This document shows positions 1 to 64,000 of a DNA stretch of 64,000 nt, one piece after another. Below the pieces are notes generated by a model. It made no database searches. It was not told where the DNA came from and saw only the letters and a program-made list of their open reading frames with translations. Where the stretch lies: contig NC_049994.1 in NCBI RefSeq assembly GCF_000003815.2, positions 5,500,903-5,564,902 of the forward strand. Direction: 5' to 3'. Numbering within the stretch: position 1 is the first letter of the stretch; each line of letters opens with the position of its first letter. The translations under genes were made by a program, and so were the position numbers. The stretch comes from Branchiostoma floridae (taxonomy: Eukaryota; Chordata; Leptocardii; Amphioxiformes; Branchiostomatidae).

Positions 1-690
1 TCACCAAAACAACAACCTGCACATTTTTCTAAGTATCCTTACATTCATCAATCAATTATCATCCTTTTTATAATTTCTATGTAAAGTTAACATTGTTTCA
101 GGCCTGTGCCACCTTCTTCTGTTAATAAAATCATTGACTGGACAAATGGTTGTCAACATGGTTACTGTTAAAGAAGAAGACATCTTGTGTATTCCATTAC
201 ATAATGTAGCAAGTAGCAGGACAGAGCTGGAGGGGCTGGTCATAATGTGTAAGAATGTGTTTGAGTAAAAATAAACAAAGCATTAGTTTGTTAGGCTAGA
301 CCATGTGAAAGTAACCATAATGTATTTACTTGCAAATGATTGATCTTATTCTAGTTTCAGTTGTCTTTGTAGATGTTTGTAAAAAAAAATCTCACAACTT
401 GAAGCTGAGCCAAGTGATGAAGGTTAGACATCCAGGTAATAAGCTATGCCAAATAGCAATTTGATACAATTTTAGAAATGGTCAAAAATCTCAGGTAGAA
501 ATACAAGAATCTACTACATTTTGTCAGTGACACTAATCAAAGGTCTGTCTCTTCTTCTCTTATCACTGACGAAAGGTAGTGGATTCTAACTGAATGGTCT
601 GACCGTTTCCAAAATCATATCCAGTTGCTTGAGTAATTGCTATTTGGTGAGGCTAGTGCTAGTTGCTATGGTTACAACATGACCTCTGAC
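1..690. other. FYCO1 intron, left edge of window
   Basis: This is noncoding sequence downstream (minus strand) of the last FYCO1 exon visible here. I recognise no further FYCO1 exon in it. It holds one dispersed palindromic repeat (about 400-645) and otherwise AT-rich intronic sequence. Confidence 0.6.
400..645. repeat. Dispersed palindromic repeat, copy 1
   Basis: The left part carries ggttagacatccaggtaata and the right part holds the reverse complement of a block containing tccagttgcttgagtaa. Related copies lie at about 44,455-44,625 and 57,470-57,550, and an end fragment near 63,402. The order of the two halves and the shared core support one repeat family, but I cannot assign a superfamily. 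Confidence 0.55.
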
Positions 691-3600
691 CTGTGATGAG
701 AAGCTGCCCAGACTGCTCATACTGGGAGTCCTGCTAGGGGGTCTCCAGTACTGACCAGGGGAACCAAACATCTTCCTGGAAAATGTAAAAGAAAAGAAAT
801 CAGGTGACAGAAGATTGCTCAATCACCAATCTAGCTGAAGTCATAGTACATGTAGTAAGTTGAAACAGAAAACACTGTTAGCAACTCTCAAGATATGCAA
901 GCTTTAGCACTTTGGGCATGTGACAAGCCACCGCAACTTAGTTAAGACAAGTCTTCAGGGTACTGTGGAAGGAGGGCAATGCCCATGGACAAAAGAATGT
1001 TCTGGCAATTCAACAGTACAGAGCAGACGTCAATAAGCCTACTCAAAGACTATATTATTATAATAGCAAAAGACTTTACTATAGCAAAAGACAGACAAGC
1101 CTGGAGACACATCTCTATCTTCATGGCTAACTTATCCACCAAACGACCTGGATGTCAAGGAACTAGGTACTAGTTAGACAGGTAGTTAAAACAGATACAA
1201 AACCAAAAACACTCAAAAAGTTTTCTTACCTGGCAAAAGTTGGCCATGCTGCGTCAAGGTCATGTCCGTGGGGTGTAAGGTCAAACTGGATGTCGTTCAG
1301 GTCATAGAAGTGGTTGACGAGGGCAGAGGATGTCCCATGATGCAACAGCACCGACCGAGGATGATACCAATCACTGTAGTGGGAGAAAAATGACTTAGTT
1401 ACAGCTAACATGGTAACCAGAGTATGCCTGTTGTTCATACCAAAATCACTAGAGGGCACTACTGTCCTGAAAACTGGAATAAGATACTTTGAACAGACTT
1501 GAGAATGACCTTACCTGGTGATCTTGCCATTAAGAACACACTGCTGCACACTGTCAGCCAATCGCTGGTGGACAAGAGAGTAGCGGAGAAACGCACGGCC
1601 TCGACCCAGATTGGTCTTGACCTGTGCAGCAAAATGAAGTAACGCTTAATAACTGACTTTCACAAACTTTTCTACAAATTGATAATTTAGATGAGACAAA
1701 GCAAAAATGGATGATCAAAAATTTATCTGATGGTTATTTTTATATAAATAAAGGAAGATTTGGTTAGTGATACTGATACCAGTCTATTACACTAGTGTCA
1801 CTTTGACTACACTAGTGCACTTCTCAAATACAGGAATGAATGTCTTGTTAGTTGTGATGCCATATTTTTTCGCTTCAAATCTTGATGGTGTCTACTTTGA
1901 AAATTTGCCATCTTGTTTTTTTTTACCCATCTTTTTGCCCTATCTCATTGTTTTTACTGTCAGCAAAGGATGTCATCCATGAAAATTACTTGCTGTGGCC
2001 TAATTTTCTAGCTTGTCTTTTTCTAATGTGTCTGGATAAGTGGTGACATGAATGACTTTTAACAGAATTGACAGAGAATCAGCAATATGGACTGTATTCC
2101 GAGACCAAAAATACAGGAAACTGACCAAAGGACATGAAAGCAGGGTTGTAGCCAGCACCTGTCCTTCAGTCCTTTGAAGGAATTTTTCAGCTGGGGACTG
2201 AAAAAAAAATTCCCCATTCCGTCCCCTGGGACAGACAAAATTGATATGTAAAGATATAAAAAAAACTGAAACCCATGTGTTCTTCACCAAAACAGATGCC
2301 ATTGAACAGCTTAGTCTACAAGCAAAATTTGCACCTCAAAATGCAGGAAATAGTGTTTCAGAGGGTCTTGATTTAACAATTTTCTGGCACCCAGACCCCC
2401 TAGAAATGATGCGCAACGTCACGCCATGCCTTTGGTGCTCGATAGGATTCCCATTCAAAATCAAGGGGACTGAAAATGATTTCAGGCTGGCTACAACCCT
2501 GCATGAAAGCATTGAAGAAGCAGAAGAGATACCTGTAATATCTAGAAAAAAGCCATTTGTATCATCCTGCAGAAGAGTAAGAACGGTAAAGAGTTTTACC
2601 TCATTCTGACTCTTGACATATCTGATGCCATCATTCAGCCCTTTGTTCCCTGCCAGACAGTCACAGAAGTAGTTCCAGTAGTCCTTCTTCCCACCCAGGA
2701 AACTCGACTTCTCTGGACACAACAATGGAATAAAGGGGAAATGTTTATCTATGAGGAACTTTTATTTTTTTTTTAATGATCATTAGCTTTGGCAACAAGA
2801 TTATGTTTTAAGGTGTGTGTATTTGTGTGTGTTTGTGTCTGTCCGTGTGTGTCTGTCCGTGTGTGTCTGTCTGTGTGTGTGTGCATGTGTGTTTGTGAGC
2901 AGCACAACTAAAAAAGATTCTGGGCCCCTGTAGGCTTTTTTAGGTATTGCAGTAGAACTTCCATCTTAAAGTTTGACTTTCTGTATGTGTTCTACACAAG
3001 CTACAGTCACAATTTTTGTGAGGTAGCTAGCTTTTGTGCCCAGGAAGTGGTGTAAGGCTGGGCCCACTAGCAGCTTCTTTTACACCTGCAGGCGCATCTT
3101 TGTTGCAGACTTTGAAAAAAAGTACATGTACGTAAGAAGGCATGCTTCTTTGAATGTTTAGATTTTAAAACATTTGGTCCTCCTTGAGTATATCTTCATT
3201 TAATTTTCTTCAAGTCTTTTAACTTGTCCACTAGGATAAACACATCTAAATAAACTTCTCCTCAAATCACATGATTCCATACTTTAAGCAGAGCTTTGAT
3301 TGGTTGTAATCTTCTAGCCAATCAAAGCAGTTGTCAGATAAGATATACATGTACACTATGTTGGCTCCACTTAAAAGAAAAGACCTGAGCTGTGCACAAT
3401 GGATAAATCTGATTTATAGCTCCTTCACTCACTTCAATTAATGACAAGAACACATCAAACATTTCTTTATCATAATAAACTTTGATAAGATGACAAAGTC
3501 TACAGACTAAAGAGATCTTAAGTTGATAAGACAGGCATTTTATGGCACCATAAACTCTGGATAAATATGTCTTAGACTCATTTCAAGTGACTCTTAACTA

Positions 3601-6600
3601 TATGACTTAACAATCTGCAACCAAAGATCAAGATGCAATTTTGCATACACTTCTTTTGGATTGGGATAATCCATTTGTGCTTACAAGTAGATACGTTTTA
3701 TGAAGAGCTTGCAGTGAACATTACTTTTTTCATAGATGAAGGAACTTTGAGTAATCATATAAGTTGCAAAGTTAACCTAAAGCTTCAGCAAAACTGTAAT
3801 GCAAACCTAAATAGTGATACACACTTTTAAAAAAGGTTTTCTCCTCAGCATAGTAATTATCACCCCCTGTTCAAGAAATGGTACAGTCCAAATCACCTGA
3901 TATGGTATAAGTTTAGCGCCCTCAAAGCAAAGCAGCTGTACTCAGCAACAAGCTCAGCTGTACAGGTGGCCAACAGTACCCTTCTTTCTTCTTTGTAACA
4001 ACGAGAGGGCTCACACCAAAGGCATCATGCAGAAGTTTCTCTACATCCTTCTGTCACTGGCAATCTGCAGTGCCAATGTCATGAGGTGAGGAAACTCTAC
4101 TCGGATACCCGAACAACCTCCAATCTTCGCTAACTATTACTTAGAGTCCAATCTTCGCTAACTTTTAGTTAGAGTCAACTGTAAAATAAGCTACAATTTT
4201 TAGAAAACTAGCAAAATCTAGCCTCGTTTTTGTCTAAGTATGTTTGATCATAATGGAAAGTAAAAACTGATGGACAGCAGACTGACCATGTTTCAGTCAA
4301 AATCGATGTGGACAAATATAGATTTCAATTTTCATAGCTTGATAATTAGCATGTCCACGAATGAGTTTTGCCAGCTGTATTGGTAACTTTGCTGCTAAAA
4401 TGAATTCAAAACAAAAAGGAAACACAAAAAATCTCATTTTTCGTTACTTACTAATAGTTAACTGCAGAATAAAAAAACGCATGGAAATCAATACATTTGC
4501 TGTGTCTAAAGTTAGTAGAGCCTGGTTAGTAGCTTTATACAATATAAGTGTTTTATCGTTCTTGCTTGCTGTTGTCATAAGTATGAACCCTCTACTTGGC
4601 AGTATGTCAGAAGTAGCTGGAGAACTGGAGATCTCTAGATGTAACATAAGTAGATCTAGAAGAAATCTGCTCTTATTTTTGACAGGGACAGTGACCTTGG
4701 TGAAGATGAGGACTGGATGGTGGGAAACGACCTTCACAACCTGCCCCAGCCCATGATCAGCTCCGAGCTGACCACACGGCTGTTCCACATCGAGCAGCAG
4801 CTGACCAACTTTGAAGGTCAGTAGCAGGCCCTAGCTAGTGCATTTGGGGCCAATACACACCATGCTAAATCAGTTCCACTAATTTTCAACTAACGTAGTG
4901 GTGCATAGTGATAATTATCTACTAATGGAGAAAAATCTGAGCAAATATAAAATATTGATATGACACTCCAAACTGACAAACTAATTTCATTGTGATGTTA
5001 AAAGAATTATGTCCCATCAAGGGTACCCTTATAATGCCAACTTTTTACCCTATAGCAGCTGCTATATTTTCAATATTTTCAAGACCCCATTTCACCATCT
5101 CCTGATCGTTACCTCATCATATAACTGGTATACTAAAGTAAGATCCTGGCTAAAACCCTGTTCAAACCATGTCAGAGAGGAAGATTTAGCAACCCCTCCC
5201 TGTAACAATATACCCTGCTACTGAAATAGCGAAGAAACTTACTGCCTCATGTCACAAGTTACATGCCACTACGCTGAACAGAAGTCTGAACAAATCTAAA
5301 CAAACATGTACAAGCGAACACAGGGCTTTAGCCAGCTCGAATTTTTTTTCTGTCAGCCAATTACAATCGTCGCGAAAACCGCCAAAATTAATTAGAAGGA
5401 CTGAACTGAGACCTTGAAAAACGGGTTTTAATGAGATTATCGTATGCGAAAGGGCACCGACACACATTGTCAACAATCATAACAATAGCAAAACAAACAG
5501 TGTGTGGCTATTACGGCCGTGGATGGCGTCCCCAAGCCGCCTGTAGCTTCCACCAAGGATTTTTGTCCGTCAAGGTTGACGGATTGGTTTTAAAATTTTT
5601 CCGTCAGACGCAGCAAATTTCCGTCAATTGACGGAAAAACGGACGCTGGCTAGACCCCTGAGCGAACAAACAAATGCCCTTCCTTCCCCCCCAAAGGAAC
5701 CATGAGCACCCTGCAGGCTGAGCTGTCTGCCCTGAGAGACCGTGTGCAGGTGGAGCGTGAACAGACAGGTGCCTCCTTCAACAACCTGAAGCACCTGCTC
5801 AATAACGAGTACATCCAGCGCAGGTCTAGTCTGGATGAGGTCAACCTCAGTCTCACCTTCCTCCAGGTAGGTACAGTCAAACCTGCCCGAGCGACCACCT
5901 CTTCTCAGCGACCACTTGGCCATTTCGACCGCTTTTTCTCGGTCCCGATTTATTTTCCCATTGACGTAATCATTAAGCAACCTTTTCTCAACGACCACCT
6001 GGCCAACGCGACCGCGACCGGCCCAAATTGGGACCCATAACGACCGCATCATTTTCAAAATTGAGGTTTTCATCGATCTTTGATGATAGCTAGCACGATT
6101 TTGTGCCGAAATCAGCCGGTTTGCGTCGGATTTTGGGGTTAAATTTACAGTTTACAGTGTGCGTGTTGTATTTGACATTAAAGACCTGGCTTCTTTGCGT
6201 GCGTGCAGTGTGCTTGCTATTTGCCATTAAACACAACGGAAACCATTTATACTTTGCATCGGGCATGTTTTGAGTCGATACTCTTCTCAGCGACCACCTG
6301 TCCAAATCGACCGCTTTTTCCCGGTCCCCCGGGTGGCCGTCTTGGGCAGGTTTGACTGTACATGTACAGAACCCAATGTTTCTTTGTCAAACCATCGTTT
6401 ACAGTTCTTTTATACCTGTCAGACAACAGTTATATGATAGTATGTTTTTGTAATACAAAAGATGGGGATTGTTCATTCCTTGAAAAAAACAAAGTGCTGT
6501 TCAGTCAAAACTCTGGGTGAGTCCAATTTTTGTGTTGGATATTACACTTTTACTATTTCAAATATATTTATAATGACTTCTACCAACACAGATGAACTTT

Positions 6601-9600
6601 CAAGTTAAAAGATGGGGATGTCCCTGTACTTCAACTGGTACAAGCCAAACAATTTAGCTCCCAGTTCCAATTAGTTGGTTTAATCCTGGAAATTCAGAAT
6701 ATTTTTTTATTGGAAATTCAGAATATGAAAGATACCAAATTATGGGTCATCTTATATACCATAGCAAAAGCCAAGTGGATCAAGTGCTCCCTTTGCATCC
6801 AGTAGGTTTTGGGCTTGATTCCCTGGTGGCCAAATCACACTGAACATTAGCTACTTCTCTGCTAAGTAGTAATATAGTACTCTGTACATGGAGAATATTG
6901 TAAGTCGAAACTACCATTGCACTACTAGTCCCCCCCCCACCACCACCACACCATAGCCTGAACTTTGTTTTGTTACTGTTGTTGCAGTCCCAGCTTCACC
7001 AGACAGAGAACCAGACTGGTCTGATGGACCAGATCAGACAGGAGCTGTGTCGTGTCACACCAACTCTGGGTACGACCTTACATATTATATTTGTAAATTT
7101 GTTTAATATGATTTAAAGTATGGTAGCAACCTTCCAATTTCCTATCCAAACAGCAGCTATACCCAATAATTATTAAATTTTAACTCGATATTAATTATTT
7201 ACTCTATCAGTCTATGGAAGTCATTTCTAACCCCTCTTTAATTTTCTTTTTTTCTTTAAATTTAGAAGATCCATTTTCTTTAAATGCCAATACTCACTTA
7301 AGTCATAAAATGGCAGCAGAACAAGCACACAAAGTTGTAAAGTTGGAATTCTAACTTGGTATCCAAACACAAAGTTGCAAACTTTAAGCCTTATACCCAA
7401 GCCTATCACAGCTACCAAGTCTTTCCTGTCCCTTACAAAGAGATCGGCATGTTTGGATACCAGGCTGGTAAACTTCACACGGTTGGGTTTTCCTTCACCA
7501 TACAGGTCTGATTGAGCACCTGACCTCACCTGCGGGACACTACCAGTACACCTGGCAGGAGGCCAAGCAGGCGTGCGAGGCTGACGGGGGCCGGCTGGCC
7601 GAGTATCGCGAGCTGTATGCTGAGTACAGGTGAAATCTCTCACTCTAAACTTGCCAGGAAAACATCTTTACAGCTGCTGCATGCGGCTGAGCAATTTTGC
7701 AAGACATACAAAAATATGTCATTAATATGATGAATCAGATATAAAGTAACTGTCTTACTTAAGTAGCTGTATGTGTTAGGCAAACAATTCCCTATTGCCT
7801 TGGGTTACAGGGTTAGAGGTTCATTTTTCCCTATAAGTTAACCCAGGTCATTATACTCAATGTCCCATATGGACCCGCATATACATGTGTAGGTCTCGTT
7901 CTCAGGTTATTGTCAACCATTAGTGAGTAGAGGATCTTACAACTCTGGGAATGAGAGCCACCACATTACCTGGAGGAATAAACTAACTCACTTTGCTCAG
8001 TGGTTTATTCGCTGGTCATAGGAACTGACCTTGAATTAAGACACTGTATACCTTAGGACAGGTCACTAACCCTATACCGAAAACTTTGACTTCTGAAATG
8101 ACTTTGGCTTGAAATGACACCTAACCAAGAAACAATCTTGTTTTATCTGTACAGTGTATCTTGTCTTACAAAGCCTGTATGTCCCTGTAGGCGTGGCCTG
8201 GAGAGGTGCGACTGTGGCTGGCTGGCGGATGGAACGGCCTGGTACCCGATGCACAGCGTGTGGCCCCAGTGTAAGAACGCCCGCGGCATGCACGTGTGTG
8301 AGGAGCAGGGCACCTACAACGCCTGGTGCTGGAAGAAGCTCTCCATCTGCCCCTAGGCACATGGCCAGCATCCGTCCTTCCATCCTTTGACGGAATTTTC
8401 ACATGTCACATGATTTGCATCTGATAGCCACAATGCCTATCAGAAGTTCTTTTACTAGTTTCAGACAAACTGCAACATTTTCATAAAGCTTTTACATGAC
8501 AAATAAGACCCTTGAGGTTCTCTTATCCTTAAAACTTATATGATCTCTTTTCAAATGTCATTTAGATAAAAGTGGCTGAAATTGTTGGTAATACAGATAA
8601 AAGAAAATAAAGCACTAGCAATAGTCTTACTTGTATGTGGTCATTCTTTGTAGCAATGTGAAAAGATCTATGATAGCTAACTAGCTAACTGAGGTATTCT
8701 ATGTCCTTACATCACCTGATCAATATGTTATCAAATAGTAGTGAAATACATATCAACTTTCTCTTTGCTACCTAACCCATAACATCAATACAGTATACGC
8801 TTGCATAACTGAAGTATTACTGTAAATGCAGAAATGTTTGCGGTGGTTTTATGTATCGGATTTCGCTGTGGCCACTTCGCCGTGAACTTAAAACCACCAC
8901 TAACACTCCATTTTCCCGCTACCACTAAAGTAAATTGGATTTCCCCGCGAACTTAAAGGCATTTACAGTAAATCGTATCCCTTCCCACGGTGACTTCAAA
9001 AGAGTTCTCAATAATAAATTTGAAGGATCAAAGAAGCACACACTACGTACTTGACTTTGAAATCAACAAAGCAGAATTTTCTTGTCCTGTCAGCATTTCT
9101 GCAACAAGTGTATTGTAAAGTATATCTTTATTACAGTCAAGAACTTCAACATCATAAAAGTTTGCAGCCTTGTTAGCAATCCTCTTGAACTCTAAAGTCG
9201 GGAACCATAAAAACGAACAAACAATCACAAAAGTCATTGTTCTTTAACAATTCAATGCCAGGCATTACAACTTGTACAGGAAAGAGCAAGCATGATGTTA
9301 CTCATCCACAAATTTCACATCGCAGGGATTTTGGCACTCTTGGTAAAGGTGGACTACAGTGGCGTTGCCAGTACATCTGTTAATACAACAGTTACTACAG
9401 ATGAACCTCCTGAAGAATCAGCAGTCTCAAATGTTGAGCTAGCTTCACAACTAGGGACAATGGAGCATCAGATGTATCTGCTACAAGGTTAGAAAAATTT
9501 TATTATAATACATTTTCAGCCTACCATCAATAATAATAGATCAGAGTGCAGCCCTTGGTTCCAATTAGTCAAGGTAACTGGGAGATCCCAGTTCAATCCT

Positions 9601-12600
9601 GGTTGGGGCTGCACCTGTCTTTTGGAAGGGACGTTTAATATGGGTGTCCCTTGCTTGAGGCAGTGCCTTGAGCACGTTAAAGGGTATTAAAGAACAAGCA
9701 ACCACACCACGTAATAACATACCCTGCTACTGAAACAGCAAGGAAACTTTGCCTTATTTGTTACTAGGCACTGCATGGGTCTGAATGAAAATATTTTGTA
9801 CTAAAGATCTTCATTTAAACTTTATTGCTTCTTTATAAATGAGTAATTTTATAACAGTCATATATAACTTCACCCTCTGAGGACATACATTATGTATAAG
9901 CTGGCTTGAGATCAAAGGAGTATATTGGACTGGCCATAAAAGAAACAACCAGTTAACCTGAAACAATAGTGCCACAAATCATAGCAAACTTGTGAAAGTG
10001 TCAGGAACTCTGGTGGTTGTCAGATTAATATGATGATGAATTAACATTTGGAAAGGAAGAAAAACAAACGTACATGTATGTATGTATGAAAGAAGGAGGG
10101 AAGGAAAGAAAGGAAAAGGGAAAGAAGGAAGGAAAGGGAGGAAGAAAGGAAAGGAAGGAAGGAGGGAAAAGGGAGGGAGGAAGAAAGAAGGAAGGAAAGG
10201 AAGGAAGGAGGGAAGGAAGGAGGAAAGACACAAAGGAAAGATGGAAGGAAAGGGGAAAATTAAAGGGAGGGAGGAAGAAAGAAGGAAGGAAGGAAATGTA
10301 GGAAGGAGGGAAGGAAGGAGGAAAGACACGAAGGAAAGATGGAAGGAAAGGGGAAAATTAAAGGGAGGGAGGAAGAAAGAAGGAAGGAAGGAAGAAAGGC
10401 AGGAAAACAGGTCTTAAAAAGTAAAGATAGATAAAAGGTAAGTAGCATTTTAGAGGCTGTAGGGGTAGTGGAATGTTATCCACTGTGTCTAGGGCACAGT
10501 GTTGGAAGCTAGTCCAACCCTCTCCTTCCACTACCTTTTACTTTTACCTCCCCAACCAAAGTCAGGGACCCATTTTTACAACTGGATGGAGTGAGGAAAA
10601 TTTTGCTAACTACCTTTTCAAAGGGCAAAAAAATTGGTGGCATGTCAGGGGACTCAAAGCCAGGACCTCCGGGTCCTGGGCTTAACACTCTAAGTCTAAC
10701 CATAACAGCAACTCAATGCCATCTAACTTGCCATAACTAATTCATACTTTCATGTTTCAGACCAAGTCAACACATTGCAATTGGAAGCAGAAAATATCTG
10801 GAAACAGTTCTTCTTGGCACAGGCACAGAAGCACAAGAAGTTGGCCAACCTGTACACCCAACTAGCCACACAACAGGCACAGATAGTAGATGCCATGGAC
10901 AACATGGTGGAGGCTGTCAGGTCCTTCAAGGCATCTTCAGCTAAAGCTGAACATCTCCAGACAATGATGGAAAAAGCTTTTTGCTTTGCGACACCACCTC
11001 TCGGTAAGGAAAAGAACAACATTCCTAACCTTCCTTATTCATGGAATCATAGTATGGAGATCCTAGTTGTTGCCTAGTACCTTGGATCTTTTTATGTGAC
11101 TTTTATACCTTGTATTATTTCAAATTGCTTCACTGTTTCACTTTCTGATACATGCAATAAAAATGAGGTAGACACATTTGTGATGCAGTCCTGCCTCCTA
11201 TCAGCTCTTATTGGAATAACACCTACGTGTAGTGCATTATTTTGAAAAATAGTAAGAAGCAGTCATCATTTCCCCAGGGAACTTGCCTCTCCACAAGACA
11301 CATTTGTGGTGCAGTCATGCCTCCTATCAGCTCTCAATGGAATAACACCTACATCATTTTAAAATAAAGTGAGAAGCAGTCATCATTTCCCCAGGGCACA
11401 TCTTCCAGCTTGTCTCTCCTCATCAGCAATAGTACAGTTTAATGGAGGCAGGCACATTTGTAATGCAGTCCTGCCCCCTATCAGCTCTTAAGGGGAACTA
11501 GACCTTTTTTTGTAAAGCATTCTGCAATATTTTAAATACATCAAAAAGTCCAGTTTTTACTTGTTTTACGTTAGTCCATCATAGATTAGCGTTTCCACAA
11601 CATTTGAACTTCACGGCGTTTTGTTGTCAAGCCCGGGAAGTACTGCGACCTTTGACCTCTGTGACGTATTCCGACCGCCAACCTCCATACTGCTAAATAC
11701 GCCAATACGCTATACCACGGCTTTGTCACCACGCTACTCTCCAAATGATGGATTCCGGCGACTTGGAGGGAGTAAACGAGTTTGAGGGCTTTGAGGAGTA
11801 CGAGGGGTTTGACCCACAGAATATAACTCCGTACAACTACCTGCCCAGGCGCCCAGCGAGATCGGCCGAGGAGACTGGGGAGGTCGGCAGGCGCGCCGTT
11901 GGAGCTACTTCTGTCGCCCCGTCGACACATCCAGAACTTATCGAGGCTGTCAGCGTCGTCGAATGGGACGGGACCGATGTTGAAACCTTTCTTGCGGGAG
12001 TTACTACAAACTACGCAGGAAGGCATTGCGCCCCCTCCCCACATTTCAGCTGGACGAACTTGCGGGAAAAAAAAACTCCTATTTTCGTACGTCCTTAATA
12101 CGTTTTGTGCCACAGACGAGGTCGTAACAAACTCTAAATGAAGAGTTCACAAGTTACGGTCCACATTGGCAAGTCCTGGATTGAAAAAGCCGGACTGGAA
12201 AACTTTATTTATACGATAAGTTCCCGCGCAGTCAAGATGTGTGCTGGACGTGCGAGCTGGGGCAGGTTGGTGGTCGGATTACGTCACAGAGGTCAAAGGT
12301 TGCGGTACTTCCCGGGCTCGACAACAAAACGCCGCTAAGTTCAAATGTTGTGGAAACGCTAATGTATGATGGACTAGCGTAAAACAAGTAAAAACTGGAC
12401 TTTTTGATGTATTTAAAATATTGCAGAATGCTTTACAAGAAAAGGTTTAGTTCCCCTTTAATGGAATAACACATAATTTCCTTAGGACACATCTTCCAGC
12501 TTACTCCTCCACATGACCAGTACAGTTTGTCGGAGGCAGACAGGGCATGTAGGGAACATGGTGGCTGGCTGGCTGAATACTCCCAACTCATTAAACTGGA

Positions 12601-14922
12601 CAGGTAATTAGAGTCTAACACAAGGGCCTACATTTGGGGGTGCCATCAATGCTGTACACTAGAATTGGCTGACTGGTTCGCTTTGTGCTACATCCAGTAA
12701 TGCTTAACAATCTGAATGCACCAATTATGCTCTATATTAGATTAGAACAGTCTACAAGTTACATACAACTATAACAACTGGTTACTCTTTATCAGTTTCT
12801 GAAAAAGGGTATGCAGGTCACTTTAAACTACACCCTTCTTTTTTTCATTTGGATATCAAGAGGACCAACTACTAGAGCTTTATTTATGATGCTATGTCGC
12901 AAACCTTGTATGCCATCTTCAGTCAATACGTCTGTATATATTAGCCAGTTTTGTATGAATATTTCAAGCACATTTGACTTATTGCATCCTTTGTATAAAG
13001 AATGGAGATAGCATATCATGTCTGAAGTTCATGGTTACTATAATTCTAATGTTAGGATCTTTAAAATTACGGCAGATATTTAATTGCTCTTACAATCATT
13101 ATAATAGGATGGAGTCTGGACCGTACCACTGTGGTTGGGTAGAGGGAGGAAGAGCATACTACCCAGTCTGGGAGGAGACTGCTAGTTGTCATGGCAACAA
13201 GTGCATCCGCATCAAGACTTGTGACAAAGGAGAGAAACACAGCGCCTGGTGTTTCCAACCCTTGGGCATCTGCCCACATACAGTTCACCAAATGACTGAA
13301 GGATTCATTCCTTAAGTTAGGCATTATCTTTCAGAACTGCATTAACTTGTGCTAAGATATTTGAGTCCACTTTACAAATTTGCTCCAGTTTTTAAAAATA
13401 AACAGGTTTGCAGTAATATAAGATGGTTTGCACCTTTGTGACATTTTCTGCTACCTTGCGCCATTTTGCGAATGTTTTTTGTTACAAGAGTAAGACGACT
13501 GTTAGCACCCCCTCCACTCTATGTACCTTAGTATAGCCCAACAAGAATATTGACTATGGTGTGCTCTCTTAGAACTGATGCCTTACGTAATGCAATCTCT
13601 AATTTCACTGGACTCTGGAGATTCAATGCTAAGTAACCTACAAAATGAAACAGTTTTCATTTTTCAAAAAAATTCCCAATTTCAGGCAACAAATTGGCAG
13701 CATTTTGGCGCTGATTGGCATTGGCTTGTACCACTTACAAATGTAGTGGTGTAGTCCAGTGAGGTGCCCACTTTATGCATTAGTTAAGCTACAGGTCAGG
13801 GCTCGAAATACTTTTTTCTGTATACATGCACTGGTGCAGGTAACATTGAAAATTACTTGCACCAGACAAATTTACCTGCACCACTCTGGTCTTAAGAATT
13901 ATGAATCATACTAAAATTGTTCAGGAACCATGCATCGCTATCTTTTGTTTCATACTTTATCAATGCAGCTAATAACAAATGTCCTAAGATGTAGGTGTAT
14001 ATGGATCATGTATAAAACATAGTACATGGACCAGTGCAGGTTAGGTGCAGGTAAACACCAGAAATACCTGCACAGCTCCAATTTTACCTGCACTAATCTG
14101 CATATGCAGGTGGTATTTCGAGCCCTGCAGGTGCAATATTCATGAACATGTTTGACAGTGAGTGTATTACCTTTCTGGTCTGTCTGTAGCAGGATTTCTA
14201 GCTTGGCACAGAAGCGGTGCAGAGTTGTGTTGTCATCTGTGATTGGCTCCTGGATCTCTGTGAAGTACTGTTGCTTCAACTCAGTGATGCATTCTGGGAC
14301 AGACACAAAGATGTCAATACAAATGTTGTAATGACACACAAGAGAAGAAGAAAAACAAAAAAGCCAGGATTGGACAAGTCCACTAGTCTGATTGTCCAGA
14401 GCAAATGAAAGTGCTGATCGCACAAGTGCATGTCCTACCCCATTTGCCTGATCGGGCAAGTAAGATTTTTCCATGAGCGTGATTTACTTGATACAACTTT
14501 ATGTTACTTTTCACAGTCATGGCATCAAGCATTGGTCAACACAGTAAAATAGAGCCAATGATAAAAGAATTCCATTGATTGCTGGAAGTGAAAAAAAAAT
14601 GTCATTAAAATTTCAGGCAAGTGACAAGTTGGTTTGGGCAAGTTCATTTTCTTATGTACTTTTGTACTAAGCGAATTTTAGAAAACTTTCCATTCCCGAA
14701 TAAAACCCCTCAAATGTATGCTTATGTTGTTCCAATTCATATATATAGTGATATGGTTAATGGTTAAAATAGCAGTTCCAAGCTCTGTGTAGGAAAAATA
14801 AGATGGACATGTAAGACCTTAGACTAGAGACTTGTCTTAGACATTAAAATTCAAACCACATTACCTTCGATGTCTTTGATGAGTTTCTGCACCTGTGGGT
14901 TGGGAGGAGGTGCCGTTGCCAT
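691..14922 (-). CDS. FYCO1: FYCO1-like RUN-domain autophagy adaptor, 5' part
   Basis: Six coding exons (minus strand, 5' to 3'): 14922-14865, 14293-14171, 2712-2600, 1621-1515, 1373-1230, 775-691. They total 630 nt, giving 210 aa with no frame break. The start ATG (14922-14920) begins [19 protein letters not shown]. The translation follows vertebrate FYCO1 closely: [78 protein letters not shown], then a [11 protein letters not shown] linker. Residues about 35-170 form a RUN domain. In vertebrates FYCO1 binds LC3, RAB7 and PI3P and recruits kinesin to move autophagosomes and late endosomes. The coiled-coil, FYVE, LIR and GOLD parts are not in the window, so the gene is cut by the window edge, not broken. 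A 5' UTR acceptor is likely just above 14966. Intron 2 (2713-14170) contains two plus-strand genes. Confidence 0.93.
1790..2015. repeat. Dispersed repeat, inverted copy of 18,190-18,440
   Basis: The block with ggaatgaatgtcttgttagt, a gatgccat core and ggatgtcatccatgaaaatt reappears as its reverse complement at about 18,190-18,440. Both copies contain the phrase aaatttgccatctt or its complement. Family not identified. Confidence 0.5.
2141..2501. mobile_element. hAT-like MITE, 8-bp TSD CATGAAAG
   Basis: The termini are inverted: CAGGGTTGTAGCCAGC on the left and gctggctacaaccctg on the right. The element is flanked on both sides by catgaaag (2133-2140 and 2502-2509), a perfect 8-bp target-site duplication. 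CAGGG ends with an 8-bp duplication are typical of hAT transposons. It has no transposase and lies 99 bp from FYCO1 exon 3. Confidence 0.85.
2811..2905. repeat. TG-rich microsatellite
   Basis: Interrupted gtgtgt/gtctgt repeat. The sequence after it (agcacaactaaaaaa) resembles segments after similar TG tracts near 25,660 and 39,670, so the tract may be the edge of a dispersed repeat. Confidence 0.75.
3906..3910 (+). promoter_or_regulatory. Possible TATA box of first Link gene
   Basis: The sequence ggtataagtttagcgccc lies about 117 bp upstream of the ATG at 4027. A TATAA here would place transcription start near 3936-3940 and give a short 5' UTR. Weak evidence from one motif and its spacing. 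Confidence 0.35.
4027..8356 (+). CDS. Secreted coiled-coil/Link-domain protein A
   Basis: Six exons: 4027-4085, 4686-4816, 5697-5866, 6988-7069, 7506-7629, 8191-8356. All introns are GT-AG with matching phases (2,1,0,1,2). The CDS is 732 nt, 243 aa, stop TAG 8354-8356. Residues 1-17 ([17 protein letters not shown]) look like a signal peptide. Residues about 45-140 are a leucine-rich amphipathic segment that looks like a coiled-coil, with a possible N-glycosylation site at N128. One Cys (141) sits at its end. Residues 160-243 are a Link domain: [20 protein letters not shown], then [12 protein letters not shown] and NAWCW. Link domains usually bind hyaluronan. This copy has the expected cysteines (171, 195, 216, 235) plus extra ones at 197, 225 and 242, so disulfides and ligand may differ. 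It lacks the Ig domain of HAPLN proteins and the CUB domain of TSG-6. It lies antisense inside FYCO1 intron 2, beside a paralogue. Function unknown; probably extracellular. Confidence 0.9.
5171..5265 (+). mobile_element. SINE 3' fragment
   Basis: The phrase ataccctgctactgaaa with surrounding words matches the tail of the tRNA-derived SINEs at about 9,520-9,790 and 48,950-49,440. Truncated copy within intron 2 of Link gene A. Confidence 0.6.
5321..5660. mobile_element. hAT-like MITE, 8-bp TSD AGCGAACA
   Basis: Ends cagggctttagccagc and gctggctagacccctg are imperfect inverted repeats. The 8-bp duplication agcgaaca is perfect (5313-5320 and 5661-5668). Same family as 29515-29863 and 46844-47185, all with the internal phrase gtcaattgacgg or a variant. 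Its right TSD ends 28 bp before Link A exon 3. Confidence 0.88.
5874..6358. mobile_element. TA-flanked inverted-repeat element (Tc1/mariner-like MITE)
   Basis: Termini CAGTCAAACCTGCCC and gggcaggtttgactg are inverted, flanked by TA on each side. Subterminal copies of gcgaccacct occur near both ends. It starts 8 bp after the donor of Link A exon 3, so the donor GTAGGTA abuts the element. Confidence 0.82.
6617..6835 (+). repeat. Degenerate tRNA-derived SINE fragments
   Basis: gatggggatgtccctgtact with ttcaactggtacaag resembles box A of the SINE at 48,950, and a later gggcttgattccctgg resembles box B. Too diverged for exact limits. Confidence 0.4.
8606..8611 (+). terminator. Poly(A) signal AATAAA, Link gene A
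   Basis: AATAAA lies 250 bp after the Link A stop codon, the first such hexamer downstream. Confidence 0.65.
8818..8970. mobile_element. TA-flanked palindromic MITE, copy 1
   Basis: Begins TACTGTAAATGCAGAAATG and ends tttacagta. The inside repeats gcggtggtttta and its complement aaaccacc, so the whole unit is close to a palindrome. Seven full copies lie in this window, plus fragments. Sits between the two Link genes. Confidence 0.85.
9206..9213 (+). promoter_or_regulatory. Possible TATA-like box of Link gene B
   Basis: CATAAAAA lies 86 bp before the ATG at 9292, a position compatible with a short 5' UTR. Motif-only evidence. Confidence 0.3.
9292..13315 (+). CDS. Secreted coiled-coil/Link-domain protein B
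   Basis: Four exons: 9292-9487, 10761-11003, 12486-12603, 13108-13315. Introns are GT-AG, phases 1,1,2. The CDS is 765 nt, 254 aa, stop TAA 13313-13315. The N-terminus is a hydrophobic leader followed by a Thr/Ser/Glu stretch with a possible N-glycosylation site (NTT). Residues about 55-138 are a glutamine-rich amphipathic helix, likely coiled-coil, ending with a single Cys (140) before TPPLG, matching Cys141-TPTLG of protein A. Residues 158-242 are a Link-like domain: [40 protein letters not shown]. The second classical Link cysteine is replaced by Tyr192 while the CGW cysteine (194) is kept, and extra cysteines sit at 218, 224 and 241. It is a diverged tandem paralogue of protein A; both share the phase-1 intron before the domain and the phase-2 intron inside it. 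Hyaluronan binding is uncertain. Confidence 0.88.
9520..9790 (+). mobile_element. tRNA-derived SINE
   Basis: Contains a box-B-like cccagttcaatcctgg, then ttttggaagggacgt and the shared tail ataacataccctgctactga. It matches the SINE at 48,950-49,440. Located in intron 1 of Link gene B. Confidence 0.65.
10084..10405 (+). repeat. Purine-only GGAA/GAAA tract
   Basis: About 320 bp of almost uninterrupted G/A with a larger repeated block: the stretch with acacaaaggaaagatggaag recurs about 112 bp later. Long lysine/glutamate or proline/serine reading frames here are artefacts of this composition. Confidence 0.92.
10455..10695 (-). mobile_element. Probable SINE-like repeat, minus strand
   Basis: The segment ending ctcaaagccaggacctccgg resembles, read on the minus strand, a tRNA-type box B (cctggctttgag) near the start of a SINE. 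Limits uncertain. Confidence 0.35.
11173..11480 (+). repeat. Tandem duplicates with relic copies of Link B exon 3
   Basis: Three units start with cacatttgtgatgcagt or a near copy at 11173, 11299 and 11453; the third continues after a transposon at 12462. Each has tatcagctct and ggaataacac. At 11392-11451 a degenerate copy of the Link B exon 3 acceptor and start is visible: ccccag then codons for GHIFQL, and further on YSLMEA. It has an in-frame TAG, so it is a pseudo-exon. Confidence 0.8.
11492..12457. mobile_element. TTAA-flanked element with ~195-bp inverted repeats, Kolobok-like
   Basis: The terminal inverted repeats start GGGGAACTAGACC and end ggtttagttcccct and stay similar for roughly 195 bp each. 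TTAA flanks both sides (11488-11491, 12458-12461). The empty site is readable from neighbouring tandem copies (agctctcaatgg, agctcttattgg). The middle codes on the minus strand for a short THAP-like stretch (12027 down to about 11900): CVVC, then a PVPFDD and FW-CRR pattern. TTAA duplication, G-rich ends and a THAP finger together fit the Kolobok superfamily. No catalytic transposase region is present, so it is non-autonomous. Confidence 0.7.
13397..13402 (+). terminator. Poly(A) signal AATAAA, Link gene B
   Basis: AATAAA lies about 80 bp after the Link B stop codon, followed within about 35 bp by a TG-rich region. Confidence 0.7.
13797..14127. mobile_element. CTCGAAATA-family inverted-repeat element, copy 1
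   Basis: Ends cagggctcgaaatac and gtatttcgagccctg are inverted. The interior is rich in gcaggtaa/ttacctgc words. A similar copy lies inverted at 24529-24849. CAGGG ends suggest a hAT-like origin, but I see no clean 8-bp duplication. Confidence 0.7.
14365..14697. mobile_element. TTGGACAAGTCC-family element, copy 1
   Basis: Left end caggattggacaagtccact matches the elements at 54613-54950 and 55420-55739, including gtaagatttttccatgag. The right end is eroded. It lies in FYCO1 intron 1. Confidence 0.6.
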
Positions 14923-14966
14923 GGTAACGCTGTGCTGTCAGAATAGGTATTGCCTCATGTCTGACC
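14923..14966 (-). other. FYCO1: FYCO1 5' UTR part of the first coding exon
   Basis: On the minus strand a pyrimidine-rich tattccag acceptor precedes ggtcagacatg at 14966, so the start codon probably sits in an exon preceded by a noncoding exon further upstream (towards NKTR). That upstream exon was not located. Confidence 0.45.
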
Positions 14967-15288
14967 CTGGAATACAATATTGCACAATATATGTCTTATA
15001 TCAAGATTTGTATCAAGATCAATACTGCATATTGTATTGCTAGTTACTATTTGAAATCTATTTGAGTCAACTCAGTAAAGTCCCTTTCTCATTCACTGAA
15101 GATACTTTTCCAGTAACTCTCAACATAGATACACTGTATAATGCAGTCAAACATGTACAAGTGACCATCTCTACATAAGGACCATCTGGCCAATGCTCAC
15201 TTGTGGATAATTTTCCCATTGATACAATTTTGTGACTGTGTCTATAAAAAGTATACTTCTACTACTGTCAGTCTGCCTATACACCTTT

Positions 15289-15392
15289 CTCACGCGGCGG
15301 CCATGATAGATCGAAGAAGAGGTCAATGAGGCAAACAGACAAAACTTATTTCTAAAATCAGGTCCCATTTAGTTTTCCCCCAAACCACACAA
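15289..15392. mobile_element. ACACCTTTCTCACG element, cut by assembly gap
   Basis: Starts tacacctttctcacgcggcg and matches both ends of the element at 62884-63388, including cccatttagttttcccc. The right half falls in or beyond the N run. Confidence 0.65.
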
Positions 15393-15492
15393 NNNNNNNN
15401 NNNNNNNNNNNNNNNNNNNNNNNNNNNNNNNNNNNNNNNNNNNNNNNNNNNNNNNNNNNNNNNNNNNNNNNNNNNNNNNNNNNNNNNNNNNN
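15393..15492. other. Assembly gap, 100 N
   Basis: Run of exactly 100 unknown bases, typical of a scaffold join of unspecified size. True length unknown. Confidence 0.99.
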
Positions 15493-15925
15493 TTTTTCTG
15501 CACTCCCCTCAGTTCCCAATCCTATACATGTCCAGCTCTAAAATCTATGATAGTCAGTGCAGACCAATTTTGCACATACACATGTATCTTTAAGCCCTTC
15601 CCACATCATGGTTTCATTGTACACCTTTATGATCAATGGATATTGACCTTTGTGACCAAGTGACGTTAAATGATTAACTACCGTAGTTTGTTTGGGGGCG
15701 TGTACAATCCTGGATCAAAAACAACTTACTTTTCTACATTGTATCTTAAACATGTATTTTTCAAGCAATTTCTTGACATAGCGCATGCAAACTCATCAAC
15801 ACGCCAATACTGATCACACCAACATATGTACCTTTATGTATGAAAACGTGGACTCACTGAAATAATTTTCGTCTGCTTTGGCTAAGAGAATATGATCACT
15901 TCCGAAAATAATTTCATCAGGTTGG

Positions 15926-16197
15926 TAGAATATAGGATATGAGAATTCTTGTACACAACCAAAATTAAACTTACTTGCTTACGATTCGGTGTTTCAGTGA
16001 TGAATCGGGACGAGGGGGGATACAAACTTGGACACGTTTGGGATAATCTTCTCGTCGCAAAAGCGCTGCCTACATCGGCTACATATAGCGACGACAAGCA
16101 GAACTCCAGTCAGAAGCTCTGAGGAAGGTGTCTGATAGACACCGAAACGTAAGCAAGTAAATTTTGGTTGTGTACAAGAATTCTCATATCCAATATG
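15926..16197. mobile_element. Fold-back repeat, possibly Penelope-like 3' end
   Basis: Arms ggatatgagaattcttgtac and gtacaagaattctcatatcc are inverted and extend for about 50 bp. The middle has gtctgatagacaccgaaacg; such gaaacg motifs often follow the endonuclease region of Penelope-like elements. The superfamily call is tentative. Confidence 0.5.
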
Positions 16198-16314
16198 ATC
16201 ACTGTTTTGTGTATCCCATACTACACAGAACCTCAGCCTCACTGAGTATCTAACATTACAGCTGTCTAAAAGAAGCCAGAAGATGTTGAACCTCTACATA
16301 AGTTACTAAGTATA

Positions 16315-16470
16315 TACAGGTGAAGCTGCTTAATTGTACACCCTATTTGCATTTCGTGCAATTATTCGAATGGTGCAACAAGTTATCAAGCTGGACTGCA
16401 CCACTATGGGATTTGTGAACAAACAGAAGAGTGCGATTTTCCGTTGTGCAATTAAGTGGATTCTACTGTA
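16315..16470. mobile_element. TA-flanked MITE, diverged CAGTGGAAGC family
   Basis: Ends tacaggtgaagctgcttaat and gtggattctactgta are imperfect inverted repeats. The element resembles 62989-63154 (gtgcaatta, gggatttg). Confidence 0.6.
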
Positions 16471-17149
16471 GTGTCTGTAGATGTACTTAGTAGTGATATC
16501 GTTATTAAACATCACAATCTTCTATCACTTTGATTTTACTTCTACTTTATCATCATAAGGGGGTACTTATGATGATGATGATGATGACTTTATCACCATG
16601 ACCTGTACTTTGCTTGTAAGGACATAAACGTGTAATAAATTTCTTCCATTCATTATGCACGTGTTGAATGCCATGTCCACTCACAGGAGTTTATTTTTTC
16701 CTGGTCATGCGACTACCCGCTGACTTCAGAGGGGGAGGGGAGGTTCCAGATAATTTTGGACGGACGACATGTCTTTGTTTACACGTTCTATTACAGCGTC
16801 TCTCACCAAAATAGTAGGCTTTGAGACACGGGAAAATATCTAATTCTGTTATAGATTAGTCATCTTTAAGAAAAGTTATCGAATACCTTAAGAAATCTGC
16901 CGTAAACCTTGAAAAATCATCACCTCACAGTCGTCTGCGAAGTTAACTTGTCGGTCATGTGACTTTGTGGATATGGGTCAGACGACTATGAATACAGGGG
17001 AGTAAAACTTTGGTTTGAATTATTTAATTTTAAATGATTAGCAGATAAATTTACTCCAAATTTAAGATTTAATTTCACTTTAAAATAGTTAAGCTAACAA
17101 TTATTCAATTATTTTCTTTATAACTCCTCCAAATATTTGTTTTCAAAGG

Positions 17150-17275
17150 AAGAATTTGTCCCCGAATTCATTTTAGAATCTTCTGATCTCGCGACATTTT
17201 GTCATCTCGCGAGAGGTCATGCCTTGAGGTCACGCCATTTTGGAGGAGCAATTTTCAAGGGAGTATTTTCCCAAG
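17150..17275 (+). promoter_or_regulatory. NKTR: NKTR promoter and noncoding first exon
   Basis: The palindrome TCTCGCGAGA (17205-17214) is preceded by a second TCTCGCGA (17187). Downstream cacgccattttgg is a YY1-like element. The sequence ending tcccaag/gtaaga gives a strong splice donor at 17276, so 17.2 kb to 17275 is a likely 5' UTR exon. It would splice to the acceptor ttcccag at 22231-22232, just before the ATG. TCTCGCGAGA marks housekeeping, often bidirectional, promoters, so it could also serve FYCO1. Exact start sites not determined. Confidence 0.6.
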
Positions 17276-17678
17276 GTAAGATTTTTTCCGTCTTATTATT
17301 CAAATTTACCGGATAGTTACTGACACAAAACAGCTTGCATTTGTAGGTCAAGACTTTAAAGAAGAAATTCAACGCAAAATTGTTGATGCAAACCCAAGAG
17401 TTGTGGAAGAAAAGACGATTGTAAGTGGAGGAAAAAATGTCTCGTGATTTTCTTTGATCTTTTCTTTATGAGTTTCCTTGTTTCTTGAGGCCGACTGCTT
17501 CCAAATGCGGATACCACGTGTTGTTCTGTTAAAGCTTTTGGATGTAAATTGTTGTTGTTCTCGTTCCCTATAACTCACAGTAGCGTACAAAATAGAAATT
17601 TTATGATTATGATTAAGATAAAGAATGTAGACATAATTTTTCCTTTATCTGCAATCAATTTTTATGACCTGAGCAAAA

Positions 17679-17890
17679 TACTGTAAATGCAGAAATGTTC
17701 CCGGTGGATTATTGTTCGCGGTTTTCGCGGCGGTCGCTTCACCGCAAATTCAAAACCTCCGCGAAAACTTTTCCATACCAGTAAGAGACTACAGTGCATG
17801 GTGCTACCGCGAAATTAAAACCACCGCAAAAAGTCAATTTTCCCGCTACCGCGAAATTAAATCCCCGCGAACTTAAATGCATTTACAGTA
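17679..17890. mobile_element. TA-flanked palindromic MITE, copy 2
   Basis: Runs from tactgtaaatgcagaaatg to gcatttacagta with gcggttttcgcggcggtcgc inside. Well-preserved full-length copy. Confidence 0.88.
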
Positions 17891-18123
17891 AGCCCATTCA
17901 CAGAGATCAGAACGCATGTGCAGGACACAACTTCTAATATGTCAAAGGTAAAGATCCCAAAAATGAAAATAAAACCCATCTGGCCATTGTTATAATGCAA
18001 ATGGAAACAATGGTCAAAACCAGGAATTTTTTTTCTTTTTCGAGGCCTTTTAACGGTTGCCTTTAACATATTACCTAGAATTCGTGCCGCCACACATGCG
18101 TTCTGAACTCTGTGAAAGGGCTT
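17891..18123. mobile_element. AAGCCCATTCACAGAG inverted-repeat MITE
   Basis: Left end aagcccattcacagagatca and right end ctgaactctgtgaaagggctt are inverted; acgcatgtg/cacatgcgt words follow. It abuts the preceding MITE. A diverged relative lies at 18712-18955. Confidence 0.7.
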
Positions 18124-18189
18124 ATTCTTACATTACAATTTACATGCGTTCATACACAGAAGTTATGGATTTCGTTTTGTTGTTTTTCT

Positions 18190-18440
18190 CACCAAATAAG
18201 GCCACAGCAAGTAAATTTTATGGATGACATCCTCTGCAGACTGCAAAAATAGTGCAATAGGGAAAAAAAAAGATGGGTGAAAAGAAAAAAGATGGCCACA
18301 TTTTCAAAAATAGGCACCATTAAGTTGTGATGAATGTTGTAACAAGAATTAAAGGGACAAAACATGGTATCAAAGCCAACAAGGCATTCATTCCATTCAA
18401 GACATGTACTGGTGTGGTAAAAATGACACTAGTGTGGTAG
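18190..18440. repeat. Dispersed repeat, inverted copy of 1,790-2,015
   Basis: Contains ggccacagcaagtaaatttt and aacaaggcattcattcc, complements of words in the earlier copy. Confidence 0.5.
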
Positions 18441-18711
18441 ACTGGCATCACCAACAAAGTTAGTAACCACACTCATGGCTTCCATATTGGTGTCACTTTT
18501 ACAACTATCCAATTAAGTTTTATTTCTACAACCACAGTCCTGGGTACCTCACAAGTGTCACTTATACAAGTACAATTATTAGGCTACAATACAACATATT
18601 AGCGTCATTTTGGTACTTTCTCGCCATGTTGACCATCCCTGCAGAAGAAAAAAATTTCTTGTTTTTCTTCTGAAATCAGGCGAAAATTAATGCGCGCGCT
18701 GATGTCATCCA

Positions 18712-18955
18712 TAAAATCTACTTGCTGTGGCCTAAACATATTCATGGTTCCGAGAACGCATGTGTAGTGACAGGAATTGTGTGTAATATGTAGAAGGTGA
18801 AGAGCCCTGAGATGTAAACAAATCACGTTTGGGCATTGTTATTCAAATTTAGACAATTGACAGGACAATAACTGTTTACAATTCACCTTTGACATATTAT
18901 CTACAATTCCTGCCACTACACACACGAGTACTCAAAACGATGAAAGTGCTTATTT
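18712..18955. mobile_element. Diverged relative of the 17891-18123 MITE
   Basis: Left arm gagaacgcatgtgtagtgac and a right arm of catattatctacaattcctg with cactacacacac are imperfect inverted repeats. Limits approximate. Confidence 0.5.
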
Positions 18956-19441
18956 GATTTCTTGTGTCAAGGAAGGTCAAAGGTTAAGTTTTTCATGATG
19001 ATCGACTGCTACAGACTGTATGATGATGATTTTAATGACAGTCATATCTGCAACAGTTAGAAAAATGTGGGAACTTGTTATCATGTAGGATTTATTGTTT
19101 TTTTTACATTGTTTTTTTATCTTTTCATGTTTTATCTATTATGTACTCTATTATTTCCTCAATTTTGTAGAATTAGAAGCCCCTATTTAGTACATGTATG
19201 TAGAATATTGGATAGATATTATACACACTTGTTTGTCTACCAGCATGTTTGTTTTAGTGACAGAAGTATTTTACAGTGTCTCAGCTAACAGATGGGGAAT
19301 TCTCTTATATAAATTATCTCTGATATAAATAGATTGCAGACGAAGTGTTTCAGTTTTTTTTATAGAAAAACAAGTTCCTTTCATTCACAATAAAGCCTGT
19401 TGGAGAGCAGAGGTATCCTCACTTGATTATAGATAGCTTTA

Positions 19442-19795
19442 CAGGGCTCGAAATACTGGGTGCATGTGCGCCCAGGTGCACCCAAAATTGGTGCTGTGCA
19501 CGCAATTATTTTCAGTAGGTGCACAGGGTGCACCCAAATATTTTCTTAGGTTTATGTATGAAAAGATATCAAAGTATACTAGTATACATCATATTCTTGA
19601 CATTTAACTTTTATAAAGATAATGAAAAATGTCTGTCATGATACTTGTTTAAGAATTTGATAGCTTGTAACTAAGTTTTTTTATTAGGTTTTTTACTTAA
19701 ATTTAAGTGGTGCACCCAAAATTGTTTTGGCGCACCCAATTTTTTAAGCTGGGTGCACCGGTGCACCTAATCCCAAAAATGAATTTCGAGCCCTG
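19442..19795. mobile_element. CTCGAAATA-family element, copy 2
   Basis: Ends cagggctcgaaatactggg and aatttcgagccctg are inverted. The interior has ggtgcaccca and complement near both ends. gcttta lies near both flanks, but no clean TSD is seen. Confidence 0.65.
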
Positions 19796-19824
19796 CTTTA
19801 GAAAGATAAAAACAATGCTTGCAG

Positions 19825-20249
19825 TTGGGAACGGGTTTTCTGCGCGTTAAAAATCTGCGCGCGCGTTAAAAGTCTGCGCGTTAAAAAATTAAGTTGTGCA
19901 TTGATGAATTCTTAGTAAGAAAAATGTGACCCCATTATATGATTTTCCATCTGTTACCAGAATTTTTGGTTTGAAAAGCTCCTAATTTTTTAGGTCCCTT
20001 GGGAATAGGTTAATTTGCATATCCAGAAGATTTCAAAATCACTTGAATTTGACACAAATACATGGAAAAATTACTAATGTGAGGTTTTGTATTGTAAAAT
20101 ATAACTGCTTGAGGCTTTTCTCCATTCTATAAGCTTCATTTCATCTTTTCTCAAGCAGATTGTTTTACGTGCAAATGTCAACCATCGTTGCGCGTTAAAA
20201 CTTTTAACGTTTTAACGTGCAAATTTTAACGCGCACAAAACCCCAACCC
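19825..20249. mobile_element. GCGCGTTAAAA inverted-repeat element
   Basis: Left end ttgggaacgggttttctgcg and right end gcgcacaaaaccccaacc are inverted. Several gcgcgttaaaa words lie near both ends. A 7-bp direct repeat cttgcag flanks it (19818-19824, 20250-20256). Confidence 0.65.
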
Positions 20250-22242
20250 CTTGCAGCTAGATTGTGCGAAGGTTAGAAGTGACTGACAGGTTTTCCTATA
20301 TTGTTGTATAACCAGCTGCTGCATACCTTCAAAACTGGTATGTTAATGTTGAAGGGCAGCTATATCAGCTATACAGATACAGAAAATGCTTTTTTCACAT
20401 ACTGCCTAAGTTTTGAAATAAATGTACAATGTATATCATAATTTTTCATTGGCACATATGGATACTACATCATGATCTTTCACACCAGTGAACTCCCAAA
20501 ATTGTCGTTTTTATCTGGAAAGCATTAGATTAATGAAAAAAACACATGCCATAGTCTTAATGCACCAAGAATATATTGTTATTGATTGTTATTCTATCTA
20601 TGTCATCATTTGTATTGTAGTTGTTGTTTTTGTCAGCATTGCCAGCAATATTATGACTATGTATAGTACATAAGAGCCACAGGCTATGTAGGTAGTTGGG
20701 CAGCCCTGGCTGTTTGCCCTGAACAGCCAAACTATCTATAGATAAAATAGAATATAAACTTTCAAAATTATTCTGAAAGAAAAATAACTGTCCTCTCTAA
20801 ATATTGATATTAAAATGATACTATGAGCAGTATGTGTAGACAGTGACAAATAGTTTAACAGCTGATAATTTTAACATGATAGGATTGCCCAATAGGCAAA
20901 AATTTGAAGGTCTTGTCGTCAAATCTTTAAATCCTTAAATCCCAGGAATGATCTTGATTGTTATTTTGGGACTTGACAGTTGACTGTTTACCAAGGCCAT
21001 GTATGAACTGTGACACACAGCCGTGGTTATAAATGATTGTGGTCAGCAGTTATGTGGCCTGATGCGGATAACAAGGGGTCAGTTGGTTCTAAAATAGCCT
21101 AAAATAGCCCTACAGCATTGACCTGAACCACCCTGGTAAGGTTGGAGGTCAGGGTACTTTGGGAGGATTACGGTTGGTATGCATAGCTTGTCAGGGTCTT
21201 TATACATGTGTGGACAACTTTGTCACTTAGGATGTAGCTAGTGATATTAGCGGTGTGATGGAAGTGTTGACATGCCAACTATTATAGGTGTCAGGGTTAA
21301 CGTTCTAGTCAAGATTTTATTTTAGCGTAGAGGTAATGGCAAGGTAGTGAGGCAAGCAATTGGAATGGTACTGTGCGGAAGGATTTTTTTATTGTCCTTC
21401 CACAATGAAAATGTAGAGTAAATATTTGGCATGATATTAAAGGGTACTCATGAGAGGACTCTGTTGATATCACAAAAGTCATGCAATCTGAAGAATGTAA
21501 ATTGGTAAGTTAGAAGTGGCTCATCATTTTTCATATATGATTTATTGTTCAACAAAATAAACAGGTAATTGAGAGCAAAGTACCACTACAAGTACTAGTA
21601 GTTGAAAATCAGTGTAGTGGTTCTAATTTTAGCGTAGTGGCCAGTTATGATTTTAGCATAACTAGAATCCTGGGTGTACATGTACTTTGAATCAGTTTGA
21701 TAGGACTGTTTATTTGAATAGCTTTAAGGTCATGTACACTTAGATGACTTTGAGAATAGATGAATATTCTTGTCATAGACTCATAGACCAATTCTGACTG
21801 TTCATCACAGTTAATGGCCCAATGAGGTCATGGTAATTTGCAGTTCAACCAATGAGAGAGTGGAAATATGTGCATTTTTCTGTTCTATTTTGCATTTCTA
21901 TGCTTTGATAGAGGTGGGTGTGACTATCGGTTCATTGTCAGGAACATCATGTAGACTTCAAGGAAGACTTGATTTTTAGGAATTCAGTTCTTGTTTTCTT
22001 GAAGTGTTGTCCAAAAAGAGAATTTAACTGGTGTGTATTCAGACATAACATTGTATAAAGGTTCCCAAACAAGTCTATGTTTCTGGAGCTTTTCTCATCT
22101 ACAATACACACAGCGTAATTCGTCCGGAATTTCTCTACCAGGTTGCCGCTTTGAAGTGACGTCTGCTTGAATGAAGAGGACTAAGTTTTCTTAATTTATG
22201 ATAATAAAGCTGATGCATTAATTTGTTCCCAGGTATTTCAAG

Positions 22243-25200
22243 ATGGCGGGACTGAAACATCGCCCCAGGTGTTTCTTCGACATCGAAGTCAACGGAACAC
22301 CAGGCATGAAACTTACACCTACTTTGTTCTACTGGCCTAGTCAAGGCTTGTTTTAAGTACCATCATCATGTACCTGTACTGTCTTGTAGGATAACAGCTT
22401 TATAGAAACATCACAACCTTAGAAAGGAAAATACAGATACTGTGCTCAAAATTGACGTCATCTTTCACTTGACTAGATTTTATTCAACTTTTACTTTGGC
22501 AGTCCAGTCTCAGGAGACTGTCATCATTGGGACCTTAATATCTACTGACCTTCCAAAATAAAGGCACAAACAAACAAACAAACAAATCTTTTCAATCAAA
22601 GGATCTTCAGTTAAAGTTTTGAAAATACGCACTGAGACAAAAGCAATACTCCTTTTACTTTCCGTTCTCACCTTCATCACAGAGTAAACTCAAAAAGTGA
22701 ATCGATATTTAAGGAGCAGAGATTTAGTCGTAGATTAATGCACTCTTACATTTGTACTTCTGAAAGTGGTATTCTTAATGTGGATAAAATTTTCCCTTCT
22801 CAAATTTGATCTAGTACCAGTGACCAGTCATTGTTTTCTCCCAAGAACACAAGGGAATTGTTGAAGGAATCGTCCCTACAGGGAAAGGATAACATTTTTC
22901 TCTTACTTAGTCTTTAGTACTACTAATTGATCCGGTCTGTTTTACGTTTCCTGTTTTTTTCCACTCCAGCGGGGAGGGTTGTGATGGAGCTCTACAGCGA
23001 CGTCTGCTTCAAGACTTCTGAGAACTTCCGCTGCCTTTGTACGGGTAGGTTCCTCTAAGACGATCTGCACGCCTTGTTCCGTGAGACGTAGTGATCTATT
23101 TTAATCCACAGTTTATTGTAGCAGGCAAAAAGTGTTGTCGGTAAATTAATTTTAAAGGTCAATATTAGTCGCTTTGATTCTGTGTAGTATGTTATTTGTT
23201 ATCCTGAATTTTCATTGTCACTCTTATGTGCTATTGTCAAATTATTCGTACCATGAACTGATGAAGTTAAATGCCAGATTATCCAAACATCCAAACATCA
23301 CAGGCTCGTTCTCATTTAAATGTCGAAATGCTGTCGCCTGATGACCTTACGCCTTGATATGGAGCAAATTATAGACAACATCACTGGTTCCTTCATTTTT
23401 CCACAACCCCTGTAATGTTTTACAAAAGATGCACCACAACATTCGTATTGGTTGATGGCTTAAAAGATTATTATAGCCATGGGTGGGATTTCACACCCTA
23501 AAAAATGGCTGTCGCCTAAGAAGAAACGAAGAATTCAAATAGTAGCCAAAAATTTAACAATTCAGTTCCCAGAATGATTGTTCGGCAGGTGAAATCAGCT
23601 ACCTAGGCCCTCTGTCCGATCACGTCAGATCGCTACTATCACTGATCTTGGAGGCTGTGTGAGGTGGTTTATGCCTGTCGCCAGATTCTGTAACAAACGT
23701 TACCACCACTAGTACGATGGTTGCCACGGTTATATTATGCACGTATAAGACTAGGAATGGCCGTTTTTGTGACGCTGTACAGTTTTTCTGGCTTTCTTAA
23801 GAAACAAGAAAGGGTTGTTAACTGTCATTTGTATCCCACCACGCTTAACAAAATGTTGTACAGAAATGACTGTAACAAACGTTACCATTGTTTGATGCTG
23901 TCTAGGCTTTCTATTTGACCTGGTGTAAAAAAGCTGCCCACTTTTCAAATGTCCCTAGGGGCATTCACTTATACCTAAATGATGTAGTCAATAAGGTAAG
24001 TCCTTTCGAAGAAAACAGGGTAAAGTCTACTGTTGTAACAAACGTTACAGGTAACGTTTGTTACATGCCCTGTAATGCATTACCAATGGGACCGAAAATA
24101 ATAAGTTGTCATTTTTTGGCTATGGTTAAAAGAGGAATTTTCCCAAGCAACAAAGTAGTTTTCAGTGAAAATAAAGCCGATTTATTTTTTGACAAAAAAA
24201 ATGCCATTTTCGACATTTCAATGAGAACGAGTGCACAGCAGTATGCAAGTCAGTATCCATAGAATTAATTTACCAGTCACCACATAAATACAAAGGAACT
24301 ACATAACATTGTATATACATCCAATGAACTTGTTCAAAAACCCTTTGTCAGGCCTTCCTGAAATTATGGTTAGGCATTGCGGGCCCTCTTACCATTAATC
24401 GTTACTATGATAGCACCATGCATGTAGACCCACCTCATATTCTTTCACTCACTCACACACACACACACTCACTATCCCAAAAAATAAATGATCTGTGCTT
24501 GTTATTTTTTACATCTGTACATGTATGGCAGTGCTCGAAATACCACATGCACATGCAGGTTAGTGCAGGTAAAATTGGAGCTGTGCAGGTATTTCTGGTG
24601 TCTACCTCCACTGGTCCATGTACTGGGTTTTATACATAAATGTCCTGTGATGTAGGTGTGTATGGATTGTTATTAGCTGCATTGATAAAGTTTGGAAGAC
24701 AAAATAGCAATGCATAGTTCCTGAACAATTTTAGTATGAGTCATAATTCGTAGATTCAGAGTGGTGCATGTAAAATTTGTCTGGTACAGGTAATTTTTAA
24801 TGTTACCTGCACCAGTGCAGGTATGCAGAAAAATGTATTTCGAGCCCTGTATAACTATATGTATGAGCACTAAAAGTCAGAGAAACATTGTATTTTGTAA
24901 TGTACAGTAACTGTTGATACTTATATTTCTGTTGCTGTATGTAGGAGAGAAAGGTATTGGGAAAACAACAGGCAAGCTTCTCCACTACAAAGGCACACCC
25001 TTCCATCGGGTAGTCAAGGACTTCATGATTCAGGGAGGAGACTTCACTGAAGGTAAGGCAACATTGCTTCAAGTGTTTTTTGAGTTAGACTGCAACTGTA
25101 CGTGTACCTCTGGACATTTTTGCAGTGGTTTTTGTTTTTGCAGTGACTGGTTCACTGTGAACTTAATCCAATAGTATGTGCTGCCATGAAGTCAAGACCA

Positions 25201-28200
25201 CAGCAAACACTCCATTGTCACTCTACTGCGAAATCACTATGAATCTTAACTAAATGCATTTACAGTATGTTTTTGATTGTTAGAATTTGACATTGACTGT
25301 TACACAACTCAGTGCATATCAAACACTAATGTTGTGTTGTTTTTTGTGCTTCTGCAGGCAATGGACGGGGAGGGGAGTCCATATATGGAGCCACGTTCAA
25401 AGGTAGTCCAAAGGAGAAAACAGCAAACAATATATGAAGTTCAACTCTATTATTGTAGGATGAATGTATGAGGTAGTACATGTAGGGTTTTTTGTTCACT
25501 GGGTTTAAGTTTTACTGCAAATCACCTTTACAAGTGAAGCAATAATCACATGAAGAATATATTTTTCCTGTGATTTCTATATATACTGGCATTGAGATTC
25601 TTGTGTGTTGTTGAATAGCTTTGCCAAGAAAGCCAGTTGTTGGTGATGTTTTTGTATTGGAGTGTGTGTATCTATGTGTGTCTTTGAGTTTCTGTGTCTG
25701 TGAACAACATAACTAAAAAAATTGGATAAATATGATTTGTGATAAATGGGTAGGGGTTGGAAAAACAAATGTCAAGTTAGATAATGGACCTCCTGGTAGC
25801 TTTCTATGGTACTGCAGTTTAACCTCCAGTTTTGATATCTTGTGTTTTGGTCATACTTTGGTCATGATTTTGAGTTATGGATGAGTCTTGTAAGCATATG
25901 ATGTATAAAAACTTCAAAATGTAATAATATTTTTACAGGATCTGTAATTTATGATTCATAACTACATTACATGTTACTTATAAAAATGCTGTACTTTCTT
26001 CCTTTCCAGATGAGAATTTCATTTTGAAACATGACCGTGAATTTCTCCTCTCAATGGCCAATCGTGGCAAAGATACCAATGGGTCGCAGTTCTTCATGTA
26101 AGTACGCCTGTGGTTGGACAACGGTTCCAAATCCTTCCTATACATACTCCCCTTACTAAAGCCAGCGATAAGTTCTGTTTGTTTGTTATATACATTTTGC
26201 TCATTTTCCCAGCATTTCTGTTCTAATATTTGAGTGAACAGGAATGTCTGACTTAATGTTCAGTCTGTCTTCGCTATGCATTGACCACTATGCTTAATAT
26301 ATCTCAAGTAGTCTGAAATATGCGGTTCTAAGGGTGAAGGGTAATCAAACCGGTCATGAATTTCTCAAGGTCCTCAAATTAAATGGTTGAATTATTGTAC
26401 TGACAGAAATACTGTAAAACTGACTATTTTGCAGCCTATTGAAAAAAACGCAAAGAAACAAAATTTTTAGGAGAGTGAAAATGTAAGATTTTACAGTATG
26501 TCTTTTGTTTTTTTTCTCAGTTTGATTTTTAAAGTCAAAAGAAAAGAATTGCTAAGATAGTCAGTTTTACGGTAAATACATGTTCCCAGCCTCATTAAAA
26601 AAAGATACAGCACGTGTGAGTCATATGCATGTCTGTAGAGTCTGTCGCCTTCAGTACAAAGACATATCAGTAGATCTGACCTGGTTGCCCTTGTGCTAGA
26701 GTTCAAAGGTCATAGGTCACTGTCAAAGGGCAAAGTTCATTGTCTAAGCTCATCATGAAATTTATTTAGTCACTTTTGCACTGAAGTAAAATTATGTATT
26801 TCTTAATCAGTTTAACAAAAGAATTTCAGTCAAATTCATTTTCTGGATGCTATATGAAGACATTATGTAAGTGTTCAGTTCAGAAATGAAATAAAATAAA
26901 ATGTAAGACTTTACTTTTGAACTTCTGAAAACAAGGGTGACCAGAAAGATTGTTGCAGTAAAAAACAGAACAAAAAGCACTGACAACTAGAACTCTAACC
27001 AATACTGTAGATTCACCTTGCCTGGAATGTTTTTTTACATCTCTTTCTTGCCGTTTTGTTGTAAAATTTTTACAGAAAACAAATGTTATCATCCAGCGAT
27101 GGAAAGGTAAATAGGTTTACCATGTAGTAAAGAGAAGCTTGTCTTTTGTATCTACACGTATTCCTATGTATGGGATACGTGCTTGATAAATAGATCACTA
27201 TGTCAATTTTTACCTCAACCTTGTCATCGTTTTCCACTTTAGAGTGAATGCAGTGCTCTTGGAGTATGGTAAATGCCATCCCACCTTTGCTAGTTTATTG
27301 GCTGTAGGTCATGTGACTTTGTTGACCAATCACTATGATCTATTCCAGATCCATTCCTAATTTAGAATTGATTGATGCAAAAATTCATGCAAAATTACTG
27401 CATAAAGATGATTTGCTGTACATTTCTCTTTCTGGAATGTGTAAATATATTTCCCCACTTACTATGTTTCTGTGATATTTATTTATTTCTGCCAAACTTG
27501 TTCTAGAAGATTGAATTTTCTATGAGGTGGGATGGTAGACGTTTTATGTAAATTATGTAAACTATGATGATATTTTCCTTGGGTGTTATCTTGTGTCTAT
27601 GTGTGCATGTAGTAGAGAAAGTAGACCGCAAGAAGGCCCTTACTCTTTCCTCTGAAAATTGTAAACGAAATCTTACAATTTTCTTCATTTAAAAAGTGTA
27701 TTTCTTCAGCTTTCATAGCTGTGTCTTGAAATATACACAAATTTGTGTCAGTAGCGTTTATGTTTCATTTCTTCGGAAGCACTTATATCATGTTTTTAAC
27801 AAATATTCTTTATTCCAAAAAGAGACAATGATTGTTGAAAAGAATGAAACCAAACCTATTTTAAGTCCAAGATATGTCCATCCATGTACAAAAAAGATGT
27901 CTATCGTTTTACCTATTTTGAATTGGTGCAAACATTTAAAAAGTTGGCATTATTGAGGAAAGCGCTAGGGGCATTCTTGTCCCTTTGTTTGTTGTGTGTT
28001 GACCTAAGTACTATGTCTCTAACAAGAGGTAAGTTTTTCAGGTTTTTACCATGTCTTCTCCATGTGCAGTCAAGTCTTTGCCATTTCTGCCATATCTTAT
28101 AACCCTGGTGCAGTGATAGAGAGTGGTGCTAATTTGCTGTTGTTGTTCTCTGTTCCTTTCCACATGTTCTGGTGCTGACGACTCGATGACACAGAACCAC

Positions 28201-31200
28201 CAAACCTGCACCTCATCTAGACAAGTACGCTTTTCGCTTTACCTATTTTGTTTTTGTTTAGAGGGATGAAGTGTTGTTGGTGTGAAGTTTCACCAGTGCG
28301 AGTCGGTCCTCTGTACAAAAAATCTAACCCTATGTTTTGATTGCTACATGTATACAATGTATACCAAGCGGTATCATCACTGAAAACTATCTGTCAGGTT
28401 ACATTGACCTTTACCCAATTCTCAGGATTTGTACTAGTACTGGTTGTTTTGTGTAGGTTCTTTGCCTTAGTTTAAAGCACATGTATTAACTATTATACCC
28501 AACACCTTACAGTTGCATCAAACATCTGAGTGGCTAGGCTATTGGACACAAGATTGTAAGGTCATTGTGTTTGATTCCTGGCTTAGAAAGGCACTTTCTT
28601 TCAAAAAACACACACAACTTTCCTTACTCCACCCTGGCATAGAAATGGGTATACCTGACTTTAGTTTGGGAGGAGAAAGGCAGCGGAAGAAGAGGAATTG
28701 GCTCTGCCTTCTAATACTGTAATTCACTTTGTCTTCTCGGTACCAAACTTTCACGGTCTGAGAAAATTTAACTTGTTCTCGGAACTGAATGTTCACTGTC
28801 GCGGCAAGTGCACATAAAAAAAGTCTGTGAATTATTATTTTGTTATTGGTAATGAGAAGTTCACGTTACAGTCGTCACCATGAAAACTGTGAACATAACA
28901 GTACATTGAAGAAATCAGGAATTACATTACTCTGCTGTAGACACTGGATAACAACCTACTACCCCTACCACCTCAAAAAAAGGGCTATGGGACCCTTAAA
29001 AACCTTTTCCTCGGTACCAGGCAACAACTATAGTGTCTCTTAAACAATTGAATATCCTATATGTATTGTTTCCCTCCCACCCCTGCAGTATCCATGTGGT
29101 GTTTGGTCATGTACTAGAAGGACAGCAGATCATACGTACTATAGAGAACCAAAAAACTGATGCCACCAGTAAGCCTTATGCGGACGTTCGCATTGCTAAC
29201 TGTGGAGAGCTGGTGCCCAAGGCCAAGACCAAGGGTAAGTTACACATGTTTTCAGTACCCACTAACTTTTCTCACCAAGTAAAATTGTCTTAATCGCAAT
29301 CGCCTTAGAACTCAACTTGCCCTCCCAGTGTCAAATCTACCGAAAATGATTGATATTGCCATGAGGAATATCGGTAAATTTGCTGAAAAAGACTTTTAAC
29401 GTTTAAGGCATGCGTACCTTCCGCTACTGCCAAAATGACCTCGTCGGGAACTCCAAATCCTTGCAAACTACGGCCGCCCTATGGTCGCAATTGGCAGTGT
29501 TTCTGTATCTACGGCAGGGCTCTAGCCAGCGTCCGTTTTTCCGTCAATTGGCGGAAATTTGCTGCGTCTGACGGAAAAATTTTAAAACCAATCCGTCAAC
29601 CTTGAAGGACAAAAATCCTTGGTGTGAGCTACAGGCGGCTTGGGGACGCCGTCCACGGCCGTAAAATCCACACACTGTTTGTTTTGCTATCGTTATGATT
29701 GTTGATAATGTGTGTCGTGCCCTTTTGCATACAATAATCTCATTAAAAACACGTTTTCAAGATCTCAGTTCAGTCTCTCTAACTCCTTAAATATTGTTTT
29801 CGCGGTTCTTGCGACAATGGGAATTGGCTGACGAAAAAAAATTTCGAGCTGGCTAGAGCCCTGATCTACGGGAACGAAAATCGTGTGGCTGTGGCCGCGT
29901 TAGATGGGTGGCCGCTATAGACTGTTTCTTTATGCCTTGGTCAATGAGAAAAATCCAAGGGACTGACAAAAGTGCCCGCAATGGCCAGGTGGTCGCTATG
30001 CAAAGGTGGCCCCTAATTCAGGTTTGACTGTACTTCGCGTGTTTCCTACAGCAAAGAAGAGGAAGAAGGAAGAAGACCAATCCTCATCAGTATCAGACTC
30101 ATCCAGCGGGTCAGAGTCCTCCTCCTCCAGTGAGAGTGAAGAGGAGGGGTCCATCAGTGGATCCTCCGACAGCTCGGAGACGCGCAGGCGATGGAGCAAG
30201 CGCAAGAAGAAGCTCAAGAAGAAGGAGGCCAAGAGGAGACGCAAGGAGAAGAAGAAGAAAAAGAAATCAAAGAAGTCAAGAAAGGATGGGTAGGAAACAT
30301 TTGTTTGTTTTTTTAATTGCACAGGACTATTAAGACTTTAAGCAGTTTTTTTTTAAAACACAAAATTGTACAATTTCATGCCATATGTTTCTGGTCTTAC
30401 TTAGTCCTAAGATGGTACCAGGTTAAACAGATGAAAATGTATGCAGAAAGAATAGAAAGCAAAATGGACATTTACCTAGTTTAGCTCACTTAAGAGCAAC
30501 TCCACTGGTTGTGACAGGTTCGTTGTACCGGGGTAATTCTCCTAGCTCTTTTTGACAAGCACAATGAACAGAACACCCCAGCTTAACGTCTCGTCCTGAG
30601 CACTGCAACCCTTTCCAGTAGTGTATGTATTGGATGAGGGATACAGCCGGGATTCGATTCAGGACCTTTGGTCTAGAGGCATAACCACATGCTATGCTGA
30701 AGAATAACTCTTGATTGCTCTTCGAGTTATCACCTTTTTCATGTTTTTTGTGTGTTCATTGTTTAGTTTTTCAACTTGCATCCACAGTTCTGACAGTGAA
30801 GCAGAAAGTGGTGAAGACAAAGATGGCGGTGTGGCTGCAGCCCTGTCATCTGTACGAGCAGAGGACATCCCTGATATCCCTCCCAACAACTTCCTCCTGC
30901 GAAGAACTCCACCAACGTAAGTCAACACTTTTCTTTGTCATCTGGATGTTAAACATGGTGTATGAACTAGGGCTGTTTACCAGTACCATGTACCACTACA
31001 AAACCAGTATGAACACACAAGAAAATATCAGTAGACCAGTTTTCAGACTGACAAGAAAATCAACAGTAATGATAACTTACTATAATATGATTGGTAAGAA
31101 AGGCTGCAATTTTTGCTTCCTGGCACTAGGGTTCATTTTGAGGTTGCTCTTTCCCCAGCTAGGACTAATATACACTGAAAATAACCTTTACATTTTCTAA

Positions 31201-34200
31201 TGTCTTACACTACTACAGGAATTACTGTCAGGTCCTGGTTCATGTCTCCTACCTCTACATTATCTATTGTCAGTTCCCAAACCATGTACATGACTTGGTA
31301 CTAGTAGATCACCAAACTCTGTGTCTACATGTAGATGTCTTCAAGTTATTCATTAACTCACTAACCCACTATCTGTGAAAGTCTTCCCTTAAGAAGTGTT
31401 TAGAAACTAAGAAGTAGGCATTATTGATTTGATGTAGTGCAAAGTCCCCACAAGAGACAGCCAGCTCCGGCCCTGCCCCTGAACCCGTGTCCTACCAGAG
31501 CAGTCGGCCCAAGGTCTCAAAGTCTGGCCGCAAGATCAAGGGGAGGGGAACCATGGTAAGGACGGATGTTTCATACCGTGTTTGCTAGCAAGTTTCTTAA
31601 AAATTATAAAGCAACAACTGAAGGTTTTCAAATACAAGTGTATGTGGTGTTCTGCCATAAAAAAGGTACTGTAAATGCATTTAAGTTTGCGGGGATTTAA
31701 TTTTGCCATATCAGGAAAAGAACTTTTCGCGGGGGGTTTAAGTTTGCGGTAGTGCCATGCACTGTAGTTCCTTACTGCCATGGAAAAATTTGTGGTGGAG
31801 TGGCCATAGCGAAAACCTCGAACATTAATCCGCCACAAAAGTTTCTGCATTTACTGTATTAAAAAGCTTGCTCAAACATCATCTAAACGGTCAACTTTCT
31901 ATGATTCTAAAGACCATGATTAATACAATGTAACAACAGCAACGCTACTGATAAATTGTTTGTTGCTGTCGTTCCTTTCCTGGTCTACTCAAACACAATA
32001 GTTACATGTATGTAAGGTCTATGTATGTCATGATGATAAATAACATGTTTGTGTTTTCCTCTTTCCAGCGTTATCGGACCCCTTCTCGCAGTCCCTCCCC
32101 TAGCCGCTGGGGGCGCCGTAGTGAGACCCCGCCCCACTGGCGCCAGGAGCAGCTCAGGAGTCGCAACTACGCAGCGGAACGCTGGACGAAAGGCGACAAA
32201 CTGGCCGAACAGGAGCAGGAGGAGGAACTGCAAGAACGAATCCGCCGCCGTCAGCGTAGACATCGCGATCGTGACCTACGGGATCGCTTTCAACGAGGGA
32301 GGTCCAGATCTGACTATGACAGGCATGTGTAACAGTTGTTGTGTTGTACAATGTAGTCTGAGGTTTGAGCTAAAACATATAGCAAGTGAATATATAACTG
32401 TACATGCAGTTCTGTTACAATCTGCTTGGTGGTACTGCTGTATTGATTTCCAAAGAGGGAGGTTCAGATCTGCACTACCAAAAATGGTTTTTCTTATTTT
32501 TCTTGTTTTCTTATGGAGAGAAAGATTTTCTTTGGTAAAGAAAATTCAAGGAAAGTAAGAAACCCTCTGCAAAATCTCTGTATGTTAGTTCTTGGAGAAA
32601 GAGTTTTTCTCTATTTTTTCTTAAGTGAAGAAAGTATTTCTATTAAGATACTTGCCGACAAGAATTTTCTAGAAATTTAAGAAAAACTTTATTTTTTAAT
32701 CTTCCCATAAGATTCATTTTCTCTAAGGTCAAACAGAGTATTCCATAGATTCTAACCATAAGATCTTAAATCTTGTCATTTCTTAATTTCTACGTAAAAT
32801 CTTGGTTTGCTAGAAGAAAATTCTTGACTTTTCTTGATTTTCTTATCCAGGAAGTTTGAGAAAGATGATTTTTGTTTTTCTTTCTAACAATTAAGAAGAT
32901 ACAAGAACTTTTTTCTTCACTTTCTTGACGAAATAATGTTAAGAAAAAGAAGAAAACAAGAAATTCTAAAACAAGATAAGACAAGCATAAAATTCACAAA
33001 TGTTCTTATTTTCCTTATCCAGAAAGTTTAAGAAAGATAATTCTTGATTTTTTAGGTTATGTTTAAGAAGATACAAGAATTCTTTTCTTCACTTACTTGA
33101 TCAAATATAGGTATGAAAAATTATAAAATCAAGAAATCAAAACAAAAAGTTACAACTAGCATAAAATTCTTTAATGTTATGTTTTCCTTATTCTAAAAGC
33201 GTAAGAAAGATGCTTCTTGTTTTTCTTGGTAATGTTTAAGATATACTATATAATATTTCTTAACTTTCTTGATTAAGAAAAACAAGATAATTTTGGGGGT
33301 TCATGGCACCTAGAGGTAGTTGTAAAATATAACATTTAGTTGAATAGTATGGTAACCTTTCTTTTGAAATTTCTGTTGGTGACCAAGCTATGTTTATTTC
33401 AAAGTTATATGTTAAACTTTGCTTTCCTCAAATCAAAACCCATTTTGTTATTCTTGGTAACAAGAAAACATTTCTTGATTTTCTAGCCTATCTTGTCATG
33501 TGACTTTTTGTGAACTCCTGATTGGTTTATTCGTATCCCAGAGTACTGTTGGTCTGCCCCAGGTGGTCCATCTCTATTTTGAACAGTTATAAGAAAATGT
33601 TTCTTAACTTTTCTTGTTTTTCTAGCCTCTCTGGTCATGTGACTTTTTCTGAAGCCCTGATTGGTTGATCCGTATCCCAGAGTACAGTTGGGCTACCCCA
33701 TCTCCATTCTGAACAGAGTGACAGTTGCAACAGCTCAGTTCACTATTCTTTGTATCAGTTGATGACTCATGCCAGTTTTACAGTCAAAAGTAAGGTAAAA
33801 GGGACTATGATCATGTGAGGCATTGGTGACTGGGTTCAATTTGCTAAAAATCAACAACTGCGCAGGGGAAACAGCTGGGAGCCAGATATGACGGATTAGG
33901 TAAGTGTGCCCCCCTCCCCCACCTTGAAATACTTCAAGATAAAAGAAACCCATGCATAGACTTTAGAGCATTGGGTTCAAAAGCAACAAGGCACAGAATC
34001 TTTACAAAGCAGTAGATATGGAGAGGCAAGAGTTGTATCCATAGCTATATCCACCTTTTGGCTGCCAAATTCTATGTGCACATTGTATATGACTAACCAA
34101 AATATGTCGTTGGGAGATTCCATTTTATATCACAGGGTTAGTCTGCTGTATTTCGGTTCAAAAATAAATTTCACTACTCTGTACAGTATCAAGTAAACAT

Positions 34201-37200
34201 ACATATCTATAGGTGTCACCAGTGGGTTAAAAATAGATATACATGTATAGTACAGTGCATTACTGCAGTTGATATATTTAATTTTATATTATTCAAACTT
34301 GTTTACTTGATACCTTTTCTTGTTGTTTTGTGTAAGACTGCAAAGTAACAAAGGTCTTTATTTCTTTTCTCCAGGTGTCTGGAGATTTTGACCATACCTA
34401 ATGTCAAGAATGAAAAGTTCACACTGCAAGAGTTTGCTCTATTTTGGAATGTGATACTCTGTAACCATATGAAATAGTTATATCTAAGTTTATAAATTAT
34501 GGCCTTAGCATATTCTGCTACAAAACAGCTACACTGCCATTACAGCAGCTTTAAGAAGGGTACTGAATTTGAGACTTTCCTTTTTGTACGTATATCTAGA
34601 GGAGTAATCGGCAATTTGAATGTAAAGTAATTAATATGCTCCTTGGTTATTGGTTATATAGTATTATAGTAATAAATTCTACCATAATCATTGATGTTTG
34701 TTTGGTACTGTCATGATCGTAAAAATATTCCCATTCAAAGACTGTTACTGATGTGATCATGCATACTTCATAAATTTTATGTAAGAATGTGGTAATAAAT
34801 TTCCTATACTATACATATAATTAGTTGAGATTTCTTCCTCTAACATTTTTGTAGTTGCTTTTAACTATTTAGTGATTTTCTGTTTTGAAGTATTTGACAG
34901 CATGAATGATTGTTTAAGAAAGTGAATCTCAATGCAAGAAACATTTTCTTGGTGTAAGAATACTCTGTCTTTAGGAAGGAAGAAATTCTTGGACCAGAAG
35001 CTGATTCTTGGTGCAAGTAAAATATTCCTGGTGCAAGATTTCCAGACTTGTAGAGAGAAGCACTGTCTTAGAGTAAGAGTATCAGTCTTAAGAGTAGAAA
35101 GGAATTCTTGAGCAAGATCCTGAATCTTAGCACAAGATGCATATTCTGTTAACTGGTAACTTAGTTCTTTAGGACAGAAAGGTTTCCTTGCTTACAAAAA
35201 CTTTCAAGAAACTGATTCTAGGTTTGACCTGCTACCAGAATCTTTATCTTTGTACAAGATAATATATATTGGGTTTAAGACATCTATTCTTAAGGACGGA
35301 AGGTTATTCTTGTTGAGAGAATCTAAATCTTCATACAAGATGCATAATATGGTTAGTGCAAGAAGCAACAAGAAATCGATTATTAAGGACAGAAAGATTT
35401 TCTTGCTAAAAGAACCTTTCAAGAAACATAATCTAGGTTTTCCTGCTATAAGATTAGATATTTAATCTTTGTTCTAGAATAAGATTATTTTTCTTAGTTT
35501 AGAGAACATTTATAGGTTTGAAACTATGATTAGATATAAATTCTGTACCACAGAATCATTCTTGCCACAAGAAAATTAATCTTAAGTTTTTAGTCCCGAA
35601 ATTTAAGAAAAAACAGCTTGGTCTGAGAAAAAAATCTAAGAAAACTTTAACCTTCTAACTGACATTTTCTTATTTTCTTATTTTCTCACACAGAGAATAA
35701 TTTTCTTTGTGGAAGATAACTTTTCTTCCACAAAGATAAATAAGAATGGCATTTTTGGTAGTGTGACTACGACAGGCATGTGTTGTCGCATTGCACAATG
35801 TAGATCTTTTTGTCTGCAGTTTGAGCTAAAACAAAGCAAGTGAAGTCATAACTCTTCCAAAACCCTACATGCAGTTCTTTAACAATCTGCTTGGTGGCAC
35901 TGCTGTACTGATTTTCAAACAGGTCCAGATCTGACCATGATAGGCATGTGTTGCACAATATAGATCTTTTCGTCTGAGGTCTGAGCTAAAATGTAAAAAT
36001 TCATATTCCGAAACCCCACATGCAGTTCTTGTACAATCTGCTTGGTGGCACTGCTATACTGACTTCAAAGGGGAAGGTCCAGATCTGACTATGACAGACA
36101 TGTGTTGTTGTGTTGCACAATGTAAATCTTTTTGTCTGAGCTAAAACATAGCAAGTGAATTCATAACCCTTCCAAAATCCTACAAGCAGTTCCTTTACAA
36201 TCTGCTTGGTGGCACTACTGTATTGACTTTCATTTCCTTTGGATTTCCAGCGAGGACTATGAGGAGTATGAAAGCCGTGACCGCCGCCATTCTCACCGAG
36301 ACAAAAAGAAGCACAAGAAGGACAAGAAGAAGTAAGAAATTGTACACCTGATCTATTTGTTAGGAACTGCTCGAAAGTGCTTGAAATCCTTTTTCAGCCA
36401 GGTTGCCCAGGTGGCAAGCTGAGTCAAAAGCCAGGTTGTGCCATCAGCATTTCAGGTTGCCCACTTCCAAGATGTTACTTTCTTCAAATCAGCTACTTAT
36501 CCATTATCATTTTGTCCAATCACATGTGACTTCTTATGTTTTGTCTTATCAAGAAATAAATACAAAAGATTAATATGCACATAGGTGGGGGAAATAGGTG
36601 TTCCAACTGCAAAATTCTGGGTTGTGCACTGCACTAACTGGGTTTAAAATCAAGTTGCATGTTTAAGTGTGCAATTAGGTATTTTGAGCACTGACTGCTT
36701 TAGTTTGTTACATGTATGTCAAGTTGTGTTTTTGTGAGAATACATTGTTCATGTACCTTGCGCCATCAACATTTCAGGTTGCCCCACTTTCAAGTTATTA
36801 CTTTCTTCAAATCAGCTACTTATTCATTATTTTTTGTCCAGTTACATGTGACTACTTATGTTTTATCTTATCATAAAATGAGTTTGTTATGTGAAGTTGT
36901 GCTATTGTGAGATTACATTGCACAATGTACCTTGCAAAAGAATACTGTAAATGCAGAAACTTTCGCGGTGGGTTAATGTTCACGGTTTTCATGGTGGCCA
37001 CTTCACCACGAACTTCAAACCACCGCAACATTTTTCCTTGGCAGTAAGAGACTACTGTGCATGGTGCTACCACGAACTTAAAACCATTGCGAAAAGTCCT
37101 TTTTCTCGCTACCGCAAAATTAAATGCATTTACTGTATTATATGAATTCATTATCTTGTCCCTAATTTTCAGGTCCAAGCACAAGAAGAAGAAGCACAAG

Positions 37201-40200
37201 AAGCATGCCAAGAAGCGTTCCCGGCGCGACAGCAGTGCAGACTCCCAGTCCGGGTCGGCATCACGTTCAGACTCACGCTCCAGGTCCCCTGTCAGGAGGG
37301 AGAGGGAGTCAGTACCTGAGAAAGAAAAGTAAGTTTGTACGGGAACGCGTGGTGCAGCGGCAGTGTGTTTGGCATAGGACCAACAGGTCTCGTTCGAAAC
37401 CTGCCGTGTCACCGATCATGTTTCCTTGGGAAAGGCACTTAACACAACTTTCCTCACTTTACTCTGGTTAAAAATGAGTATCTAGCTTCAGCTAGGACCG
37501 TCCCTCAGATAGGACGTTAAATGGAGGTCCCGTATTCGGGAAGAGCCACACCTTGAGCAAGTTTAAGAACCCACTACACTTATCAAAAAGAGTAGGGGAC
37601 CTTCCTGGTGTGAGTGGATCAAACCTTACAGTCTGGTTGACATCTTGCAAAGGTGTTAGTCACCTGTTATGTCAATCCTTCCACAAATGTGGTAAAACTG
37701 AATGAAATAAAAAATTTTCAAAAATGTGTTTTTCTATCCGTGTTCCTGTAGGTCAGAAAGCCCCCCTCCCACACACTGGAAACCAGGGCAGGCTCCTCTC
37801 AAACCACACAAAACAGAACTGCACCGCCAGAGTGCGCCACTGACTAATGGAGAGGACAGGGAGGAGGAGGAGGTATCCAGTGTGAATGGACGGTGAGTGG
37901 GGATCAGGCTTTTAGCCAGGCATATGCGTCAAGGCATCAATTGGACGTACTGTTCTGAAAATAATAAGGAATTGGACGCACTAAATGCACTGAAGAGGCC
38001 CTTGCACTGGGCGCAGATCCTCTGACAAGCATTAGATTCTGATTGACCAGGGATTCCACTAGGTTACAGTCTTCAACTATGACCTCTCTGACAGTAATTT
38101 GCCCCTCAGGAAACCTCAGAATGTTCCATTTTAACTTAGAATTCTTTCAAACCCAAACCATGCAAGGTCGATGCCCCCTGACCCCCCTACAATACTTACA
38201 TCTGTATTTTTTGCCATATGGTGAATCTCAGTCACTAAGAAATTTGGACCACTTAGCTAAAAGCCTGCTGGTGATTTTGTGAAAATCTCATCACTGCTCA
38301 AACTTGTGGAGAAAAGTACAACTGTTAGAAGATAATATACTTTTTGTGGTTAGCATTATCTTTACCAAGAAGGTTACTAGACTACTCTCACCTCTCAAAT
38401 AAACGTACCGGTACGTTTATTTTTTTCCGCCTCAAAATCCACCCGGTACGTCCTTATTTTAGACGGTACGTTTATTTTTTTTTTCAAATTGGGGCTTTCT
38501 TTACTAACCAGGGACCTCAAAAATATTGAAAGTTTGGTATTTTCTGCCCATATTTCCGCTGTATTTTTGCTTAATATTCACTATTTTTCGGACGAGGCAT
38601 CGCGGATTTCCCTGCCGCTAGCGCTATGACCCAAACATAACTAGGGATGCGTACCGGTACGCAGGACCAGTTCTGGACTTGCAAAAACGTTTCGGTTCAG
38701 GTCCAAAAATAGCGGAACACAAGTGATTCGGTACTGGACTCGTAAAAAAATATATCCTTTTCGTTTTAGACCATCTTTAACCTTCCAAAAATCTTGAAAT
38801 GTTGCGCTGAACAAAGACGAAAACATCGAGGTCACATGCTACACACACAGTCGCTTACTTCCGTAAATTCTCTATCAAAACACAGAAATTAACCACCAAC
38901 CAAACAAATTAAAAAGTTATCAATACTTTTCCACTATTTTTCACCCGTAGTCAACTTGTTTTAATGTTCCAGCAACGAAAAAATCATTCCAAAACAAAGC
39001 ATAGCGTTCAAATCGGCTCGAAAAGATCCGCCATGTTGCATTCATCAACTCACGCCGAATCTCGCGGTAATGCGCGAGAGAATCATATATTTTCTGCAGT
39101 ACCGGTATTTCTCGATAGGGGGCAGTGTCTATGACCTTGGTTTCTGCAACATTGAAAATAGCACAAGTGGTGAATAAGGTATTCTAAGTTGGAATGTTTC
39201 TTCAAAATGTTATTTTGTAACAATGATTATAAAATAAACTTCTTTTTTCATTTCTTCAATTTTTATTTTCAGTCATTTTTTTTACTTTTATTTTAACCTT
39301 TGTTGATGGTGTGACACTCAGATAAAGAAAATATGTGCAATAACATGGGGATTATTCTGTTCATTATTTATACAATTAACTGATATGGTAATAAAAAATA
39401 AAAAATAAAAAAATAACTGATATGGTACTGAGGCATAAATAAATAAAAAGAGCCTACCTGCTTATCATCTTCTCTTGGACTGAAGTAGCATGGGCACAGT
39501 TTACATGTCAATTTGGTAATTTTCCGGGGGGTACTTTTATTCCAGGGGGTACTTTTATTAGATTTTGAAGATTTGTCCGGGGGGTACTTTTATTCCAGGG
39601 GGTACTTCTATTTGAGAGGTGAGAGTAAGTATGTTTTTGGTTTCATTTTTGACTAGGTTAAACTTTGTTTTTGTGGACAACATAACTGAAAAATCCATTG
39701 ATAGATCTTCATATGAGTTGGTAGATGAGTAGGTGTCAGGAAAACAAAGGTCAAGTACGATGCAGCGCCTCCTATTAGTTTTCTTTGGTATTGCAGCAGA
39801 ACATGTGTTTTCATTATCTTGTGATCTGAACAATTGTAGTGATTTTTGAGTTCTGGGTTTTATACATATATTATTAGTATGTAGAAATTTGCCCTTGGGG
39901 ACTGGGAAGTAATGTACATGTTTCTTTGTTGTTTGTATGTGGCATACACATTGCATTGACATGATTGTTCTCTATTCCTCTTGCAGTCGTTCACCAAGCC
40001 GTAGCCCCTCCCCTTCCCCGTCCCCTCCCCCCAGGCAGCGCAGTCCCTCTCCCCCACCCAGGCAGCGTAAGCCCTCCCCTCCTGCAGTACCTACCTATCA
40101 TTCTAGGGACCAGGGGAGGCAAATACAGACTGGAGGGTGGTCATCTGAAGATAGAGGATCAGACAGGTAGGAGGAGAGTTAGTGTTTTTTTTTTTGGCGA

Positions 40201-43200
40201 TCCCTCAGGGGCAAGCCAAATGGTTAGTCCACACCAATTTTACTTGTAGCTTTTCATATTTTTTTCAGAAAAAAATTGAACAGGCAGATCGAAAAAAAAT
40301 AAAAATATATTTTTTTAAAAGGTCTGGGGTGAAGATATATGGCTTGAATAACAAAGAAAAAGCCTAGGAGTTCAATTGCACATTTTATACAATCCTTCTT
40401 TTGATTTGTTTCTAATGTTCTGAATAAAAGGCATTGTTTTTGGACTGAAATTGTGTGCCTGAATGGTATTATTTACATGTTAGTGATAGAAAAAACCTGT
40501 ATTATTTTTTCTCTGGACTTATTTTCTTTTAATGAAAAAAAGTGGACAGGCGAATCCGAGAAGCAAGAAATAAAATTTGTGTGACCTCACTTAGAAATTT
40601 TTGTATTAAAAGATACTATGGCATCCAACTCTTTTGCTTATCCACCTTGTTGAAACAACTGATGTTAAGTTTGTTTGTTTGTTTGTTTGTAGGTATGGAA
40701 ACCAGACCAGGATGTCTGACCAAAGGTCATCACAATCCCGATCACAAGAGAGGTCCTACCAAAGGTCACGGTCAAGGTCAGATAGCAGGTCAAAACGGAG
40801 AGACAGGTCATCATCTCATTCTAGGTCTTACTCTCGGTCTAAATCTCGATCCAGATCTAAGTCACCAGTTCGGTCACGTAGAAGCTCTCGTTCAAGTGCT
40901 TCGAAGAGTAAATCGTCGGAAGACTACTCGCGATCCAGCGACCGCGAGGCGAGCAGGAAGAAATCGGAACGGAAAGGCTCCAACTCCTCGCAGAAGAAGA
41001 TCCGGGAGAGGTTCAAGTGGCAGCCGCCCCTGGAGCCGGAGGATGAAGTTGAGGAAACTGTGGAGTACGGGAGGAAGTCCGAGGGACAGATTTCTTCATC
41101 AGGGGAGCAGAAACCAAGGATCAGGACCCCACCTATGGCTCAAATCTGGGGGAACGTTGCCGAAGAGGTAAAGAGAAAACCCGTGTCTTCCTCCTCCGAA
41201 TCAGACAAGAGTGTCGAAAAAAGCAGTCCTCCAAGGAGAGCCAGCAGTGGGAGCGATATGGAAGTCTCTGATCAAGAGAACGGAGGCATTGAGGTATCTT
41301 CTCATTCGAAACCTGCCGAGCCAGGCAGAAACAAGATAAACATAAGGCTGTCGCCCAGTCAGAAAAGAGAGAGCCCTCCGGGAAGAGTCCTCACAGGCCG
41401 TAAGGTGGAGATTGTGGTGAGAGAACGTGCGCCAAACCCCCAACCTACCGGCAAGTGGAAGGCGCTGGGAAATGCCGAGGATTTTATAGATAAAGAGAGT
41501 AAAGCAGGGCTAGAGAAAGAGAGGATGTCTGATAGGTCGCGCAGCGAGGAAGAATCCAAGGTTTATAGGGTCAAACCTGGATCGCTTATTGACGAAGTAC
41601 AGAAGACGTCGGAGCGTCACTCCAACCGCCATCTCCGAAAGAGGGTTGAGAGCGAAGAGTCCGACAGCCAGCGTAGTCGTAGCCGCAGCCCCAAACGGAC
41701 CAGCCAGCGACGATCGTCCTCCAACCGGCGCTCTGCAGACAGGAGGCGACACCGAACGTCCTCACGTTCAAGATCTCGTAGTTACAGTAGACGCAATAGA
41801 AGCTACAGCCGGTCGCGCAGTAGGGAGAGGCCCAGCCGGCGAGAGTCTGAGAGACGGAGGGGGGGTTCTGACAGGAGGAGTTGGAGCAGGCGAGAGAGGA
41901 GTAGAAGCGATGAGCGTCGCCGTAGGAGCCGTGAGCGTCGCCGAAGTGCCTCCCCTCAAACCAGGCGCCGCAGTAGGTCACGCAGTCAGGATTACAAGAG
42001 GTGAGAATGCCTCAATCAGAATTAAACTCAACATTTGTTTATTGTCACAGATGCATATCATTGGAAAATTACAATAATAATACAATTACAGAATCTGTAA
42101 TGCTGAGCCATTATATATTTTTAAAAAAATACTAATTGCTGTTTTTTGGGGATCAGCTTTCAAATTTTACTTGCTAAGTTTAAAACAGCTACAAATTTTT
42201 AAGTATTAAGTGCTGTTAAGATGTCTCTCAAATCAGGCTTATTAGCAGCATTGGAAGTTTTCTTCAATGTTCTCCTCTCCATGAGTTATTAAATTTTGTA
42301 TACTTTGTGTAAATCTTACTAACTCCTACAGGGAGAGGAGGCGCAGCTACAGCAGGAGTCAGAGTCGGAGCCCGTCTCGTGAGAAGCGACGTTCCCGTAG
42401 CGACAGCAGTGACCATCGGAACAGGTCACGGGACAGGTCATATGACAGGTAAGCCTAGCTTCCTTTGACAACCTTCTTGGTTGATAAAAAGCTGAAGATC
42501 TCTCTTTAAGCAGCTTTTTGATGGATATTTTGTAGGTGTTTGCGAGATCCTCTAACCTACATTGTACTTCCTGCAAAGGTAGCCATGTGGTTACAAGTTT
42601 AGATAGCAGGAAGAAGTTGAGAGGAGGGGTGGGTACCGGTACAGAAAATTCAGGTCCAGAGGAACCGGACCTGAACCTGGACCTTATTCGCAATTGTCTT
42701 GTAAACCCGGGTGATACTCAAAACAATGGTTCATTTCGCTAAAAAGAGATCTGTTTGGTGGAGTATTTGATTTCTACGGGCATTTTAAATCCTACAAGGC
42801 TAACAAGGCTCTGTATCGATTTACTGTAAAACTTGGTAGAAGTGACTGTAAACTCGATTCTACTACCCTCTTGTCATTTCCTCCGATCAGAAAGCCCCAA
42901 AACGTATGAATGTCTGTTCATATACAAAAACAAATGTAGTCTGTTCATTTTCTAATAGGTCCAACATCCAGTCCATCAAATTTTTTTAGGTTCTTTTTTT
43001 TTTGGACCAGTCCAAGAAGAAAAGATGGTTTTGTACCAGTACCCACCCAGTGGTACCCCACAACTGTTCTAAGTCTAACACCCAATCATTGATTGCTTTT
43101 TTTTTTTCAAAAGTTTGTCTCTCCCCTTCTTGCTGTGTTGTTTGTGAAGCTCTTCGTCCAGTTCCAGCCTTAGTCCGGGGTACAGGTATGTTTACGATCG

Positions 43201-44920
43201 CCGCCGAAGAAGCAAACGCCACCGTTCCCCCTCCCCCTACCGTCACCACCACCCCCGATCCCGACACAGATACAGGCATAGGTACGGCCGCAGTCTCCGC
43301 ACCGCGTCAGCATGGATCGCGGGAAAATGACGTCACTAACAAAAGCATCCTGATGGCTGTTTGTTGGATTGTTCTGTTGACTCTAACTTGATACAAATTT
43401 TGTTGCTGAGTAGCATGCCAAAACTTTGACATTGAACAATGATGGTTTGTTGTACACTGAACAATGTAGAGTAGCTTTTGAAAAAATAGTATCATAGTCT
43501 AATATGACCAGTAACTTTAGCCTGCCGTACTTACTGTAGATTTATATAGTCACAGTATAGCGCTATTGTACAGGTATGCTGACTTGATTTATGTAGTATG
43601 ACTATGAGTTTGCTACATGTAACTTTTCATCTCTGTTGTTAAGCCATTGTTTCATTGCTTCAAAGGACTTAGCCAAACTGCATTCTTAAAGTGGATGCAA
43701 AGCCGCCTGCAGTGTAGTTAGATAACCTTTCTCTACAAAACTGCTGAATTGGTGTATTTTAACAGTTATGGAGTTTACTATGGATTTGCATAACTCAACA
43801 TTGTATTGATGTTTGTATAGTTTTATATTTGTAGCAATGATATGGATGAATTTCTCTTCCCAGTGTCATCTTCCTCTACATTGTTTATCAAAATGCACCA
43901 GGTCCTGTAAAAGTTGCTTCAGAATGTCATGGACAATGACATAACCTTACAGTCCTTACTCAAAAATCACCATACCATATGTCCCTTGTGCAGGGGTCAT
44001 CGCAGGTCAGAGAGCAGGTCCAGACGCAGCCGGCGCTCTCGCTCCTACTCCAGGTACGTGGACTCATTTGTTTATCATCTGATGATTTATTTATGCATGT
44101 CGTTCATTTAAACATTTACCAGTTGATCAACAATAAAGAGTTGATGACAACCAGGTGGCCTTTTGGTCTAGTAGCAAGGTATCAGGACTTCCATGGTCAT
44201 CCCTTCCAATTGTGACACTTTTTTTTATCTTCTGAACTACATACTGTAAATGCAGAAATGTTCGCGGTGGTTTTATGTTCGTGGTTTTCACGGTGGCCAC
44301 TTCACCACAAACTTAAAACCGCCAGAAACATTTTTCCATGGCAGCAAGACAGTACAGTGCGTGGTGCTACCGCGAACTTAAAACCACCGCGAACAGTCCT
44401 TTTTCCTGACACCGCGAAATTAAATCCCTGCAAACTTAAATGAATTTACAGTATAAAAAGTACTTCGATGTAGATTAGACATCGAGGTAATAGGATACAC
44501 CAAAAAGTAGTTACCCAAGCAACTGGATATGGTTTTGGATATGGTTTTGGAAACGGTCAGACGTTTCGGATGTAATCCACTATCCTTCGTTAGTGTCACC
44601 AACTACTTTTTAGTGTATACATGTAGTGTTTTTAATTACACAGTGTGATGAAAGTGAACAGTTGAATGTAGATGTATTATATCATGTATTATATGTGTTC
44701 CCACTTCAGGTCTCGTTCACGCAGCTACAGCAGCGACAGTTCCAGGTCACGTTCCAGGTCACGGTCAAAGTCACGCTCGTACTCGCGGTCCAGGTCTCGC
44801 AGTCGCGGCCGGAGTGACCGCAGACGAGACTCGCACCGCCGCCGCTCGTACAGCCGCAGTGCCAGTGGGTCCAGTAGTGGGTCCGACAGTGGGAGCGAAT
44901 CCTCCAGCAGTCAGGACTGA
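22243..44920 (+). CDS. NKTR: NKTR/PPIG-type nuclear RS-cyclophilin
   Basis: Twenty coding exons: 22243-22303, 22970-23044, 24945-25052, 25358-25402, 26010-26097, 28195-28224, 29089-29234, 30052-30289, 30788-30916, 31438-31555, 32069-32322, 36251-36331, 37173-37328, 37752-37892, 39987-40166, 40693-42000, 42332-42448, 43150-43281, 43994-44053, 44710-44920. Sum 3,678 nt, 1,225 aa, no frame break. Residues 9-180 are a cyclophilin peptidyl-prolyl isomerase domain with H66, R67, F72, Q75, Q123, F125 and H138 in place; the cyclosporin-contact Trp is His133, as in vertebrate NKTR/PPIG. The rest is Lys/Glu-, Ser- and Arg/Ser-rich. Conserved islands: [43 protein letters not shown], a WKPGQ motif, FKWQPPLE (near 725), and [13 protein letters not shown]. 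Introns 1 and 11 appear to use GC donors. RS-cyclophilins act in nuclear speckles on splicing factors and Pol II tails. Human NKTR is longer (about 1,460 aa). It could be pro-orthologous to both NKTR and PPIG. Confidence 0.93.
22304..22969 (+). other. NKTR intron 1, GC-AG
   Basis: The exon must end at CAG before gcatga (22303) for the conserved cyclophilin sequence [15 protein letters not shown] to continue in frame. No GT gives the right frame nearby. The acceptor cactccag is canonical. Confidence 0.8.
23305..24231. mobile_element. CTCGTTCTCAT inverted-repeat element in NKTR intron 2
   Basis: Left end ctcgttctcatttaaatgtc and right end gacatttcaatgagaacgag are inverted. The inside has at least four copies of tgtaacaaacgttac or its complement (about 23,687; 23,870; 24,034; 24,050), the last two head to head. 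Superfamily not determined. Confidence 0.65.
24529..24849. mobile_element. CTCGAAATA-family element, copy 3
   Basis: Ends cagtgctcgaaataccac and atttcgagccctg are inverted. It is an inverted relative of 13797-14127, sharing gctgtgcaggtatttctggt. Ends 95 bp before NKTR exon 3. Confidence 0.7.
25117..25267. mobile_element. Eroded palindromic MITE fragment
   Basis: Fragments ttgcagtggtttttg and aatgcatttacagta match the TA-flanked palindromic MITE. The left end is lost. Confidence 0.5.
25600..25880 (+). repeat. TG-tract-associated dispersed repeat
   Basis: gtgaacaacataactaaaaa and later words such as caaatgtcaagttag and cctcctggtagctttctatg recur in modified form at about 39,655-39,870, and in part at 2,895-2,990. 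Origin unknown. Confidence 0.5.
26410..26574. mobile_element. Short TACTGTAAAACTGACTA MITE
   Basis: Left tactgtaaaactgactattt and right gatagtcagttttacggta are inverted repeats, 165 bp apart end to end. It lies in NKTR intron 5. Confidence 0.65.
28513..28720 (+). mobile_element. tRNA-derived SINE
   Basis: Box-A-like gagtggctaggctattgg and box-B-like gtgtttgattcctgg are followed by aggcactttctttc and a gggtata block, matching the layout at 37335-37640. Confidence 0.6.
29327..30033. mobile_element. Diverged TA element hosting a nested hAT MITE
   Basis: The right end caggtttgactgta matches the terminus of 5874-6358, and the left end agtgtcaaatctacc is an eroded counterpart. A hAT element (29515-29863) interrupts it. 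The right end lies 18 bp before NKTR exon 8. Confidence 0.5.
29515..29863. mobile_element. hAT-like MITE, 8-bp TSD ATCTACGG
   Basis: Ends cagggctctagccagcgtcc and gctggctagagccctg are inverted, with a perfect 8-bp duplication atctacgg (29507-29514, 29864-29871). Same family as 5321-5660, opposite orientation. Confidence 0.9.
30500..30700 (-). mobile_element. Probable tRNA-derived SINE, minus strand
   Basis: Read on the minus strand: gtggttatgcctctagacc (box-A-like), then gaatcgaatcccggc (box-B-like). Parts recur in the opposite sense near 52,340-52,390 (agagctaggggaattt). Confidence 0.55.
31667..31858. mobile_element. TA-flanked palindromic MITE, copy 3
   Basis: Starts tactgtaaatgcatttaagt and ends ttctgcatttactgta, with gcggggatttaatttt inside. 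NKTR intron 10. Confidence 0.85.
32283..32472 (+). repeat. Tandem array unit 1 and start of unit 2, overlapping exon 11 end
   Basis: The last ~38 nt of exon 11 (tttcaacgagggaggtcc onward) start a ~160-bp unit. It ends tgctgtattgatttcc and is followed by the next unit's start (aaagagggaggttcagatctg). Further units lie at 35764-36235 beyond a transposon. Confidence 0.85.
32473..35763. mobile_element. 3.3-kb CACTA-like non-autonomous transposon
   Basis: Ends CACTACCAAAAATGG and ccatttttggtagtg-type (cactacc...ggtagtg, 32473 and 35763) are inverted, with TG on each side. The tandem copies around it give the empty site gatctgactatgac, so TG was duplicated on insertion. The interior is packed with ttcttg/caagaa and aagaaa/tttctt words. 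It includes a near-repeat of a ~160-bp block (32,830-33,290) and a duplicated block with gtcatgtgacttttt (33,478 and 33,610). No long reading frame. CACTA termini plus many subterminal short repeats fit CACTA/EnSpm-type elements. Confidence 0.75.
35764..36235 (+). repeat. Tandem array units 2-4 in NKTR intron 11
   Basis: Three further copies carry gacaggcatgtgttg or variants, gagctaaaa, gcagttct, and caatctgcttggtggcactg. Copies 3 and 4 begin with ggtccagatctgac, which in exon 11 encodes part of the RS tail. Confidence 0.88.
36366..36694. mobile_element. Diverged CTCGAAATA-family element
   Basis: Ends ctgctcgaaagtgcttgaa and gtattttgagcactg are eroded inverted repeats. Caggttgcccac and ttgccc words repeat inside, and part (cagctacttattcatta) recurs at about 36,770-36,840. 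Confidence 0.45.
36943..37137. mobile_element. TA-flanked palindromic MITE, copy 4
   Basis: From tactgtaaatgcagaaactt to gcatttactgta. It ends 36 bp before NKTR exon 13. Confidence 0.85.
37335..37640 (+). mobile_element. tRNA-derived SINE
   Basis: Box-A-like gtggtgcagcggcagtg and box-B-like tctcgttcgaaacc, then cttgggaaaggcactt, fit a tRNA-headed SINE. It lies directly after exon 13 of NKTR. Confidence 0.7.
38385..39625. mobile_element. 1.24-kb CTCTCACCTCTCAAATA element, copy 1
   Basis: Inverted ends ctctcacctctcaaataaa and tatttgagaggtgagag with TA flanks. One end has accggtacg palindromes, the other repeats aaaagtacccccc. A nearly identical copy lies in the opposite orientation at 55762-56994. 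Only short reading frames, so non-autonomous. Confidence 0.88.
39655..39870 (+). repeat. Copy of dispersed repeat seen at 25,600
   Basis: gtggacaacataactgaaaa and caaaggtcaagtacgatgca match words at 25,690-25,800. Confidence 0.45.
42627..43048. mobile_element. GGGTGGGTACCGGTACA inverted-repeat element
   Basis: Left gggtgggtaccggtacagaa and right ttttgtaccagtacccaccc are inverted. Caggtccagaggaacc and ggaccagtcc words recur near the ends. It lies in NKTR intron 17. Confidence 0.6.
44242..44453. mobile_element. TA-flanked palindromic MITE, copy 5
   Basis: From tactgtaaatgcagaaatg to gaatttacagta, full length, in NKTR intron 19. Confidence 0.87.
44455..44625. repeat. Dispersed palindromic repeat, copy 2
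   Basis: Contains ggaaacggtcagacgtttcg, gcaactggatatggttttgg and caccaactactttt. Relative of 400-645. Confidence 0.6.
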
Positions 44921-45364
44921 ATCTTTCCACTGTTATAATCATTTCTTTCACACAAAACGGACCTCCCTTTTGTGATAATGGTAGCTTCCAGATTCTGCTA
45001 CACATTGTTTTATTGTGGAACAGTCCACTTCTAAAGTAGGGGTGATATAGAAATGGTGATATAGAAATGGTAATATCGATAACATTTACGTAGTATATTC
45101 CTTGGCAATGATCGCTAAAGGTATACAAAATTTTCTTTAGGACAAGTATGGTTAGAACCTATGTATAGGAAAGCCCCAACCACAATCAATGGTAGGCACC
45201 CTGGTAGATAGTTTAGTGTGAATAATATCAAGTCAACATAGATAAACTGTAGACTTTACATGGAAATCTGAAATTTTTTTAGCCTTCATGATAGAGGCGA
45301 CTATGCTTGAAATGGAATCTTGGAGACCTGCACAATGTGCAGAAGAATTGTTCGTTTACTTCTG

Positions 45365-45370
45365 AATAAA
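45365..45370 (+). terminator. Candidate NKTR poly(A) signal
   Basis: AATAAA 445 bp after the NKTR stop, followed by a TG-rich stretch (tgttttgttgtaatgtgt). Confidence 0.6.
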
Positions 45371-46052
45371 ATGTTTTGTTGTAATGTGTACATGCAGTAT
45401 ACTATAGCTGCTATGATAGAGTTATGGACACATGTAAGTAGCTAACTTTTCCATGCTGTTGTGTCATATTGAAGTCATAAGTCCTCCTAACACTGTGAAG
45501 TACATAAAGTTTGTTGCTGTACATTAGGACTTAAAATTTGTTGGAAATGTTCATGAACTATAGCATGTAACATGCAGCGCAATGTACGTGAAATGCATCT
45601 AATTCAAACCAGCACGATTGGACTGTCTACAGTAACTGCACAAAATACAAGTCATTTTGATGTAAAGGACACTTTTGTAAGAAGACTTTAGAGCAAATGA
45701 TAACATGTAGGTTAAACATGGGTTTGGCATACAATTCTCGGAAGAGAATTTGCATGTCTGAAACAGAAGCATTTATAGTTATCTTCATAACAGCTTTTGT
45801 CTTTTTTGGCGACAGCTCAGGGGCGAGTTATTAAATATGTAGGTGAGCTATGCATCGCAGTCTTATTTTTTAATAGGTTGGTCACTACCACTCTAAAAAC
45901 TGTACAAAGGACACAGAACTTTAATACCTTGAACCTGCATTTGCACCCTTGCCTGTAGATTCTTTCATGATACTGGACTTTTGACTGTGGCTTCCAAATT
46001 ATGTTAGATTTTCCATGTATACCTGGTGGATGAATAAGGAATCACATCGTAG

Positions 46053-46058
46053 AATAAA
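46053..46058 (+). terminator. Second candidate NKTR poly(A) signal
   Basis: AATAAA about 1.1 kb after the stop, followed within 30 bp by ttgtctgaattgttgttctt. Confidence 0.4.
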
Positions 46059-46843
46059 CTAATGACATCATGAATTGTCTGAATTGTTGTTCTTTTTAAA
46101 GTGAAGATATATCGTTAGCAATATTATAGGAATTGTACTTGTAGCCTTATGTATTTTCAAGAAACAAGGAAAACAGAAATGCAATATTTCCTTTTTATAC
46201 TGCATTGGGAGGGAATATAGACAATAGCCGCTATACCTAGGTGGAAAGCCAAAGCCAGAAAGCGAGTGTTACTATACTAGTATTTCAACATGGCTAGCGT
46301 AAGAAATAGCCATTGCATGTTATAGGATAACATAAGGCTGCAGTACTGACAAAGACTAATAGAGGTCTCTTTTTATCCATGGCAAAGCCCCACTGCAAGA
46401 TTTGTTATTGGCACCATCATTATAAGACGAAAGAGTCAAGGTCATTGATACAGGCATGCACAGTTTTCTAGCCCATTTCAAACTTGTAGATCTTCTCTGG
46501 ACAAATGTAGGTGAAATCTTTTATGAGACAGTGTAGGATATAGACCTTCACTTCAGAAGATTTCTTTAAAGAACAAATTCAGATCAATTTTTGGGGTGGG
46601 TCTTTTAGGACCCCTAGGGTTTGAAACAGTCAGTCCCCAGCTAGACGTCTTCTCTTTTCCAAATGGTAAAATTTTGCAACTTTGGCCAATGGTGTTGTTT
46701 TACTGTATAGAAACTTTTTTGGACATTGGCTATTGTGTTGGGTAAATTGCACAATATGACCTAAAACATTCATTGATTGCCTGCTTGTTTTTGAACGTAC
46801 AAAATAGGGAATATTTAAAACAACATTTAAAGGAAGAAATACC

Positions 46844-47185
46844 CAGGGCTCTAGCCAGCTCAAATTTTTTTTCCGTCAGCCAATTCCCATTGACGCAAAA
46901 ACACTATTCTAGGAGTTATAGAGACTGAACTGAGACCTTGAAAAACTGTTTTTTAATGAGATTATTGTATGCAAAAGGGCACCGACACACATCGTCAACA
47001 ATATTAACAATAGCAAAACAAACAGTGTGTGGCTTTTACGGGTGTGGACGGCGTCCCCAAGCCGCCTTTAGCTTCCACCAAGGATTTTTGTCTGTCAAGG
47101 TTGACGGATTGGTTTTAATTTTTTTCCGTCACATGCAGCAAATTTCCGTCAATTGACGGAAAAACGGACGCTGGCTAAAGCCCTG
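46844..47185. mobile_element. hAT-like MITE, imperfect TSD
   Basis: Ends cagggctctagccagctc and gctggctaaagccctg are inverted. Flanks gaaatacc and catatacc match 6 of 8. Third copy of the 5321/29515 family. Confidence 0.8.
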
Positions 47186-48949
47186 CATATACCAAGCTAA
47201 TTTCTCCAAATACATGTATACAGTACAAGTTTCCAAAATTAAATGAAACCAAAACACGGAAGGGTGATCCGTATGTTTTACTATAAAGATGCTGATTCTG
47301 TGCAATAATCATGTCTGAGTTTACAGTTAATAATAATAATCATCTGTACAATAATGTTCTGAGAATTGATCTATACAATGCACAAGATGATGAGTCACAT
47401 TGAAACATACATGTATAGCCAAGCATGTCAATGGCTTTACTTGTAGCAGGAAGATAGGACTTCTGCAATACCAAAAGTTTGAACAGTTAAATATTGTTGA
47501 CAAATTTCTGCAATAGTACAGAAAGTTTGACATATTGTTAACAAATGTATGATTATGTTATAATTGTATTACACAACCCACCATATTGTATCTTAGTCCT
47601 TCCACAACTGCATAGTACATTGAAGATCACAAACCTTCAGTTTGTTGAAAATGCACATCTGAGAAACTGCTGTTTGCTGTTGGGGTTTAGCTTTTGAGTC
47701 GGATGAAAAAAATATATCTACTAGTGGCAAATTTTTGAGACAATAATAAATACATGTATATGAATACAATGACGGTCTTGACAAATACAAAAAAAAGCAC
47801 TGCATACGCCTAGTCAGTAGTGCACACAGTGTACGAAGTGCCATTTAGCCAGAACTGCAAGACTTATAAACTTCCTGAAAAGTGGACAAATTTAGCCTGC
47901 ATTTTTACATACAGTTATCTATTACAATCCATTCAAAGAAAAATCAGAATTATAAGACATGGGTCTTCTTGTATTATAAAAGAGAAAAAAAACTTTTCTT
48001 CTAAAGAGCTGTCAGTGCTACAATACAATATCCCAACCAATCAATGTAGTCATTACTGGTGCAAACCAGTACCAGTGAGAAGTTGGGTTTCACTATAATA
48101 TTATCAATGTTACCAATAAATACATTGCACAGTGCCACCTTTCAGCACTTCAGAATGGCTACAAAGGCTTACCTTTACCAAAATGAAGATGTACTAACTT
48201 AAAGGTTATAGTGGAGTAGACAAGCTTGGTAAAGATCCCAACCTTTGCCTACAAATTTTTAAAATAAGTCAAATGTGAAAAACATTGGCAAACTGAATGA
48301 CAAAGAAAAACTACATGATCCAATCTCAGTCTAGTGTGTTCTGCATTTCATATTACATTACATACACACATTTCCAAAACAATTGTAGTAATACATTCTA
48401 CAAAGTCCAAAACCCTTACAAGGGCTTTAATTAAGTGTATTCTGTACAATTCAAAATGTAGCATGTTGCAGTGTCTTTGTCCTGCAGACTGAAAACTGCA
48501 TGTACAACTTCAAGAATTCATTTCGGAACTTACACTACCACGTATGAAAGCACTGACAATAGTGTACCTTTAGTCTACTTACTGTGTACGGACAAGTGTG
48601 CAATAGATTAAAGCACCATCCCTATTCAAGCATCAGTACATGCCTTCGCACACATTATCACTACCAAGTTGAACTTGATATGGATTCGCACTTTGAAAGT
48701 GCACCTTTACATTACCAATTCACTATTAGCATACACAGTACAGCTAATAAGCTAGTGAACCTCTATTCTACTGCTACCAACTTTGCACTTGGTTTCATTT
48801 ACGCCTTTACCATTGCCATCTTCACATTGGTACATGTGCATGCACGCATTTAGACCTACATATTGCTTTTGAAATGAAATGACAAGGGATTTGCTACAAT
48901 TTACAGCAAAATGTCAACTACAAAACAATTGTGGCTAATGCAAGGAAGG

Positions 48950-49440
48950 GGATGTCCCTGTAGCTCAACTGGTAGCAGTCTCTCAGTTGACCTCCTGGTT
49001 CCAGTAGCTGTAAATGGAGAAATGTTCACAGTAGTTTTACGTTCACGGTTTTTGCCGTGGCCACTTCACCGAAAACTTAAAACCACCACATACATTTTTC
49101 CATTATACTTTGTAGTATGTGACTATAGTCTATGCCTCAAAACCACCGCAAACACTGCATTTTCCCGCTACCACGAAAGTAAATCCACACAAAATTAAAT
49201 GCATTTACAGTAGTTGGTAACTGTGAGACCCCGGTTCAATCCAGGGTAGGGCATCTAGGTTGGGGTTGCAACAGTTTTTTGGAAGGGATGTCAAATGAGG
49301 TAACATGTTTGAGGAGGTGCCTCAAACACATTATAGGGGAAGAGCTAACAACCCCTCCTGTAAAAATATACCCTGCTACTGAAACAGCAGGGAAATTTGC
49401 TATGCTATGTGTCACTAGGCATTACAAGGGACTAAATCAA
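48950..49440 (+). mobile_element. tRNA-derived SINE split by a MITE
   Basis: Box A gtagctcaactggtagcag and box B cggttcaatccaggg are clear, but 208 bp of palindromic MITE (49005-49212) separate them. The tail has ataccctgctactgaaacag. Confidence 0.78.
49005..49212. mobile_element. TA-flanked palindromic MITE, copy 6, nested in SINE
   Basis: From tagctgtaaatggagaaatg to gcatttacagta, between the SINE's A and B boxes, flanked by TA. Confidence 0.82.
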
Positions 49441-50010
49441 CGAATGAACATGAATGTAAGCAAGGTAGATAACACTACACATGTACACATCATGATGTAC
49501 ATGATGATGATGATGTACACATCCATACAATGTAGATAAGGCCTGATGATGTTCTAAGTTAACTCTAAAAAGGATGGAATGTTCCTAATGATTATCAATG
49601 CAGATATGTCATGACGCATGCTCAACAAATGGTGTTCAAGTTGGTCTATTTGCAGTAGTGTCAAGAAGGGAATGTCATGTTCCATATTTTATAACTCCTC
49701 CATTTTCTCATGTTTTGAAGGGGACTAGGGCTTTTTAACAGTAATATTTGATGAGGAAAATATCTACAAATTAATATTGGCAACAAAATTGATGAATATA
49801 AGGAATCGATTCACACAAAAAAATAAAAAATTACTGCAACAAATCATAACATGTACATGATCATGTGCAAACAAATACATGTAAGGATAATCTCACTCTT
49901 CATTCCTCACAATCTCTATGCTTTTCTAAAGTACTCATCTACTTCAGTCTAAAGGCAACTACACATTCATTGCTGGAGGGACGATGACTCAAAGACTATA
50001 AAGTAGAGGC

Positions 50011-53000
50011 TTAAATACTGTCCGACCTCTCCCGTAGTCTTAAACTCAGCCTGCTTAGGCTCAAACTCATCCCCATGCCTACACCATCAGATAGACTAGA
50101 CACGCTGCCTGTCTCTGTCAGGCTTTCTACGGAGTCCTTTCTCTCTAGATCTGCTTTGATCGCGAGCAAGTCCGCCGACGTGAAGATGCTACCATCGTCG
50201 AGAGGACTGGCGTCCGACTCCGTCAAGTCTAACGATTTTGTCGCGCCGCGGGGAGGTCTGAGGGGAGACCCGGCCCCGGTTCCTGAGTGAGTGTGAGGGA
50301 GGGTCTTATACTCGCCACCCAGGATTCCGGAGTGAGACCTCGGCGCGTACAAGTACGGACTCGGGTTGGACGACGCAGGCCGCTGTAACGAAGACGAAAT
50401 ACCCGGGCTGGAGTGAGACTTGGGCGGAGAGATTCCGTACGCGTATCCCTCCATACTTTTGTTGTCGTTTAACGAGACTGAGTCATCGGCGATCCCCGAG
50501 TCTTTGGAAATCTTACTAGACGACACAGGAGAGAACTGTAGTTTTATCCTGACAGGGTCCACGTTCCTAGGAGGGGAGAGAACTATTCCTTCACTCAGAG
50601 ATGAAACTACAGGACTTGTAGGGCCAGCTGCTACAGGGCTGGTTATCAGCGATTTTTCCTGAGTTATAGAAGAAGTAGGAGAGATTATATTTTCTTGCGC
50701 AACATTGTCCACTTTTCCATCCTCCGTATTCTCTTTCCCTGTTGTGTCATGGATGTCTTTTTGCAGTGTCGTCCCTGCATCCCCTTTCCCTTGGAGTGAG
50801 GAGGGTCGGGGTAGATGTACCGTCTCCCCCACCCCCTGGGGGTCCTCCCGTGACTCCGGGGACCCGGCTTCAGCCCCCACCCCGCTCCCCCGCCTCTCTT
50901 TCCTCTGACGGTGGATGCTCTCGGAGATCTCCTCCAGGTTTTTCAGGGCGAGTGAGTACTCAGTCTTATGCTTCACCACTCCCTTCTCCAACCTCTCAAC
51001 TCTCAGTTTCCTCTCCTGAACATCATAGAAGGAACAGAACACAATCAGAATACTATTCAAAGTCAAACTCAACATGATGCAAGTTAAAAAGTCTTAAGCT
51101 ATCTTACAAATTTTCTATGTCACAAAATCTAACAGACTACAAAAGAAAATGTCATATTAGGACCATATTGAAAAGTCTAAAACAACTTTGAGTTAAATCT
51201 TAGGTGCAAACAACTCATCACCTACCCAGCCACAAAATCATACTTAACATAGTACTTTTTCAATACAGAGATTCAATGTACATAGTACATTCTTTTACAC
51301 GGTTTGAGTACCATTCATAGTACCATTCAGTCTTATGCACAATAATACTAGGTGTCTAGGCCTTTATAGCATGTGATATATACATACATGTTTTTTGTAC
51401 TTCAGGTAACTTGTACAACACTAAATACAGGTGTAAAAATCACAGCATTACTTACATCCAGGTCTTCTTGGATTTTGGCCTTCATCTCAAAGTAGGGTCT
51501 GAAATGACATTTCATAAATATTCTCCAACAAATTTCAAAACTGATCTTCATGTAGTTATATACACACATACACATGCACTATGTTTGGAGGAGCAAGCTA
51601 AAAAAATTATTAGAAATCAGGCTTTATAATTTTCTTCACAACATATTAGAAATGACCATTAATTTTGATTTTCAATTACGTGTTTATTGTTTACACAAAG
51701 GAGGTTCTATATACAGAGCCACCTTGCTTGTTTTAAAGTTAAATCTTTTGGCCTTAGCCACCAGATTTTTTATTCCTAAAAGGTACTGTTGGTACTAAAG
51801 GTGGTATCTCACTGCACAAAGTTGGGGCACCGGTGCGGCACTGCGGGTTTCGAAAAGAAAGATTACTGAACGAATTTCGGAGATAAAGATAGAATTTGCT
51901 TACGTTTTGTTTATTTTGTATTAGGCAATATCTAAAAATCGGCAAAAGTAACACAACAGTGCCTCAAGAGCAGTGAGATACCACCTTAAGATATCCCATC
52001 CTACTCCAAGTTAGTAGTATGTTATTAAGAGTCTTGATTTTGCACAGTAATTTGCTGTTTGAATTTCAGCCGTGGATTATTTGTGTCTACAGATGTTAGG
52101 GCCTGCAAGTTCCCAGAGCATGTAGTACAAAAACAAGGTTGAACTAGAAAAACTGAGGAAAGTTTCAACAAGAATTCTTTTTTTTCCCATTGTGACTTTG
52201 TGAAACCAGTAAAATACATGTATGTCAACATTTGAATATGGAGAAGGTTCAGATTACTGTTTAACATGGTTCAGACAAAATGCTGTCACCGCCGGCTGTG
52301 TTGCAGTCCTTAGTACAGGAAGTTAAACTGCGGCCCACTGTTCACCGTGCTTGGCAAAAAGAGCTAGGGGAATTTCCCTGGCCCAGGTACAATAAACCTG
52401 TAAATACTGTACATACTACATAGCGTCTTTCTTTGACCAGTGGAATAATACTTAGTAGCTTTTCAGTGAGCTTTACTGGTGATCGATATATTTTCCACTT
52501 TTTTCTCTACCACGAATTTACGACACAACAAATATATGTGCCCCCTGTATAACTACTGTAGTGCAGAATTGTTCAACTTGAAATTCAAAACCTCCTTTTT
52601 CCTCCAACACGGAATAAAAACACTGCAAAAGTAAATGGTTTCACAGTATACAGGTTGTAGCTTTTTTCTCTTGCACATGCTAAAAAGGATTTTTAGGACC
52701 AAATTTTTCATGGGGTTTCCAAACATGTGGTCAGCTTTTCTGGTTTAAGAAATGTGCCCTGGTTTGAGAAACGCGCCCTGGTTTGAGAAACGCGCCCTGG
52801 TTTGGGAAACGCACCCTTGTTTGAGAAACGCGCCCTGGTTTGGGAAACGCACCCTTGTTTGAGAAACGCGCCCTGGTTTGGGAAACGCGCCCTGACATAC
52901 TCTGGAAACTTGCAGGTCCAAACACATGTGGAGCGTTACTTACAACAGGGCCAATTGGTGTTGCTGAGTTAGAGCATTGAGCTGTAGCAAACTCCTACGT

Positions 53001-56000
53001 GTGGCAAGACTGCATGCACAACAACACCCACAGATAAACAAACAAACAAACAAACAAAACATGGTAAGAAACCAGGGGAGTTAGTACTAATAGTAGGGTT
53101 CTTTTAAGGAATATTGTTATGTAGAAAGTTAGGGTTGTTTTTAAGGGGATATTCTTATGTAGAAAGTTAGAAACAAAACATCTAGTACAATGGTAAAGAA
53201 AGTTAAGAAAAGTCATTTTATTTCAGACCCTGACACACATTAGAACAGATATCAGAGCATGCATTAATTGACTTCCTTAGTGAAATATTCTTAGTTCAGA
53301 AAAGATGGCCCCATTGAAATTTTTGTCAGAAAAAAGTCCACAGAACTTCCAGATAGCGTATGTTAGAAAAGTGACAACCTTGGATTTATATTTAGTACAT
53401 CAAAAACACTACAGGGACATTGCGTTTGGTAGACAGAAAGATTTAGAAAAGAAAGAAAACAACGGAAACACCACCTGGACTTTACGATGGCCCGTTTGAG
53501 CGCCTTTTGAAGCATCTTGACCCGTTGTTCGCTCTCGTTAAACTTGCGTGCCGTGGCCTGGTGGGCGATCTCGCTAACAAACCTCTCCTTTTCCGCTTCG
53601 TTTACCTGCAAAGTAAGTAGAGGTAAGGTCATTTCACCTCTATCATTCCCTATCAATACTACATCTGTATGTCATCCAATGTCATGCAATGACCATTGTT
53701 GCCACTAGGGGTCCCCATTGATCCATTTTGAAGGTCTACCAACAAAGAAGAAACATTAACATCTTACAAACACATCATCAGACACACCACCATTTCTGAC
53801 TGAGGCCACCATTGTCTCTGAATGATATAAAAGAACTGCTGATACAAAAAAAATAGCTAGATGTAGCTGCATTGCAAAATAGAAAGTCCTTACTAACAGA
53901 CATGGTCCCAAACGTTCAAACTACGACCAGTACAAGGTAATACAATCTAAAACAGTAACAAAAATTTATAATTGTGGTCATGGTCCCTGGGAAAATCTTG
54001 AAATCTAGACCCTATCAAAGCTATTTGCTTTATTTTGAGGGGCAAATTTTGCTGGTAGACTCAGCTTGGTTCCATTAATATCTTGACATGCCGATTTTTG
54101 TCTGTAACAGAGGATTGGACGGAATGGGCTAAATTTTGGTCAGTCCCCAGCTGCAAAAATATGCTGGCTAAAACTCTGCGATGAAGGGACCACCACAAAA
54201 ACGCAAACGTAAAACCACCGTGATTCTGCATTTACAATATATAATGTACTGAATCCAGACCTTGGTGGTTGCATGGTTGAGCATCTCCTGCCAGGTGGTG
54301 TCGAAGGTGTGCCCCTCCTTCAGCAGACCGTTCTCCGCCACCGCGACCATCTCCTTCGCAGCGTTGTGCATGCTGGTGGCACGGTCAAACCGCTGTACGG
54401 CCTTCTGGGTCTCAATCTGGGCCTACAAACAAAACATGTCAAGTTTTATTTTGACTCTTTACATGTACAGCCTTCTGGGTCTCAATCTGGGCCTATAGAG
54501 ATGACATACAAAGAAATTTCACCCAACATTTCAATTATCTTCACTCCATTTACAGAGTCTATATTTTCTGTGTTTGTGTGTTTGTAGTTATTTAAATACA
54601 CAGTCAGTAGAGCAGAGTTGGACAAGTCCGCTAGTCCGATTGTCCCGGGCAAGTGAAGGTGTTGATCATGTAAGCGCATGACCACTTGTCCAATTGAGCA
54701 AGTAAGATTTTTCCATGAGTGAGATTTATATCATATAGTGATATACTTGTTACTTTTCACAGTCATGACATCAAGCATTGGTCAACACAGAAAAATAGAG
54801 CCAACAATAAATGAATTCCAATGGAATTGAAAATACTTAGACAAATGTCATCCAAATGTCCGGACAAGTGAAAAGTTAGTTTGGGCAAGTAAATTTTTTA
54901 TGTACTTGCCTGATAGGACAAGTGAATTATAGAAGACTTGTCCAACTCTGGTACTAATTTATGACTGTGCAGTTAACGTTGAAAACGTTGAACAAACAAA
55001 TCACTACCACTGATCAGTACCAGTTGACTAGCAGCCTACTGTACTAACTGCACAAAAGTTGTGTGGCCCATGGCTAAAGAAACAGAGATAGGAGACACCC
55101 TACATACCAACTGGAGCCGGAATGACGTGAACTGTCTCTAGTGTAGTGATTGCGTAAAAGTCGTATGGCCCATGGCTACAGAAACAGAGATGGGGGCCAC
55201 CCTATGCACCAAGGACGTAAACAATCTGTAAACAAACTTTGAAGTTTTTACCTCCTTAGCCTCCCTCCTGGCCTGGTAGTACGGCCGCGCCCTGTCCACA
55301 CAACTCCCCAGTTTCTTAGCCAGGACATTCAGCCTCTGGGTGGACTCTGTCAGCAGCTGGCGGAACGCAGCTCTCGAGTCCTGTGAGAACATTTATCACA
55401 GAGAAACAAGAGATGTTAGCAGGTGTTGGACAAGTCCACTAGACCTATTGTCCAGGGCGAGTAACTAAAAGTGCTGATTGGGTAAGTTGATGTCTTACCC
55501 GGGCAAGTAAGATTTTTCAATTGAGAGAGATTTTGATATACTTGTTACTTTTTACAGTCATGTCATCAAGCAATGGTCAACATAGAAAAATAAAGGCAAT
55601 AATAAGAATTCCATTGCTGGCAGTGAAAATGCATATAAAAGTGACATTTTGGACAAGTGAAAAATTGGTTCAGGCGAGTAAATTTCTTATGTGCTTGCCC
55701 AATAGAACAAGTGAATTCTAGAAAACTTGTCCAACCCTGGTTAGGAAGTTTGGTATAGCTACTCTCACCTCTCAAATAGAAGTACCCCCTGGAATAAAAG
55801 TACCCCCCGGACAAATCTTCAAAATCTAATAAAAGTACCCCCTGGAATAAAAGTACCCCCCGGAAAATTACCAAATTGACATGTAAACTGTGCCCATGCT
55901 ACTTCAGTCCAAGAGAAGATGATAAGCAGGTAGGCTCTTTTTATTTATTTATGACTCAGTACCATATCAGTTATTTTTTTATTTTTTATTACCATATCAG

Positions 56001-59000
56001 TTAATTGTATAACGTTAAATAATGAACAGAATAATTCCCATGTTATTGCACATATTTTCTTTATCTGAGTGTCACACCATCAACAAAGATTAAAATAAAA
56101 GTTAAAAAATGACTGAAAATAAAAATTGAAGAAATAAAAAAAGAAGTTTATTTTATAATCATTGTTACAAAATAACATTTTGAAGAAACATTCCAACTTA
56201 GAATACCTTATTCAACACTTGTGCTATTTTCAATGTTGCAGAAACCAAGGTCATAGACACTGCCCCCTAGCGAGAAATACGGGTACTGCAGAAAATATAT
56301 GATTCTCTCGCGCATTACCGCGAGATTCGGCGTGAGTTGATGAATCCAACATGGCGGATCTTTTCGAGCCGATTGAACGCTATGCTTTGTTTTGGAATGA
56401 TTTTTTCGTTGCTGGAACATTAAAACAAGTTGACTACGGGTGAAAAATAGTGGAAAAGTATTGGTAACTTTTTAATTTGTTTGGTTGGTGGTTAATTTCT
56501 GTGTTTTGATAGAGAATTTACGGAAGTAAGCGACTGTGTGTGTAGCATGTGACCTCGATGTTTTCGTCTTTGTTCAGCGCAACATAATTTCAAGATTTTT
56601 GGAAGGTTAAAGATGGTCTTAAACGAAAAGGATATATTTTTTTACGAGTCCAGTACCGAATCACTTGTGTTCCGCTATTTTTGGACCTGAACCGAAACGT
56701 TTTTGCAAGTCCAGAACTGGTCCTGCGTACCGGTACGCATCCTGTTTGGGTCATAGCGCTAGCGGCAGGGAAATCCGCGATGCCTCGTCCGAAAAATAGT
56801 GAATATTAAGCAAAAATACAGCGGAAATATGGGCAGAAAATACCAAACTTTCAATATTTTTGGGGTCCCTGGTTAGTAAAGAAAGCCCCAATTTGAAAAA
56901 AAAATAAACGTACCGTCTAAAATAAGGACGTACCGGGTGGATTTTGAGGCGGAAAAAAATAAACGTACCGGTACGTTTATTTGAGAGGTGAGAGTACACA
57001 TGTACAAGAAGACCATGGGAGAGGTTTAGACGTAGCTATATGGATTTGTTTCTCCAACATACATGTACCTCCAATGCAGTGCTTGAAATACCCGCTTGCA
57101 CACTTGCAAATGCAACCACATTTTGCTTGCCGCAACTTACTAGTAATTCTGAACCCAGTTTTGCAGTTGGAACACCATTTTCCCCCAAACCTATGTGCAA
57201 ATTGCATGTCTTTATAGCATTCAAAGCATGTTTATGTTCCAAAATGAGACTGAGATATCCGTTGTAGAGGATTCATTGAACATCTGGCACTAGAGTCTAG
57301 TGACAGATGTTAGTTACATTGGCTGATTGATCTTATTACAAACATGTATCTCTTGATTACAATTCTTCACCATTTGCAATTACAATTTTTACTGCCCTAT
57401 AATTATAAAACAATATTGGGGCTCACGTACATTTGTAACTGGAAATGGCATACTAGTACTACTGTGCACGTTGATGAAGTTTAGACATACATCCAGGTAA
57501 TAAGATATGCCAAAAAGCAGTGACTACTTTTTGGCATATACCTGAAGTAGTACAATGTTGGCAGCACCCCATTTCTTTGGCTTGTTTCTTACAGGGTTAA
57601 CATTTTTTAACTTTTCTAATGACTTTAACCAAGGAGGTTAAAGAAAGAGAGGAGAGCGTTCCTATTGTTCCGATCTTTGCCGCGAGTGTGAATCACAAGT
57701 GCTAATTGCCCCAATCTGCATCTCGCCAGGCTAGCGTGGGCCTTTGTTTACGAGTCAGTTTCAACATCACTCGTCCAGGAACATCGGTTTGGGGCCGGGA
57801 TTTCAGCGATTTTGAGGATGATTCTCATTAAATACAGCGCTACTTTTACTAAGGAAACAGGTATCAATAGTGACGATACTTCGCCGGAGGCAAGTGCGAG
57901 CATAGTTCCCCACGGGCCACAGAAATGTGTGTAACAACAAGTCACGCGGTGTAGAAGAACGTTGGGTCGGCTTTCATAGTCCAGGACACACGGAGCTATT
58001 TAAAAGAAGCTTGAGAAACACTATGCAACTTTATTTTCAAGTCTGTCAAATTAAGATATCAAGCCATCTGTGTAAAAAAAAATGCGTTCCTCGTGAGGCA
58101 AAAATTCCCTCAATACCGACAAAATAAATTTCCTCGGAAATATCATCTTGCTTCCCATCATTGCCATGAACATCCACGGAGCCCTCAGAGTACAAAATTC
58201 ATGCATCACGAACAGCAAAAATCGATCGCAAACAGCAACAACAAATACTTATTTGGCACACCCAAGCCCACTACTATCGTTGAAAAAAAGTCTCTTTTGC
58301 GGGGCAAGCGTAATAATTTGTTAATAGACACATGAAGTAGAGAATATTGTTCATAATTCTGAGACAAAAAAATCGGGGATACAGCGACAAAAATGCCTGT
58401 AAATTCACTCAACTTGGTCGCACAGTGCTGAAACAAGTATGATAACGACATGATCGCCATCTTGGTCTCTCCACAACAGTACTGTTTGCACACGTCACCT
58501 TCGCTTCCCAAATAAGGAAATCCGCGGAAACTGCGCTCATCTCGCTCGCAGTTCGGCAACCCTCGGTCGTCCTCGGCCGGGATCGCGGTGCATGACGTCA
58601 TGGCTGGGCTCATGTGATTGGCTGACACGTCTGGGCTCATCAGAAATGGCGGGAAACCCCGCGGCCATCATGGTCATCAGAGACGCGCCGCCGGATAGCG
58701 GAAACAATGGGCCCGGAGGGTCTGAACAATAGCGCGCAGTGGGGTGTTAATGACTGAGCTCTCTCCTGTGATTCTTTAACCTCCTTGCTTTAACAGTTGC
58801 CAGGGTTCTCACTAGCCAGCCAACACATAGGGGGCCCCTGCATTTACATTTGTATGCCCTACGCTGTGATATGGGCCACTCACTTTTTTCACCCTTTATT
58901 ATTAGTTTATAACAGACTTTTCTGTTGTTTTGTAACAAAGGTAAAAAAAAAATGTGACCATTACATTGACGGTCCAACAAGAAAAACAGTTTGATGCCCT

Positions 59001-62000
59001 ACTGGTTATAAACCCCAGACTACCCTTGCCCCTGTACTCACATCTAGCTCCAGCTCCAGACTGTTGATCTCATCAGCTGCATGGTTCAGGGTCTCCAGCT
59101 CCTCCTGAAACACAAGGGGAGTCCTTCTACTACTAGTAGTGACCCAATTGTATTGTTCTTGCTGCAATGTCAATAAAGAAATCAGCATGTATAAACATTA
59201 CGTCATTAGTCTGACTTGAGCTTCATATCACAGTACTTTGTTTACTCTCACTGTTTGCCTCTCATTGTTAAAATGTAGGATTATCTTAATCCTAATCTTT
59301 ATCTAATGCTCTACAAGTAAATACTAGTAGAGAGATAACGAGAAATGCACTGTGTACATTGTATGACCTCCAGCCAAACCAAGCTATCAAAACCTCCTTG
59401 GCCAAACCAATGACTACAAAGGTGCTGATACCACTATCATTCTCATTCACCATCTAAACCATTCAGTTCTTTGTACACCTCAACTATTACTAATTTCTTT
59501 GGTCATTTTGTCTGAAGGTAAAATACAAAATTAGATGTAAATAGTCTGTTTTCTGGGCACAACATATAGCGATATACCTCTCCATAAAAAAACCTATGTG
59601 GGTGGGGACTAACGCCTGGAATGTTTCGTGACATGACTCATCAGTTACTGTAAATGCAGAAACTTTCGCGGTGGTTTGATGTTCGCGGTTTTCGCGGTGG
59701 CCGCTTCACCGCGAACTTAAAATCACCATGAATAATTTTCCATGACAGTAAGAGACTGTAGTGCGTGGTGCTACCGTGAACTGAAAACCACCGCGAAAAG
59801 TTCTTTTTTCCACTACCGCGAAATTAAATCCCCGCGAACTTAAATGCATTTACAGTAGTTACATCACTCAGCCGCATGTCCCATGAGAAAACACCTGGGA
59901 ACACTGTAAATACTGTAATTGTGTAAAAAGGGGAAATTTTCGTGGTGGTTTACATTTTTCTTGGCGACCTCTTCAATTCACAGCAAACTTTTAATATTCA
60001 TTTTTACAGTAAAACCCTGCATTACAATCACTACAGACAGTTTCGAACGCGATCTTCCAATCCACTGTAATAATTCTATAAATCATTAAATGAAAATCTT
60101 GGTTTGAAAAGATTAAAGTCTAAAAAGTTTGCTAACCACTCGAAACTGCTAAAAAATAAAGTTAGACTCAACAATATTAGAGCATTGTTACATTGTGATT
60201 GTGTTACTGTGGCATGGGTTCTTATGCTAGACGATACATGTGTATCATTCTAGACAGCCTACGTGCATAATTTGACAGGTAACAAAGACATTTATCACAC
60301 TCTGTAAATGTGCAGTAGTCTAGGCCAGGCTGTCTACACCTTTTAATTGTTTTCCGTCCTGCTCATTGTTTGGGACTGGAACCCCATTTTCATTGTTGTA
60401 TCTAGCATGCTGTCAAACCAATACATTAATCATAAAATTCTTACCAATACATTTTTTGTCAATTTCATGTCTTGAAGTCCAGATTTTTTTTATGGACGGT
60501 AAACATTTTATCATGGAAGCTCATCTGTGCTGTTAGTAATCATTGCGCTATGCTAGACTTTCTTGCTTTCTAGAAAGTTTGGCATTGTACTAGGGTAAAC
60601 TTCTGTCTGTCCTAACAAGGAGGTTGAAAGAGGGACTTTCCCTCAAATTTCCATCCTGGTATGGAGAGATGGCTTCTGGAGACAGCCTGGAGCCTATGAC
60701 TGTGTGAATTAGGCTTTCTTGGTTGCAAACTGTGAAAAGTTTGGGACATACACACCACTATTGGCTTGAGTACATGTATCTTATGTCCATGTCCACCTGG
60801 CTTCTTTAACCCTTCACCTGCTGAGGCAGCCTTTCCATATCAAATGTGTATTACTAATGAGGTTAGATAGCAGACAGATGGTTAAGGATTCACTCCCTGT
60901 GTTTGATGTGAACTGACGAAAATCGGCCCTGCCTAAATATTTGTTTCAGTTGAAAGGCAAACTGAACTGTCCACTGTTGTCTTGTGCAGTGACCAAGTAT
61001 TCTGAGAGTTCTTCAAATCAGCAAATTTATCATCATAAAACAGTTTTATGTTCAGTTTTTGATAAAAGTAACGTAGTTGATAAGGTACTAGTAATAGTTG
61101 TTGTTTGAAGCATTGACTCCACAGCTATAAATTGCAAAGAACTTACTGAACCATGTAAAAGTTTTGTTTTTTTGTTCTTCATGTGGTTGGTTACAACTGG
61201 TAAACGGTCATACAGGAAATCCAAGACAAGTTCATGTACTAGCAATGAAGCATGGCACCATACAGGAAGCTACTTTGCAAGGACTTCATTTCAATTTTTC
61301 AGGGTAAGAAGAAAATGGAATGTTTGCGATGGTTTAAACTAAAGTTTGTGGTATGTACTACTTGTACTAAAGTCGCATACTGTGTACAGGAATGGAAACA
61401 CTGGTTTAGCGGTCACTGTGAAAACGGTGAACAAACAAAAACATGCAAGGATTTCAAGATTTACAGTATGTAGACCACATACAATTCAATTACGATTTCT
61501 ACACGATGATCCTAACAACTGTCTGTGTTTGTCTATTTTCCTAAATCTTTGACTAGTTTGAGATATCTGGGTTCAAGATATATGAGGACCCAAATATTTG
61601 TGCTTTGGCGATATTTGTGTTCCTATAGTAGACCAGTAACGTTAGTTGTTGTCTTTGCTTTTCGTTGTCTTCCACATAATGAGTGATACCCCTCGCCATA
61701 AACATAACGGTATCCACGTCAGTAAACATATAGTTTTGCTATACATTTTGTAACGTCGTTACTGTAGTCTTAGAAGAAATACACAGCTTTAAAAAATGCC
61801 GTATCACAGCCAGACAGTGGCGTAGACAAGCTGCCATCCGTACAACAAGCCGTATCTAACAAGATTACATAATCTAATCACAAATTAGTTGCCGCGTCTG
61901 TCATGTCAGCAGGTTTCCTCCCGTCGAAAAAATCCGGATATGTTTTTACTTTCACGTCCGGATTTTGGAGGCTAAAATACAACGTTTCTTTATGGTAACT

Positions 62001-62139
62001 GAAATTCACACTTACAGGTGAGACGTAGTACGTCATGATACAGATTAAAGACCCAAAATTGGTCCCCAAAGGTGTAAAAGAAGCGAGAAATTACCTGAAT
62101 CCTTGGATCAAGCTCTTCCTCCTGGTGAGGTGACGCCAT
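50011..62139 (-). CDS. SH3BP5: SH3BP5/Sab family protein
   Basis: Seven exons (minus strand): 62139-62095, 59104-59042, 55380-55252, 54422-54261, 53605-53475, 51498-51456, 51015-50011. CDS 1,578 nt, 525 aa. Start MASPHQEEELDPRIQ; the DPRIQ block, TLNHAADEINSLE, RPYYQARREAKEAQ, TWQEMLNHATTKVNEAEK, LKRAIVKSRPYFEMKAK and YSLALKNLEEIS match vertebrate SH3BP5 in order. Residues about 15-230 are coiled-coil, the RAB11 guanine-exchange region of the family. The last exon encodes a Ser/Pro-rich tail with GPTSP and, at about 444-455, RPPRGATKSLDL, which fits a JNK-docking D-motif like that of vertebrate Sab. Vertebrate members act on RAB11 and at the mitochondrial outer membrane. It is 70 aa longer than human SH3BP5 and may be ancestral to SH3BP5 and SH3BP5L. 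The 3' UTR end was not found. Confidence 0.95.
51798..51987. mobile_element. AAGGTGGTATCTCACTGC MITE
   Basis: Left aaggtggtatctcactgc and right gcagtgagataccacctt are perfect 18-bp inverted repeats, 190 bp in all. SH3BP5 intron 5. Confidence 0.82.
52548..52650. mobile_element. Eroded palindromic MITE fragment
   Basis: ctactgtagtgcagaattgt to tttcacagtata resembles a shortened, mutated palindromic MITE. Confidence 0.4.
52741..52893. repeat. 20-bp minisatellite, about eight units
   Basis: Units of the type ccctggtttgagaaacgcg in direct tandem. Alternating variants (gcgccctggtttggg and gcacccttgtttgag) suggest a two-unit higher-order repeat. Confidence 0.92.
53085..53170. repeat. Short tandem duplication (~45 bp)
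   Basis: ttatgtagaaagttag and the preceding ttaagg-atatt block occur twice in a row. Confidence 0.7.
54195..54237. mobile_element. Palindromic MITE fragment
   Basis: aaacgtaaaaccaccgtgat followed by tctgcatttaca, a half copy 23 bp from SH3BP5 exon 4. Confidence 0.5.
54467..54496 (-). pseudogene. Partial duplicate of SH3BP5 exon 4 start
   Basis: A block including ccttctgggtctcaatctgg and its upstream acceptor-like ctatag is copied 54 bp away from the real exon 4 5' end (54393-54422). Only about 30 bp; no donor follows. Confidence 0.75.
54613..54950. mobile_element. TTGGACAAGTCC-family element, copy 2
   Basis: Ends cagagttggacaagtccgct and gacttgtccaactctg are inverted. hAT-like ends (CAG...CTG) but no clear 8-bp duplication. 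Confidence 0.72.
55420..55739. mobile_element. TTGGACAAGTCC-family element, copy 3
   Basis: Ends caggtgttggacaagtccac and aacttgtccaaccctg are inverted, flanked on each side by gttag (55415-55419, 55740-55744). It sits 35 bp upstream of SH3BP5 exon 3. Confidence 0.75.
55762..56994. mobile_element. 1.23-kb CTCTCACCTCTCAAATA element, copy 2 (inverted)
   Basis: Reverse-complement of 38385-39625 with very few differences, e.g. an 8-bp indel after cgctatgacccaaaca. TA-flanked. Lies in SH3BP5 intron 2. Confidence 0.9.
57069..57200. repeat. Eroded CTCGAAATA-family fragment
   Basis: cagtgcttgaaatacccgct and later words resemble the left part of that family; the right end is unclear. Confidence 0.4.
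57470..57550. repeat. Dispersed palindromic repeat, copy 3 (short)
   Basis: gaagtttagacatacatccagg and tatgccaaaaagcag with its complement ctactttttggcata form a small hairpin. Confidence 0.55.
57630..58787. mobile_element. CpG-rich inverted-repeat element
   Basis: Ends caaggaggttaaagaa and ttctttaacctccttg are inverted. A 7-bp repeat ctttaac flanks it (57623-57629, 58788-58794). The right third is CpG-rich with tgacgtca, attggctgac and agaaatggcgggaaa, unlike the AT-rich surroundings. A short hairpin made of the same ends lies at 63,631. Confidence 0.6.
59646..59857. mobile_element. TA-flanked palindromic MITE, copy 7
   Basis: From tactgtaaatgcagaaactt to gcatttacagta. It is the cleanest copy, with gcggttttcgcggtggccgc inside. 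SH3BP5 intron 1. Confidence 0.9.
59908..60011. mobile_element. Eroded palindromic MITE fragment
   Basis: ctgtaattgtgtaaaaaggg, cgtggtggttta and tttttacagta are remnants of the same family. Confidence 0.45.
61310..61470. mobile_element. Eroded palindromic MITE fragment
   Basis: gaatgtttgcgatggttt and tcactgtgaaaacggtgaac through atttacagtatg are diverged remnants. SH3BP5 intron 1. Confidence 0.4.
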
Positions 62140-62200
62140 TTTGGAAAAATTCCAGGCGTCTCGCGAGATTTACGCGACACCGCTACTCTAGAAACTGCAG
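62120..62200 (-). promoter_or_regulatory. SH3BP5: SH3BP5 core promoter
   Basis: TCTCGCGAGA (62159-62168) lies 20 bp upstream of the start codon. The ATG itself sits in ccaaaatggcgtcacc, a YY1-like site. The same pair of motifs marks the NKTR promoter. Very short 5' UTR expected. Confidence 0.6.
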
Positions 62201-62578
62201 TTTACTCGACAACCGCTAGGTGTCTCTATTCATGACATTTCTAGTGCAAGACTGCTAAGTATTCTTAGATCTCAAAGCAGAGGTTAGGTTGCTTCTGCCG
62301 AACAGTATGCGAATAAGAAAAAATACTAACAAAGTACTAGGACAAGCAAGAGCCTAAACTTCTGCTTGGAAGGGAAAAGCCTGGAGAGTAAGAGTGATTT
62401 TGGAGATGGTTTTATCCTTGATCTATCTTAGAGATTCCTTAGAAAATAACGTTACATGTAACGTTAACATTATCAGTTTTTAATCCAATCTACTGACGTC
62501 CCGGTAGGCACCAGCCGTCGAATACCCCGCATATAAAAAACAACAGCGATCGCTCGTATTGCAGCATTTTCTCATAAA

Positions 62579-62648
62579 TTATTGTAAGTAGTAGTAGTAG
62601 CAGTAACGTTGGTAGTACATGTAGTAGTAGTAGTAGCAGCAGTAGCTT
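62579..62648. repeat. Imperfect TAG/CAG trinucleotide repeat
   Basis: gtagtagtagtagcagtaac and tagtagtagtagcagcag blocks. Confidence 0.85.
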
Positions 62649-62883
62649 TACAAGAATGGTGCGGTGTGGAACTTGGGACCACTTATTGTTAGTCTCGCGC
62701 ATACGAAATTTACATACGAATGAAACAAAGGGACAACGTGCAGAAATGACCAACCACAAACGTCCTTCCCAATGAGCAAGGCATGTTCAATCTCTACACC
62801 ATGGTTCAAACTTCAATGACCCCCTCCCACCATACGTAATCCAGATACCAGGTCTCGGGATCACTGAGTGACACGCCCACCAA

Positions 62884-63388
62884 TACACCTTTCTCACGCA
62901 GCGGCCATTTTGTCTAAAACCATCTCCCATTTAGTTTTCCCCAAAACCCCACAAATGTTCACAATATAAGATCAAATAAAAGATATTACAGTGGAAGCCG
63001 CACACCCAATTTGCCAGCAAATTCCGTGCAATTATCCGGCGTGTGCGATAATGCGAAGTTCCCCAGTTGGACCGCACCGCCACGGGATTTGGGGATTCCG
63101 TGCAATTGACCGAAGTGTGCGTTTATCCGATGTGCAATTAACTGGCTTCCACTGTATAACTAGTGTTATGCACCGAAAGATGTAGCAAGTCAGATTGATG
63201 CCATATTCACTTAAGAGATGCAAAATAAAAACATATTAATGCAAATATTTTAGACAGCCATTCACTTATTGGTCTCTTTCTAATTGGCAGGCTATTATTG
63301 GTTGAACTGCTAATTATGATGGACAGTCTTTCGTTTGCTTATTGAACTCGTTTTAGATCTATCATGGCCGCCGCGTGAGAAAGGTGTA
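62884..63388. mobile_element. ACACCTTTCTCACG element with nested MITE
   Basis: Left tacacctttctcacgcagcg and right gccgcgtgagaaaggtgta are inverted, TA at both ends. A second element (62989-63154) sits inside. Confidence 0.8.
62989..63154. mobile_element. CAGTGGAAGCC MITE, nested
   Basis: Left cagtggaagccgcacaccc and right aactggcttccactg are inverted, flanked by TA. Relative of 16315-16470. Confidence 0.8.
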
Positions 63389-63628
63389 TACCAAATTGTA
63401 TTACCTGGATGTCTAACCTTCATCGACACGCCCACCAACATATATCACATGACAGAGCCCACCATCTCAGCATTCTCCAAAACTGCATGCAGTGAATGAC
63501 AAACAGTACAAGTCTGAAGAGGGATTATAATTACAGGTGATACGTTATCAATCTCAGCCACGACCTAGACCAGCTTTGACCTGAAAACAAGCCAGGTAAA
63601 CTTCCGTTGTGTTATCAAGAAGGTTAAA

Positions 63629-63657
63629 AACCAAGGAGGTTAAAATCAACCTCCTTT
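63629..63657. repeat. Hairpin from AAGGAGGTTAAA ends
   Basis: ccaaggaggttaaa followed by atcaacctcctt forms a short hairpin of the same termini as 57630-58787. Confidence 0.6.
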
Positions 63658-63895
63658 TTTATCTGCACGTGTAACTTCTAGGCATTTGCATGTGACATGG
63701 AAGCTGATAGCTTAGCAGCATTTTTTTCGCCGTCGCGCATTAGCTTGGGGTTCCCAGAAGGATGTCATCCATAAAAAATTTGATTGATGACTGGCTGTCA
63801 TGACTTAAAAGTCAGTGTGACCTAATTATACCAAGGAATTTTGGTTGTGTACCTTCTTTTGAGGCGAGGCTGCGAACTTATTAATTACACCCTCG

Positions 63896-63896
<1 letters not shown>

Positions 63897-63928
<32 letters not shown>
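63897..63928. repeat. CT microsatellite
   Basis: About 15 uninterrupted CT repeats. Confidence 0.97.
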
Positions 63929-63932
<4 letters not shown>

Positions 63933-64000
63933 TATATGATCTATATCCTGATACAGGTATGTCTTCCAGTACTATTTTCGTTATGTAGTTTCTAACAGCA

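Follow-up and report, generated by a model that had tools for sequence, protein, structure and literature searches.

Link domains and stalked lectins

Link domains are known mainly as vertebrate hyaluronan binders. The classical domain has four cysteines, paired C1-C4 and C2-C3, and folds in a way related to C-type lectins. In aggrecan and TSG-6 it is accompanied by Ig or CUB modules, and CD44 and LYVE-1 are transmembrane receptors that are not known to have a coiled-coil or collagen stalk. The collectins, such as mannose-binding lectin and surfactant protein D, are secreted proteins in which a coiled-coil neck or a collagen stalk is followed by one C-terminal head, a C-type lectin domain with calcium sites.

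Passages of two papers (PMC4574955, PMC11926218) describe a third disulfide in CD44 and LYVE-1 that joins the N- and C-terminal extensions of the Link domain, and the former states that reduction of the groove disulfide of CD44 stops hyaluronan binding. For TSG-6 the groove contacts named in the relevant part of PMC3937638 are Lys11, Tyr12, Tyr59, Lys63 and Tyr78, with Ala49 lining the pocket of a bound sugar ring, and for LYVE-1 the corresponding passage (Bano 2025, PMC11926218) gives Tyr86 as a hyaluronan-contacting groove residue and Trp115 as its neighbour. The expansion of XLINK domains in lancelets is already known because it has been counted, with up to 32 such domains in Branchiostoma belcheri and most lancelet hits placed in a basal clade in the main text of Rosani 2025 (PMC12383584). 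In that main text the words cysteine, coiled and disulfide occur zero times, and the titles and abstract openings among the matches listed for lancelets, invertebrates and Link domains do not describe the cysteine set, or the coiled-coil or collagen Link proteins, that are dealt with here, although Kawashima 2009 and Yoneda 2010 could do so. What appears to be new is the Link variant with added cysteines on a stalk and not the expansion itself.

Two adjacent Link genes

The window is a 64,000-nucleotide stretch of the Branchiostoma floridae genome (NC_049994.1, 5,500,903 to 5,564,902), and within it reconstruction from exon boundaries gives two adjacent genes, A and B, in head-to-tail order on the plus strand; their exon boundaries are GT-AG, and no stop interrupts either reading frame. 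Gene A has six exons (4027-8356) and encodes 243 amino acids. Its signal peptide, called by eye like that of B, occupies exon 1 (4027-4085, with a GT donor after it). The coiled-coil stalk begins in exon 2 (4686-4816), runs through exon 3 (5697-5866) and ends in exon 4 (6988-7069) with Cys141 in a stretch (..LCRVTPTLG) that has its like in 13 paralogs, and the Link domain is divided between exon 5 (7506-7629, with Cys171) and exon 6 (8191-8356, with Cys195, 197, 216, 225, 235 and 242 and the stop). Gene B has four exons (9292-13315) and encodes 254 amino acids, with the signal peptide and the start of the stalk in exon 1 (9292-9487), the coiled coil up to Cys140 (..FCFATPPLG) in exon 2 (10761-11003), the first half of the Link domain with Cys168 in exon 3 (12486-12603), and in exon 4 (13108-13315) the second half, which has Tyr192 for the second classical cysteine, Cys194, 213, 218, 224, 234 and 241, and the stop. 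The rebuilt genes match the gene models and cysteine numbers given in an earlier note on this DNA; the span proposed there, 7506-13315, begins only at exon 5 of A, leaving out the signal peptide and stalk of that gene (4027-7069).

Xlink (PF00193) is the sole Pfam family above cut-off in either protein, with 64.5 bits (1.1e-17) for A and 36.2 bits (7.5e-9) for B against a cut-off of 27. The earlier description, of Link domains that have an unusual set of cysteines and are carried by a coiled-coil stalk, is upheld, and in neither A nor B does any Ig, CUB, EGF or lectin module rise above cut-off, as had been said. The best solved relatives of A by sequence are aggrecan (2.1e-20), TSG-6 (1.9e-11) and LYVE-1 (3e-4), and aggrecan and TSG-6 are also the closest solved sequences for B. 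The TSG-6 Link module and the aggrecan G1 Link domains have the four classical cysteines, as A does, but their aligned stretches have no cysteine at the position of A197 (alanine in TSG-6), and their Ig or CUB modules are absent from A and B. CD44 and LYVE-1, whose Link domain is described as having extensions on either side that a third disulfide ties together, with a 141-242 bond as the proposed analogue in A, match A more weakly, LYVE-1 at the value above and CD44 by profile only. With the collectins A and B have in common secretion, a stalk and a single C-terminal head, whereas that head is Xlink by Pfam with no C-type lectin domain, and collagen is absent from both. The family to which they belong is collectin-like in layout, not a collectin.

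A family of paralogs with added cysteines

When the genome (513 Mb, 431 contigs) was searched with the Link domain of A, 36 places came up with E values of up to about 1; 24 of them are first Link exons of other genes, 42-57% identical. About 25 Link genes here, A among them, thus have added cysteines. Every one of the 24 paralogous Link exons read has CxCGW or CxCAW, and a quirk of A and B alone is ruled out. That the pattern belongs to every Link exon of the genome is likewise ruled out, since two exons of the clusters at 22.9-23.05 Mb on C2 are classical (CFRMGWL and CRYGWLED); these two made up the check, other Xlink places (for example 31.7-32.2 Mb on C2, and C11) lying outside it. An intron at a profile position of about 48 interrupts the Link domain in both A and B. 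Most of the paralogous Link exons match on to about 64, and several classical exons of the C2 clusters also break near 47-48.

A second Link exon was found for 19 of the 24 paralogs (missing for L014, L016, L023, L027 and L034), and cysteines matching A216, 225 and 235 are present in all 19, a count to be read with the search patterns: the one that found 11 of these exons required counterparts of A216, 235 and 242 and left 225 free, whereas the one that found the other eight required 216 and 225 and left 242 free. When one paralog second exon served as query in a plain protein search, 18 places had E values of up to 0.3, among them that exon itself and the one of A. The C-terminal cysteine is present in 13 of the 19; five (L019, L024, L026, L032 and L033) have none before a possible splice site, and these are genes whose stalk ends were not recognised, and L028 is ambiguous. 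Stalk ends with a cysteine hinge like LCxxTPxxG were recognised in 13 paralogs, 11 of them also having the C-terminal exon. All 13 genes for which both ends were read (11 paralogs, A and B) have the stalk-end and the C-terminal cysteine together, a co-occurrence favoured by search patterns that preferred exons with these cysteines, the stalk ends having been sought mostly by cysteine-bearing patterns.

The alignment used below has 15 rows, A, B and 13 paralogs; the remaining 11 of the 24 paralogs were excluded as near copies (L013, L021, L031 and L033), for an unresolved splice (L029 and L030) or as the five with the second exon missing. Eight cysteines in hinge and head are found in each of the nine aligned rows with both ends known. 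Against a strict eight-cysteine rule stand L031, outside the alignment, with an extra Link cysteine (LASCYQL), L028, with one further cysteine (..LKYCK) that was trimmed before alignment as probably beyond the splice site, and the five second exons without a C-terminal cysteine. The longest branch of the tree by a wide margin (2.13) is that of B, which is not placed firmly; B is a divergent member of the family. Scans of viral contigs and prokaryote genomes with a few peptide patterns confirmed no relative of the variant.

Pairing of the cysteines

The cysteines of A are at 14 (in the signal peptide), 141, 171, 195, 197, 216, 225, 235 and 242, so that the four classical ones (171, 195, 216 and 235) plus 197, 225 and 242 are numbered as first reported. 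Those of B are at 140, 168, 194, 213, 218, 224, 234 and 241. The reported exchange of its second classical cysteine for Tyr192, with the CGW cysteine 194 kept, is correct, but Cys218 and Cys224 were missing from the earlier list; with the second classical cysteine lost and Cys218 gained the count in B is even. Across the 15-row alignment the four classical cysteines are present in A and 13 other rows, B having the tyrosine instead, and every one of the 15 has a cysteine at A197/B194 and at A225/B224.

The earlier note suggested that the CGW cysteine has taken over pairing. This is not supported by its place right beside a classical cysteine in A and in all 24 paralogous Link exons read, which means that it needs a partner of its own. 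To judge from conservation, that partner is likely to be the other added cysteine, A225/B224, and the two would act as a pair in their own right because they are invariant in 15 rows and the classical pair is complete in 14. An extra 197-225 disulfide at the groove of A is likely and is the simplest reading, and in B a 213-218 bond, the simplest new pair, may stand in for the lost classical groove pair.

The lone cysteine ending the stalk had been offered as a covalent link between chains, which now seems less likely, given the joint occurrence of the two end cysteines in the 13 genes and the third disulfide of CD44 and LYVE-1. By analogy with that disulfide A Cys141 probably pairs with the terminal Cys242 rather than linking chains, and pairings of A141-242 and B140-241 fit because the extensions of the two receptors are joined in this way. 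Since A shares its cysteine pattern with the many members of a large family, a variant that is consistent in design seems a better description than a fold that has been scrambled, and the earlier interpretation as a whole is partly supported.

The groove and hyaluronan

In one HMMER alignment A Cys197 is aligned with LYVE-1 Tyr86 and Cys225 with Trp115, and in TSG-6 the residue aligned with A197 is Ala49. The family profile puts Cys225 two residues past LYVE-1 Trp115, at TSG-6 Leu82 and four residues past Tyr78 (B224 also falls at Leu82), and counting from the shared cysteine and glycine puts it at the contact residue Tyr78 itself. The place given to A225 in the groove wall therefore shifts by two to four residues with the alignment, and this dependence lowers confidence in the explanation favoured below and in its broader form.

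Of the TSG-6 groove contacts A keeps Tyr12 and Tyr59 and has histidine for Lys11 and serine for Lys63, an incomplete set. Over the 15 rows the Tyr12 position is kept in 14 and the Tyr59 position in 13, and K or R stands at the Lys11 position in five and at the Lys63 position in none. The heads are near neutral (11 K+R and 13 D+E in A), and B is without an equivalent of the CD44 groove disulfide. The main ligand is unlikely to be hyaluronan, given the missing lysines and the almost neutral heads, and for B it is less likely still, that disulfide being wanting too. Some glycan binding by the heads is plausible because the two groove tyrosines are mostly kept.

Stalks and oligomer state

Collagen works as three chains, and the motif R-h-x-x-h-E is a trimer signal. 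Coiled-coil and motif tests covered nine stalks, with near copies left out. The coiled coil of A is strong, being reached by none of 500 shuffles, and that of B, with five of 500, is fair; across the nine stalks the number ranged from 0 to 93 of 500, five of them being reached by 7 to 93. The trimer motif occurs in four of the nine stalks (A, where it reads RLFHIE in exon 2, and three others; none in B) against 0.34 in shuffles, an excess that is inflated, as shuffles do not keep heptads. In one paralog, L022 (C3, 13.95 Mb), 31 unbroken Gly-X-Y triplets replace the coiled coil directly before the hinge LCSVTPKLG (PF01391, 66.3 bits). The collagen-Link gene so formed (600-1060, with the Link exon from about 1487) has eight cysteines in hinge and head, and among the stalks read collagen precedes Link in this paralog only. 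Trimers are likely to be the state of the family because the collagen stalk of L022 implies three chains.

The stalks are not uniform. Those of L025, L031 and L034 are coiled coils for which no in-frame cysteine hinge was found, the reading frame of L025 differing at the stalk end, and those of L017, L018 and L021 have further cysteines. Upstream of the CxCGW Link exon of L023 (C5, 3.36 Mb) there is a trefoil exon (PF00088, 53.3 bits) whose end, judged by eye, agrees in phase with that Link exon. Upstream of a coiled-coil Link paralog on C17 (L066, about 1240-1600, at 5.198 Mb) lies a leader-like exon with an N-terminal cysteine pair, RCAPCNQ, and it is possible that this pair makes inter-chain disulfides.

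Proposed explanation and alternatives

With moderate confidence we favour the reading that A and B belong to a multigene family of secreted proteins with an oligomerising stalk and a normal Link fold with four disulfides, which form collectin-like trimers and for which hyaluronan is probably not the main ligand. Each protein would consist of a signal peptide, then an oligomerising stalk (a coiled coil, or collagen in one paralog) and then a single Link head, and would be secreted. In A the bonds would be the classical 171-235 of the core and 195-216 of the groove, an extra 197-225 on the floor of the groove, a site of contact residues in hyaluronan binders, and 141-242, which would tie the stalk end to the C-terminus as in CD44 and LYVE-1; B would keep 168-234, 194-224 and 140-241, with 213-218 replacing the lost classical groove bond. 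The stalks would trimerise to set three heads on a rod in the manner of collectins, and the three heads would bind repeated ligands multivalently in the matrix, in mucus or on microbes. A broader form of this explanation, to be taken as tentative and somewhat unlikely, is that lancelets evolved a trimeric, collectin-like recognition multigene family with a Link head in place of the C-type lectin, in which a fixed extra disulfide at the hyaluronan groove converted a site for one matrix sugar into a rigid platform for other ligands, perhaps microbial or mucus glycans.

Another pairing of the same cysteines would have Cys194 of B take over bonding with 213, a local 218-224 bond alongside it, and the stalk-end cysteine link chains covalently. 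Spacing allows for this, as Cys194 is two residues from the lost cysteine and a 218-224 bond is possible, parity is satisfied as well, and the RCAPCNQ pair of the C17 paralog makes inter-chain bonds possible; the two added cysteines are, however, invariant in rows that all but one have the classical pair complete, and the end cysteines occur together wherever both ends were read, which makes this arrangement unlikely. Equally unlikely is that these are ordinary hyaluronan binders, in which the extra cysteines merely decorate and stabilise a groove that has kept its hyaluronan binding, made multivalent by the stalk. The wide retention of the two groove tyrosines speaks for it, as does a passage of PMC12383584 in which lancelets are said to have developed hyaluronan binding; yet a cysteine occupies at least one position of the groove (A197), conservation does not extend to the ionic residues, the heads are not basic, and B is without the groove disulfide that CD44 needs according to the passage cited (PMC4574955).

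For B by itself there is also the view that it is a decaying gene, its cysteine change due to drift and not a working variant. Its longest branch, its weaker Xlink score and an element with 195-nt inverted arms in its intron 2 would agree with decay, but the four exons have GT-AG boundaries and no internal stop, one cysteine was lost while another was gained, and the stalk and both end cysteines are kept, so that decay of B is quite improbable.

A large family whose heads have cysteines at or near the place that holds hyaluronan, on collectin-like stalks that include a collagen one, allows a direct test of what a Link domain can bind other than hyaluronan, and of whether its head came to be used like that of a lectin. 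B also illustrates how a Link domain can give up its groove disulfide of the classical set and still have an even number of cysteines.

Surroundings of the two genes

Minus-strand exons of a RUN-domain gene at about 1230-2712 and about 14170-14318 (PF02759, 50.6 bits for the joined pieces) flank A and B, and because they stand on both sides and on the opposite strand the two genes appear to be nested in one intron of that gene. Intron 1 of gene B contains a long GGAA-rich repeat tract at about 10085-10400. In intron 2 of the same gene an inverted repeat at 11490-12458, with 195-nt arms that are 94% complementary and 579 nt apart, looks like a non-autonomous DNA transposon. Further along the window, at 50011-51075 on the minus strand, an open frame has a match to SH3BP5 (PF05276, 34 bits).
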